From contig CAJCIM010000037.1 of NCBI GenBank assembly GCA_903970395.1, positions 1 to 48,487 of the forward strand: DNA of 48,487 nt. Reading direction: 5' to 3'. This DNA comes from Acidobacteriaceae bacterium (lineage in GTDB: Bacteria > Acidobacteriota > Terriglobia > Terriglobales > Acidobacteriaceae). This document shows, one piece after another, positions 1 to 48,487 of the stretch (within the stretch, counting starts at the first letter, position 1; each line of letters begins with the position of its first letter). The notes under the pieces were generated by a model. That model had not been told where the DNA came from. It saw only the letters and a program-made list of their open reading frames with translations, and searched no databases. The translations under genes were made by a program, and so were the position numbers.

Positions 1-116
1 CCGCCGAAGCCGCCGCCGAACTGGACAACGCCGTCCCTCTCACTCCCCTGCCGCCCATTCCGCTCAAAGGCATCGCCGAACCCGTCCCCGTCTTCGCCAT
101 CACCCGCCCCAATTGA
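1..116 (+). CDS. C-terminal fragment, probable class III adenylate/guanylate cyclase
   Basis: Only the last 37 or so codons are in the window, reading in the frame that starts at base 3 and stopping at TGA 114-116. The visible tail is proline-rich and contains PLKGIAEPVPVFAI. That resembles the closing beta strand of class III nucleotide cyclase catalytic domains (pattern LKG-x-x-EPV-x-V-[FY]). No catalytic residue is visible, so the assignment rests on this one motif. The gene is not obviously linked to murA, because 276 bases with strong secondary structure separate them. Confidence 0.45.
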   Translation, partial: AEAAAELDNAVPLTPLPPIPLKGIAEPVPVFAITRPN

Positions 117-117
117 T

Positions 118-290
118 CGGGGGCCCCATCCATGCCGCAGCCTCGGGGTCCCCGGCGGACGTTGTTCTGTCCGCTGGCGTGGAGCCTCATCGCGGCATGG
201 GTGGGGTAGCACCATAGCTTCCTCATCTCGACCCGAGGCGCAACGCGCCGAAGTGGAGAACCCCTGTATCTTGCCCGACCAGGCAATGAC
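118..290. repeat. structured intergenic repeat-like element with nested hairpins
   Basis: Bases 124-138 pair with 192-206 (14 of 15 positions). Inside this, 152-160 pairs with 169-177 (8 of 9) around an 8-base loop. A smaller stem follows at 237-241/245-249. No credible protein fits here. The compact nested hairpins directly after a stop codon look like a REP-type or other dispersed palindromic element. Only one copy lies in the window, so its repetitive nature is inferred. Confidence 0.5.
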
Positions 291-380
291 TGCACCCTCA
301 GGGAAGATCCTCCAGCCGCAGAGGGGATGCTCGCGACAGCCGGCACCCTCCCCGCCACTCCCTTCCTCAGCCTGCTTCCG

Positions 381-386
381 TAAACT
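381..386 (+). promoter_or_regulatory. -10-like hexamer 6 bases before murA
   Basis: TAAACT lies 6 bases upstream of the murA ATG. Transcription would begin at or next to the start codon, giving a leaderless mRNA. There is no clear -35 box and no Shine-Dalgarno sequence. Confidence 0.4.
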
Positions 387-392
387 GTACTC

Positions 393-1673
393 ATGGACAA
401 GTTCGTTATCCGCGGCGGCAACCCGCTGCTCGGCACCATCAGAGTCTCCGGAGCCAAAAACTCCGCTCTTCCGTGCATGGCCGCGGCCATCCTCACCGAA
501 GACGAGGTTATCCTCGAGAACATCCCACAGGTTCAAGATATCGAGACCGAGCGGAAGCTGCTCACCAGCATGGGTGCCGAAGTCGAACTTGGCTACGGTC
601 GCGCTCAGCACCGCACCAGCATCAAGTGCGCCGTGCTCTCAGATCCCGTCGCGAAGTATGAGATCGTCAAGACCATGCGCGCCAGCTCGCTGGTGCTCGG
701 CCCGCTTGTTGCACGCACCGGCATGGCCCGCGTCGCGATGCCTGGCGGCTGCGCCATCGGCGGTCGTCCCATCGACCTGCACATCAAAGGCCTCGAAGCG
801 ATGGGCGCTACGATCACGCAGGAGCACGGCTACCTTGAAGCCCGCGCCGACCGCCTCAAAGGCGCGCACATCGTCTTCGATAAGATCACCGTCACCGGCA
901 CCGAAGACCTGCTGATGGCAGCAGCGCTTGCCGAAGGTGAGAGCCTCTTTGAGAACTGCGCCCGCGAACCCGAGATCACCGACCTCGCCGCCCTGCTGAA
1001 CGCCATGGGGGCGCAGATCGAAGGCGCAGGCACCTCGACCATCAAGATCAAAGGCGTCGCCAAGCTGCACGGCGCGCGCCATCGCATCAATCCGGACCGC
1101 ATCGAAGCCGGCACCTTCCTTATTGCAGGAGCCATCACTGGCGGCGACCTCAACATCGACGCCTGCAACCCTGACCACCTCGGCGCGCTCATCAGCAAGC
1201 TCGAAGAGTGTGGCGTCAAGCTCGAAGTCGGCAAGGAGAACATCCGCGTTCACTCCGGCGCGAAGCTCACCGCCGCGGACATCACCACAGAGGAGTATCC
1301 AGGTTTTCCGACGGACATGCAGGCACAGTACATGGCGCTCGCAACGCAGGCCGAAGGCACCTCGATCGTCACGGAGAACATCTTCGAAAACCGTTTCATG
1401 CACGTCAGCGAGCTCAACCGCATGGGTGCGAACATCAGCGTCAGCGGTCGCACCGCCACCATTCGCGGCGGCGCGAAGCTGCAGTCCGCAGCCGTGATGT
1501 GCTCGGACCTCCGCGCATCTGCCGCTCTCGTCCTCGCCGCCTTGGTAGCGGACGGTGAGTCAATTCTCGACCGCGTCTACCACATGGACCGCGGCTACGA
1601 GCGCCTTGAAGAGAAACTCCGCGGCGTCGGTGCACAGATCCGTCGCATGGGCGAGGTCTTCGGCAAGAAGTAG
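393..1673 (+). CDS. murA: UDP-N-acetylglucosamine 1-carboxyvinyltransferase
   Basis: MurA transfers enolpyruvate from PEP to UDP-GlcNAc, the first committed cytoplasmic step of peptidoglycan synthesis. The 426-residue length is typical. The N-terminus has the substrate-binding GAKNSALP with Lys22-Asn23. The catalytic loop PGGCAIGGRPID carries the PEP-binding Cys120, so the enzyme should be fosfomycin-sensitive (family knowledge). The TMRASSLVLGPL segment supplies the conserved arginine. The EPSP-synthase-like inside-out barrel repeats run through the whole chain. The ATG at 393 begins the standard MDKFVIRGG and has no Shine-Dalgarno sequence but a -10-like hexamer just upstream. An SDR gene follows 9 bases after the stop and is probably co-transcribed. 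Confidence 0.97.
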   Translation: MDKFVIRGGNPLLGTIRVSGAKNSALPCMAAAILTEDEVILENIPQVQDIETERKLLTSMGAEVELGYGRAQHRTSIKCAVLSDPVAKYEIVKTMRASSLVLGPLVARTGMARVAMPGGCAIGGRPIDLHIKGLEAMGATITQEHGYLEARADRLKGAHIVFDKITVTGTEDLLMAAALAEGESLFENCAREPEITDLAALLNAMGAQIEGAGTSTIKIKGVAKLHGARHRINPDRIEAGTFLIAGAITGGDLNIDACNPDHLGALISKLEECGVKLEVGKENIRVHSGAKLTAADITTEEYPGFPTDMQAQYMALATQAEGTSIVTENIFENRFMHVSELNRMGANISVSGRTATIRGGAKLQSAAVMCSDLRASAALVLAALVADGESILDRVYHMDRGYERLEEKLRGVGAQIRRMGEVFGKK

Positions 1674-1682
1674 TCCATAGGA

Positions 1683-2438
1683 ATGAGCACACAGACTTCA
1701 AAACGCACCGCGCTTGTCACTGGCGCATCACGCGGACTCGGCGCTGCGATTGCGCTTGAGCTCGCAGCATCCGGCGTCAACGTCGCGATCAACTACTTCA
1801 ACGGCGCAAACCTGGCTGACGATCTCTGCCAGCAGATTGCAGAGCGCGGCGGCCGCGCTGCAGCCTTCCAAGCCGACGTTCGCGACGAGGCCGAGATCGC
1901 ACGTCTCGTCCGCGAAGCCGAAGCCTCACTCGGTGCAATCGACATCCTCGTCGTCAATGCAACCGGTCCGCAGCCGTTTCAGTCCATCGAAGAGCAGACA
2001 TGGCGTTCGCACCTCGATCAGCTTGAGTTCTTCGTGAAGTCGCCGTTGCTGCTGCTCCAGGCCGTTCTGCCGACAATGAAACAGCGTGGCTTTGGACGCG
2101 TCATCAACATCGGCAGCGAGGTCTTCGAGCTCGGCAACCCGCGCTTCGCGAACTACGTTGCGGCCAAGGGAGCGCAGCTCGGCCTCACCCGCTCCTGGGC
2201 CCGCGAACTTGCTCCGACGGGCATCACCGTCAATCTCGTAGCGCCGGGTTGGATTCCTGTCGAGCGCCACGCTGGCGTCGACCAGCAAGAGCTCGACGCC
2301 TATACAGCAGATGTTCCGATGCAGCACATGGGTCAGCCTCTAGATGTTGCAAAGGCCGTCGCGTTTCTCGCCAGCGACAGCGCGAGGTTCATCACCGGCC
2401 AACGCCTCGCCGTCAATGGTGGCAACACGATCAGCTAG
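1683..2438 (+). CDS. SDR family NAD(P)-dependent oxidoreductase (FabG-like)
   Basis: A classical short-chain dehydrogenase/reductase of 251 residues. The dinucleotide site TGASRGLG is at 14-21 and NATG starts at Asn92. The catalytic residues are Ser145, Tyr158 and Lys162 (YVAAK). The C-terminal substrate-lid region ends with the usual TGQ-x-L-x-V-NGG pattern. The best general match is the 3-oxoacyl-ACP reductase-like group, but FabG-like SDRs act on many carbonyl or alcohol substrates and the sequence does not fix the substrate. It starts 9 bases after murA, which implies one transcript, although no biochemical link to peptidoglycan is evident. Confidence 0.88.
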   Translation: MSTQTSKRTALVTGASRGLGAAIALELAASGVNVAINYFNGANLADDLCQQIAERGGRAAAFQADVRDEAEIARLVREAEASLGAIDILVVNATGPQPFQSIEEQTWRSHLDQLEFFVKSPLLLLQAVLPTMKQRGFGRVINIGSEVFELGNPRFANYVAAKGAQLGLTRSWARELAPTGITVNLVAPGWIPVERHAGVDQQELDAYTADVPMQHMGQPLDVAKAVAFLASDSARFITGQRLAVNGGNTIS

Positions 2439-2456
2439 AACGCGCTTGCCTGACCC

Positions 2457-2462
2457 TATAAT
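2457..2462 (+). promoter_or_regulatory. -10 hexamer (TATAAT) 7 bases before the M28 peptidase start
   Basis: A consensus TATAAT ends 7 bases before the ATG at 2470. It supports that start over longer in-frame alternatives and suggests a leaderless transcript. No -35 consensus is recognisable. Confidence 0.5.
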
Positions 2463-2469
2463 CGGCAAT

Positions 2470-4071
2470 ATGCCATCCCTGCGGAATCTTGCACTACCTC
2501 TCTGCCTTTTTGCGGCCGCTGCTGCGCTCCTCGCACAACAGCCCGCCAACAAAGACTGGAACGCTGCCGGCGATGCGTGGTGGTCACATGTGCAGTACCT
2601 CGCAGACGATAAGCTTGAAGGGCGTGGCACTGGAACACCGGGATACGAGGCTGCGGCCAAGTACGTCGAAGACCAGTTCAAAACCATCGGCCTTAGGCCT
2701 GCCGGAATCAACGGCTACCGGCAGGATGTGGAGCTCGTTCCGTTGACGCTCGACAGGGAAAGCTCCGTCTTCCAGGTCGGCAGCACAACCTTCTCGCTCA
2801 GCGACGACATAGCGCTCAGCCCGCGCGTTGCGACCTACGGTGCGATTGATGCGCCGATGGTCTTCATCGGATACGGCCTGCATGTGCCGCGCAAGCATGT
2901 TGACGACCTCGCCGGGCTCGACCTGAAGGGCAAGATCGTCGTCTTCTACAACGCGGCGCCTGCCAATTTACTAGGCCCGCAGCGAGCCTATGCACGCAGC
3001 GCCAGCGAACGCTGGAGGGCGCTGCGCGATGCTGGAGTGCTGGGCTACATACAGATCGCTCCACCGCGGCCTGGTGCGCCTCCATCATCGACCACAACGC
3101 CGCGTCCCACGCTGGCCTTCGCAGATCCAGCGCTTGAGCCGCCTGATGGGCCGAAGCTCGTTGCCACACTCACCGACAGTGGGCAGACAAAGCTTTTTGC
3201 CGACTCCGGCCACACGCCAGCGGAGTTGAAGGCGCTGGCCGATGCCGGCAAACCGCTGCCGATCTTTCCGCTGCCCGGTACGTTGCACGCGAAGACCATC
3301 GTCGTCACGCCGCAGAAGCCCTTCATCACCTCGCCGAACCTCATCGGAGAGCTCGAAGGCTCCGACCGCAAGCTGAAGAAAGAGTACCTCGTCATCAGCG
3401 CACATCTGGATCATCTTGGCATCGGCAAGGCCGTTGACGGCGACACGATCTACAACGGCGCGATGGACAATGCCTCGGGCATCGCTGCGCTGATCGAAGC
3501 GGCGAAAATTCTCAGCGTCGGCCAGCATCCGAAGCGTTCCATTCTTTTCGTCGCCTTCATGGGCGAGGAGCTTGGCGAGCTCGGCTCGCAGTACTTCGCC
3601 ACAAAACCAACCGTGCCAAAGAAGGAGGTCGTCGGCGACCTGAACATGGACATGTTCCTGCCGCTCTTCCCTCTACGCTACCTCGAAGTGCAGGGCCTCG
3701 GCGAGTCCACGCTGGGCAACGACGCTCGCGCCGTGAGCCAGCTTGACGACGTGGAACCGCAGTTCGACAAGCAGCCGGAGGAGAACCGCTTCGTGCGCTC
3801 CGACCAGGTGAACTTCGTCAAACAGGGCATCCCTGCCTTGGCCTTCAAGTTCGGCTGGACTCCCGACTCGCCGGAGGAGAAGACCTTCAACGAGTGGGTG
3901 AAGGTGCGCTATCACCGTCCCTCGGACGATCTGCAGCAGCCGGTCGACAAGGTGGCTGCTGCCCAGTTCGCCAGCTTCCTGGCGCAACTGGCGGATCGCG
4001 TGGCGAATGCTCCGACACGCCCTCAGTGGTATCCAGAGAGCTCGTTCTACCTGGATCTGCCGAAGAAGTAG
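2470..4071 (+). CDS. secreted M28 family zinc aminopeptidase with PA domain
   Basis: The chosen start at 2470 gives 533 residues with a clean signal peptide (MPSLRNLALPLCLFAAAAALLAQQ). The M28 co-catalytic zinc ligands are visible in order: AHLDHLG (His, with the conserved Asp), NGAMDNASG (bridging Asp), GEELGELGS (catalytic Glu and ligand Glu), NMDM (Asp) and RYHRPSDD (last His). Between the leader and the catalytic core lies a protease-associated-type insert (roughly residues 120-300), as in secreted M28B enzymes. It should remove N-terminal residues from extracytoplasmic peptides. Extending upstream would overlap the SDR gene and lose the signal peptide. Confidence 0.92.
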   Translation: MPSLRNLALPLCLFAAAAALLAQQPANKDWNAAGDAWWSHVQYLADDKLEGRGTGTPGYEAAAKYVEDQFKTIGLRPAGINGYRQDVELVPLTLDRESSVFQVGSTTFSLSDDIALSPRVATYGAIDAPMVFIGYGLHVPRKHVDDLAGLDLKGKIVVFYNAAPANLLGPQRAYARSASERWRALRDAGVLGYIQIAPPRPGAPPSSTTTPRPTLAFADPALEPPDGPKLVATLTDSGQTKLFADSGHTPAELKALADAGKPLPIFPLPGTLHAKTIVVTPQKPFITSPNLIGELEGSDRKLKKEYLVISAHLDHLGIGKAVDGDTIYNGAMDNASGIAALIEAAKILSVGQHPKRSILFVAFMGEELGELGSQYFATKPTVPKKEVVGDLNMDMFLPLFPLRYLEVQGLGESTLGNDARAVSQLDDVEPQFDKQPEENRFVRSDQVNFVKQGIPALAFKFGWTPDSPEEKTFNEWVKVRYHRPSDDLQQPVDKVAAAQFASFLAQLADRVANAPTRPQWYPESSFYLDLPKK

Positions 4072-4124
4072 CGGCGAACCTTCCCCAGTTTTTCGGGCTA
4101 AGATCCAGAGCAGATTGAAGTTAG

Positions 4125-4164
4125 CTCTGTATCTACCAAAGTGCACGCTTTGATAGATACAGAG
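4125..4164. terminator. long intergenic hairpin between convergent genes
   Basis: An 11-bp perfect stem (4125-4135 with 4154-4164) continues, after one mismatch, into a 5-bp CAAAG/CTTTG stem around a 6-base loop. It sits between convergent genes and may end transcription from both sides. No T-run follows on either strand, so it is not a textbook intrinsic terminator. Confidence 0.5.
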
Positions 4165-4223
4165 TCCGGCGACAATGACCGCTGACGACAAACCCCGACA
4201 CTTGGCCGGGGAATTCTCTTTCT

Positions 4224-4238
4224 CCTCTATTATAGAGG
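4224..4238. repeat. 15-base perfect palindrome
   Basis: CCTCTAT-T-ATAGAGG forms a perfect 7-bp inverted repeat with a single central base. It lies 18 bases past the stop of the minus-strand DUF4919-like gene and resembles a protein-binding site or a short terminator stem. Confidence 0.4.
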
Positions 4239-4256
4239 CGGTGTCAAGCGACCGAG

Positions 4257-4964
4257 CTACCGCGAAGGCAGAACGGCAGCGGCCACGGCGACCGGCTTGG
4301 CGATGGAATGGAACCAGAGAATATGCTCGGTGCCGTCTTCGCTGCGTATGGTCATACGGTCGTAGCTGGCTCCGGCGGTGCGCACTACTACCTGCGACTC
4401 GGCGTCCGCGTCGAGCACCATATTCACGACGAACTCCTCTTCAGTGCTGGAGACGGTGGAAAGCGCGTGCTGCGCCGAAAGGCCATCGCCGGACGCCATG
4501 ATCGACTTCACAATAGCATCAACGATGTTGTGCTCGCGGTCTGCGGCTGCCTCCAGGCCAAGCTGCTGGTAGACCATCATCGCCAGAAGATGGCCTTCAG
4601 GGTTCGCCATGTTGTGCGCAATGACAGTCTGAGCGCCGCTCAGCGCAGCCTGCGTGTTGCCGACGTCAAGGTCCTTCAGCACACGCTGGCGCACAGGGTG
4701 CCAGTCAAAGCCGCTGTCCATGCCTGCATCCACGGCGACGTGACGAAACTCGCTCCAGTCCACGGTAAGGTCATCGCCCATCACGCGGGTGCGGAGCGTC
4801 TCATACTTGGTCAAGGCTACGGCCTTCGCCGCCGGCTGGTGAACGACCTGGGGAGCCAGTTGGGCAGCACACACGCTCGCGCCAGCGAGCAAAACACACG
4901 TTCCGAAAAGGGCGGGGACGAAGGGATAAAGCGTTCCCTTGGGCCTGAATGCGGCAACTCGCAT
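4257..4964 (-). CDS. exported DUF4919-like protein
   Basis: From the ATG at 4964 (GGAG eight bases upstream) the product is 235 residues with a signal peptide ending near VCAAQ (residues 1-35). The mature part begins with YETLRTRVMGDDLTVDWSEFR, then a helical region rich in Ala and Leu, and ends with a short beta-rich tail containing HILWFHS. This layout resembles DUF4919, a periplasmic or secreted family of unknown function. Membership is judged by eye. The longer in-frame reading upstream would put non-signal sequence before a good leader, so it is rejected. It is divergent from the TPR gene at 5128. Confidence 0.6.
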   Translation of the reverse strand: MRVAAFRPKGTLYPFVPALFGTCVLLAGASVCAAQLAPQVVHQPAAKAVALTKYETLRTRVMGDDLTVDWSEFRHVAVDAGMDSGFDWHPVRQRVLKDLDVGNTQAALSGAQTVIAHNMANPEGHLLAMMVYQQLGLEAAADREHNIVDAIVKSIMASGDGLSAQHALSTVSSTEEEFVVNMVLDADAESQVVVRTAGASYDRMTIRSEDGTEHILWFHSIAKPVAVAAAVLPSR

Positions 4965-5114
4965 AGGTCGGTCTCCGTAGACTTGAATTGAACATGCGTT
5001 CGCATTTGAGTACATACGAGCCAATGGCGTGCTGCAACACGCATGGGATTTCCCAATACTCTGTATTGAAAAAATGATTGAGGAAGGGCGCAGAGCAGTG
5101 GCTACGGCAGCGCC

Positions 5115-5120
5115 TATAAT
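5115..5120 (+). promoter_or_regulatory. -10 hexamer (TATAAT) 7 bases before the TPR gene
   Basis: TATAAT ends 7 bases upstream of the ATG at 5128. This is the same arrangement as before the M28 peptidase and supports this start codon. Confidence 0.5.
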
Positions 5121-5127
5121 CAAAGGG

Positions 5128-6864
5128 ATGCGGTCTTTAGCCACCTTCACCGCCGGAACCTGCCGGACATCTACCGTCTTTGATTACCGGCCCTTGGTAC
5201 TGATTTTACTGGGGATATGCGCGGCTACTACGGTTGCCTCTACCCCGGCACAGGACTCCTCCCAAAGCTCTGCAATGCCGGGAGGCCGGGTGGTGCTGGT
5301 GCTGCCGTTCGACAACCGCTCCGGCGACTCCTCGCTGAACTGGATCGGGGACTCGTTCCCTGACACGTTGAACAAGCGGCTGGATTCGGCTGGGTTTCTG
5401 ACAATCTCTCACGATGATCGCACCTATGCTTACGACCACTTGGGACTGCCTGCGGACTTTCAGCCCTCTCGCGCCACTACCATTCGGATCGCGCAGCAGT
5501 TGGACGCGAACTTTGTCGTCATCGGCAGCTACAACGTCGAGCCCGACGCGGCCAAAGGAACGACGTCCAGCTCCGGGGCGGCAACCACCTCCAGTAACGT
5601 GGCGAACTCCACAGGACACATCACTATCCAGGCACGAGTTCTCTCGCTCGATAACCTGTCGCTGACCTCGCCGTTGGAGGACTCGGCGGAACTATATCGG
5701 CTCTTCGACGGCGAAAATGCGATCGCCTGGAGGATAGCGCGCGCGCTGGATCCGCACTTCAACGTGGCCGAGCCAACGTTTCTGGCCGCGCCAGGGGCCG
5801 TGGCATTGCCAGCGTTTGAGGACTACATCCGCGGCATCGGCGCAACGAACCCGGCGGAGCGGCTGAAACGGTTACAGTCCGCGACCTCGCTGGTGCCGAA
5901 CTACGCGGCCGCGCTGCTGGCGCTGGGCAAGGAGCAGTTTGCGCAGAAGCAGTATGCCGCCGCGGCTGTCACGCTAGCCAAGGTGCCGCAAACCGATCGC
6001 CAGGCACTGGAGGCGAACTTCTACCTGGGGTTGGCGCGCTTCAACACCGCTAGCTACGCGGCCGCCGCGGACGCCTTCTCATTTGTGTCCACACGCCTCC
6101 CGCTGCCGGAGATCGTGAACAACCAGGCCGTGGCACTGAGCCGCCAGGGCAAGGACGGCGTTCCGCTGTTTCAGCGTGCGTCCTCTGCTGATCCCAATGA
6201 CGAGGACTACCACTACAACCTCGCGGTGTCGCTCTTCCGGCGCGGTGACACGACAGGAGCCATCAACGAGGTGGTAGCCGCGCTTAAGCTGAAGCCGCAG
6301 GACAACGAGGCCATCGCGTTGAGGAACGAACTGGCCAGCGTACCCGCAAATACGCGGCTGGCCAACGACACGAAGGCTAACTTCAGCGCTGCGGAACGCA
6401 TTCGGCGCAGCTACTCCGAGACCGGCTTCCGTCAAGCCGCCTTCATGCTGGATCAGACTCGTGCGGCCCGGCTGGCCACGCTGCCGCCCGATCAGCGCGC
6501 CGCCGAGTACACCCGGCAAGGCCGCGAATACCTGGCCGAAGGCCTGCTGCCCGAGGCCGAAAACCAGTTTCAGTTCGCCCTCGCCGCCGATCCAAACTCC
6601 GCAGACGCCCACGCTGGGCTGGCGCAGATTCGCGATGTCAGCGGCGACGCCACGCAGGCGCGGGTGCAGGCGAACCTGTCCATCAAGCTGAAGCCCACAG
6701 CTGCGGCGTGGATGGAGTTGGCACGGCTGGATCTAGCCGCCAACCAGCTTTTGAACTGCGCCGAGGATGTAGCCCATGCCGAGCAGCTGGAGCCAGGCAA
6801 CAGCGCCGCCAAGGCCATGCGGATCGCTCTGCAGCAACACGGCAAGCTGGTTCCGGCGCCCTAA
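5128..6864 (+). CDS. TPR-repeat envelope protein with TolB/CsgG-like N-terminal domain
   Basis: 578 residues from the ATG at 5128. A hydrophobic segment near residues 24-42 anchors or exports the protein. Residues about 55-200 form an alpha/beta domain beginning VVLVLPFDNRSGD and containing FVVIGSY. This resembles the N-terminal domain of TolB and related proteins that assemble envelope complexes. The rest is Ala-rich helical repeats of TPR type, with clear consensus pieces such as NFYLGLARF, YHYNLAVSLFRRGD and PNSADAHAGLAQI. A scaffold role in the periplasm or membrane is inferred. The NfeD-like gene starts 7 bases after the stop, so the two probably form an operon. Confidence 0.72.
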   Translation: MRSLATFTAGTCRTSTVFDYRPLVLILLGICAATTVASTPAQDSSQSSAMPGGRVVLVLPFDNRSGDSSLNWIGDSFPDTLNKRLDSAGFLTISHDDRTYAYDHLGLPADFQPSRATTIRIAQQLDANFVVIGSYNVEPDAAKGTTSSSGAATTSSNVANSTGHITIQARVLSLDNLSLTSPLEDSAELYRLFDGENAIAWRIARALDPHFNVAEPTFLAAPGAVALPAFEDYIRGIGATNPAERLKRLQSATSLVPNYAAALLALGKEQFAQKQYAAAAVTLAKVPQTDRQALEANFYLGLARFNTASYAAAADAFSFVSTRLPLPEIVNNQAVALSRQGKDGVPLFQRASSADPNDEDYHYNLAVSLFRRGDTTGAINEVVAALKLKPQDNEAIALRNELASVPANTRLANDTKANFSAAERIRRSYSETGFRQAAFMLDQTRAARLATLPPDQRAAEYTRQGREYLAEGLLPEAENQFQFALAADPNSADAHAGLAQIRDVSGDATQARVQANLSIKLKPTAAAWMELARLDLAANQLLNCAEDVAHAEQLEPGNSAAKAMRIALQQHGKLVPAP

Positions 6865-6871
6865 CCAGCTC

Positions 6872-7297
6872 ATGCCTACGCAGCTTGTACATCAGATGAC
6901 TGCCGATAGCGCCGTCCTGCTGCTGACCGCGGGATTTGGGCTAGTGTATCTGGAGCTGAACCGGCCCGGCCGCGTGATTCCGGGCGCATTAGGACTACTG
7001 GCAGTTCTGCTGGCGCTGGCCGCGCTGGGCCACGAGGGAGTGAACCTGGAAGGAATTCTGCTGATCCTGGCAGGAGCGACAGTGCTGGCGGCGGATCTGG
7101 TGCGTCCAACCCCCATACTGTTCGCCATCGCCGCGACGGCTGCACTCTGTGTGGGTCTGCGTGGCGTTACGGCGCTTGGTATTAGCACCCCTGTTAGTTG
7201 GCCGGTGGCGATTGGCTGCGGTCTGCTGCTTGGAGCGGGCACATCGGTACTCACTCGCCTTGCGCGGAGGGCCCGCGTCAACAAGCGAAAGGGTTAG
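6872..7297 (+). CDS. NfeD-like integral membrane protein
   Basis: 141 residues, almost entirely hydrophobic with four predicted membrane spans. The first span contains GLVYLELNRPGRVIPGALG, the hallmark of the NfeD membrane domain (E-x-x-x-PG-x-x-PG-x-x-G). There is no serine-protease (ClpP-like) domain and no soluble OB-fold NfeD tail. It is therefore a short form, and it ends in a basic RRARVNKRKG. NfeD proteins usually pair with SPFH/stomatin proteins to organise membrane domains. No SPFH partner is adjacent, and the only close neighbour is the TPR protein 7 bases upstream. Confidence 0.7.
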   Translation: MPTQLVHQMTADSAVLLLTAGFGLVYLELNRPGRVIPGALGLLAVLLALAALGHEGVNLEGILLILAGATVLAADLVRPTPILFAIAATAALCVGLRGVTALGISTPVSWPVAIGCGLLLGAGTSVLTRLARRARVNKRKG

Positions 7298-7304
7298 ACT
7301 ATGG

Positions 7305-7326
7305 GGAGACCGTCAGCATGGTCTCC
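7305..7326. repeat. 7-bp hairpin downstream of the NfeD gene
   Basis: GGAGACC (7305-7311) pairs perfectly with GGTCTCC (7320-7326) around an 8-base loop, 7 bases past the NfeD stop. A TTTT run begins a few bases later, so weak termination is possible. Its position argues against starting the next gene upstream of it. Confidence 0.4.
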
Positions 7327-7411
7327 AGGAATTTTGGAAATAGGAAAGAGGCTGCGAAAGTGGCCTCTTGGAAATGACAGAGCGCCCTTGCGCGCCCGGA
7401 GCCTCCCAGAC

Positions 7412-8086
7412 TTGATTCGCAAAGCCTCGACTCTTTACGCCGCCCTCCTGCTTGCCTGCAGCGCTACCAGCGCTGTTGCCCTGGCCCAGACAGACACCCC
7501 GATGACACCGCTGGAGAAGCAGATTCATCGGATGGATCTCGGCGTCGCGGCCGTGGGTGTCTACAACACAACCGTCAGCGGTCCGGTGGTCTCGCCGGTG
7601 GCCAACCAGGGTGCCACCGATGTGACACAGTTCGGTTCGAATACCGTGGGCGTGCTAGCAGAGGTGCGCTACATCGCCAGGCCCTACTTTGGCCTGGAAT
7701 TCAACTACGGCGAGGCCCGCTACACGGAACATTACTCGGTCGCACCTAGCCAGATCCAGACAAAGGTGAATGAATATACGTTCGGCTATCTTGCGACGCC
7801 CCCGCATCCGATCTTTACCCTGCAGCCGTATGTGGGCGCCGGTGCGGGTACGACCGCGTTCAAGCCGACCTCGGGCGGCGGAGAGGGCGCGCCGGAGCAG
7901 GCCCGCGCCACCTACTACTACACGCTCGGTGTGCAGAAGTACATTGACGATGCACAGCACTTCGGCCTACGCGCGGGCTTCCGCCAGACGTTTTTACTGG
8001 CACCTGACTTCGGCCAGAACTATCTCACCATCCTGAAGCACACCAGCTCCTTTGAGCCGCAGGTTGGGTTTTACCTGCGGTACTGA
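7412..8086 (+). CDS. outer-membrane beta-barrel protein
   Basis: About 224 residues from a TTG at 7412, chosen because it directly precedes a compact signal peptide (IRKASTLYAALLLACSATSA, cleaved near ALA-Q) and has GGAG ten bases upstream. Earlier in-frame starts add a non-leader extension across a hairpin. The mature protein alternates short polar turns with amphipathic strands (VRYIARPYFGLEFNYG, FTLQPYVGAGAG, FGLRAGFRQTF) and ends SFEPQVGFYLRY. A terminal aromatic is the classical BAM-recognised last strand. The size suggests an 8-strand OmpA/OmpX-type barrel. Function is unknown. Confidence 0.7.
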   Translation: MIRKASTLYAALLLACSATSAVALAQTDTPMTPLEKQIHRMDLGVAAVGVYNTTVSGPVVSPVANQGATDVTQFGSNTVGVLAEVRYIARPYFGLEFNYGEARYTEHYSVAPSQIQTKVNEYTFGYLATPPHPIFTLQPYVGAGAGTTAFKPTSGGGEGAPEQARATYYYTLGVQKYIDDAQHFGLRAGFRQTFLLAPDFGQNYLTILKHTSSFEPQVGFYLRY

Positions 8087-8110
8087 AGCAAAGAAAAGCC
8101 TTTGTGGCTC

Positions 8111-8163
8111 ATTCAAGAGCCGGATTGCTCTGCCGTTAATGGATTGCACTCCAGCTCTTGAAT
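8111..8163. repeat. 10-bp inverted repeat, 33-base spacer
   Basis: ATTCAAGAGC (8111-8120) and GCTCTTGAAT (8154-8163) are exact reverse complements. They lie between the barrel gene and the SPOR gene. This could be a terminator with a large loop or a paired regulator site. Confidence 0.4.
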
Positions 8164-8253
8164 TGCGCAACCAGCGGCTGCCTAGCGCTGCTACACTTTC
8201 GCCTAGACGGGCCGGTACTTTTTGCTATTGATTCCACTTGCTGCTGAAGGACC

Positions 8254-8952
8254 ATGAGCTACCTCCGCGAACAAGACGACTACCAGGATCGCCGCCAGGA
8301 CGAAACGTACTCCGGCGACACGATGGCCAACAAAGAGCACGAGCTGACGTTGAGTTCAGCCGCGATCTTTGGGATCTTCTTTGGCCAGGTGGTGCTGTGC
8401 GGGATCTTCTTCGGCTTCGGTTACTCGATGGGCGGACACCGGTCTACAGGTTCTGAGACCGCGGAGACGACATCATCGGCGACAGGGGCAAGCGCCGACT
8501 TCAGCGGATTCAAACCCGCTGCGGGTCAGCCAGCAGGTGCGCACTCCGAGGTTGCGGTAGCGCCTGCACCCGTGAGCGCACCGGTTGATACACCTACAAC
8601 GGAGCCTGAGCCGGTCAAGATCGCGCCGGTAACCGCGCCAGCAGCAGCGCCTGCCGTAGCTCCCATTGTTCGAGTGAACCCGCCTCTCGCGACTGCTGCT
8701 CCGAAGCCCACGCCAGCCGCTACGACGCCATCGCCAGGGCTATGGGTGCAGGTCGCGGCTATCTCGGTGAGCCATCCTGAGGATGCCACGCTGCTGCAGA
8801 ACGCTTTGCGCGCCAAGGGCTACAACGTCTCGCAGCACCCAGGCCCGGACAACTTCATCCACCTGCTGCTGGGTCCGTTCAACGACCGCAACTCCGCCGA
8901 CGCCATGCGTCAGCGGCTCGCAACCGACGGCTACACCGCCTACATCAAGTAA
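8254..8952 (+). CDS. SPOR-domain membrane protein
   Basis: 232 residues. A cytoplasmic polar N-terminus is followed by one membrane span (about 34-56, FGIFFGQVVLCGIFFGFGYSM), then a long Pro/Ala/Thr-rich periplasmic linker, and a C-terminal SPOR domain from about residue 159 (GLWVQVAAISVSHPEDATLL to the end). SPOR domains bind denuded peptidoglycan glycan strands at division septa, so a cell-division or septal-wall role is likely (family knowledge). AAGGA lies just before the ATG. The linker composition is low-complexity but in frame throughout. Confidence 0.85.
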   Translation: MSYLREQDDYQDRRQDETYSGDTMANKEHELTLSSAAIFGIFFGQVVLCGIFFGFGYSMGGHRSTGSETAETTSSATGASADFSGFKPAAGQPAGAHSEVAVAPAPVSAPVDTPTTEPEPVKIAPVTAPAAAPAVAPIVRVNPPLATAAPKPTPAATTPSPGLWVQVAAISVSHPEDATLLQNALRAKGYNVSQHPGPDNFIHLLLGPFNDRNSADAMRQRLATDGYTAYIK

Positions 8953-8958
8953 CCGAAA

Positions 8959-9675
8959 CTACGCGGAGCGGGCGAGCGCCTGCTCCATTGCGGAACGTAC
9001 GGCGTCCATCAGCTCTTCTTTGCTGGCGTAGTTCTGCGGCCGCAGCGGTGACAGAAACTCCACCACAGCTTCACCGGCTCCTGACTTTGGATACAGCTTC
9101 AGGCTACCCTTGCGCATCATCGCTGCCGTGCCACGGATAACGATGGGCACCATCGGCGCGCCGGTGTCCGCCGCGAGAAAGAAGGCGCCTTTGCGAAACG
9201 GCAGCAGGTTGCCGTTGGGCGAACGCGTGCCCTCCGGAAAGATGGTGATGTGCAGGCCGCTGCGCAGCGCGTCGGCAGCGGCCTCCACGCTCTTCTGCGC
9301 CTCCTCGCGCGAGTGACCGCGCGACACCGGCACGAACTTGCCCATCCGCATGGCAGTGCCTAGCAGCGGAATCTTCATAAGCGACTTCTTCAGAAACACG
9401 CTTGTCGTGCCCGGAATCACCGGCAACAGCACCGGTGGATCGAGGTTCGAGACGTGGTTGCTGAGGAAGATACACGACTCACCCATCGGCACATTCTCCA
9501 AGCCCACCACACGCACGCGAACCCCAGCAAAGCGCAGACCCATCCGCATGGTGCCCATGCCCCACGAGTACATGGTGCTGAAATCACCGCGCAACGCGGA
9601 CCACGGAATTCCAACAAGCGCAGCCGGCACACCGAGCAGCACAAACACGAGCAACATTTTTAACGCGGCAAACAT
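8959..9675 (-). CDS. plsC: 1-acyl-sn-glycerol-3-phosphate acyltransferase
   Basis: 238 residues with an N-terminal membrane helix (1-25) and both diagnostic acyltransferase motifs. NHVSNLD at 73-79 holds the catalytic His and Asp, and FPEGTRS at 146-152 binds the phosphate. It converts lysophosphatidic acid to phosphatidic acid at the inner membrane in phospholipid synthesis. The start at 9675 is backed by a -10-like TATCCT eight bases upstream on the minus strand. It is divergent from the GNAT gene, with only 49 bases between the two starts. Confidence 0.93.
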   Translation of the reverse strand: MFAALKMLLVFVLLGVPAALVGIPWSALRGDFSTMYSWGMGTMRMGLRFAGVRVRVVGLENVPMGESCIFLSNHVSNLDPPVLLPVIPGTTSVFLKKSLMKIPLLGTAMRMGKFVPVSRGHSREEAQKSVEAAADALRSGLHITIFPEGTRSPNGNLLPFRKGAFFLAADTGAPMVPIVIRGTAAMMRKGSLKLYPKSGAGEAVVEFLSPLRPQNYASKEELMDAVRSAMEQALARSA

Positions 9676-9683
9676 ATCAATTC

Positions 9684-9689
9684 AGGATA
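9684..9689 (-). promoter_or_regulatory. -10-like hexamer 8 bases before plsC
   Basis: TATCCT read on the minus strand ends 8 bases before the plsC ATG. It faces the GNAT -10-like hexamer 23 bases away, giving a very compact divergent promoter region. Confidence 0.35.
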
Positions 9690-9712
9690 CCGTGCCCGCG
9701 AGCTGCACTGGT

Positions 9713-9718
9713 TACAAT
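9713..9718 (+). promoter_or_regulatory. -10-like hexamer 6 bases before the GNAT gene
   Basis: TACAAT ends 6 bases before the ATG at 9725. There is no Shine-Dalgarno sequence, so a leaderless transcript is likely. Confidence 0.42.
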
Positions 9719-9724
9719 TTCTGA

Positions 9725-10318
9725 ATGAGCACAGAGTCCGCAGCCACTGCAACGGCCGTTTTGTTTGCCATCCGCAAAGCTACCGCCGAAGATGTGCCCA
9801 CGATCCTGGCGCTCGTCGAGGCATCCGTGCGTGGCCTTCAGGCCGGCGACTACTCGCCCTCACAGATCGACGCCTCCATCGGCAGCGCCTTCGGCGTAGA
9901 CCGTCAACTGATCGCGGACCAGACCTACTTTGTCGCCACGCCTGTAGACGAACCAACGCAGCTGGTCGCGTGCGAAGGCTGGAGCTATCGCGGCACGCTC
10001 TGCGGCAGCGACACTGCGTGTATCACCAATGGCGGCACACAACGCAGCGCTAGCGTTCTCGATCCTGCCAGCGATCATGCGAAGATCCGTGCCATCTTCG
10101 TGCATCCTGCATGGGCAAGGCGCGGGCTCGGCTCGCTGATTCTCAACCTCTGCGAGCAGGCCGCGCACGCCGCAGGATTTACGCGCCTAGAGATGGCCTC
10201 GACACTGACCGGCGTGCCGCTCTACTCTCTGAAGGGCTACGTCGAGCAGTCGCGCTCGACGGTACCACTGCCTAGCGGAGAGGACCTCGAAGTGGTCATC
10301 ATGAACAAGTCACTATAG
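9725..10318 (+). CDS. GNAT family N-acetyltransferase
   Basis: 197 residues with the GNAT fold signature. The N-terminal IRKATAEDVPTILALVEAS matches the first strand and helix. A central strand, KIRAIFVHPAWARRGLGSLIL, contains the acetyl-CoA pyrophosphate loop (R-R-G-L-G). The C-terminal part, GFTRLEMASTLTGVPLYSLKGY, is the usual motif B with the Y of the general acid region. An unusual insert (about 85-110, containing CGSDTACITNGGTQ) separates the early strands. The substrate is unknown. Confidence 0.85.
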   Translation: MSTESAATATAVLFAIRKATAEDVPTILALVEASVRGLQAGDYSPSQIDASIGSAFGVDRQLIADQTYFVATPVDEPTQLVACEGWSYRGTLCGSDTACITNGGTQRSASVLDPASDHAKIRAIFVHPAWARRGLGSLILNLCEQAAHAAGFTRLEMASTLTGVPLYSLKGYVEQSRSTVPLPSGEDLEVVIMNKSL

Positions 10319-10329
10319 CGCCGCGGCGC

Positions 10330-11748
10330 TTAGCTGCGAGAAGCCAGTGCCTTCGGCAGCTTGGTGTAGATGTCCCCGAATCCGCCGTTCGACAGGATCG
10401 CAACGACATCGCCTACCTGCATGCGCGACACAGATTCCGCAACGATTGCGTCGGCGTCGGCGCAGAGCACCGCAGGCACACCACGCTCTTGCAACCCGGC
10501 GACCACATGCGCAGGATCGAGCCGCTCGCCCGCCGGGATTGCCTCGCTCTTGAAGACCGCCGCCAGTACCACTTCATCGGCCAGAGCCAGCGACTCTACG
10601 ATCTCATGCTCGAAGACGCTGCGCCGCAACGTGTTCGAGCGCGGCTCCAGCACCGCCCACAGCCTGCGGCTCGGATACGCGCCACGCAACGCGCGCAGCG
10701 TTTCGCGGATTGCCGTGGGATGGTGCGCGAAGTCGTCGATCACCGTAACGCCCGCAACCTCGGCACGCACCTCAAGCCTGCGCTTCACGCTCTTAAAGCT
10801 GGCCAACGCGTCGACTATCGACTCCACGGGAATGCCCTGCCCTGCCGCCAGCGCCGCCGCAGCCGTCGCATTCAACGCGTTGTGCTCGCCGGCCATCGGC
10901 AGAGCGAGCCGCGCAAATTCGTTTCCGTCACGCAGCAGAGTCCACATCGTCGTTGCGCCGGGCTGCAGATCGACAACACCCCACTTCGAGCTTTCTTCAA
11001 AGCCATAGCGCTCCACCGCGCAGAAGGCCTTTGCGCAGCACTCGGTCACATTCGCGCTGCCATCGAAGGCCACCAGTCGGCCGCGCCTTGGGATGAGATT
11101 CACCATGCGCTTGAACGCGGTCTTCACGGCACTCAGGTCGGTATAGATATCCGCGTGGTCGAACTCAACATGCGTCAGAATCGCAGCGTCGGGAAAATAG
11201 TGCAGGAACTTGGGGCCTTTATCGAAGAACGCCGTATCGTACTCATCGCCTTCGAGAAGAAACGGTCGCGTACCAGGCTCAACATGAAAGCTCGTGCCGA
11301 AGTTCTCTGCAACGCCGCCGATGAGGAACGACGGCAGCCACTTCGCATCGCGCCGTGCGGCTGTAGCGTAGATCCAAGCCAGCATGCTCGTCGTAGTTGT
11401 CTTGCCGTGCGTGCCGCACACAACCAGGCGCTCGCGCCCTGCGAGAAACTCATCATGGATCAACGCGGCCATGCTCGTCATCGGGATACGCTCATCGAGC
11501 ACACGCTCCAGCTCCGGATTACCGCGCGAGATTGCGTTGCCGACGACGACCAGGTCAGGCCGCTCGTCGAGATTGCGCTCGCTGTACGGCTCCATGATCG
11601 CGATGCCCATCGCGCGCAGCTGGTCGCTCATCGGCGGATACGCAGCCGTGTCCGAACCTGTAACACGGTGTCCCTGCGCGCTCAACATCCCCGCCAGCGA
11701 CGCCATCGCCGTTCCACCGATACCAATCAGATGTACATGCTTGCTCAA
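10330..11748 (-). CDS. mpl: UDP-N-acetylmuramate:L-Ala-gamma-D-Glu-meso-DAP ligase
   Basis: Mpl reattaches recycled L-Ala-D-Glu-mDAP tripeptide to UDP-MurNAc in the cytoplasm. Features are the Rossmann-like UDP site HLIGIGGTAMASLAG, the P-loop GTHGKTTTTS, the Mpl-type segment LEGDEYDTAFFDKGPKF, HVEFDHADIY, and the C-terminal domain with AHHPTAIRETL. I chose the TTG at 11748: it overlaps the ldcA stop as TTGA, has GGAG eight bases upstream, and leaves 472 residues starting just before the UDP-binding motif. An ATG at 11781 would lie inside ldcA with no ribosome site. Mpl rather than MurC is favoured by length and the EGDEYDTAFFDK signature. It is the last gene of the mgtC-dapF-ldcA-mpl operon. 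Confidence 0.92.
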   Translation of the reverse strand: MSKHVHLIGIGGTAMASLAGMLSAQGHRVTGSDTAAYPPMSDQLRAMGIAIMEPYSERNLDERPDLVVVGNAISRGNPELERVLDERIPMTSMAALIHDEFLAGRERLVVCGTHGKTTTTSMLAWIYATAARRDAKWLPSFLIGGVAENFGTSFHVEPGTRPFLLEGDEYDTAFFDKGPKFLHYFPDAAILTHVEFDHADIYTDLSAVKTAFKRMVNLIPRRGRLVAFDGSANVTECCAKAFCAVERYGFEESSKWGVVDLQPGATTMWTLLRDGNEFARLALPMAGEHNALNATAAAALAAGQGIPVESIVDALASFKSVKRRLEVRAEVAGVTVIDDFAHHPTAIRETLRALRGAYPSRRLWAVLEPRSNTLRRSVFEHEIVESLALADEVVLAAVFKSEAIPAGERLDPAHVVAGLQERGVPAVLCADADAIVAESVSRMQVGDVVAILSNGGFGDIYTKLPKALASRS

Positions 11749-12659
11749 ATGCTCAGCTCCGTTCCCTTCAACTTCACCCATGCGCCCAGCGGCATTGAGC
11801 GGTTGGCGCGCGACAAATGCCCACTCTGAAGACCGATCAGCACAGGCCCATCAAACTCTCTCAACGCATGCAGACACGCAGCCTCCAGCAGTGGCATCTC
11901 GCTATCGTCCACGTTGGCGCTCATATCGCCGAGCACAATGGCGCGCACGTTCTGCAATGCCCCAGCAAACCGCAGATGCTGCAACATCCTGTCCCATTGG
12001 TACGGCTTGGTTCCGATGTCTTCAAGAAAGAGCACACAAGGCTCGTCAATCTTCAGCGCCCACGGCGTCCCCAACGCGGCGCACAAAATCGACACGCATC
12101 CACCGAGCAGCCGACCCTCCGCATCTCCGCCACGCAGCACGCGCACGCCGTCAGGAGATCCAACGCTCCATGCACTATTGCCTTCAAGCGCAGCCTTCCA
12201 GGTGCGTTCGTCAACACCATCGGCCTTTGACCAGTCCGCAGCAACCATCGGCGCATAAAACGTATGCAGAGTGCACTCATTCCAGAACCAGACATGGAGC
12301 GAGGTGTGATCGCTGTAACCCACGAACATTTTGGGATTGCTGCGAACAAGCTCAGCATTCAACAGCGGCAGTAGCTCCGCCGAACCCCAGCCGCCGCGCG
12401 TGCATACGATGCCATCGATCGACGCATCTGCAAAGGCCGCGTGAAGATCGGCAACACGTTCCTCCGCCGTGCCCGCGTAGTACAAAGGCCGACGCGAGAA
12501 CGCATGAGGCATCACCACCGGCTCATAGCCAAATGCGCGCATTCGTTCGACACCGGCAGCAATCAGCTCCGGCTTCGCAGCACTCGCAGGCGACACCACG
12601 GCAATACGGCTGCCGTGCTTCAACCTCGGACTTGGGACAACCTCTCGACGCATGAACAC
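11745..12659 (-). CDS. ldcA: LD-carboxypeptidase (S66 family)
   Basis: 304 residues. The S66 nucleophile is Ser93 in TRGGWGSAELL. The later Glu (FLEDIGTKPYQWDRML) and His (LQSGHLSRANRSMPLG) complete the Ser-Glu-His triad. There is no signal peptide, so it is cytoplasmic. It trims the terminal D-Ala from recycled tetrapeptides to give tripeptide, the substrate of Mpl encoded directly downstream. The GTG start at 12659 overlaps the dapF stop as TAGTG, and an ATG two codons later is an alternative. Its 3' end overlaps the mpl start by 4 bases. Confidence 0.93.
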   Translation of the reverse strand: MFMRREVVPSPRLKHGSRIAVVSPASAAKPELIAAGVERMRAFGYEPVVMPHAFSRRPLYYAGTAEERVADLHAAFADASIDGIVCTRGGWGSAELLPLLNAELVRSNPKMFVGYSDHTSLHVWFWNECTLHTFYAPMVAADWSKADGVDERTWKAALEGNSAWSVGSPDGVRVLRGGDAEGRLLGGCVSILCAALGTPWALKIDEPCVLFLEDIGTKPYQWDRMLQHLRFAGALQNVRAIVLGDMSANVDDSEMPLLEAACLHALREFDGPVLIGLQSGHLSRANRSMPLGAWVKLKGTELSI

Positions 12660-13474
12660 TAACCCGCGAACTCCGCTTCACCGCGACAGATAATCTCCGC
12701 CGGGCCGGTGAGCCTCATCTCAGCCTCGTTGGCCGGCCACACCACATGCTGCGAGCCACCCTGTGCAATCGCCGTCAACTCGCGCGCAACGCCCTTCAAT
12801 ACCATCGACGCAGCACTTGAGGCGCAGGTACCGGTGCCGCTCGATGTGGTCGGTCCGCAGCCACGCTCGTAGATGCGGAACTCGATCTCGCCCGGCTTGC
12901 GCACGAGTACAAACTCCACGTTCGTGCCGAACTTGAACATCGGGTCTACGCTTATCCTGGCACCAAGCTCCTGCCAGCTGAGGCCGTGGCTCGCGAACAC
13001 ATCGTTGTCGACGAAGATGACGTAGTGCGGATTGCCGACGTTGACCATCGCACCGTCGATGATGCCATCTACGCCATCGATCTCGATCTTGCGCGGCATC
13101 ACCCGCGGCACTCCCATGCCGCTCTCAATCCACCATTGCGGCCCGTTATGCTCAATAACTTGGCACGTCCGTATACCACCATGTGTACCCAGTGCGACGC
13201 TCTCCCGGCCTTCGCTGGCGGCCAGCCACGCAGCTACGCAGCGTGTACCGTTGCCGCTCAGTTCCGCCTCACTGCCGTCTGCATTGAACAACCGCAGAAA
13301 CAAGCTTCCGTCCGCGCGGCGGTCGACGAACTCGATGCCATCCGCTCCAATGCCTGTGTTGCGAGCGCAAAGCTTCCGAGCCATCACCGCATGTCGACCC
13401 TGCGCAGCGGTCTCTTCGATCACCAGAAAATCATTGCCGCACGCGTGCGCCTTCACAAACTTCACACTGCCCAC
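12659..13474 (-). CDS. dapF: diaminopimelate epimerase homologue with both catalytic Cys replaced by Ser
   Basis: 271 residues with the full DapF fold signature: HACGNDFLVIE near the N-terminus, FNADGSEAELSGNGTRC, GNPHYV, and YERGCGPTTSSGTGTC. In DapF the two acid/base cysteines are in C-GNG and A-C-GTG. Here both are Ser (Ser73 and Ser212, both AGC codons). The ERG glutamate (Glu203) and substrate-binding asparagines remain. Nearby extra cysteines are at 12, 79, 206 and 217. Cys-to-Ser variants of canonical DapF are strongly impaired, so racemase activity is doubtful and elimination or binding is possible. The GTG start overlaps the mgtC stop as TAGTG. The family is certain but the function is not. 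Confidence 0.85.
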   Translation of the reverse strand: MGSVKFVKAHACGNDFLVIEETAAQGRHAVMARKLCARNTGIGADGIEFVDRRADGSLFLRLFNADGSEAELSGNGTRCVAAWLAASEGRESVALGTHGGIRTCQVIEHNGPQWWIESGMGVPRVMPRKIEIDGVDGIIDGAMVNVGNPHYVIFVDNDVFASHGLSWQELGARISVDPMFKFGTNVEFVLVRKPGEIEFRIYERGCGPTTSSGTGTCASSAASMVLKGVARELTAIAQGGSQHVVWPANEAEMRLTGPAEIICRGEAEFAG

Positions 13475-14250
13475 TACTCTTCCTCCGAATCTCTGAACAC
13501 CACCACTTGGTCGGCGGCATCGCTGGCGCGCAACTCCTTGAGCAGCCGCGCGTGCGTCTTCACCGTAGCCAGCACAGTAAACGCGACACGCTCGATACCC
13601 GCGACGTTATCACGCTCTAACACACTCAGCCGCTGGCCTGCCGAATCGAGCGCATGCAGAATCGCACTCTGCATACGGTACAGCGCCTGCTCAACATCCT
13701 GAGCCATCGCCACCGCACGTTCTCCCTCCGCCATTTTAGCGGGCAGGATTGGGCCCACATTTGCACGTACCTCATAGATCATTGGATAGCGTTTGCGCCC
13801 GAGCTTCATTTCGAAGAAGCCCACCAGTTGCAGCGCCATCAGCACGAGTATTGTGGCCGCGAGCGCAACGAAGTATAACCCCGCACCGCATGTCATACCA
13901 ATCGCGGCCACCACAAATACGGTCGCCGCACTCGTTAGACCGTAGACCCTCGCTTTAGAGTGAAGAATAAGGCCCGCACCTAAAAACCCGACACCCTGAA
14001 CAATGTTCGCGGCCACCTGCCCCTTGTTCGCTGTCGACTCACCGGCGAGCACGATGCTCATGATCGTAAACAGCGCCGAACCCATGCAAATCAGCATGTT
14101 AGTGCGCAGGCCAGAGTCCTTTTGACGCCACTCGCGTTCGATTCCGACGATACCACCCATCGCGCACGACAGCAGCAACCGCTTCACCGACGAACCCGAG
14201 AGCACCGCGTCTTCAACCGCAGAGAAGTGGATGTTTATCTGACCTATCAT
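13474..14250 (-). CDS. MgtC/SapB family membrane protein
   Basis: 258 residues. Four or five membrane spans carry the MgtC signatures GIVGIEREWRQKDSGLRTNML and GVGFLGAGLIL. A cytoplasmic C-terminal domain of about 90 residues follows (from about 168; ends with acidic DSEEE), resembling the ACT-like tail of MgtC proteins. MgtC proteins are linked to growth at low magnesium and, in pathogens, to inhibition of ATP synthase and to intramacrophage survival. It heads the operon with dapF, ldcA and mpl, which hints at a link to envelope homeostasis. The ATG at 14250 has a -10-like TATTCT six bases upstream. Confidence 0.9.
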   Translation of the reverse strand: MIGQINIHFSAVEDAVLSGSSVKRLLLSCAMGGIVGIEREWRQKDSGLRTNMLICMGSALFTIMSIVLAGESTANKGQVAANIVQGVGFLGAGLILHSKARVYGLTSAATVFVVAAIGMTCGAGLYFVALAATILVLMALQLVGFFEMKLGRKRYPMIYEVRANVGPILPAKMAEGERAVAMAQDVEQALYRMQSAILHALDSAGQRLSVLERDNVAGIERVAFTVLATVKTHARLLKELRASDAADQVVVFRDSEEE

Positions 14251-14256
14251 CGAGTC

Positions 14257-14262
14257 AGAATA
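14257..14262 (-). promoter_or_regulatory. -10-like hexamer 6 bases before mgtC
   Basis: TATTCT on the minus strand ends 6 bases before the ATG. It is the probable promoter of the mgtC-dapF-ldcA-mpl operon and implies a leaderless first cistron. Confidence 0.42.
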
Positions 14263-14388
14263 CTACTCCAGCAACCCAATTCCATCCTCCGATTGCGGAC
14301 ATAACCACCTTGGTTTTCAAACACGGCAACGCCCGTGCCTCCTGTCCAGAATGGAGACACGGATGGCCGATTGCGTGGCCTTTCGGAG

Positions 14389-14898
14389 TTAGCCGACAGG
14401 CACCGCTATATTCAATTGCTCTGAAAGCATGGTGAGCATAGAATCCGCGTTTTCTTCCTCATGCAGTATCTTCTCCAAAATCGCCGCTTGCTCCCGTTCG
14501 CCCAGAATCAGCGCCCATGTGCGCAGCGTGCCGTAGACGGCGATCTCGTGGTGTTCAACCTGGTTGCCGGCGGCAATCAGAATGACATCACGAATCTCCT
14601 CGTTGGCGGCATCACTGACTTGGGACTGCGCTTCGCTGATAAGCGCAGCCGTCACCTTGCACTTGGCTTCGTTGGCTTCGCCTTCGGTTGCGTCAAGAAT
14701 AGCCTCCAGCCGCATCACGTGCTCTTGTGTTTCACGCAGATGCTGCGTGAAGGCCTGCTTCAGCTGTGGGTTCGTTGCCTTCTCGATCATCGCCGGAAGG
14801 CCCTTCTCGGCGATCTGCCGCTCGCTGTTCAGTGTGTGTTCCAAGGTGGAGAGGTAAAGTTCCCGCAGGTTATTAACGTCGGCTGAAAAGATTCCCAT
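14389..14898 (-). CDS. DUF892 / YciE-like ferritin-fold protein
   Basis: 169 residues from the ATG at 14898, preceded by a strong AAGGAG. It is all-helical, beginning with DVNNLRELYLSTLEHTLNSERQIAEKGLP, the DUF892 signature. Ferritin-like Glu and His ligands lie in LRETQEHVMRLE, QVEHHEIAVYGTL and LHEEENADSML. Relatives (YciE/YciF) are stress-induced four-helix-bundle proteins with a ferritin-like di-iron site. A role in stress or metal handling is inferred. It lies 138 bases upstream of mgtC on the same strand, with its own translation signal. Confidence 0.9.
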   Translation of the reverse strand: MGIFSADVNNLRELYLSTLEHTLNSERQIAEKGLPAMIEKATNPQLKQAFTQHLRETQEHVMRLEAILDATEGEANEAKCKVTAALISEAQSQVSDAANEEIRDVILIAAGNQVEHHEIAVYGTLRTWALILGEREQAAILEKILHEEENADSMLTMLSEQLNIAVPVG

Positions 14899-15116
14899 AG
14901 TGTTTCTCCTTGAATCAGATTGTGTGTTTCCGAAGCGACGCCACATGATTTCAATGACGAGACTCAACGTCGCAGACTCGCTGTAGCGAGTGGCTGCGGT
15001 CCATTCGGTTGTCAGCGTGCTAATTCGGTCTAAGCGAAGCCTCGACCGCTTCCCCGTTCACGTCCACTAGTTCTGATGCCTGTTCACGGTGCCGCGTGGC
15101 TTCATCCGGGAAGAGC

Positions 15117-16844
15117 TTACTTTGGGGAATTCTGTCCTTTGGCTGACCAGACCTGACTCTGATAAACACGGGCGCACGGCTGCCCCGTGGTGCACAGCAC
15201 CTCAAGTTCCCTCAGGTCATCAGGGTGCACATCCACAGCCTTCGCTACTGGGTCGCCCGCGATTGCGATGACGAACGCCGCGCTATGCGCAGGGTCTTTC
15301 AGCGCAATCTCAAATGCCTGTTCGTCGTTTTCGCTGACCATGCTGTTCAGCGTGCGCCCCGCCACCTGCACGGCGCCCACATGAGCAGAAAGGGCCATCA
15401 TCACCGGCTCATCGGGGGGCATCTGCTCCAGAGAGAACGCAATCGCGCGCTCCAATGCCACACGCGTCGTCGCATTCACCTGGGCTTCCTTCAGCACCAG
15501 CGGAATGCGGTACATTATGCCCACGCTGTTCGCTACGCACAACAGCACGGCGGCCGGTTGCCAGAAGCGAGCGGCAATGCGCGCCCAGCCCTCCGTCTTA
15601 CCGCGCAGCCACACATCGAGCCGCTCCGCCGCGAGCGCGGCATACACTGCCAGAGCAGGCAACATCCCCATACCGTAGCGCGCGTTGTAGTATGCGTGCG
15701 GCCACAACTGAGGAATAAAAATCGGCACTGACCCGTACGCAACCGAGTACACATAGAACGGCAGTGGCACCCACAGCAGCAGTGCGTAACGCCACGAAGC
15801 GTTCGGCTGTTCTGAGCCCGGCCCTGCTGATACTTTGCGGCGCAGTTGCAGCCATATGCCATAAAGCGCCGCGGTCATCACACCAAAGCCGGTCTCCCAG
15901 ACGGATGCATCGATCTGCGCCGTACGCGTGTAGAACAGCAGCGCCCAACCAGGATTGTGCCAGCCGCGATAATGCTGCCCCGGCGGCGCGGTGCGGCGCT
16001 CAATCTGAGCGGCAGAGTACGGCCCGCGCATGAAGTCCAGCCAGTCATGCTCGAAGTGGGCGTTGTACCAGAACCACAGCAGCGGCCCCGCCGCACACAT
16101 CATGGTGAAGATGACGAACGCTACCATCACGTTTCGGCGCAGTTCCGCCGCAGATTTCCAAATCTCCAACGCAAAACAACACCACACTGCCGCACCGACG
16201 ATCCAGCCGTCGTAGCGCGTAAACACCATCCCCAGCACCAGCAGTCCGGTGAGCACCATGCGTCCCTTGGCCGCTGCGGCGCGCCCTTCCTGCAATGCAG
16301 CGATGCCTTCCATCGTCGCCACCACGGTCCACACAAACAGCGCGAGGTACAGAGCTTCGGTCATCGCGGTGGTCGCCAGAAAGAGAAGGTTCGCATTCAG
16401 CGCATAGAACGCCGTGGCGACAAACGCCCAGCGTATGCGCATCATGCGCCGCGAGAGCCGCCACATGCCTGCCACGCTGACCGCAAAGCTCAACGTCGAC
16501 ATTGGTGCGCCTGCCAGCCCTGTCTGCCATAGCTGCATGCTATGGATGAACGGCAGCATCAGCACATGAGGCAATGGCAGCCAGACACCACCGAGCTGCC
16601 CGAGCCCCGGATAATGCGAGTCGATGATGCGTCGCGCGATCGCGAGATGCGCAACCGCATCGCCGTAGAGTAGCAGATACCCTTTGGAGTAGCAGATTAA
16701 CAGTGCGCCGAACGCGAGCAACACACCCGCGGCAAACGCAGGGTAAGTCTCTCCGCGCTGCGCAGGCCGCACAGCCTCAGGATCGCCCGGCAACACCGCC
16801 GATATCTGCCGCTCCGGCACTCTGCGCAACTCGGCCCTCCTCAT
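15117..16844 (-). CDS. polytopic membrane glycosyltransferase (GT39/ArnT-like, GT-C fold)
   Basis: About 575 residues with roughly 10-12 membrane spans. The first extracytoplasmic loop holds YGDAVAHLAIARRI, with an Asp in the place of the GT-C catalytic acid, followed by GQLGGVWLPLPHVLMLPF. This is typical of lipid-phosphate-sugar dependent transferases of the ArnT/PMT type. The C-terminal 120 residues are soluble and probably periplasmic. It should move a sugar from a polyprenyl-phosphate donor to an envelope acceptor; donor and acceptor are unknown. The ATG at 16844 has GGAG close upstream. It follows pfkB by about 36 bases, so it may belong to the mtnP-pfkB transcript. Confidence 0.78.
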   Translation of the reverse strand: MRRAELRRVPERQISAVLPGDPEAVRPAQRGETYPAFAAGVLLAFGALLICYSKGYLLLYGDAVAHLAIARRIIDSHYPGLGQLGGVWLPLPHVLMLPFIHSMQLWQTGLAGAPMSTLSFAVSVAGMWRLSRRMMRIRWAFVATAFYALNANLLFLATTAMTEALYLALFVWTVVATMEGIAALQEGRAAAAKGRMVLTGLLVLGMVFTRYDGWIVGAAVWCCFALEIWKSAAELRRNVMVAFVIFTMMCAAGPLLWFWYNAHFEHDWLDFMRGPYSAAQIERRTAPPGQHYRGWHNPGWALLFYTRTAQIDASVWETGFGVMTAALYGIWLQLRRKVSAGPGSEQPNASWRYALLLWVPLPFYVYSVAYGSVPIFIPQLWPHAYYNARYGMGMLPALAVYAALAAERLDVWLRGKTEGWARIAARFWQPAAVLLCVANSVGIMYRIPLVLKEAQVNATTRVALERAIAFSLEQMPPDEPVMMALSAHVGAVQVAGRTLNSMVSENDEQAFEIALKDPAHSAAFVIAIAGDPVAKAVDVHPDDLRELEVLCTTGQPCARVYQSQVWSAKGQNSPK

Positions 16845-16880
16845 CACAGCTCCATCGTCGTACGTTTCATCCCGCCCAGC

Positions 16881-17837
16881 TTACAGGTGAGAGAGCTCCT
16901 TCAACTGCGCGAAGCGTGCATCGATCTCTTCACGCGTGGTACGTTGCAGGCGCTCGGTTCCAAAGGCCTCCACCGCAAGCGAACCCATCACACTGCCGTA
17001 GAACATGGCCGTGCGGTATATCTCCGGCGTAAGCTTGCCGCCGTTCTCAACCCCTTGCGACGCGATGTAGCCATAGAAGCCACCGGCAAACGAATCGCCT
17101 GCGCCCGTGGGATCGACAACATCTTCCACCGGCGTTGCCGGCGCACGGAAGATCGTGCGCTCCGCGTCCTCGCACATGTCCATCTTCGCCAGCATTGCGT
17201 CGGAGAAGAACCCGGCAACACCGTGCTCGGCATACTTCACCACCAGCGACTTCGGCCCCATCGCGAGTACCTTCTTCGCGCCCCGCACCCAGTTGGTCTC
17301 ATCGCTCAACATCAAGACTTCCTTGCCGTTGATGACGAGCACATCCAGCTCCTTCATCACCTTTTCAAGGTTCTCGCGGTGCGCGGCGATCCAGTAGTTC
17401 ATCGTATCGCCCGCAACCAGCTTCGCGTTCGGCATAGCCTGGCGTACTCGCAGCTGCAACACGGGGTCGATGTTTGCGAGAAAGAGGTACTCGCTGTCGA
17501 GATAGCCCTCGGGGATCTTCGGCGAGAAGTCCGCGAAGACATTCAGGTCGGTCGCCAGGGTCTCGGCCTCGGAGAGTTCCTTCAGGTAGCTGCCCGTCCA
17601 GTGGAAGCTGTTGCCCGCCACGTGCTCGATGCCCGTCGTATCGACACCCTTCGAGGTCAGCACCGTCTCGTGCTCAGGCAGAAAATCCTCACCAACGACC
17701 CCAACTACGCGCACCTTCGTAAAGAAGCTCGCTGCCAACGCAAAGTGCGTCGCCGCACCACCCAGCACGCGCTCGCGCTTGCCACTCGGCGTCTCCAGAG
17801 AATCGAACGCCACTGAACCGACTACAAGAATCGACAT
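16881..17837 (-). CDS. PfkB family sugar/nucleoside kinase
   Basis: 318 residues. The N-terminal VVGSVAFDSLETPSG and LGGAATHFALAASFF match PfkB signature 1. DPTGAGDSFAGGFYGY near residue 245 is signature 2, holding the catalytic Asp and the anion hole. The ribokinase fold phosphorylates a sugar or nucleoside hydroxyl with ATP. The substrate cannot be read off. Its position directly after mtnP suggests a nucleoside or pentose from methylthioadenosine or adenine metabolism (inference). The start at 17837 has GAGGCGGG upstream. The short intergenic space before it holds a degenerate heptamer array. Confidence 0.9.
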   Translation of the reverse strand: MSILVVGSVAFDSLETPSGKRERVLGGAATHFALAASFFTKVRVVGVVGEDFLPEHETVLTSKGVDTTGIEHVAGNSFHWTGSYLKELSEAETLATDLNVFADFSPKIPEGYLDSEYLFLANIDPVLQLRVRQAMPNAKLVAGDTMNYWIAAHRENLEKVMKELDVLVINGKEVLMLSDETNWVRGAKKVLAMGPKSLVVKYAEHGVAGFFSDAMLAKMDMCEDAERTIFRAPATPVEDVVDPTGAGDSFAGGFYGYIASQGVENGGKLTPEIYRTAMFYGSVMGSLAVEAFGTERLQRTTREEIDARFAQLKELSHL

Positions 17838-17872
17838 GAATATCCCGCCTCAATCTTCTTTACGCGCCAAGA

Positions 17873-17913
17873 GCTCTTAGCCGTTAGCTCTTAGCTAAAG
17901 CTAATAGCTCTTC
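17873..17913 (-). repeat. degenerate 7-base repeat array after mtnP
   Basis: Directly after the mtnP stop the minus strand reads as consecutive units GAAGAGC, TATTAGC, TTTAGC (6 bases), TAAGAGC, TAACGGC, TAAGAGC. The consensus is TAANAGC. The array fills most of the gap to pfkB. It also creates small self-complementary TTAGCT/AGCTAA stems. Confidence 0.6.
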
Positions 17914-18777
17914 CTACCAATACTTCCCGTACAAAAACTCTAGCTTCTTGCGCGTCGCATCGGGAATCATCGTCTTGTCGGTCATCGTCGCGAACTTCGC
18001 GGCACTCTGCGCCGGGCTCGCGCTCAGGTCGGCCGGCATCAGCCGGACGGCGGCTTTAACCACCTTCTGCGCGTTGCCGCTGTTCTGGTGCATCACCTCA
18101 ATCACCTGTTCGATAGTCACGGCATCGTGGCCTTCGAACCAGCAGTCGTAGTCGGTCACCATCGCCAGCGTAGCGTAGCTCAGCTCAGCTTCGCGCGCAA
18201 GCTTGGCTTCCTGCAGGTTCGTCATGCCGATCACGTCTGCACCCCAGCTGCGATAGAGGTGCGACTCCGCCTTGGTCGAGAACTGCGGGCCTTCGATGCA
18301 GATGTACGTGCCGCCCAGCTTGCTGACTACGCCCACTTCTGCGCACGCATCAGCGAACACCTTGCTCACGATCGGACACACCGGATCTCCGAACGCCACG
18401 TGCCCAACAACGCCATTGCCAAAGAACGTAGCGCTACGGTCGAAGGTACGGTCGATGAACTGGTCGGGAATCACAAAGTCGGTCGGCTTGTGCTCTTCTT
18501 TCAGGCTGCCCACGGCGCTTACGCTCAAGATGCTCTTCACGCCGAGCGCCTTCATCGCGTAGATGTTCGCCTTGAAGTTCAGTTCGCTGGGCAGGATGCG
18601 ATGGCCCTTGCCGTGTCGCGCCAGGAACGCCACATCGCGGCCCTCCAGTTTGCCTAGCAGAAACACTTCGCTTGGGTCGCCAAACGGCGTCTCCACACGC
18701 TCTTCATGCACTTCGGTCAGGCCGTCCATGTTGTACAGCCCGCTGCCGCCGATAATCCCGATCTCTGCCTTCGCCAA
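17914..18777 (-). CDS. mtnP: S-methyl-5'-thioadenosine phosphorylase
   Basis: 287 residues of the PNP/MTAP family: GIIGGSGLYNMDGL at the phosphate site, the FLARHGKGHRILP loop, YICIEGPQFSTKAESHLYRSWGADVIGMTN (purine and ribose binding) and YATLAMVTDYDCW. It cleaves 5'-methylthioadenosine with phosphate to adenine and methylthioribose-1-phosphate, clearing polyamine and SAM by-products. The MTAP-specific VTDYDCW rather than plain PNP sequence supports this. The start is TTG at 18777 with AGAGGAGA upstream. It heads a likely operon with pfkB and the membrane glycosyltransferase. Confidence 0.93.
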   Translation of the reverse strand: MAKAEIGIIGGSGLYNMDGLTEVHEERVETPFGDPSEVFLLGKLEGRDVAFLARHGKGHRILPSELNFKANIYAMKALGVKSILSVSAVGSLKEEHKPTDFVIPDQFIDRTFDRSATFFGNGVVGHVAFGDPVCPIVSKVFADACAEVGVVSKLGGTYICIEGPQFSTKAESHLYRSWGADVIGMTNLQEAKLAREAELSYATLAMVTDYDCWFEGHDAVTIEQVIEVMHQNSGNAQKVVKAAVRLMPADLSASPAQSAAKFATMTDKTMIPDATRKKLEFLYGKYW

Positions 18778-18907
18778 ACCTGTCTCCTCTGTGTGCCATC
18801 CGGCACGTTAACGCACAATGGACAGTATATCGTCCCGCTGTAATGTCTTTCTGCTCCATCCAAACGAGGCGTCCAGACCTCAGTGCTTGTATGGTCAACT
18901 GTTACTT

Positions 18908-19918
18908 ATGTTTGATCGACGTTCCTTCCTCAAAGCATCCGCTTACATTGCCGCAGCACCTGCGGCTGCCGTCTCCACTCCAGCACCCGCGCAAAGCACA
19001 CATGCCTCTACAGTCGCAGACAGCCTGAATCCAGCGGGCATCCGCGTCGCTGGCATCCGTATGGTTCCAGTTGTCGGCGGCAAGTACAAGGTGTGGACCA
19101 AGCGCATCGGCTCCGGCCCAATCAAAGTGCTGCTGCTTCACGGTGGCCCAGGCGCCTCGCATGATTACTTCGAAGCGATGGAGTCCTTTCTGCCCGAGGC
19201 CGGCATCGAGTTCTTCTATTACGATCAGCTCGGCTGCGGAAACTCCGACCACCCCGACGACACCTCGCTCTGGACACTGCCGCGCTACACCGAGGAGGTG
19301 GAAGAGGTTCGTCGAGGCTTGGGACTCGATAACTTCGTCCTCTTAGGGCACTCCTGGGGCGGCATCCTCGCCATGGAGTATGCGCTCAACTACCAGCAGC
19401 ATCTGCGCGGCCTTGTTATCTCCAATATGACGGCGGGTGCGGAGTCCTACCTCAAGCGCACAGCCTCGCTGAAGCAATTGCTGCCACCCGACAAACTCGC
19501 TCGCCTAACCGCGCTCGAAGCCAAGCAGGACTATGACAATCCCGAGTATGGAACGATCATGATGGAACATCTCTATCCCAAGATGATCTGTCGCATCCAG
19601 CCCTGGCCGGAGCCGGTCGACCGCACATTCCGGCTCCTCAATCAAACCATCTACAACCAGATGCAGGGCAAGAGCGAGTTCCTCATGACAGGAAACCTGA
19701 AAGGCTGGGAGCGCTGGGACCGTCTCCACGAGATCAAGGTCAGGGCCCTCACCATCGGCGCCACCCACGACGAGATGGACCCCAAGGACATGAAGAAGAT
19801 GGCGACCCTGATGCCCAACGCCACCTCGGCCATCTGCCCGAACGGAAGCCACATGGATATGTGGGACGATCAGGCCTACTACTTCAAGCACCTCGTGCCA
19901 TTTCTCAAGAGCGTGTAG
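18908..19918 (+). CDS. Tat-exported proline iminopeptidase (S33, alpha/beta hydrolase)
   Basis: 336 residues. The N-terminus MFDRRSFLKASAYIAAAPAAA is a twin-arginine signal (RRSFLK). The alpha/beta hydrolase core has the oxyanion HGGPG at 78-82, YDQLGCGNSD, the nucleophile Ser149 in GHSWGG, and the His in PNGSHMDMW. The HGGPG plus DQxGxGxS combination marks proline iminopeptidases, which remove N-terminal Pro from peptides. Most family members are cytoplasmic, so a Tat leader indicates that this one works folded in the periplasm or outside. The ATG at 18908 is chosen because it starts the Tat leader. Confidence 0.88.
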   Translation: MFDRRSFLKASAYIAAAPAAAVSTPAPAQSTHASTVADSLNPAGIRVAGIRMVPVVGGKYKVWTKRIGSGPIKVLLLHGGPGASHDYFEAMESFLPEAGIEFFYYDQLGCGNSDHPDDTSLWTLPRYTEEVEEVRRGLGLDNFVLLGHSWGGILAMEYALNYQQHLRGLVISNMTAGAESYLKRTASLKQLLPPDKLARLTALEAKQDYDNPEYGTIMMEHLYPKMICRIQPWPEPVDRTFRLLNQTIYNQMQGKSEFLMTGNLKGWERWDRLHEIKVRALTIGATHDEMDPKDMKKMATLMPNATSAICPNGSHMDMWDDQAYYFKHLVPFLKSV

Positions 19919-19922
19919 CCCG

Positions 19923-19982
19923 CGGGCGGTGAAGACCTGCTCGTTCACTCCTTGGAACGAACGAGCAGGTCTTCACCGCCCG
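19923..19982. terminator. 24-bp perfect hairpin shared by convergent genes
   Basis: 19923-19946 is the exact reverse complement of 19959-19982, with a 12-base loop. It starts 5 bases after the iminopeptidase stop, and its right arm contains the stop and the last codons of the opposing PagL-like gene. It is a likely bidirectional transcription end, though no T-run follows. Confidence 0.65.
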
Positions 19983-20731
19983 AAGTTATACGAGACCTTG
20001 TAATTGATGTTGTCGACTCCGGGGTTGGCATTCGCTGTCTCCTTGTTGGAGAAGTGGTGAAACCGCGCCTCCACGGAAACCGACCGCGTCTTCGACCGGA
20101 AGATCTCGATTCCTGCACCAAAATCAAATTGAAAGTTGAACGAGCCAGCATTGGTGATCGGAATAGGTCGGTTGGAGTACATATACCCACCAGTGCCCAC
20201 GAGGAAAGGCTGCAGCGCGTGGCTTGTTCGCAGCGAATATTTGAAACCTATCGGAGAGAACTCCTGTGCGAAGGTCCATCGGCGGCCACAGGTGTTGGTA
20301 TAGACAATTGACTCTGGCGGCAGCCCTGGAACAGGAGGTACGACGAAGGTGCCCGTGGCCGCTTTGCAAGTTCCCACAAGTACGGAACTGCCGGTCTGGG
20401 TTAAGGTGATTGGAGTCGTTGTTCCAACCGGCGTGTAAGTGTAGATGTTCGTAAAGTAAAGAACTCGATCACTCTCAAACGTTACCGGCCGTACCTCAAC
20501 CAGATACTGAAACGCAGTGTCCCTGGCATGGAAGAGTCTCCGCGCATAAGCCCCTCCAAAGTCCGCCAACACTCGCTGCCGCGATGCCCCCATCAGAATG
20601 TGGCTCGACGTATTCGAGTACTCACCAAACAGCGTGAATGTGTTTCTCCTGCTGTAACTCTCCGGTTGTTGACCCAACAGACAGCCACACAACGCCGTCC
20701 ACACGAACGCCCCGCAGATCCATCTCCGCAC
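19973..20731 (-). CDS. PagL-like lipid A 3-O-deacylase (acyloxyacyl hydrolase family), outer-membrane barrel
   Basis: About 252 residues from a GTG at 20731 (a TTG at 20743 is an alternative). The signal peptide is RRWICGAFVWTALCGCLLGQ. The mature part is a beta-barrel. The C-terminal RFHHFSNKETANANPGVDN matches the PagL active-site segment, with the catalytic His and Ser in H-x-S-N and the conserved N-x-G. The acid expected 12 residues after the Ser (Glu in Pseudomonas PagL) is Asp here. PagL removes the 3-position acyl chain of lipid A in the outer membrane. An insert of about 40 residues with a Cys pair (GTCKAATG, NTCGRRW) is unusual. Confidence 0.72.
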   Translation of the reverse strand: MRRWICGAFVWTALCGCLLGQQPESYSRRNTFTLFGEYSNTSSHILMGASRQRVLADFGGAYARRLFHARDTAFQYLVEVRPVTFESDRVLYFTNIYTYTPVGTTTPITLTQTGSSVLVGTCKAATGTFVVPPVPGLPPESIVYTNTCGRRWTFAQEFSPIGFKYSLRTSHALQPFLVGTGGYMYSNRPIPITNAGSFNFQFDFGAGIEIFRSKTRSVSVEARFHHFSNKETANANPGVDNINYKVSYNFGR

Positions 20732-20760
20732 GCAGAACCCCAATCACCGTTGATTTTGCG

Positions 20761-22347
20761 CTACTCGATGCCTAGCTTCTTCCAGATGCTGTCCATCTTA
20801 GACGTAATCTCTTTCGGCATCGTCATCATCGTCGGCCAAGTTCTCGTAAATCCCTCCGCAGCCCACTTACGCGTCGCGTCGATGCCCATCTTGCTGCCGT
20901 AGTTCGGCAGACGGCTTGCATGATCCAGAGTATCGACCGGTCCCATTGTGAACTGTATGTCTCGTTCGGGGTCGATGTTATTGCCAACGCGCAGCATCAC
21001 CTCACCCACGTCCTGCACATCGCAGTCTTCATCCACCACCACGATGCACTTGGTAAACATAGCCTGTCCCAGCCCCCAGATTGCGTGCATCACCTTGCGC
21101 GCCTGTCCCGCGTAGCTCTTACGAATGCTCACAATCATCAGGTTGTGCGCGACACCTTCGGCGGGCAGGTTGATGTCGATGATCTCCGGGATCGTCAGCT
21201 TCATCAGCGGCAAAAAGATGCGTTCCACCGCCTTGATCATCCAGGTATCTTCCATCGGCGGTTTGCCCACGACAGTCGCCGCGTAGATCGGGTCTTTGCG
21301 GTGCGTGATGCAGGTGATGTGAAAGACCGGGTACTGATCCTGCATCGTGTAGAAGCCGGTGTGATCGCCGAAGGGTCCCTCCGTACGCAGTTCACCAAGC
21401 TCAACGTACCCTTCAAGAATAATCTCGGCGTGCGCTGGCACCTCGAGATCCACCGTCTCGCACTTCACCAGCTCCACGGACTTCTGACGCAGAAACCCTG
21501 CAATCAGATATTCTTCCACCTCAGGCGGAGCGGGCACAATGGCGCTGAAGGTCGTCGCCGGATCGGTGCCGATCACTACCGCGACCTCCATGCGCTCGCC
21601 GCGGATCTTCGTCACTACCTGCCGCGGCATGGTGTGCTCACCGGCTGCAGCCGTTCCACCCGCAGTAACGGCCATCATCTCCACCTGCCCGGCGGCATCT
21701 TCCGCGGCAGCGCGCATGCGCTCCCGTGCGTGCTCCGCCGCGACCTTCTGCCTCTGCCAGTGCATGCCCGTCGTCTTGCCGTCATAAACCTGTATCCGGT
21801 ACATGCCCACATTGCGCTTGCCGTTACCAGGGTTCTTCGTCACCACGCAAGGCAACGTGATGAACTGCCCACCGTCTTCTGGCCACGTCTTCAGCACTGG
21901 AAACTTCAGTACATCGACATCTTCACCACGCAGAATCACATCCTTGCATGGCGCGTTCTTTGCGCTGACGGTCTTTGGAAAATACCCGCCAACCTCAGCG
22001 AGCATCGGCAGCAGCTTCAGCTTGTCCAGCATGCCCGTTGGTGCTACAGGATGAATCAGTGTCTCAATGCGCCCAGCGATCTCATCCAGCGAGTCCACCT
22101 CCATCGCCATCTGCATCCGCTTCGTGCTACCAAACTGATTCATCAACACTTGCGCGCCGGGATAGCCCGCAACGTTCTCAAACAGCAGCGCTGGGCCGCC
22201 AGCCTTCGCCGTGCCTTTCCCGGACTTCGATGCGCGGTCCGCAATCTCCGCCATTTCCAGTATCGGAGACACCTCCGCAGTCACACGCTTCAACTCACCA
22301 GCCTTGTCCAGCGCCTTTATCCACTCCCGCAAACTTTCGTATGCCAC
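20761..22347 (-). CDS. UbiD family decarboxylase
   Basis: 528 residues from a GTG at 22347. The UbiD family uses prenylated FMN for reversible decarboxylation of aromatic or alpha,beta-unsaturated acids. Family landmarks are GKRNVGMYRIQVYDGKTTGMHWQ (prenyl-FMN and metal region) and ELRTEGPFGDHTGFYT with the catalytic Glu, followed by PPMEDTWM. The length suits either menaquinone/ubiquinone-type UbiD or a catabolic homologue. No UbiX flavin prenyltransferase or other quinone gene is adjacent, so the substrate is open. It lies 50 bases downstream of the HGSNAT-like gene on the same strand. Confidence 0.9.
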   Translation of the reverse strand: MAYESLREWIKALDKAGELKRVTAEVSPILEMAEIADRASKSGKGTAKAGGPALLFENVAGYPGAQVLMNQFGSTKRMQMAMEVDSLDEIAGRIETLIHPVAPTGMLDKLKLLPMLAEVGGYFPKTVSAKNAPCKDVILRGEDVDVLKFPVLKTWPEDGGQFITLPCVVTKNPGNGKRNVGMYRIQVYDGKTTGMHWQRQKVAAEHARERMRAAAEDAAGQVEMMAVTAGGTAAAGEHTMPRQVVTKIRGERMEVAVVIGTDPATTFSAIVPAPPEVEEYLIAGFLRQKSVELVKCETVDLEVPAHAEIILEGYVELGELRTEGPFGDHTGFYTMQDQYPVFHITCITHRKDPIYAATVVGKPPMEDTWMIKAVERIFLPLMKLTIPEIIDINLPAEGVAHNLMIVSIRKSYAGQARKVMHAIWGLGQAMFTKCIVVVDEDCDVQDVGEVMLRVGNNIDPERDIQFTMGPVDTLDHASRLPNYGSKMGIDATRKWAAEGFTRTWPTMMTMPKEITSKMDSIWKKLGIE

Positions 22348-22368
22348 TTATCTTGCCTCGTCTTTCGG

Positions 22369-22413
22369 TTACATCTTCCAGAACGCTTATCTTTCCATTA
22401 CATCTTCCAGAAC
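22369..22413 (-). repeat. imperfect 29-base tandem duplication at the HGSNAT-like gene end
   Basis: The 16-base string GTTCTGGAAGATGTAA occurs twice, 29 bases apart (22398-22413 and 22369-22384). The first copy encodes the last residues and stop of the membrane acetyltransferase. The second lies in the gap before ubiD. Confidence 0.75.
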
Positions 22414-23627
22414 AACTTTTTATGCCACAGCCAACAGTTCGGCAGAAAGCACACCGCTACAAAAAACACCGCGAACGCCAGCGATGTCCAGTAAGTCGAC
22501 CCATGAAACGCGAAGCCATGGCCATAAACCCATCCCCACACGTTAGAACCACCCATTGGGAAGTACAGCGCTGCCTTCACCAGCACCACCGAAGTCGTGT
22601 ATGCAGCGATCGCATTAGAACCGAAGACGAACCACGGCCACGTGGCCGCATTCTGCCAGCTTGGCCACGGCTGCCGTCGCTGATCAACCAGCAGAGAAAG
22701 CGTCGCCAGCAGAATCATCGCCCAGCCTGCGGCCAGCAACACGTAGCTCGACGTCCATAGGTTCTTGTTGATAGGAAACCATACCGACCACAGCTCGCCC
22801 CCCAGTACCGCAACCGCGCCAGCCGCTGCGAGCAGCACATTGGCCTTCATCGGCGATATCTCCACGCGCCCGCTCCGCGTGGCACGCAACCACATCCCGG
22901 TCAGAGCGCCCAGCAACGTCGTCGCCACCGCAGGCAGCGTACTCAGCAGTCCCTCGGGGTCGCGCGTGCGCTTGTACAGGGAGCCAGTATGGAGCCAGTG
23001 CTGCGTCAACGCCACCACGCCACGGTCAACCCACGACGCAAGATTGCGGCTCTCGTCCATGAACGGAATATCACGCCCCGGCATCCCAAGCCCTGGCACC
23101 GGAACCCATCGCAGCAGTACCCAGTACCCCACCAGCAGCGCCGCCACAACACCAGCGACCACCCAAGCCTGTCGCCGTAGCCGCATCGTCGCAACCAGCA
23201 CCAGCCCGGCCAGCAGAGAGCACGACGCGATGCGCGGGATGACACCATAAAAACGTAGCCGCGCCCAATGCATGCGGGGAAAGAAGACCAGCACAAACGA
23301 TAGAAGCAGTAGCTTGCCGGTGCGAGCGAACAGATGTCCGGTCAACGTGCCGCGGCAGTTGCCCCGCGCCGCTCGAGCCGCCAAGCTGTACACCATCGAC
23401 GCGCCCACCAGGAACAGGAACGTAGGGAAGACCATATCGGTGAGTGTCCATCCGTTCCATTCCGCGTGGTCCAGCGGGCGAAACACATGCGACCAGTCGC
23501 CGGGATCGTTCACCAGAATCATGAACGCAATGGTGATTCCGCGCAGCAGGTCAATAGAGAGCACGCGCCGTGGGGCCGTAACCATCATTTCCTGGGGCGG
23601 TGCGGTAAGTGTCAGTGTGGCAGACAT
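22398..23627 (-). CDS. HGSNAT-like membrane acyltransferase (DUF5009 / heparan-alpha-glucosaminide N-acetyltransferase family)
   Basis: About 409 residues with about ten membrane spans. The N-terminal signature RVLSIDLLRGITIAFMILVN and the following DMVFPTFLFLVGASMVYSL are diagnostic of the HGSNAT/YeiB-like acyltransferases, in which an early conserved His or Asp takes acetyl across the membrane. The C-terminus includes FGSNAIAAY, also typical. In bacteria these proteins probably acetylate envelope glycans; the acceptor is unknown. I prefer the ATG at 23627 (AGGA close upstream) because residues before it are polar and atypical. It is probably co-transcribed with ubiD. Confidence 0.8.
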   Translation of the reverse strand: MSATLTLTAPPQEMMVTAPRRVLSIDLLRGITIAFMILVNDPGDWSHVFRPLDHAEWNGWTLTDMVFPTFLFLVGASMVYSLAARAARGNCRGTLTGHLFARTGKLLLLSFVLVFFPRMHWARLRFYGVIPRIASCSLLAGLVLVATMRLRRQAWVVAGVVAALLVGYWVLLRWVPVPGLGMPGRDIPFMDESRNLASWVDRGVVALTQHWLHTGSLYKRTRDPEGLLSTLPAVATTLLGALTGMWLRATRSGRVEISPMKANVLLAAAGAVAVLGGELWSVWFPINKNLWTSSYVLLAAGWAMILLATLSLLVDQRRQPWPSWQNAATWPWFVFGSNAIAAYTTSVVLVKAALYFPMGGSNVWGWVYGHGFAFHGSTYWTSLAFAVFFVAVCFLPNCWLWHKKLFWKM

Positions 23628-23814
23628 TCCTATCATCATCTCCTGAAGCCGCGGCTCAGCGCTATCTTTTTGGCCCCTTCTCTTCGATGCCGGCAACGGG
23701 TTCCGGGGCAACCCGCAGGAACATCACACGCAATATCGGTGTCTAACGCGGCATACGCATTTCTCGCCTGAGTGCGCACATCGAAGTCAGATTTTGCCCA
23801 TGCGAGGTGCCACC

Positions 23815-24537
23815 ATGTTCGTCGAATCGCTCGTTGAATCCACGCCGCTGCTCCGCACCCGCAACCGCATGCCTGCCGTTGCAGCCATTTGCCTCCAGGC
23901 ATGCGTTGTCGCCGCGCTGCTCGCCATCCCCGTGCTGCATCCAGAACTGCTGCCCACCAACCCGCTCAAGCTCTCGACGCTCGCGCCGCCACCAACTCCA
24001 GCACCACCAGCGCCGCCCGCCGAACGCCTGCACGTCACCACCGTCGTCAGCTCCACACCTTCTGCACCAGCGGCACCATCACAGGCCATCGCCGATGCCC
24101 GCCAGCAACTTACCTCGAACGCTCCCGGCGTCGATGAACCAGCCCTCGCTATCCCCGCATGCGATGGTCATATGAACACTGCGTTACCGTTTTCGACCAC
24201 CACCCCCCCTACACCGAGTGTCGTCGTCCGCTCCGCCGCGTCCGTCGGCCCCATTCGCATCTCGCAAGGAGTTACAGAAGGCCTGCTGCTCGCTCCCATC
24301 CAGCCCATCTATCCGCAGATTGCGCGCCTCACCCGCACGGCTGGCACGGTCGTCATCGAAGCCATCATCTCGCAATCAGGCAACATTCAGAGCGCCCGCG
24401 CCCTCAGCGGCCCTGCGATACTTCAGTCCGCCGCGCTCGACGCTGTTCGCGCCGCCCACTATCGTCCTTACCTACTCAACGGCCAACCGACAGAGGTCGA
24501 AACCACCATCACCGTCAACTTCCGCATGAACCAGTAG
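23815..24537 (+). CDS. TonB family energy-transducer-like protein
   Basis: 240 residues from the ATG at 23815 (AGGT eight bases upstream). The layout is a short cytoplasmic N-terminus, one membrane helix (about 20-45, VAAICLQACVVAALLAIPV), a Pro/Ala-rich periplasmic linker, and a C-terminal TonB domain (IYPQIARLTRTAGTVVIEAI through ETTITVNFRM). The TonB_C pattern of P-x-x-A followed by G-x-V and a final F-x-F strand is present. It would couple proton-motive force to outer-membrane transporters, but no ExbB/ExbD or TonB-dependent receptor is adjacent. A non-transport role is possible for this short form. Confidence 0.82.
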   Translation: MFVESLVESTPLLRTRNRMPAVAAICLQACVVAALLAIPVLHPELLPTNPLKLSTLAPPPTPAPPAPPAERLHVTTVVSSTPSAPAAPSQAIADARQQLTSNAPGVDEPALAIPACDGHMNTALPFSTTTPPTPSVVVRSAASVGPIRISQGVTEGLLLAPIQPIYPQIARLTRTAGTVVIEAIISQSGNIQSARALSGPAILQSAALDAVRAAHYRPYLLNGQPTEVETTITVNFRMNQ

Positions 24538-24562
24538 CCCACGCGCCGGTCACGCGGCAGGA

Positions 24563-25555
24563 TTACCGCAGCGTGATCGGCGTCAGCGTCGGTGCGGACA
24601 CAACGCTCTCCACCACGTCCAGCGGATAGCCCGCGTCCTTCCACCCTTGCAGGCCACCGCGCAACGGACGCACCCGCTTGACGCCCATGCGGCGCAGATC
24701 CATCGCCACCTTCATGCTGGTCTCTTCGCTCGGGCAGGTACAGTACAGCACCACGTCGCGATCAGTAGGAAGCAGCTCGCGTCGCAGCTTCAGTTCGTCG
24801 GGCCCGATGCGTAGAGCGCCAGGCAGCACAAGCGGATCGGCCAGCACATCCAGAGGGTGCCGCAGATCCACGATGAACGGACGCTCCGTTCCCTCTTCCT
24901 GCGCAGCCTCAATCAACGCCATCAGCGCTGTGGGCTCCAGCCTCAGTCCGCGAAGCTGCGTGCGGAACTGCCGCCGCTTCCACAGTCGCTGCGCCAAAAG
25001 CCCAATCACCCCGGCCAGCACCAGTGGCGCGGCCAGGTGTTCCAGCAGACTGAAGAAGCTACGACTGCGCTCGGCAACGTCCCCAAAGAACCGCCCGGCA
25101 AACAGCCACACCGCAGCCCAGATCAGCGAGCCCAGCATGTCATATGCCACAAACACCGGGTAGGTTATCCCCGCCTGCCCCGCGATCGGCGCAGCCACCG
25201 TACTCAATCCCGGCACAAACTTCGCGAACAGCAGCGTAAACGCGCCACGCTTCATCATCGTGCCCTGGGTCTTGGCGACACAGGTGGTCGACTCCAGCGA
25301 GAACCGGCATAGCAGGTTCATGATCCGACGCCCAAATCGCTTGCCCAGGAAGTACCACACCGAGTCCGAGATCAGGCAGGCCAGCAGGATAACTGGGATC
25401 ACATAGGCAAGGTGCAGACGATGCGCGGCGCTCATCGTGCCCGCCGCCAGCATCACCGGAAGGCTCGGAATCGGCATCCCTCCCTGCTCTGCCAGTACCC
25501 AGCCGAACAGGATCGTATACGCGTGATGTTCAAACAACCGCATGAGCGAAAACAT
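24563..25555 (-). CDS. DedA family membrane protein fused to a rhodanese domain
   Basis: 330 residues from the ATG at 25555 (GAGGAG five bases upstream). Residues 1-200 are a DedA/SNARE-associated domain with AEQGGMPIPSLPVML and LLFAKFVPGLSTVAAPIAG, the acidic and re-entrant-loop motifs of undecaprenyl-phosphate/phospholipid scramblases. Residues about 225-330 form a rhodanese domain (FIVDLRHPLDVLADP ... VVLYCTCPSEETS ... LRGGLQGWKDAGYPLD) with an active-site Cys in YCTCPS. Proposed role: lipid-carrier recycling at the inner membrane with a cytoplasmic sulfur-handling or sensing module. The longer in-frame extension upstream lacks support. Confidence 0.9.
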   Translation of the reverse strand: MFSLMRLFEHHAYTILFGWVLAEQGGMPIPSLPVMLAAGTMSAAHRLHLAYVIPVILLACLISDSVWYFLGKRFGRRIMNLLCRFSLESTTCVAKTQGTMMKRGAFTLLFAKFVPGLSTVAAPIAGQAGITYPVFVAYDMLGSLIWAAVWLFAGRFFGDVAERSRSFFSLLEHLAAPLVLAGVIGLLAQRLWKRRQFRTQLRGLRLEPTALMALIEAAQEEGTERPFIVDLRHPLDVLADPLVLPGALRIGPDELKLRRELLPTDRDVVLYCTCPSEETSMKVAMDLRRMGVKRVRPLRGGLQGWKDAGYPLDVVESVVSAPTLTPITLR

Positions 25556-25686
25556 GACCGCTCCTCTCTCATCCCACCGTGTATACATACGATGTTCGCA
25601 CCAAACTTCGGTTGCGGAAACCTCCGCCAATGTATAGCCTTAATCAGGCAGTCGGTTCCACCCGATACATCCTCTCCTGCCAAGCA

Positions 25687-25707
25687 TTCTCCCTGCTCCC
25701 TACTCCC
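25687..25707 (-). repeat. three tandem heptamers downstream of the efflux genes
   Basis: On the minus strand the units GGGAGTA, GGGAGCA and GGGAGAA follow directly. They lie just past the hairpin that ends the EmrA-like gene. Confidence 0.6.
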
Positions 25708-25755
25708 TGCAAAGATCAAGGGCGAGGCCGATTGGCCCCGCCCTTGATCTTTGCA
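25708..25755. terminator. hairpin downstream of the EmrA-like gene
   Basis: A 17-bp perfect stem (25708-25724 with 25739-25755) extends through one mismatch into a GGCC/GGCC inner stem with a GATT loop. It lies 12 bases past the minus-strand emrA-like stop and probably ends the efflux operon. A TTTTT run is on the plus-strand side only. Confidence 0.65.
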
Positions 25756-25767
25756 CAGTTCCTGTTT

Positions 25768-26988
25768 TTACTGCTTCACTCGTACGATCGGCTCAACGCT
25801 CATGCCGATGCGCAGGGCCTCATCCTTGTTCTCGTCCTTCAGGTCGGTGAAGTCGATGCGGACGGGAATCCGCTGCACAACCTTCACGTAGTTGCCGGTC
25901 GCGTTCTCTGGTGGAAAGAGGCTCAGAGAAGAGCCGGTCGCTCCGCCGATCTGGGTTACCGTGCCGGTGAACTTTCGTCCGCCCAGCGCGTCCACTTCGA
26001 TCTTGACGGTCTGCCCCTTCTTCATCTCCGCCAGCTGCGTCTCCTTGAAATTCGCCGTCACCCATAGATCCTGCAGTGGCACGATCGTCACCAGCGACTG
26101 GCCGACGCTGAGGTTCTCGCCCACCACCACGCTCTTCTTACTGACAATGCCGTCCTCTGGCGCAACGATCTTCGTATATCCGAGATTCAGCTTTGCCTGG
26201 TCGACTCGCGCCTGTGCCTGCTGGATCGACGCCTTGGCTGCCGCAGCCAGCGCCTCCTGCACGGCCACCTGCTTGGGCGCGTTGTTGCGCGATTGCGTTG
26301 CCTGAGATTGCGATGTCGCCAGGTGCGACTGCGCCATCCGCACCGCGTCCTGCGAGGCCTTCGCGTTACGCTCGGCCTCATCCTGAGCAGCTTGGTCTGC
26401 GGTCGCCGTCGCCACAGCCTGGTCGTACTGCTGCTTGGAGATCACGTCCTTGGCAACCAGCGGCGTATACCGGTCCACGTCGATCTGCGCCTTTTGCGCA
26501 GTCGCCCTGGCCTGATCGATGCGGGCCTTCGCAGCCTGCGCCTGAGCCTCAGCCTGTTGCACGGAAGCTTCCGAGCTCAGCACATCGGAACCCGACGTCG
26601 AAACCTGCGTAAAGACGTTGTTGCTCGTAATCGGCACGTTCACCGACGCCTGCTGGTACTGGGCCTCAGCCGTCGCGAGATCGGCCTGCGCCTGATCCAA
26701 GGCTACCTGATAGTCGGTCGGATCCATCTCCGCGATCGTATCGCCCTTGTGGACGATCTGCTCTTCTTCCACATCGACCTTGGTCACCTGTCCAGCCACA
26801 CGCGAGCTCACCTGGTACAGGTTGCCATCCACCTGCGCGTCGTCAGTGTCCTCGGTGAATGTCGATCGCCAGTAGAAAAACAGCGCGATCAACGCGACGA
26901 CTACGACCACGGCGATGATGACCGGCTTTCTGTTCTTCTTCGGCGCCTCAGCTTCGTTCTGCGGCACTTGCTCATTCGTATCGGCCAC
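25768..26988 (-). CDS. HlyD/EmrA-type membrane fusion protein
   Basis: 406 residues. A cytoplasmic tail is followed by one membrane helix (about 22-42), the lipoyl half-motif (TEDTDDAQVDGNLYQVSSRVAGQV), a long Ala/Gln-rich coiled-coil hairpin (about 90-270), then KIVAPEDGIVSKKSVVVGE and a beta-barrel domain. The DDAQVDG entry is characteristic of the EmrA subfamily, which links an MFS (EmrB) or ABC exporter to TolC. It should be the periplasmic adaptor of a drug or small-molecule efflux pump. It starts 2 bases after the TolC-family stop. No inner-membrane pump gene is next to it. Confidence 0.92.
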   Translation of the reverse strand: MADTNEQVPQNEAEAPKKNRKPVIIAVVVVVALIALFFYWRSTFTEDTDDAQVDGNLYQVSSRVAGQVTKVDVEEEQIVHKGDTIAEMDPTDYQVALDQAQADLATAEAQYQQASVNVPITSNNVFTQVSTSGSDVLSSEASVQQAEAQAQAAKARIDQARATAQKAQIDVDRYTPLVAKDVISKQQYDQAVATATADQAAQDEAERNAKASQDAVRMAQSHLATSQSQATQSRNNAPKQVAVQEALAAAAKASIQQAQARVDQAKLNLGYTKIVAPEDGIVSKKSVVVGENLSVGQSLVTIVPLQDLWVTANFKETQLAEMKKGQTVKIEVDALGGRKFTGTVTQIGGATGSSLSLFPPENATGNYVKVVQRIPVRIDFTDLKDENKDEALRIGMSVEPIVRVKQ

Positions 26989-26990
26989 GC

Positions 26991-28553
26991 TTACTTCCCT
27001 CCCAGATAATCTTTGTAGTTCGTCGACGCCACACCCAGCGCACGCGCCAACGACAGCTTCGCGATGTTGTGCTGGTACAACGCACCAATGTACTGATCTT
27101 CGGCCTGGCGGTCGGTCGCCAGCGCCTGCGAAACAGGCAGATCGTCCGCCACACCCGCCTTGAAACGCTCCTGCGCCTCGCTCAGCGCCTCGCGGGCCAG
27201 CTCGACGTTGCTCTTTGCCGCATCAACCAGCTTAGCCGCCGTCTGAATGTCGAGGATCGCATCGCGCACGTCAGCGTTAACCTGCTGCACCTGGTCGCTC
27301 TGTTTGGCCTGCGCCTGCGTCAGCGCCGCCTTTGCGACCTCGTTATTGCCCCTGGTCTTGGCAATCTGTAGGATCGGCGCATCGATTTCGCCCTCGGCCG
27401 TGTACGTGCCGTGCGAATGGTTCACCGTCTCTCCTAGATCGCCGAAGTTGCCGGTGACCTTCGCGGTCGGCAGCTGGTCGTCAAACGCCGCCTTCTTCTG
27501 CGCCTCGGCAGACTTAGTATCCTCCACCGCCGCCGCAAGGTCCTTGCGCTGCTTCAGAGCCTGCTGAAAAGCCGCATTCGGGTCCGGCGTATCGAGCTCG
27601 TGGAACGGCGTCGAATCCGTCACGTCAAACTTCTGATCCAGAGGAAGCCCAATCGCACGCGCCAGCGCCAGTTTGTCTTTTTCCAGTGAGTTCTGCGCCG
27701 CGATCAGAGTCTGCTGCTCGCTCTGGTAGTCCACCTGCGCGCGCAGCACATCCAGCCGCGGACTCGTGCCCGCCTGGTGCGCGTCGGTCGCCTGGGCCAG
27801 CGAAACCTTCGAGCTTGCCAGCTCCGCCTCAACCGCAGTGACGCGCGCCTTGTCTGCCACGCACAGCAGGTATTGATTGCCGACCGTCAGCACCACCAGG
27901 TCGCGTGCATCCTGTGCGCTCAACTTAGCAGACTCGAAGTTATGCTTCGCCGCAAGGTACTTCTGAAACGACTCCAAATTCACGAGGTTGTCGGTCAGGT
28001 ATGCGCGAAAGTCAATCACCTGGAACGGCCCAATGATCGGGTTGATGCCAGGGAACTTCAGTCCATACGCCGCAAGATCAATCTGCTGCACGGTGATGGA
28101 AGCCGTCCCCGTCACCTTGGGCAGCAGGTCTTGCAACGCCACCAGCCGCTGCCCACCCTGGCCACGCGCGTTAGCGCTCTCCAGCACCAGGCCAAGGTTC
28201 GTCCGCAGCCCGCTCTGGATCGCCTCGTCCAGACTCAGCGGTAGAACGCCGTCAGTCGCCTTGCCCTCAACGATGGACCCCTTGAAGCTCTGGTTCACAC
28301 CCGACGGACTGGCTGTGCTCACCGGGTTTACCGGCGGTCCCGGCTGCGAAAGCTGCTGTTGCGCCTGTACGGCCACCGGCAGCTCATCCGTTGTAGTCGG
28401 AGGCCCCGAGTTTCCTGGCAACTGAGCTCTCAGTCCCGCTGAAAGCGTTACCAACACCGCAATCATGGCGGCATCCCGAAACTTGCTAGCTCCCCATGTC
28501 CGCCGCGAGGAACTCACGCGGGCGTCTCTGTTCCTTGATCCCATGTCTTCCAT
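26991..28553 (-). CDS. TolC family outer-membrane efflux protein
   Basis: About 520 residues (ATG at 28553; others at 28544 and 28604 are possible). The signal peptide is near residues 28-45 (MIAVLVTLSAGLRAQ). Two OEP repeats follow, with long helices rich in Ala/Gln (LSLDEAIQSGLRTNLGLVLESANARGQ at the start of repeat 1; FQQALKQRKDLAAAVEDTKSAEAQKK at repeat 2). The C-terminus VSQALATDRQAEDQYIGALYQHNIAKLSLARALG is the usual end of repeat 2. It forms the trimeric outer-membrane duct for the adaptor encoded 2 bases downstream. A palindrome at 28620-28636 may be a regulator site for the pair. Confidence 0.9.
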   Translation of the reverse strand: MEDMGSRNRDARVSSSRRTWGASKFRDAAMIAVLVTLSAGLRAQLPGNSGPPTTTDELPVAVQAQQQLSQPGPPVNPVSTASPSGVNQSFKGSIVEGKATDGVLPLSLDEAIQSGLRTNLGLVLESANARGQGGQRLVALQDLLPKVTGTASITVQQIDLAAYGLKFPGINPIIGPFQVIDFRAYLTDNLVNLESFQKYLAAKHNFESAKLSAQDARDLVVLTVGNQYLLCVADKARVTAVEAELASSKVSLAQATDAHQAGTSPRLDVLRAQVDYQSEQQTLIAAQNSLEKDKLALARAIGLPLDQKFDVTDSTPFHELDTPDPNAAFQQALKQRKDLAAAVEDTKSAEAQKKAAFDDQLPTAKVTGNFGDLGETVNHSHGTYTAEGEIDAPILQIAKTRGNNEVAKAALTQAQAKQSDQVQQVNADVRDAILDIQTAAKLVDAAKSNVELAREALSEAQERFKAGVADDLPVSQALATDRQAEDQYIGALYQHNIAKLSLARALGVASTNYKDYLGGK

Positions 28554-28619
28554 GCTAATTGGTCGCAAACCCTTCTTTGGCGTCCGATCCGGCTTTTGGG
28601 CCATACAAAGCGTATTCGT

Positions 28620-28636
28620 ATCTGTGTATTACAGAT
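28620..28636. promoter_or_regulatory. candidate operator upstream of the efflux pair
   Basis: ATCTGT and ACAGAT are exact inverted repeats separated by 5 bases, in the only non-coding stretch between the TolC gene (minus) and the Gfo/Idh gene (plus). The size suits a TetR- or MarR-type dimer. No regulator gene is adjacent. Confidence 0.4.
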
Positions 28637-28820
28637 GCGGATGCACCGCCGAGGTATGCAAAACTTGCTTCGAAAAGCCCCTTTTCACCGAATATCCATC
28701 ATTCCGCCCGATATTCGCTTACGCTTGCCCATCCGCGCCAGCCGGCCAACTCGCGGAACCTGACCCAAGCCAGATACCTTCCCTACCTCCCACCCACTGC
28801 GGGAACGCATAAAATCATCG

Positions 28821-28826
28821 TAGGAT
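28821..28826 (+). promoter_or_regulatory. -10-like hexamer 7 bases before the Gfo/Idh gene
   Basis: TAGGAT ends 7 bases before the ATG at 28834. The overlapping AGGA could instead serve as a ribosome site, so the assignment is uncertain. Confidence 0.3.
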
Positions 28827-28833
28827 AATTTGC

Positions 28834-29961
28834 ATGAGTCCCTCCCCGATTCGCACCGCCGTCCTTGGCTACGGCCTCGCAGGACGTGTCTTCCACTGCC
28901 CATTTGTAGCCGCCGTTCCCGGCCTTGAGCTCTCCGCTATCGCCCTGCGCTCACCGGAGTCCGCCAAACGCACCGCAGAAGCTGTCCGTTCCATATACCC
29001 CAACAGCCGCATCCTCAGTTCCATCGAAGAGGCCATTAATTCCCGGGACATCGATCTCATCGTCGTCGGCACCCCCAACGACTCGCACGTGCAATACGCC
29101 GCAGCCGCGCTCAAGGCCGGCAAGCACGTCGTCATAGACAAGCCTATCGCACCCACCTCCGCCGAGTGCGCCGAGCTCATCGACCTCGCCGCCCGTCACG
29201 GTCGCGTACTCGCGCCCTTCCACAACCGCCGCTTCGACTCCGACTTCCTCACCGTCAAAAAACTCATCCACGCCGGAGCCTTCGGTCGCGTGAACCAGGT
29301 CCTCTCGCACTACGACCGCTTCCGCCCCATCCAGCGCCCCAACACCTGGAAAGAAGAAGGTGGCCCATCCAGCGGCCTGCTCTTCGACCTCGGCCCCCAC
29401 CTCATCGACCAGGCGCTCGCCCTCTTCGGCACACCCACGCATATCACCGCCAGCGTGCGCCACGACCGCGACCAAACCGACATCGACGACTCCTTCGATA
29501 TCGCCTTCGACTTCACCGTCGACGGCCACGGCCTGCGCTACGAGTGCCACTCCACCATGCTCGCCGCAGAACCCTCGCCGCGCTTCCTCGTCCACGGCAC
29601 CCACGCCAGCTTCACTAAGTTTGGGCTTGACCCGCAGGAGGCCGCGCTACTCAGTGGCGCGCGGCCGCCCGTGCTCGCCCCCCACACTCTGGGCACTGAA
29701 ACCTCGTGGATCGCCGAGCCAGAGTCCATGTGGGGCGTGCTGACCACCGCCACGCAGCGGGCTGAACCTGTCAAGCTCGAACGCAGCGACTACCCCACCG
29801 TCCCGGGCGACTACCGCCAGTTCTACCTCAGCGTTCGCGACGCCGTCCACGGCAACTCCGCGCTCGCCGTCCCCGCCTCAGCAGGCTATCGCACCATACG
29901 CCTCATCGAACTGGCGCTCCAGTCCAGCGCAGAACGCCAGACCCTGCCAGTCGATTTCTAG
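28834..29961 (+). CDS. Gfo/Idh/MocA family NAD(P)-dependent oxidoreductase
   Basis: 375 residues. The N-terminal Rossmann domain has GYGLAGRVFHCPF, then IVVGTPNDSH and the catalytic-lysine motif (DKPIAPTSAE, the EKP equivalent). The C-terminal alpha/beta domain contains RPNTWKEEGGPSSGLLFDLGPHLIDQALALFG, with the conserved His. The sequence style is closest to the YdgJ/IolW group, which oxidises sugars or inositols. A sugar or polyol substrate is inferred. It stands alone, with no transporter or other sugar gene nearby. Confidence 0.93.
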   Translation: MSPSPIRTAVLGYGLAGRVFHCPFVAAVPGLELSAIALRSPESAKRTAEAVRSIYPNSRILSSIEEAINSRDIDLIVVGTPNDSHVQYAAAALKAGKHVVIDKPIAPTSAECAELIDLAARHGRVLAPFHNRRFDSDFLTVKKLIHAGAFGRVNQVLSHYDRFRPIQRPNTWKEEGGPSSGLLFDLGPHLIDQALALFGTPTHITASVRHDRDQTDIDDSFDIAFDFTVDGHGLRYECHSTMLAAEPSPRFLVHGTHASFTKFGLDPQEAALLSGARPPVLAPHTLGTETSWIAEPESMWGVLTTATQRAEPVKLERSDYPTVPGDYRQFYLSVRDAVHGNSALAVPASAGYRTIRLIELALQSSAERQTLPVDF

Positions 29962-29982
29962 AGGCAGAGGAGTAAAACAGAA

Positions 29983-30018
29983 AGAGGAGTAGACCCGGCG
30001 CACTGCCTCTACTCCTCT
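29983..30018. terminator. hairpin between the Gfo/Idh gene and ccmE
   Basis: AGAGGAGTAGA (29983-29993) pairs perfectly with 30008-30018 around a 14-base loop, 21 bases past the Gfo/Idh stop. It is followed by A rather than T residues on the plus strand. An alternative outer pairing of AGAGGCAG with CTGCCTCT is also possible. Confidence 0.5.
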
Positions 30019-30027
30019 AAAAACGCG

Positions 30028-30033
30028 TAAACT
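30028..30033 (+). promoter_or_regulatory. -10-like hexamer before ccmE
   Basis: TAAACT lies 9 bases upstream of the ccmE ATG and just after the hairpin ending the previous gene. This is consistent with a separate promoter and little or no leader. Confidence 0.35.
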
Positions 30034-30042
30034 ATCAGCAGT

Positions 30043-30498
30043 ATGACTACTGCCACCAAGTCGCCCGCCTTCAAATTCATCATCGCCGGAGTTCTGATCG
30101 TCGCCACCATCAGCTGGCTCGCCATCTCCGGCCAGCGCGACACCAAGAGCTACTACGTCACCATCACCGAACTCAACTCGATGGGCTCCAAGGCATACTC
30201 GCGCAACCTGCGCGTGGCGGGCAACGTTCAGCCTGGCAGCATCAACCGCTCCGGCCCCAATGCCGAGTTCACGCTCATCGAACAGGGCAAGACCCTGCGC
30301 GTGAACTACACCGGCGCCGAGCCCCCGCCCGACACCTTCAAGGACGACGCGCAGGCCCTCGCCATCGGCACCTTCGGCCGCGACGGCACCTTCCACGCCA
30401 CGCAGCTTCAGGCCAAGTGCGCCAGCAAGTACGCCCCTGCCAAGCCAGGCACCGCACCAACCGGCAACACCGCGCCCGTGGCGACCGCGAAGTCCTAA
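30043..30498 (+). CDS. ccmE: cytochrome c maturation heme chaperone CcmE, cysteine (CxxxY) type
   Basis: 151 residues: a membrane anchor at about 10-29, then the periplasmic OB-fold (RVAGNVQPGSINRSG, VNYTGAEPPPDTFKDDAQALAIGTF, HATQLQAKCASKY). CcmE carries heme covalently from CcmC to the CcmF/H ligase. Escherichia coli uses HxxxY, whereas this protein has Cys126 and Tyr130 (CASKY). That is the CxxxY variant known from some archaea and sulfate reducers, where heme is bound through Cys. The C-terminal tail after Tyr130 is Pro/Ala/Thr-rich. No other ccm genes are adjacent, so the rest of the pathway must be elsewhere. Confidence 0.93.
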   Translation: MTTATKSPAFKFIIAGVLIVATISWLAISGQRDTKSYYVTITELNSMGSKAYSRNLRVAGNVQPGSINRSGPNAEFTLIEQGKTLRVNYTGAEPPPDTFKDDAQALAIGTFGRDGTFHATQLQAKCASKYAPAKPGTAPTGNTAPVATAKS

Positions 30499-30513
30499 TT
30501 CAACATCGCTGGA

Positions 30514-32091
30514 TTATTTCAGAGCGTTCGCCGCGCCGGCCTGCGCCACGTCCACCTCATCGCCCATTTCCTTCACCATCTCGCGCATGAACTGCACGCC
30601 GGTATAAAACGAATCCACCCTTAGCCGCTCGTCGCGCCCATGCGCACGGTCGTCGTTCAGGTCGATTCCCATCCCCGAAAACCCATACGTCGGTATCCCG
30701 TCCGCCGCCGTGTACACAGAGTCCGTCGACCCGGCCTCCATCTCCGGCACAATCCGCAGACCCGGCCACATTGCCTGTGTCACCGCGCGCAGCGGCGTCA
30801 TCACCTCAGGCGTCAGCGTCGGCGGCGCCATCGCCTTCTTCTCGGGAGCCGTATCCAGTAGTTCTCCACCTTCAGTGCGATATTGCACCTTCACACGCAC
30901 ATCGCTCACAATCTGCACCAGCCGCTTGCGCACCTCTTCCGGCGAGTGCCCCGGCAGAATCCTGCAGTTCACATTCGCCGCGGCCTTACCCGGCAGCGCG
31001 TTCTCCGCCTCGCCGGCTTGCATCATCGTCGCCACGCAGGTCGTGCGCAGAATCGCGTTGTACCCCGGGTCCTGCGACAGCTGCTCCGCCGCATCGCTGT
31101 CCATCTTCGGCTTGAGTACCTTCGAGATTAGCTTCTTCTTATCATCGTTCTCATGCCGCGCCTCGGCCTCCAAGTACGACCGTGTCACCGCGTTCAACTC
31201 CACCGGGAACGGGCTTCGCTCAACCCGCCCCAACGCGTCCGCCACCAGGTACAGCGCGTTCTCCGGCATCGGCCGCGAGCTGTGGCCACCGCGATTTATC
31301 GCCGTCAGCACAAAGTCCGTGTACACCTTCTCTGTCTCTTCCAGATCCAGCTCTACCGGCTTGCCACCGCTCAGTAATAACCCACCCGCATCAGGATTCA
31401 CCGCGAACCCCGCATCCACCAGCAGGCGGCGATTCTTCATCAGCCACTCTGCCCCATCGTCGCCGCCGCCTTCTTCATCCGCGGTCAGCGCCAGGATCAT
31501 GTCACGCTTCGGCACCCACCCTGCCTGTTTCAGTGTCAAGAAACTCGTCACCCACGCAGCATCGGAGTTCTTCATATCCTGCGTGCCGCGTCCATAAAAA
31601 TAACCGTCGGTCTCTGTCAGCTTGAACGGTTCCACCGTCCACTCATCGCGCGGAGCCTTCACCACATCCATGTGACCCATCAGCAACACGGGTTTCTCAG
31701 TACTCGCAGCATCGCTGCGATAGCGCACCACCAGGTTCATGCGGCTGTCCTTAGGTCCCACCATCGAGACATCATCGGCTGCAAAACCCGCATCCAGAAA
31801 TCTCTGCCGCATCGCATCCACCACAGGCAGCGTACTGCCCGCCGGATTCGACGTATCCATCTCAATCAGCTGCTGCAGAATCCCCCGCGCCAGCGTGCGC
31901 TCCTCCGGCGTCAACGGAGGCACCACCAACGCTGGTCCGCTGTGCCCCGCCGCCGACGTCTGCTGCGTCACCCCATCCACCTGGGAGATCCGCCATGTCG
32001 TCTGAGCTCGCATCACCGGCACAATCGCCGAAGAACTCAGACCCAGGTTCAGGACTAGCAGCGCCATCCAAGGTCGATCGACAACGCACAT
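30514..32091 (-). CDS. secreted M20/M25/M40 family peptidase, copy 1
   Basis: 525 residues with an N-terminal export signal (WMALLVLNLGLSSSAIVPVMRA). Metal and catalytic motifs of M20 are complete: LLMGHMDVV (His, Asp), GRGTQDMK (bridging Asp), TADEEGGGDDG (catalytic Glu and ligand Glu), and a late His in DRAHGRDERLR. The middle lid (dimerisation) domain starts near residue 230. The length and the VVKAPRDEWTVEPF segment resemble the ACY1/carboxypeptidase-like M20 group. It probably hydrolyses peptides or N-acyl amino acids in the periplasm. A second homologous gene follows upstream on the same strand, implying tandem duplication. Confidence 0.9.
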   Translation of the reverse strand: MCVVDRPWMALLVLNLGLSSSAIVPVMRAQTTWRISQVDGVTQQTSAAGHSGPALVVPPLTPEERTLARGILQQLIEMDTSNPAGSTLPVVDAMRQRFLDAGFAADDVSMVGPKDSRMNLVVRYRSDAASTEKPVLLMGHMDVVKAPRDEWTVEPFKLTETDGYFYGRGTQDMKNSDAAWVTSFLTLKQAGWVPKRDMILALTADEEGGGDDGAEWLMKNRRLLVDAGFAVNPDAGGLLLSGGKPVELDLEETEKVYTDFVLTAINRGGHSSRPMPENALYLVADALGRVERSPFPVELNAVTRSYLEAEARHENDDKKKLISKVLKPKMDSDAAEQLSQDPGYNAILRTTCVATMMQAGEAENALPGKAAANVNCRILPGHSPEEVRKRLVQIVSDVRVKVQYRTEGGELLDTAPEKKAMAPPTLTPEVMTPLRAVTQAMWPGLRIVPEMEAGSTDSVYTAADGIPTYGFSGMGIDLNDDRAHGRDERLRVDSFYTGVQFMREMVKEMGDEVDVAQAGAANALK

Positions 32092-32234
32092 TCAGGGGCC
32101 CCCGATAGAGGTGCGACTCTCCATTATCCTCTCACGAAGCCAGCATAACCCTGCGTCTTCAATAGGTTACGCAAGTACCCGCAAAATGAATCGGTGGATT
32201 TGTCTGCGCCGGTTACCTTACCTTTCTCCCCCGG

Positions 32235-33659
32235 TTACGGCTTCGACAGCGCCTTCAAAAACAGATAGTAGAACTCCACGCCTCGATAGAACGACTCCAC
32301 GCGAACCCGCTCATCGCACCCGTGCATCCGCTGGTCGTTGTAATCGATCGCCACGCCGTTCACTCCGTAGCTCGGCATCCCCGCCAGCATCATGTAGATC
32401 GAATCGCTCGCGCCTGGCTCCATGATCGGGATCACCGGAATCCCTGGCCACATCTCCGCTGTTACCGCGCGCAGTGGATCGAAAACCTGCTGCAGCGGTG
32501 GCGGTGGTGCCAGGCTCTCCCGCGTCGGGGCCGTCGGGCTGATCTTGCCATCGTCTGCCATGTACTCCACCTTCAGCTTCGGGTCGTCGAAGAGCCTGAT
32601 CAGCTCCTGCCGCGTCTGCTCCTGCGAGTGCCCCGGAAGAATCCTGCAGTTCACATTCGCCGTCGCCGTCCCTGGCAAGGCATTCGGAGCGTGACCACCC
32701 GCCAGCATAGTCGCCACACAGGTCGTCCGCACCAGCGCATTGTCTGTCGGCGACTGTACAAACTCCGCCACAGCCTTCGCATCCGGCGGCGTCGCCAGCA
32801 CACCTGCAATCAGCTTCGCCCTGTCCGTCGCACCAATCTTCGCCTCTTCGGTCAGCTCCGCGCGCGTCACCGGGTTCACCTCGATCGGAAACGGATGAGC
32901 CTCCAGCTTTTCCAGCGCATGCATCAGCTCATAGATCGCGTTGTCCGCCCGCGGCAGACTGCTGTGCCCGCCAGGATTACTCGCCGTCAGCTTGAAATCG
33001 GCATACGTCTTCTCCGTCGCCTCCACACCCATCGCCGTCGCGTGGCCGTCGCGCAGCTCCACACCACCCGAATCCGGATTCAGCACATACTCCGCCTGCA
33101 TCAGCTCCGGACGGTTCCTCAGCAGCCAGTCCACACCGTTCGACGCGCCACCCTCTTCATCCGCCGTCATAGCCAGCACGATATCGCGCTTCGGCACCCA
33201 GCCCTCGCGCTTCATCCGGATAAAACTCTCCACCGCTATCGCATCGGAGTCCTTCATATCCTGCGTACCGCGGCCATAGAAGTACCCATCCTTCTCCACA
33301 AACTGGTACGGATCGGTCGTCCAGTCCTCCTTGCGAGCCTCCACCACATCGATGTGCCCGATGATCAAAATCGGCTTCAGCGTGCTCCCCGCCGCACCGT
33401 GATACCGCACCACCAGGTTCTTCTTGCGATCATTCGGCCCCGCCAAAATCAGGTCCTCAGGCGCAAACCCCGCCGCCAGCAGATCCTTCCGCGCAGCCTC
33501 CGCAACAGCAGTCACGCTGCCATTCGAGTCCTGTGAGTTGATCTCAATGAACTCCTTGAATATCTGCCGCGACAGTGCCCTGTCCTGCTCCGGCAACTGC
33601 GGCCCCTGCGCGACCACAGTGCCACTTACCAACACCAACCACGGCGCAATCCAACGCAT
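32235..33659 (-). CDS. secreted M20/M25/M40 family peptidase, copy 2
   Basis: 474 residues from the ATG at 33659 (GAGG six bases upstream). The short signal peptide is MRWIAPWLVLVSGTVVAQG. The same motifs as copy 1 appear in the same order: IIGHIDVVEA, GRGTQDMKDSD, MTADEEGGASNG and QRMHGCDERVR. The two proteins share long identical blocks (for example DEEGG and GRGTQDMK contexts) yet differ in many substrate-side residues, so they have diverged in specificity. The genes are separated by 143 bases and may be co-transcribed or independently expressed. Confidence 0.9.
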   Translation of the reverse strand: MRWIAPWLVLVSGTVVAQGPQLPEQDRALSRQIFKEFIEINSQDSNGSVTAVAEAARKDLLAAGFAPEDLILAGPNDRKKNLVVRYHGAAGSTLKPILIIGHIDVVEARKEDWTTDPYQFVEKDGYFYGRGTQDMKDSDAIAVESFIRMKREGWVPKRDIVLAMTADEEGGASNGVDWLLRNRPELMQAEYVLNPDSGGVELRDGHATAMGVEATEKTYADFKLTASNPGGHSSLPRADNAIYELMHALEKLEAHPFPIEVNPVTRAELTEEAKIGATDRAKLIAGVLATPPDAKAVAEFVQSPTDNALVRTTCVATMLAGGHAPNALPGTATANVNCRILPGHSQEQTRQELIRLFDDPKLKVEYMADDGKISPTAPTRESLAPPPPLQQVFDPLRAVTAEMWPGIPVIPIMEPGASDSIYMMLAGMPSYGVNGVAIDYNDQRMHGCDERVRVESFYRGVEFYYLFLKALSKP

Positions 33660-33677
33660 CACGTACCTCGCAAATCA

Positions 33678-33726
33678 AATTCAAAACCCTGAACTCGAAA
33701 CTTATAGCCTAAAACGTATAGCCACG
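33678..33726 (-). repeat. degenerate 7-base repeat array after the DUF5996 gene
   Basis: Starting right after the stop, the minus strand reads CGTGGCT, ATACGTT, TTAGGCT, ATAAGTT, TCGAGTT, CAGGGTT, TTGAATT. Seven consecutive heptamers end in G-[TC]-T or close variants. The array fills the gap to the M20 gene and is AT-richer than its surroundings. Confidence 0.6.
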
Positions 33727-34620
33727 TCAGCTCTGCCGCTCCAGCGCCTTCCGATCCCACCCCGCCAACGTCGCTCCCGCGGCATACGTACTCTCCAGAA
33801 ACGCCATTAACGCCACCTCTTGAGACGCGCTCTTCCGCATCTCTTCATACAAATAAATAAACTCGCCGAGACCCTCATCATATTTCGCCTCAGCCGGTTC
33901 GATCTTCGCATTACTCAACCCTTTCGGCGCGGGCGCGGCATAGCAGTAGAACGCCGCCTTACCGTATCCGCCATTCCCCGGCCAGAACCCCGCGCTGATC
34001 ACCTCCTGCGAGTACGCCTCGCGTGTGATCGCATCCGCACCCTCGCGCTCCGGAGCGGGCCGCCCAGAGAACCGCGTCACCGCCAGGTCAAAGCTTCCCC
34101 AGAAAAAGTGCACCGGACTCACCTTGCCTACAAACTTCGCCGAGAATCGCTGAAATACCTGGTCCGCGCTCATCAGCACCCGCCAAAACCGTCGCGCCGC
34201 CTCGGGATCATAGGTGCAATGCACCGTGTCCTCCGCAAACGGAATCGGCTTCGACAGCTCCACCGGCATCCCCCATATCGACACCGGCACACCCAGCGCC
34301 GCTAGCGTCCGCTTGTACTCCTCATAAAAACCCGCGACGCTCTGCGCCCGCAGCGGGGTTTCCATCGTCGCACCAGCGCTCGTTCGAAACCGCAGCGCAT
34401 GGCTGATGAAGTTGAACTCCACCTCCAGAAACTCGCTGCCATACGGCATCGCCGCCGTGCTCAACCCGCGACCGCTCACATACAGCGGCACATTCCACCA
34501 GTGCGCCTGCAGCGGATGCAGCGCAAGACGCGTCTTCCCCACAATCTGCGTCCACATATGCAGAGTCTCCGCCGTAGCCGCCCAATCCTCCCAACGCAAC
34601 TCAGGCCAAAGCTCACTCAC
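33727..34620 (-). CDS. DUF5996 family protein
   Basis: 297 residues from a GTG at 34620 with GGAGG closely upstream. The N-terminus (WPELRWEDWAATAETLHMWTQIVGKTRLALHP) and HWWNVPLYVSGRGLST are characteristic of DUF5996, a family of unknown function. Further on are HFFWGSFDLAVTRFSGRPAP and a tail with GFWPGNGG and YLYEEMRKS. No signal peptide or membrane span is present, so it is cytoplasmic. Conserved Trp and His positions suggest a binding pocket, but no function can be assigned. It lies between the metH genes and the M20 pair on the same strand. Confidence 0.85.
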   Translation of the reverse strand: MSELWPELRWEDWAATAETLHMWTQIVGKTRLALHPLQAHWWNVPLYVSGRGLSTAAMPYGSEFLEVEFNFISHALRFRTSAGATMETPLRAQSVAGFYEEYKRTLAALGVPVSIWGMPVELSKPIPFAEDTVHCTYDPEAARRFWRVLMSADQVFQRFSAKFVGKVSPVHFFWGSFDLAVTRFSGRPAPEREGADAITREAYSQEVISAGFWPGNGGYGKAAFYCYAAPAPKGLSNAKIEPAEAKYDEGLGEFIYLYEEMRKSASQEVALMAFLESTYAAGATLAGWDRKALERQS

Positions 34621-34638
34621 GCCACGCCTCCGGTTTTT

Positions 34639-34680
34639 TCTACACTCTACTCCCTACCCGTCTTTCTATATCCTCTATCC
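34639..34680 (-). repeat. degenerate 7-base repeat array after metH part 2
   Basis: Directly after the stop codon the minus strand reads GGATAGA, GGATATA, GAAAGAC, GGGTAGG, GAGTAGA, GTGTAGA: six purine-rich heptamers with consensus GNGTAGA. Confidence 0.62.
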
Positions 34681-37451
<2,771 letters not shown>

Positions 37452-37455
<4 letters not shown>

Positions 37456-38552
37456 GCAGCCACCTCATCTCGCACGATCTCCCGAGGAGCCACGCCTTCC
37501 AGCGCCTTCGCAATCGCGGCAATGTGCTCCGGAGTATTCCCACAGCACCCACCCGCAATATTAATCAAACCATCCTTTGCAAACCCACCCAGAAACCGCG
37601 CCATGTCCTCCGGCCCAAGGTCAAACCCCGTATCCGACAGCGGATTCGGCAACCCCGCATTCGGATACGCCGACACCGCCACATCTGCCTTCTCCGAAAG
37701 CTCACTCAAAAACGGATACATCAGATCCGGACCCAGCGAGCAGTTCAACCCCACACTCAGCGGCTTCACATGCTTCACCGCGTTCCAGAACGCCTCGGTC
37801 GTCTGCGCCGAGATCAGCGTCTCGCCACCACGCCCCACCGCCGCCGAGATGCTCACCGGCAGAGTGACCTTGTCCTCATCAAAAACCTCGCGGATCGCCA
37901 CCAGAGCAGCCTTCGCATTCAGGCTGTCGAAGATCGTCTCCACCAGCAACAAGTCACTGCCGCCGGCGATCAGCCCGCGTACCTGCTCCTTGTAGGCCGT
38001 AAGCACCTGGTCAAATGTCACCACGCGAAATCCGGCATCGTCCGCATCCGGTGAATTGGAGAGCGACACCGTCAGCGGCCCAATCGCACCGGCCACAAAC
38101 CGCTGCCGGCCCGTCTCATTCGCCACACGGTCGGCCCACTCGCGACACTGCTTCGCCGACTGCTCATTGATCTCCCACGCCAGCCCGCTCAGCATCGAGT
38201 CCTCGATGATCTTTTGATAAAACTCCGGATCCTTGCGCCCGCCATGCTCACGCGGATCATCCACAAAGAACTCGCTCTGCGTAATACTCGTCGCGCCAAA
38301 CGTGTTCGTCTCGATGATGTCCGCGCCCGCCTCCAGAAACCGCCGGTGGATATCGCAAATCATCTTCGGCTGCGTCAGCGAGAACAGGTCGCCGTTGTTC
38401 AGCAGGTCCTTCGTCGAGTTCGCAAACCGCTCCCCGCGAATGTCCTTCTCCGTCATCCCGTACGTGCGGATCGTCGTGCCCATCGCTCCATCAATGATGG
38501 CAATGCGCTTCTCAAGAATCTTTTCCAGGGGATGCTGTTGAGTCTTCCTCAT
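37452..38552 (-). CDS. metH: methionine synthase, part 1 (homocysteine S-methyltransferase domain)
   Basis: 366 residues forming the N-terminal Zn-dependent barrel of Met[35 protein letters not shown], and the zinc cysteines in GLNCSLGP and [11 protein letters not shown]. It activates homocysteine thiolate for methylation by the B12 module in part 2. Full-length MetH is normally one chain of about 1,200 residues; here the break falls exactly at the domain boundary and the two cistrons overlap by 4 bases. All key residues are intact, so this is a genuine split gene and not a frameshift. The start has GAGAGGA upstream. Confidence 0.93.
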
Positions 38553-38600
38553 CCAAGTCCTCTCGCTTCCTCACGCGGCATAACTCACGCGTATCGCAAT

Positions 38601-38624
38601 GCGGCGAGCCCTCAGGCTCGCCGC
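38601..38624. terminator. hairpin between nuoI and metH
   Basis: GCGGCGAGCC (38601-38610) and GGCTCGCCGC (38615-38624) form a perfect 10-bp GC-rich stem with a CTCA loop. It lies 32 bases past the nuoI stop on the minus strand and separates nuoI from metH. No T-run follows. Confidence 0.6.
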
Positions 38625-38639
38625 TCAGCTCAATGCCTT

Positions 38640-38674
38640 CGCTCTTCTCCGCCCTCTACCCTCTACGCTCTATC
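38640..38674 (-). repeat. 7-base repeat array spanning the nuoI stop codon
   Basis: On the minus strand five adjoining units read GATAGAG, CGTAGAG, GGTAGAG, GGCGGAG, AAGAGCG. The first three encode the last residues and the stop of NuoI. Confidence 0.68.
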
Positions 38675-39126
38675 CCCTGCACCTGCACCAGCAGGTCTTC
38701 CTTGCGCATCACCATGCTCGTCGCGTTCAGGCTCGCCAGCTCGAATCCATGTCCATGCGTAATCGCATCGGTCGGGCACGCTTCCACGCAATAGCCGCAG
38801 AAGATGCACCGGTTGTAGTCGATGTTGTACACCTTTGCATACCGCTCGGCGCTGGAGATTCGTATCTCTTCGGTGTTCTCCGCAGCCTCGATGTAGATGC
38901 AGTTCGCCGGGCAAGCCGCCGCGCACAGAAAGCACGCTACGCACTTCTCCAGACCGTTCTCATCGCGCTGCAGCTCATGCTTGCCGCGGAACCGCTGCTG
39001 AAACCGCGCCCCACGCATCGGCCCCTTGCCGTCCGGATAGTTCTCCACCTCGGTAGGCTGAAAACCCTCCCGCAGCGTGATGCTCATTCCTTTGGCGATG
39101 GCGGCAACATTTTTGATGATAGACAT
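38656..39126 (-). CDS. nuoI: NADH-quinone oxidoreductase subunit I
   Basis: 156 residues with two [4Fe-4S] ferredoxin motifs: Cys62/65/68 with Cys72 (CVACFLCAAACP) and Cys107/110/113 with Cys117 (CIFCGYCVEACP). The N-terminal helix (IAKGMSITLREGFQP) and YPDGKGPMRGARFQQRFRGKH are NuoI-specific rather than generic ferredoxin. NuoI carries clusters N6a/N6b in the peripheral arm of complex I. No other nuo genes flank it, which is unusual because complex I genes are normally clustered. The C-terminal IERRG is encoded by a heptamer repeat. A -10-like TATACT lies 8 bases before the ATG. Confidence 0.92.
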   Translation of the reverse strand: MSIIKNVAAIAKGMSITLREGFQPTEVENYPDGKGPMRGARFQQRFRGKHELQRDENGLEKCVACFLCAAACPANCIYIEAAENTEEIRISSAERYAKVYNIDYNRCIFCGYCVEACPTDAITHGHGFELASLNATSMVMRKEDLLVQVQGIERRG

Positions 39127-39134
39127 AGGCCTCT

Positions 39135-39140
39135 AGTATA
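39135..39140 (-). promoter_or_regulatory. -10-like hexamer 8 bases before nuoI
   Basis: TATACT on the minus strand ends 8 bases upstream of the nuoI ATG, the same spacing seen before plsC. It shows that nuoI is transcribed alone. Confidence 0.42.
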
Positions 39141-39195
39141 CGACCTCCGCCTCACCCCCACATAATGTGGCTCCTGCCCGAGCAGTTTCTACAAC

Positions 39196-40149
39196 TCAGG
39201 GTTTAGCAGTAGCCGTTCCTGCCGGACAGTCTTCTTGCGCTGAGTCAGCTGATAGAACCCAGTCACGCCCCTCACTGGGATCCATCACTACCGTCAGCTT
39301 GCGCAGGATAGGCAGACCCACATTCGGCGTACCTCCAGCAATAAAGCGAATCTCTGGCTCATCCACCGTAACGCCCCCAATCTTGAGGGCCCCTTTCAGA
39401 TGAGCGCTCAGTATCGACTGCTTGCCTGCGGCCGATACGGCGTACCCGATAGGAACAGGAACGGCGACAAGCGACAGTTTGCTGATGTACTCCATCGGCA
39501 GGATGATCATTGCATCGTTTCCACTATCCAGAAGGGCCGTGACCTTCAAATCCCCAATCTCTAATACGGCTGCCGGTAGAGCATTGGCTCCGTATGCAAA
39601 CGCCTTGCAACGCGGAATCGTGTCCGCCGTCTTCGGAAGCACAACAAGCCGGCTCCTGGCTCCTTCCATGCGGACCAGCTTGTTGGGAAAACTATTTGGC
39701 CCGACGACGCCAGCCTCATCCGCAACCCCATACGCAAAGGCCGTGGCGCGTGCATCCTCAATGGCTACGCCACCGATGCTGGCATTCTTGAGAAACGTGT
39801 CGAAACCCGGAACAGGTTTCCCTGTATCTCCATCAATGGAGGGTGAGGGTCCGACATTCGGCAAATTGAGCCGCTCTGCGACCTTCAAATCGACGAGGTT
39901 GCCGTTCGTACCTGTGTCGAAAACAACGGGAAGCGGCAGACTATCCCCCACGCGCAACATCACCATCATCCGTCGCTCAGAAACGTAGAGAGGAATAATC
40001 TCGCGCTTCACAGGCGTCTTCACAGACTTCGACAACTCGGCCTGCGGCGGAGCCGGGGCCGGCCCTGCCGCGGCCTGAAACGCGTTGGCGGGACGGACCA
40101 TTCCTGCCGCAGCAATGGCCGCCATCAGCATTCTTGCCTTACAGATCAT
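39196..40149 (-). CDS. secreted retropepsin/pepsin-like aspartic protease with two active-site motifs
   Basis: 317 residues with a signal peptide (about 1-23, ending ANA-F). Two aspartyl protease motifs appear: VVFDTGTNGNLVD with Asp78 and ALLDSGNDAMI with Asp208. Each is followed by hydrophobic strands typical of clan AA lobes, so both halves of the active site are in one chain. It probably cleaves proteins in the periplasm or outside. GGGGAGG precedes the ATG at 40149. It is divergent from a PadR regulator, and a 19-base palindrome between them overlaps the likely promoters. Confidence 0.82.
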   Translation of the reverse strand: MICKARMLMAAIAAAGMVRPANAFQAAAGPAPAPPQAELSKSVKTPVKREIIPLYVSERRMMVMLRVGDSLPLPVVFDTGTNGNLVDLKVAERLNLPNVGPSPSIDGDTGKPVPGFDTFLKNASIGGVAIEDARATAFAYGVADEAGVVGPNSFPNKLVRMEGARSRLVVLPKTADTIPRCKAFAYGANALPAAVLEIGDLKVTALLDSGNDAMIILPMEYISKLSLVAVPVPIGYAVSAAGKQSILSAHLKGALKIGGVTVDEPEIRFIAGGTPNVGLPILRKLTVVMDPSEGRDWVLSADSAQEDCPAGTATAKP

Positions 40150-40166
40150 CGCGCCTCCCCTACCTG

Positions 40167-40185
40167 ATAGTACGAATCGTACTAT
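40167..40185. promoter_or_regulatory. probable PadR operator
   Basis: ATAGTACG-AAT-CGTACTAT is a perfect 8-bp inverted repeat with a 3-base centre. It lies 17 bases upstream of the protease start and 39 bases before the padR start. It would let one dimer control both divergent genes. Confidence 0.72.
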
Positions 40186-40224
40186 TTCATATGTGAGTTA
40201 AGCTTGCAACTGGAAAGGACAAAT

Positions 40225-40731
40225 ATGCTCACAGAGCTGGAAGGCGCGATTCTCTCGGAGATCCAGCATCGCGGACAGAAAACGGCATTTCAGGTGCGGC
40301 GCGCGTTCGCTGTCTCTTTTTCGCTGGAGTGGAAAGGGAGCGCTGGCGCCGTCTATCCCGCCGTCAAACGTCTGGAGCAGCGCGGTCTCATTCAGGCATC
40401 TGTCGCTCAAGGAGGCAGAGCCACCCGAAACCTATCCCTGACTGCGCTGGGGAAAGAAGAGCTGATGTCTTGGGCCTGCGATCCTCTCCGCGCTTCCAGC
40501 ATCGGCATTGATCCATTTCGATTACGCTCCGGAATCTGGACTGAACTGACATCGGGGCAGCGGAAAAAGGTCTTTGCAAAAATTCGAAAAGAGATCGAAG
40601 CAAGCATTCCGGTCTTGGAGAAATACGTCACCGAGATTGATCGCATCGAGCGTCTCCGCGTGGAGCTGGGTATTGCCGTACAACGCGCAAGGCTGGAAAC
40701 GCTGGATCGCTGGAACTCGGAACAAAACTAA
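40225..40731 (+). CDS. PadR family transcriptional regulator
   Basis: 168 residues from the ATG at 40225, with GGAAAGGA upstream. The N-terminal winged helix (about 1-80) has LTELEGAILSEIQHRG, then KGSAGAVYPAVKRLEQRGLIQAS, the PadR recognition-helix signature, and LTALGKEELMSW. The C-terminal half is a helical dimerisation domain (EIEASIPVLEKYVTEIDRIERLRVELG). PadR proteins are usually repressors relieved by a ligand or by phosphorylation. The divergent secreted protease and the shared palindrome suggest that this protein regulates both itself and the protease. Confidence 0.9.
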   Translation: MLTELEGAILSEIQHRGQKTAFQVRRAFAVSFSLEWKGSAGAVYPAVKRLEQRGLIQASVAQGGRATRNLSLTALGKEELMSWACDPLRASSIGIDPFRLRSGIWTELTSGQRKKVFAKIRKEIEASIPVLEKYVTEIDRIERLRVELGIAVQRARLETLDRWNSEQN

Positions 40732-40863
40732 GCCCGCGCTCCACCCTTAAACATTCCTATCCCATCAAAATCCCCTCTCCAGCGTCGCCGGCTAAAACTC
40801 AAAGTCAACGCTCGGCCACGATATCCTCGCTGAAGGGAACCCTCCCTCAAAGGTTTTTGCATC

Positions 40864-42138
40864 ATGTCTCGCATTGGAATTCTCACTCTCTACGCTACCG
40901 GTCACCTGAATCCCTCCATCGTCCTCGCCCGCACTCTTGAGCAGCAGGGCCACGAAGTCGTCTTCTTCAACATCCTCGACACCAGCCAGACCATCACCGC
41001 CGCTGGCCTGCGCCTTGTTCCCTTCGCTGAAGCCGAGTACCCCATCGGCGCGCTCAAGCCCACCATGAAGAAGGTCGCCGAGCTCTCCGGCCCCGCCGCC
41101 TTCGCCTACTACGTCGAGCGCATGGCTCTCTTCTTCAAAACATCCTTTCGTTACCTCCCGGCCCTCATCCAGGCCGAAGCCATCGACCTCCTCGTCGTCG
41201 ATCAGGTCCACTACGCCGGCGCTACCCTCGCCGAACACCTTGGCATCCCCTTCGTCTCGCTCGCCAACGCCCTCCTCGTCAATCGTGAGGACGTTATCCC
41301 CCCGCCCATCATGCTCTGGCCGTTCGACCCATCCCCTGCTGGCATCGAACGCAACCGCAAAGGCTGGGCCGGTGCCGATCAGGCCTACGCTATGCTCCTT
41401 CCCGTCGTCAACGAGCAGCGCCGCGCATGGAACTTGCCCGAGTACACCAATCTCATCGAGAACTCCTTCTCCCCGCTCGCGCAGATCTGCCAACAACCTC
41501 CCTTCTTTGAATTCCCACGGCCACAAGCGCCAGCAACACTCCATCTCGTCGGCCACCTTCAGAGCGACCACAGCTCCGAGCAAGTACCCTTCGACTGGGA
41601 ATGGCTCGACGGCCGCCCACTCATCTATGCCTCCTGTGGCACCCTCCAAAACCGCCTGGAGCACGTCTTCCGCGCCATCATCGAAGCTTGCGCGCCCCTC
41701 GACGCCCAGGTCGTCATTGCGCTCGGTAAGGACGCACTCTCACCCGAGAGCTTCGGCACCGTCCCTAACAACATCAAGCTCGTCCCCTTCGCGCCGCAGA
41801 CGGAACTGCTCCGCCGCGCCAGCCTATGCATCCTCCACGCCGGCCTGAACACCACTCTCGACTGCCTCGAAAAAGGTGTCCCCATGGTCGCAATCCCAAT
41901 CGCCAGCGAGCAGCCGGGCATCGCGATGCGCATCGCCCATCTCGAAGCAGGAACCGTCGTCCCACTCGCGGATGTCAACGCCTCCACTGTCGGCGCAGCG
42001 GTGCAAACCGTCCTCACCGACCCCAAATATCGCGACGCCGCCGGCAAAGCCGCCGCAGAATCGGCAAAACTCAACCCAACCGCCCATGCCACCCGCATCA
42101 TCGAGCAGGTCCTCTCCTCCGTCCTCACATCGGCCTGA
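40864..42138 (+). CDS. MGT/UGT-type glycosyltransferase (GT1-like)
   Basis: 424 residues with a two-Rossmann GT-B layout. The N-terminal acceptor domain begins RIGILTLYATGHLNPSIVLARTL (the G-H-x-NP of MGT enzymes) and contains DLLVVDQVHYAGATLAEHLG. The C-terminal donor domain has PLIYASCGTLQN, KLVPFAPQTELLRRASLCILHAGLNTTLDCLEKGVPMVAIPI and the UDP-sugar-binding His-Ala-Gly/Gln region. The sequence style is close to zeaxanthin/flavonoid or macrolide glucosyltransferases. It probably adds a sugar to a small lipophilic molecule. The acceptor is unknown and no carotenoid genes are nearby. Confidence 0.88.
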   Translation: MSRIGILTLYATGHLNPSIVLARTLEQQGHEVVFFNILDTSQTITAAGLRLVPFAEAEYPIGALKPTMKKVAELSGPAAFAYYVERMALFFKTSFRYLPALIQAEAIDLLVVDQVHYAGATLAEHLGIPFVSLANALLVNREDVIPPPIMLWPFDPSPAGIERNRKGWAGADQAYAMLLPVVNEQRRAWNLPEYTNLIENSFSPLAQICQQPPFFEFPRPQAPATLHLVGHLQSDHSSEQVPFDWEWLDGRPLIYASCGTLQNRLEHVFRAIIEACAPLDAQVVIALGKDALSPESFGTVPNNIKLVPFAPQTELLRRASLCILHAGLNTTLDCLEKGVPMVAIPIASEQPGIAMRIAHLEAGTVVPLADVNASTVGAAVQTVLTDPKYRDAAGKAAAESAKLNPTAHATRIIEQVLSSVLTSA

Positions 42139-42149
42139 GCCAACGGACG

Positions 42150-42191
42150 CCTGCGAACCCACGTCTCGCCTCTGAGACATGGGTTCGCAGG
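42150..42191. repeat. palindromic repeat element, intergenic (copy B)
   Basis: An 18-bp stem with one mismatch (42150-42167 with 42174-42191) around a 6-base loop, 12 bases past the glycosyltransferase stop. The core matches copy A inside metH at 23 of 26 positions when read in the same orientation. Here it may also act as a transcription end. Confidence 0.8.
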
Positions 42192-42207
42192 ATGCCCACA
42201 CTCGCGA

Positions 42208-42213
42208 TACCCT
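42208..42213 (+). promoter_or_regulatory. -10-like hexamer 7 bases before the Mo-like gene
   Basis: TACCCT ends 7 bases upstream of the ATG at 42221, directly after the palindromic repeat. It is a weak match but has the recurrent spacing. Confidence 0.25.
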
Positions 42214-42220
42214 TATCAGC

Positions 42221-42793
42221 ATGAAGACACTCCACGTCCTCGCCGCCGCTCTGCTCACCCTCGCGCCCGCTGCCCTCCTCGCCCAGGCCACCGACGCCAT
42301 GCCGCCCGAGACCAAAGCACCCATGCAGGACGCCATGCCGATGAAGGCCCCTGTCGCGCCCTCAAAGTCCGTCACCATCACCTTCCAGGGCCGCACCACC
42401 GTCCTCAGGATCGAAGACCTCATCGCCCTCCCTCAGGTCACCGTGCACGTCCACAACGAGCACCGCAACGCAGACGAGGACTACACCGGCCCGTTGCTCT
42501 CCGATGTGCTCGCCAGGGCCGGCCTCACCGCCACCAAAGAGACCCAGCCACTCATCCTGCATAGCACCGTCATCGCCACCGGCACCGACCACTACTACGT
42601 CATCTACTCCGCCGCGGAGGTCGAACCCGCATTCAGCCACGGCCAGGTCATCGTCGCCGTCTCCAAGAGCGGCGGCCTTCCCAACACCGAAGGCGGAGCC
42701 ATCGAGCTCGTCAACACCACCGACACCAAGCCCGCCCGTTGGCTCCACGGCCTCACCCAGCTCAACATCATGAGCCTCAACCAGAACCAATAG
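42221..42793 (+). CDS. secreted protein with molybdopterin-oxidoreductase-like fold, probably cofactor-free
   Basis: 190 residues from the ATG at 42221. The signal peptide is MKTLHVLAAALLTLAPAALLAQ, then a short Met/Pro-rich linker (PPETKAPMQDAMPMKAP). The folded part reads IEDLIALPQVTVHVHNEHRNADEDYTGPLLSDVLARAGL, then a core with HYYVIYSAAEVEPAF and KPARWLHGLTQLNI. This matches the sulfite-oxidase-type molybdopterin domain at the level of strand order (compare the ...GVLLRDVLERAGL... segment). The Moco-binding Cys of sulfite oxidase is absent, so it is probably a cofactor-free derivative. The His- and Met-rich parts might bind metal (inference). Confidence 0.6.
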   Translation: MKTLHVLAAALLTLAPAALLAQATDAMPPETKAPMQDAMPMKAPVAPSKSVTITFQGRTTVLRIEDLIALPQVTVHVHNEHRNADEDYTGPLLSDVLARAGLTATKETQPLILHSTVIATGTDHYYVIYSAAEVEPAFSHGQVIVAVSKSGGLPNTEGGAIELVNTTDTKPARWLHGLTQLNIMSLNQNQ

Positions 42794-42800
42794 CCCCTGC

Positions 42801-42806
42801 TACCCT
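42801..42806 (+). promoter_or_regulatory. -10-like hexamer 6 bases before the FkbM gene
   Basis: TACCCT ends 6 bases before the GTG at 42813. No ribosome site is visible. The match is weak, but the position equals that of murA, mgtC and the GNAT gene. Confidence 0.25.
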
Positions 42807-42812
42807 CAGCAC

Positions 42813-43583
42813 GTGCCTCCTCGCTCGCTGATCCATCGCATTCTCGCTGCCGTCTTCGGCGTCTTCGCGCGCCCGCTGCTCCACGCCGAGCTCCTCGTCA
42901 CCGACGCCTCGCGCTTCGGCATCTGCCAATACAACGATATCGAACGCCTTGCCGCCGCCTGGTCAGTATCCCTCACAACCATCCTCGACATCGGAGCCAA
43001 CAACGGCTCTACGGCGCTCGAACTCACCCGCCGCTTCCCCAGCGCACGCATCTTCTCTTTTGAGCCCCACCCCGCCACCTACGCCCAGCTTGACGCCGCC
43101 ACCGCCGCCCACCCGCAGATCCACACCATCAACTCCGCCATCGGAGCTGCCCCCGGCACCCTGCCCATGACCGTCTACACGGACTCCCGGGTCAATACCC
43201 TCAAGCCTGACTTCCACACCCTCGGCCGCTTTCAGCCAACGTCCCCCATCGACGTCCCCGTCACCACCATCGACGCCTTTTGCGCCCAACACGCCATCCA
43301 CGATATCGACCTCCTCAAGATCGACACAGAGGGTTTCGACCTCATGGTCCTTCATGGGGCTATCGGCATCCTGAAAAGCAGCGGCATCCGCTTCATCTAC
43401 CTCGAATGCAACGACCTCCAGGTTGAACCCCACGACCCCGGCACCGGCCTCCTCACCATCGACCAGTTCCTGCGCCCCTTCGGTTACCGCTTCATCGCCA
43501 CCTACAACGACTACAACAACCTCGACGGCCGCCTCTTCCAGTCCTCCAACGCCCTCTTTGCTCTCCCACCCGCGGGCCGTTGA
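42813..43583 (+). CDS. FkbM family methyltransferase
   Basis: 256 residues from a GTG. The SAM-binding core has TILDIGANNGSTALELTRRFP (motif I), IFSFEPHPATYAQLD, HTINSAIGA and the FkbM-specific DIDLLKIDTEGFDLMVLHGA, then FIYLECND. FkbM enzymes O-methylate sugars or small molecules, often in polysaccharide or natural-product clusters. The acceptor is unknown. It follows the Mo-like gene by 19 bases and lies near two glycosyltransferases, suggesting a glycan target (inference). Confidence 0.9.
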   Translation: MPPRSLIHRILAAVFGVFARPLLHAELLVTDASRFGICQYNDIERLAAAWSVSLTTILDIGANNGSTALELTRRFPSARIFSFEPHPATYAQLDAATAAHPQIHTINSAIGAAPGTLPMTVYTDSRVNTLKPDFHTLGRFQPTSPIDVPVTTIDAFCAQHAIHDIDLLKIDTEGFDLMVLHGAIGILKSSGIRFIYLECNDLQVEPHDPGTGLLTIDQFLRPFGYRFIATYNDYNNLDGRLFQSSNALFALPPAGR

Positions 43584-43659
43584 ACGGTGAGGTACGCGAA
43601 TAGAGCGCTCCCTGCAAAAACCTGGGAAGCACCCGGCTTCTACGCCAGCGCGCTAAGAC

Positions 43660-45246
43660 CTAGTACCCCATGCGGTCCTCAACCAGCGCATCAAACACCC
43701 ATATCTCTTCCTTGGATGCCGAGTGGTTCAGCGGAAAGACCTTCGCAAGCCTGTAATGAGCGTAGACATACTCACGAAACGGTGCCGCATGGTCGACACT
43801 GCTCACCGCACCTCTCGCCGGTTCCAGCACAATGAACTGTGGTGGACGCCGCGCAATCGCCTTCAGCAGCGCCGCTGCCTGCTCCGGCCGCGTCGTCTCG
43901 TCATAGTTAACAAACTCCGTTGCGGTAGGATTCTCCAGCGATAGGTAAAGCCCTAACGCCGCGTGATTGAAGGCCATCTCGCCCCGGTGGCTCTGCCGCG
44001 CAGCCCACTGAAACTCATCGTAGAGTTGCCGGTCGCTGAAGGCTGTCCGGCCAATCGGCAGGTCCAGCACCGCATGCCAACCCATCTGACGATGCAGAGG
44101 CAACAGCAGCCCAAAGCCTGCCGCAATTATCCAGGACAGAGACAGTAGCAGGGTCCTCCTGCCACTCCGGTCTACCAGCCACACATAGATCAACACAGCA
44201 GGCGGCGCAACCGTACACAGCCGGAAATGCCGTGGCCCAGGCGCAATCGCTAAAAAGAGAGCGACACCCACCAGATGAATCAACACCAGTTGCCGCCAGA
44301 CGGAGCCTGCCATCTCCGTGCGCTTGCGCCACAACAGGCATCCCCCCACCACGTAGGCAAACGGCACAAGCAGATAGATAAACACAATCGGCACAATCTG
44401 AACCGTATCCACCGCCCGATGCGCCCGCACAATCTGCGGCAGCTGGTGCAATTGGTGTAGATACGTTATTGGCCTATTCACCTCAGCGGTGCTCATGTAC
44501 TTCTCGGGAAACGTCACCAGGTCGAACCACAGCGGATGCAGCCCGGCCTTCGCGACGTAGTAGCCTAGCACTCCCAGCACAATCGCAAGGTAGGGCAACA
44601 CAAAGACCGCAAGCCGCTCGATTCTTCGCCGCGCGCCTGCGTCCTTTGCAGGCTCAACCCACACCAGGTACACCGACAAAGCTACAAACACAAAGACACC
44701 CTTGGTCTGCGTGAACAGAGTAGCCGCGGCGCAAAGTGTAGACGTCGCAAACAGACGTCGCAGGTTGCTGCCGCCCATCAGTACGCCCGCCGCGCACAAG
44801 GCAGCCAAGGTGCTGTACCACTGGTGTGTCAGGTCCAGCCCGCTGTTGAAGTCCATCACCAAAAAGAGCGCTGCCGGCAGCAGAACAGTCGGCCCGCAAA
44901 ACAGCCGTTGCGCCATCCGCGTCAGCGCCACGCAGAATCCGGTGCCCACTGCAATCGCCCATGCGTCAATGACCCACGCATGAACCCCCAGCACACGAAA
45001 CGCCGCTGCATACAGCAACTCCGTGCCTGGCGTCACAATCTCGAAGAAATCCCGGTACGGCACCTGACCATGCAGAATGCGGATCGCACGCGCAAAAAAC
45101 AGATCCTGGTCATCCGCCGCTACAAATGGAGTCCCGCGAAGTAGAAAGGTTCTCAGATACAAAAACACAAATGCCCCCGCAAAAGCAGCACCCAGCATCC
45201 GCCAGGAGACACGCGCATCGCCAGCCAGTCTTCGCTCTTCGTTCAT
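43660..45246 (-). CDS. polytopic membrane glycosyltransferase (GT39/PMT_2-like)
   Basis: 528 residues with roughly 11 membrane spans. The first outer loop carries FVAADDQDLFFARAIRILHGQVPYRDFFEIVTPGTELLYA. The acidic pair and the Y-x-DFF-x-x-x-PG motif are typical of GT-C dolichyl/polyprenyl-phosphate sugar transferases (PMT_2/RgtA-like). A soluble C-terminal region (from about 440) contains ARRPPQFIVLEPARG and probably lies in the periplasm. Donor and acceptor are unknown. It is convergent with the FkbM gene. Confidence 0.78.
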   Translation of the reverse strand: MNEERRLAGDARVSWRMLGAAFAGAFVFLYLRTFLLRGTPFVAADDQDLFFARAIRILHGQVPYRDFFEIVTPGTELLYAAAFRVLGVHAWVIDAWAIAVGTGFCVALTRMAQRLFCGPTVLLPAALFLVMDFNSGLDLTHQWYSTLAALCAAGVLMGGSNLRRLFATSTLCAAATLFTQTKGVFVFVALSVYLVWVEPAKDAGARRRIERLAVFVLPYLAIVLGVLGYYVAKAGLHPLWFDLVTFPEKYMSTAEVNRPITYLHQLHQLPQIVRAHRAVDTVQIVPIVFIYLLVPFAYVVGGCLLWRKRTEMAGSVWRQLVLIHLVGVALFLAIAPGPRHFRLCTVAPPAVLIYVWLVDRSGRRTLLLSLSWIIAAGFGLLLPLHRQMGWHAVLDLPIGRTAFSDRQLYDEFQWAARQSHRGEMAFNHAALGLYLSLENPTATEFVNYDETTRPEQAAALLKAIARRPPQFIVLEPARGAVSSVDHAAPFREYVYAHYRLAKVFPLNHSASKEEIWVFDALVEDRMGY

Positions 45247-45260
45247 GTAAAGCTTTCACA

Positions 45261-45318
45261 GTTGCGATGATGGCACGGTCATTGTTACCTCATCGAACGA
45301 CCGTACCATCTGAGCAAC
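45261..45318. terminator. hairpin between the HELTH protein and the membrane glycosyltransferase
   Basis: 45269-45280 pairs with 45299-45310 (11 of 12) around an 18-base loop, flanked by an outer GTTGC/GCAAC stem whose last base touches the HELTH-gene stop. It separates two minus-strand genes and probably ends the upstream one. Confidence 0.55.
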
Positions 45319-46928
45319 TACGGCGTTCCCCACTCCAGACCAGCCTTCATCATCCCAAAACTGGCCATTGTCTTTATCAGCCCACCAACCAGGTCTTTAT
45401 CCACCGGCATGGTCTTCGCCGTCAGCACCGGCCCACTGCCCAGCGGCGCATTCACCGCATCCGTCGCATCGCGCAGCTTGCGCGCCAGCGGCAGCTCAAA
45501 GCCCTCGCTCACCCACATTGTGTTGTCCTTCAGAGTCAGCAGCACGTCGCCCTCTTTGGTGGAGTACACTCGTTCGTTCTCGTCCATCTCGTCGGAATTA
45601 CGGCGCTTCAGCCCGTCGTACTGCCGCGGAAGCTCCTCCTCAAACACATCGAAAAAGCTATGTGCCGAGTCCGCATTCTTCCATCGCGAGCTGTACAGAA
45701 TTGCAATCGATGCCGTCGTGTCCTTTTCTGCCGCGGTCGCGCTCCTGCGCTGCGCTGCGTAATAGACACCGCCGTTCCACTCTGGAGCCAACGCCTCCGC
45801 TAGCGGACGCCCGCCAAACAGCTCAGCCGTCATCCGCACATCCAGCTCGCCCATCACACCTACGTCATACGGCTCATAGCCTGCTTCCTTCAGCATCGGA
45901 TGGACATCCGGCAATCGCATTACCGGCACGCCGACGTGGTGCCGGTACGCCTCTGGAGTCATAATCTCGTAGCTCGAACTCGGCGGGTTCTCCAGCACGC
46001 CCGCAAACGCCTTGCCCACGCCGTCCTTCACCAGCACCGTCTGCTCAAACGTCAGTCCGCTCGTATAAGGAAACAGCAGCGACTGCTGCAGCACCAACGG
46101 CGCACGCGACAGCACCGGGCTGTCTGCCGAATCGCCCGCACCCTGCGACAGCAGGTCCGCCATCTGCGGAAAATCCTTCAGCGTCTTGCCCGGATGCCCG
46201 TTCGTCTCGAGCGCATAATCGGCAAAGCTCACCATCGCTTGGCCCTCTAGCACTGCCTCGCGAGCCGTGTCCGTCTCATCCACTGCAATGTGCTTTTGGT
46301 CCTCGGCCACGTTCTTCGCCGTACCTTCAATCTCATTGTCGTCCCACTTCGTCAGGCCCACCTTCTGGTCCTGCAATGCATGAGTCAGCTCATGCGCCAT
46401 CACTGGGGCCTGCTCATCCAGCGATACCCAGTTCAGCAGGTTCATCACCTTCGTCTTGTTGTCATAGAATCCTGCGATCTGCTCGGTCAGCAGACTCAGC
46501 AAAAACGGCTTCAGCTGAAACGTCTGGTCCAGTAGCCCAAACTTCTTCAGCACCAACTCGCTGCGCTCCATGCGCTTAGCGCCCTTGTCCTCATCGAACT
46601 TCTTCCGCAGATCCTTGTTCACGCTCTCACGCGACACAAACCTGCACTTCACCGGCGCGAGAATCGGTAGCTGCGTGTCCTTGCTCACAAAGTGCAGAAT
46701 TTTGTCCTCGCTGGCGATCAGCTGTTTCTCCTGGTCAGGCGTCAAAAACGTATCGCCCGCGGCCTTCTTGTCACCGGAGTCCTCGGTGATCGTCGTCTGC
46801 CCGCTCTCCAATACAGGGGGCATCGCCTTGCCATCGCCACTCGGCTGTTGCGTCGGCTGCTGCGCCACTCCCTGAGCACACGCCATCCCCACCAGCACCA
46901 CTCCCACCCAAACCGATCGTCCGTTCAC
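45318..46928 (-). CDS. secreted HExxH metallopeptidase-like protein of unknown family
   Basis: 536 residues with a signal peptide (about 1-22, VWVGVVLVGMACAQGVAQ) and a Gln/Pro-rich linker. HELTH at 179-183 is a thermolysin-type zinc motif, preceded by QIAGFYDNKTKVMNLLNWVS. EAVLEGQA places Glu228 as a plausible third ligand 45 residues later, in a gluzincin arrangement. The remaining 300 residues include repeated VMTPEAYRHH- and ELFGG-type blocks and match nothing I recognise. It probably acts on proteins in the periplasm or outside, but activity is unproven. A GTG at 46928 has GGAGGG upstream. Confidence 0.65.
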   Translation of the reverse strand: MNGRSVWVGVVLVGMACAQGVAQQPTQQPSGDGKAMPPVLESGQTTITEDSGDKKAAGDTFLTPDQEKQLIASEDKILHFVSKDTQLPILAPVKCRFVSRESVNKDLRKKFDEDKGAKRMERSELVLKKFGLLDQTFQLKPFLLSLLTEQIAGFYDNKTKVMNLLNWVSLDEQAPVMAHELTHALQDQKVGLTKWDDNEIEGTAKNVAEDQKHIAVDETDTAREAVLEGQAMVSFADYALETNGHPGKTLKDFPQMADLLSQGAGDSADSPVLSRAPLVLQQSLLFPYTSGLTFEQTVLVKDGVGKAFAGVLENPPSSSYEIMTPEAYRHHVGVPVMRLPDVHPMLKEAGYEPYDVGVMGELDVRMTAELFGGRPLAEALAPEWNGGVYYAAQRRSATAAEKDTTASIAILYSSRWKNADSAHSFFDVFEEELPRQYDGLKRRNSDEMDENERVYSTKEGDVLLTLKDNTMWVSEGFELPLARKLRDATDAVNAPLGSGPVLTAKTMPVDKDLVGGLIKTMASFGMMKAGLEWGTP

Positions 46929-47306
46929 ACACCCTCCGCAATCTTGTTACGCACCAACTCCACTATCAGACTCAGTGTACTCATCCGAAGTTTTCTTTTG
47001 CTCACTCGAAAGCCGTCCAGCTCCAAACCATGAGGAGCTTTGCGTTCGCTTTTGTCTCTTTGGTTGTCATTCCTGCGGAGCATCTGCGCTTAAGACCCCG
47101 CCACAGATGCTGTCAACCCCCACCCTCACCCAACCCCAGCCTCCACAACAACATCCACCTAAACGTTTTCTCTCCCCAACTCGCTACAATAGAAACAGGG
47201 GAAGACGGAAGCCACAAACCTCGCAATCTGCTCCTTGGGCATCTGCCACTAAGTCCAATCGGCTGCGGATTTTAGCTCGAAAAAAGGCAGGGGCCAGAAA
47301 AGACGT
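46929..47306. other. 378-base intergenic region between divergent genes
   Basis: It holds the promoters of the HELTH gene (minus) and ygfZ (plus). An 8-bp inverted repeat, AGCATCTG (47079-47086) with CAGATGCT (47104-47111), lies in its middle. A TACAAT at 47185-47190 could be a -10 box, but it lies about 116 bases before the ygfZ start and has no clear -35. No convincing protein or RNA gene is visible. Confidence 0.5.
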
Positions 47307-48353
47307 ATGACAAACGCCACCGAACTCGCAGCCATCCTCCACGGCGCAGCCTTCGCTCCATCGAGCGATAACCAGAACTATGGATCAATAGCCCGCGCCT
47401 TCCTGCGCATCACCGGCCCCGACGCCACCCGCTGGCTCAATGGCATGGTCACCAACAACATCAAGGACCTCGCCCCCAGCGAAGGCAACTACAACTTCCT
47501 CCTTAACGCCCAGGGCCGCATCCAAGGCGACTGCACCATCTACCGCGAACCCGGCGGAGGGGACGCAGCGTTCTTACTAGAAACTGATAAGTCGCAGATT
47601 GAAACCATCCACCAAATCCTCGACAAGTTCATCATCATGGACGACGTCGAACTCAAGAAAGGCGTCCACATCGCCGGCTCTCAATTCGACCCTGATCCAA
47701 TGGGCCTAGCCGTTACAGGAGCTAGAGCAGTTGATCTTATAACACGCATCGTTGAAGGGCGACCTGGAGAACTCTTTGTAGCGCCACAGCCGAATTCCTT
47801 CACTTACGCAAGTCTCGAAGGTAATAAAGTCATCATTTTAACGCATAGCCAATCGGACATTCACACCTTTGAGGTATGGGGTCCGCGCGGAGTATACAAA
47901 GAGCTTTACCGGCAGATCGAGTTCTTTGAGACGCGGAAGCTCTCCCCCGAAACCGTCGAAGCCTACCGAATCCTCTCAGCCACCCCGCGCTACGGCACAG
48001 ACATCCGCAACACCGAAACCAACAAGGACCTCCCGCAGGAGACCGCCCAGGCACACGCCCTGCACTTCAGCAAAGGCTGCTACCTCGGGCAGGAGATCGT
48101 CGAGCGCATCCACTCCCGCGGCCAGGTCCACCGCACCTTCCTGCAGTTCACGCTCACCGGCAAGCTGCCCACGCTTCCAGCACCACTGGAAGCCAACGGC
48201 AAAACCGTCGGCGAGCTGACATCCGCCGCCATCATTCCGCTGCCCGAAGGCGACATCACGCTCGCACTCGGCTACGCTAGACGTGAGGCGCTTGATCGCC
48301 ACGAGCCGCTCGCCTATCCCGGCGGCATCGCAACACCCCGGCCCCCGAAGTAG
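47307..48353 (+). CDS. ygfZ: folate-binding protein YgfZ/GcvT-like
   Basis: 348 residues. The fold is that of GcvT: GPDATRWLNGMVTNNIKDL near the N-terminus, then LLNAQGRIQGDCTIY, and the diagnostic KGCYLGQEIVERIHSRGQVHR. The K-G-C-Y-x-G-Q-E motif with its reactive Cys defines YgfZ/IBA57 and separates it from true GcvT. YgfZ supports assembly or repair of certain [4Fe-4S] proteins, with folate bound. That fits an organism with complex I and other Fe-S enzymes such as the NuoI encoded nearby. A short C-terminal Pro-rich tail is unremarkable. Confidence 0.93.
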   Translation: MTNATELAAILHGAAFAPSSDNQNYGSIARAFLRITGPDATRWLNGMVTNNIKDLAPSEGNYNFLLNAQGRIQGDCTIYREPGGGDAAFLLETDKSQIETIHQILDKFIIMDDVELKKGVHIAGSQFDPDPMGLAVTGARAVDLITRIVEGRPGELFVAPQPNSFTYASLEGNKVIILTHSQSDIHTFEVWGPRGVYKELYRQIEFFETRKLSPETVEAYRILSATPRYGTDIRNTETNKDLPQETAQAHALHFSKGCYLGQEIVERIHSRGQVHRTFLQFTLTGKLPTLPAPLEANGKTVGELTSAAIIPLPEGDITLALGYARREALDRHEPLAYPGGIATPRPPK

Positions 48354-48438
48354 CATCCATATTTCATAGACATCGTCACTCCGCAGCACATCGGAGCCAT
48401 CTGCTCCGCACAGCATCCTGAGAACAAGAAAGCAAATC

Positions 48439-48487
48439 ATGGCAGAGATCAAAGAGTTCGTAGTCAACGACCGCCGCAAGTTCACCG
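48439..48487 (+). CDS. start of a gene, probably DUF1844-containing protein (partial)
   Basis: The ATG at 48439 begins MAEIKEFVVNDRRKFT before the window ends. The EFVVNDRRKF opening resembles small acidobacterial DUF1844 proteins of unknown function, which often start with an F-V-V-x-DRRKF-like segment. Only 16 residues are visible, so this is a weak match. It lies 85 bases downstream of ygfZ on the same strand. Confidence 0.4.
   Translation, partial: MAEIKEFVVNDRRKFT

Follow-up and report, generated by a model that had tools for sequence, protein, structure and literature searches.

The window, meaning the whole 48,487-nucleotide stretch of DNA analysed here, carries a homologue of the diaminopimelate (DAP) epimerase DapF in which serine occupies both catalytic cysteine positions (Ser/Ser, the pair being given in the order of the two positions). 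Its gene runs on the minus strand from a GTG start codon at 13474 to a TAG stop at 12661-12659 (12659..13474) and encodes 271 amino acids; the original prediction had placed it at these coordinates, to which we add the strand. Upstream lies mgtC (13474..14250, minus; PF02308), encoding an MgtC-family membrane protein. Downstream follow ldcA (11745..12659, minus; PF02016 and PF17676), for an LdcA-like LD-carboxypeptidase of peptidase family S66, and then mpl (10330..11781, minus; TIGR01081, 407.6 bits, cut-off 388.7), for Mpl, the UDP-N-acetylmuramate:L-Ala-gamma-D-Glu-meso-DAP ligase of murein recycling. At both junctions, each reading TAGTG, neighbouring genes share a single base: the mgtC stop with the dapF start, and the dapF stop with the first possible ldcA start, a GTG. 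With the NCBIfam muramoyltetrapeptide carboxypeptidase model the ldcA product scores 133.5 bits, below the cut-off of 378. Among 237 DapF loci, which have unequal flanks and include two partial neighbour-linked DapF rows, the LdcA cluster was found at 64 and the Mpl cluster at 60, always on the strand of dapF and always beside a Ser/Ser DapF. Its company, two enzymes whose substrates are murein peptides containing DAP, places the gene strongly in a DAP context.

Identity of the protein and constraint on its two serines

By profile, the window protein is a DapF: it matches the equivalog model TIGR00652 over its whole length with 198.6 bits (cut-off 114.65), PF01678 matches it in two stretches, and the nearest sequences of solved structure are DapFs. 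Fold motifs, the ERG glutamate and the substrate asparagines are all present, as originally described, and so are six pocket residues (N14, N64, N148, N185, E203 and R204) whose counterparts in H. influenzae DapF hold the distal L-centre of DAP. The full pocket set recurs in 170 of 174 distinct Ser/Ser rows. An AlphaFold2 model (mean pLDDT 97.4, pTM 0.93) has the two-domain DapF fold, with 9mro_A at Foldseek rank 1 (E 1.1e-28) and DapF or O-ureidoserine racemase throughout ranks 1-26, including the C73S and C217S mutants of H. influenzae DapF. The modelled helices begin at 74 and 213, so Ser73 and Ser212 are predicted to sit at helix N-termini, the place also published for the catalytic cysteine of a relative (PMC11602996).

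What the protein lacks is the pair of catalytic cysteines on opposite faces. In alignment, the columns of both cysteines of Cys/Cys homologues fall on residues 73 and 212, which confirms the original assignment: Ser73 (codon AGC, 13256..13258, minus strand) takes the first catalytic position within an SGNG motif, and Ser212 (codon AGC, 12839..12841, minus strand) the second within SSGTG. With a profile score over the cut-off and the two-domain fold, pocket residues and pathway context of DapF, the protein is best regarded as a DapF variant that, among the testable defining features, lacks only the Cys pair.

Across 287 distinct rows the residues at the two sites were Ser/Ser in 174, Cys/Cys in 109 and Cys/Ser in four, with no Ser/Cys or any other pair among them (seven further rows were partial); because these pairs alone occur, Ser/Ser is beyond chance. 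Identical proteins were collapsed in this count and in the smaller set of Ser/Ser and Cys/Cys rows used for the residue comparisons below, and were not collapsed in the first alignment or in the count of 207 genomes given below. The serine codons at the two sites, read in 173 distinct Ser/Ser rows, were TCN/TCN in 115, AGY/TCN in 27, AGY/AGY in 24 and TCN/AGY in seven; both codon families occur at both sites, and therefore serine was kept while codons switched family. Compared with same-genus genes by the Nei-Gojobori method (NG86), the 12 closest pairs listed gave a dN/dS of 0.07-0.16 in all but one case; the ratios are rough, since dS was high (1.0-2.2) and the twelfth pair was saturated. 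The original argument against random decay is thus borne out, and a decaying gene or artefact is ruled out by the 174 distinct Ser/Ser sequences, the mixed codons and the low dN/dS.

Additional cysteines next to the motifs had also been proposed as a sign against random decay. They do exist, at residues 12, 36, 79, 104, 206, 217 and 263 of the window protein, but they are not specific to Ser/Ser proteins and hence fail as evidence: Cys12 is present in 56 of 155 Ser/Ser rows against 8 of 75 Cys/Cys rows, Cys79 in 141/156 against 74/75, Cys206 in 26/156 against 2/75 and Cys217 in 116/156 against 55/75. Compensating cysteines, varying within Ser/Ser proteins and present in Cys/Cys ones too, were rejected as a clade-wide explanation; in the window protein itself another cysteine, for example Cys79, might participate.

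Activation of serine by a fixed histidine is likewise weakened. The dyad histidine, residue 150 in the window protein, is termed essential in PMC5885031. Position 150 is His in all 75 Cys/Cys rows and in 122 of 156 Ser/Ser rows, the others having Gln (28), Asn (3) or Val (3); in a wider set, His150 is found in 99 of 109 Cys/Cys and 125 of 174 Ser/Ser rows. Roughly one in four or five Ser/Ser rows thus lacks it, and a fixed Ser-His dyad is therefore not the general answer. Besides 73 and 212, the strongest differences between Ser/Ser and Cys/Cys rows lie at positions 201, 9, 114, 82 and 167, while Ser211 occurs in 124/156 Ser/Ser rows vs 4/75 Cys/Cys rows; on alignment evidence, these positions are candidates for tuning of the serines.

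Distribution and ancestry of the Ser/Ser form

The Ser/Ser trait extends through much of one bacterial phylum and is no local oddity. A TIGR00652 match was present in 73 of 81 relatives and in 384 of 396 phylum genomes with a completeness of at least 85. Of 94 numbered families in the window's phylum, 90 were read, and 56 of these have Ser/Ser forms; the 90 divide into 51 Ser/Ser, 30 Cys/Cys, four Cys/Ser and five mixed families. In f34, f67 and f84 the one genome sampled had no match, and in f77 the match was partial. By genome, 207 were read, of which 153 were Ser/Ser, 46 Cys/Cys, four Cys/Ser and four Ser/Ser plus Cys/Cys, a count that comprises read loci only and leaves out rows gapped at either position as well as L288. 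The last of these looks PhzF-like by its motif. Further matches outside this count belong to Ser/Ser genomes of family f31 (G148, G173, G282, G314, G322, G379, G419 and G425) and to G335; because the extra matches of those eight genomes were left out, the Ser/Ser count of the survey hides further f31 pairs. From named relatives such as L034-L040, we infer that the phylum of the G-numbered genomes is Acidobacteriota.

Rows of the first alignment were mostly best-scoring TIGR00652 matches, and hence 34 genomes from 34 families were added (among these families, f36 and f81 had already been read and f23 in part). The same organisms are probably in both collections, given that L051 and L204, like L035 and L114, come from contigs of equal length. 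In a GTDB-wide scan that kept 80 loci of 580 relatives, 22 loci were Ser/Ser, 17 from Acidobacteriota and five from Candidatus Aminicenantes, and the other 58, from Bacteroidota, Bacillota, Cyanobacteriota and further groups, were all Cys/Cys; these 58 loci make up the read sample outside the phylum, and Ser/Ser forms in other phyla are possible.

A DapF tree carrying the residues at both positions had been suggested originally and was built. All trees were thinned by identity with gappy rows removed, and a tree of 50 rows was also made without L324, L272, L344, L345 and L340. The first tree, without the lineages marked by an ERGVExET motif, gave one main Ser/Ser clade and a separate long branch of four rows. 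In the 50-row tree the main Ser/Ser group (18 rows; support 96/94, from a bootstrap that had not settled) sits among ordinary Cys/Cys DapFs of other phyla. The ERGVExET group is a second acidobacterial DapF group, mostly Cys/Cys, to which four Cys/Ser rows (families f17, f27, f49 and f82, three of the four rows being included in the 50-row tree) and one Ser/Ser row (f12) belong. Constraining all Ser/Ser rows to a single origin was rejected by the AU test on the 50-row tree (p-AU 0.022, for a group chosen after sight of the earlier tree), while a single origin leaving out the f12 row was not rejected (p-AU 0.412). With monophyly of all Ser/Ser rows rejected and the version free of f12 standing, two or more origins of Ser/Ser within the DapF family are the most likely history. 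Cys/Ser is a possible intermediate on the way to Ser/Ser.

The DAP pathway and the source of meso-DAP

The organism's own assembly (94.73% complete, 214 contigs, 3.71% contamination) was searched for a second, canonical DapF, as originally proposed, and neither a protein search nor a search with PF01678 and TIGR00652 found one. Two one-contig genomes of the same genus (G002 and G007) each have a single DapF match, which is Ser/Ser. The C-terminal domain of DAP dehydrogenase (PF16654) was absent from all 81 genomes, that of the organism itself included, and was detected in two of 14 control genomes, C. glutamicum and Bacteroides ihuae; a bypass of DapF by DAP dehydrogenase (Ddh) was rejected on this absence. 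Contig C26 carries the organism's dapA (311 bits against a cut-off of 206) and dapD, for a succinyltransferase (291 bits against 204); both belong to the route leading to LL-DAP. No match to the LL-DAP aminotransferase model TIGR03542 exceeded its cut-off in the 81 genomes, and the best of the organism's four matches scores above the alanine transaminase model and under the DapL models; the presence of DapD indicates the succinylase route instead of LL-DAP aminotransferase. LysA reaches 483 bits in the own genome (cut-off 297.9), is over the cut-off in 72 of 81 genomes and has a match in all 59 good genomes, with weak matches below the cut-off in G069 and G077. The own MurE, its gene split over contig ends, carries a DNPR motif, presumably the mark of a meso-DAP user. 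In short, the genome encodes part of the route to LL-DAP (dapA and dapD) as well as users of meso-DAP (lysA, murE of the DNPR type, and mpl).

Among the well-complete genomes surveyed first, three (G064, G067 and G075) have no DapF. G064, with no match at 100% estimated completeness, is from a family whose two other read members are Ser/Ser. In family f7, which belongs to the same class, a real DapF was found in 7 of 61 genomes, and any match in 6 of 39 well-complete ones; all seven real DapFs are Ser/Ser, and an eighth match (G472) looks PhzF-like. DapF-less members of f7 keep a dapE-like gene, dapA and a dapD match (G067 and G469, the latter also with dapB), and LysA and a DNPR-type MurE are present without DAP dehydrogenase in G067 and G075. 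In such f7 genomes another enzyme makes meso-DAP, and it could in principle be used more widely; the ten ORFs near LysA in f7 and G064 included no epimerase candidate. Both forms coexist elsewhere. The f31 genomes G138 and G268 have a Ser/Ser DapF, on a long branch, together with a divergent Cys/Cys paralogue; of the other ten Ser/Ser genomes in this family (12 in all), eight have one or two additional matches, and in G104, G156 and others the Cys/Cys paralogue stands alone, so that the Ser/Ser form in f31 has the look of a later acquisition or extra copy. Two genomes of f57, G422 and G226, contain Ser/Ser and Cys/Cys forms side by side, and G335 (8% contamination) has a second DapF match with residues outside the count.

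Our preferred reading, to which we give a probability of about 0.65, is that the window protein is the organism's LL-/meso-DAP epimerase, with Ser73 and Ser212 in place of the Cys pair. Among the options the original prediction offered, a working Ser/Ser epimerase fits best, because DAP pocket, pathway genes and gene order all match what an ordinary DapF has and because outside f31 and f57 no read genome has both forms; a different isomerase, a lyase or a regulator fits less well. Confidence is held at this level because the results from f7, G064, f31 and f57 run against the reading. In mechanism, Ser73 and Ser212 would perform the two-face proton transfer that turns LL-DAP into meso-DAP, their oxygens acting as acid and base with the aid of helix dipoles, Glu203 and, where present, His150; alternatively, the serines may position water or a partner residue that does the proton transfer. 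We infer that the window protein epimerises DAP at a useful rate with serine oxygens as acid and base. The meso-DAP produced would feed lysine, murein synthesis and murein recycling. More tentatively, and a little short of probable in our judgement, much of the phylum may rely on a cysteine-free, cofactor-independent epimerase that works at an adequate rate with two helix-N-terminal serines, with or without His150, a chemistry with two or more origins, one of them perhaps through Cys/Ser forms.

The main rival supposes that Acidobacteriota epimerise DAP with an enzyme so far unrecognised, a PLP-dependent racemase for instance, with the Ser/Ser DapF serving as a DAP-binding isomerase elsewhere, such as in murein recycling alongside ldcA and mpl. 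That f7 mostly lacks DapF yet retains the testable rest of the pathway speaks for it, as do the missing His150 in part of the Ser/Ser set and the Cys/Cys paralogue beside Ser/Ser in G138 and G268, and probably in others of f31. Even so we consider it unlikely: both forms in one read genome are confined to f31 and f57 (the second match of G335 aside), the pocket residues are intact in all but four of the 174 Ser/Ser rows, the f7 genera that have DapF are Ser/Ser, so that f7 may have replaced it, and no gene for a rival enzyme came to light. A role without catalysis, as a DAP sensor or as the partner of another protein, would explain a pocket kept while the acid-base cysteines are lost, and it has a parallel in E. 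coli DapF, which binds RppH (RppH-DapF complex, PDB 6d13). On that view, however, most Ser/Ser genomes would have no known epimerase, and a pure binder could vary at sites that are exclusively Ser or Cys through deep divergence, codon switches and a second origin; its chance seems slim.

Slimmer still is that of a lyase or dehydratase, abstracting a proton on one face and eliminating a leaving group. The original prediction had noted that loss of one cysteine gives dehydratases in proline-racemase relatives, and PMC4113996 and PMC8142540 agree: Ser/Thr and Cys/Thr relatives are dehydratases, among them the t3HypD B9K4G4 (Ser90/Thr256; PMC4113996), and a Cys-to-Ser glutamate racemase eliminates chloroglutamate (PMC8142540). 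DAP, on the other hand, is without a beta leaving group, pathway and gene order point to DAP, and conservation here is at both positions, not one. Errors of sequencing or assembly, or gene decay, might be suspected in an assembly of 214 contigs with 3.71% contamination, but with the same residues in 174 distinct sequences and dN/dS of about 0.07-0.16 we regard them as next to impossible.

A thiolate/thiol pair is the usual explanation for how amino acid racemases work without a cofactor. Either the serines do the textbook job of the cysteines, or another enzyme makes meso-DAP; if the Ser/Ser DapF is not the epimerase, an essential lysine/murein enzyme of Acidobacteriota is still to be found.

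Comparison with published chemistry and known systems

A 2021 review (PMC8142540) holds cysteine to be favoured over serine or threonine as active-site base, and its section on such bases lists exceptions of the Cys/Thr kind but no enzyme that is both cofactor-independent and Ser/Ser. A search by titles and abstract openings, with subscription journals mostly outside its scope, found no publication on a natural Ser/Ser DapF; titles and abstract openings likewise gave no useful publication on Acidobacteria peptidoglycan chemistry. In agreement with the original remark that Cys-to-Ser mutants are poor, PddB so mutated retains <0.1% of wild-type activity, which is said to match Mt-DapF (PMC8225329), and the HisR mutant is greatly reduced (PMC11602996). 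Because these engineered relatives are nearly dead or greatly reduced, caution on Ser/Ser activity is warranted. Set against this, wild-type M. tuberculosis DapF is slow, with 0.1465 given in the place of kcat and a kcat/Km of 883 per M per s (PMC8142540), and a natural precedent exists for serine on one face.

Beyond what a single window offers, three things came into view: the phylum-wide spread, the probable repeated origin and a natural Ser/Cys epimerase in the proline racemase superfamily. The last is an active 4-hydroxyproline epimerase with Ser93 on one face and a cysteine (236 or 255, depending on the passage) on the other (PMC4113996). This superfamily has a related fold and, according to the same paper, a natural serine at the first catalytic position; its epimerase, however, has serine on one face and another substrate, whereas the window protein has serine on both. 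The Ser90/Asn93 motif, with Asn three residues after Ser, is absent from the window protein, where Ser73 is followed by G-N-G and the Asn stands at +2, as it does after the first catalytic position in 149 of 156 Ser/Ser and all 75 Cys/Cys rows.

DapF itself (PDB 9mro, 5m47, 2gke and 3ejx) is the closest comparison: fold, pocket Asn/Glu/Arg, the helix N-terminal placing of 73 and 212 and the pathway are all alike, and the window protein differs in having serine for both proton-transfer cysteines, with a partner histidine that varies among Ser/Ser forms. In PddB, HisR and H. influenzae DapF (2q9h, C73S; 2q9j, C217S), the Cys-to-Ser change was engineered at one of the two positions. These are single laboratory mutants, whereas the window protein is natural and double. 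The aspartate/glutamate racemases EcL-DER and MMP0739 belong to a fold family different from that of DapF. Like the window protein they are natural and cofactor-independent, having lost one cysteine (Cys/Thr); unlike it, they retain the other, with directionality altered or predicted to be so (PMC8142540).

Catalytic residues across acidobacterial DapFs

In four DapFs (loci L209, L321, L325 and L331), each the sole DapF match of its genome, the first catalytic position is Cys and the second Ser, and these Cys/Ser proteins may represent intermediates. A Ser/Ser DapF from another family (L323, genome G081, family f12) falls within the other, mostly Cys/Cys acidobacterial DapF group, and its Ser/Ser state apparently had an independent origin. 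Family f31 (loci L259-L264, L267, L274 and L275) has a divergent Cys/Cys DapF-like protein with motifs such as CSNGSR and CCGTG. This protein occurs either alone or beside a long-branch Ser/Ser DapF, some members of which have partly lost the GNG and GTG motifs.

DAP genes without DapF in family f7

A real DapF is absent from 54 of the 61 genomes of family f7 (loci L352 and L354), which belongs to the same class as the window. Genomes G067 and G469 of this family nevertheless carry dapA, a dapE-like gene and a dapD match, the latter genome also dapB, while lysA and a DNPR-type murE are present in G067 and G075. DAP dehydrogenase was not found in the two genomes tested for it (G067 and G075), and the combination implies an unrecognised epimerase in f7. 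One lead, and only a lead, adjoins the DAP genes of the DapF-less G067: a cystathionine gamma-lyase-like PLP enzyme (L352:4503-5642, minus strand), encoded approximately 0.6 kb from the dapE-like gene. Its profile scores lie below all curated cut-offs shown, and a weaker match is to an alanine/glutamate racemase model.

Other genes of the window and contig C26

For the 576-aa product of the minus-strand gene at 15120-16847 of the window, Pfam gave no match. The protein matches 61 members of a cluster that occurs at 62 loci, upstream of Ser/Ser dapF and on the same strand in all. Also on the minus strand, at 34684-38552, a cobalamin-dependent methionine synthase is split over two adjacent ORFs, one with the homocysteine methyltransferase domain and the other with the pterin, B12 and activation domains. 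On contig C26 of the same assembly (L351), two TMEM175-like potassium channel genes (L351:9165-9899 and L351:1957-2553) adjoin dapA and dapD; in another genome (G007), one TMEM175-like gene likewise adjoins a dihydrodipicolinate-synthase-family gene.
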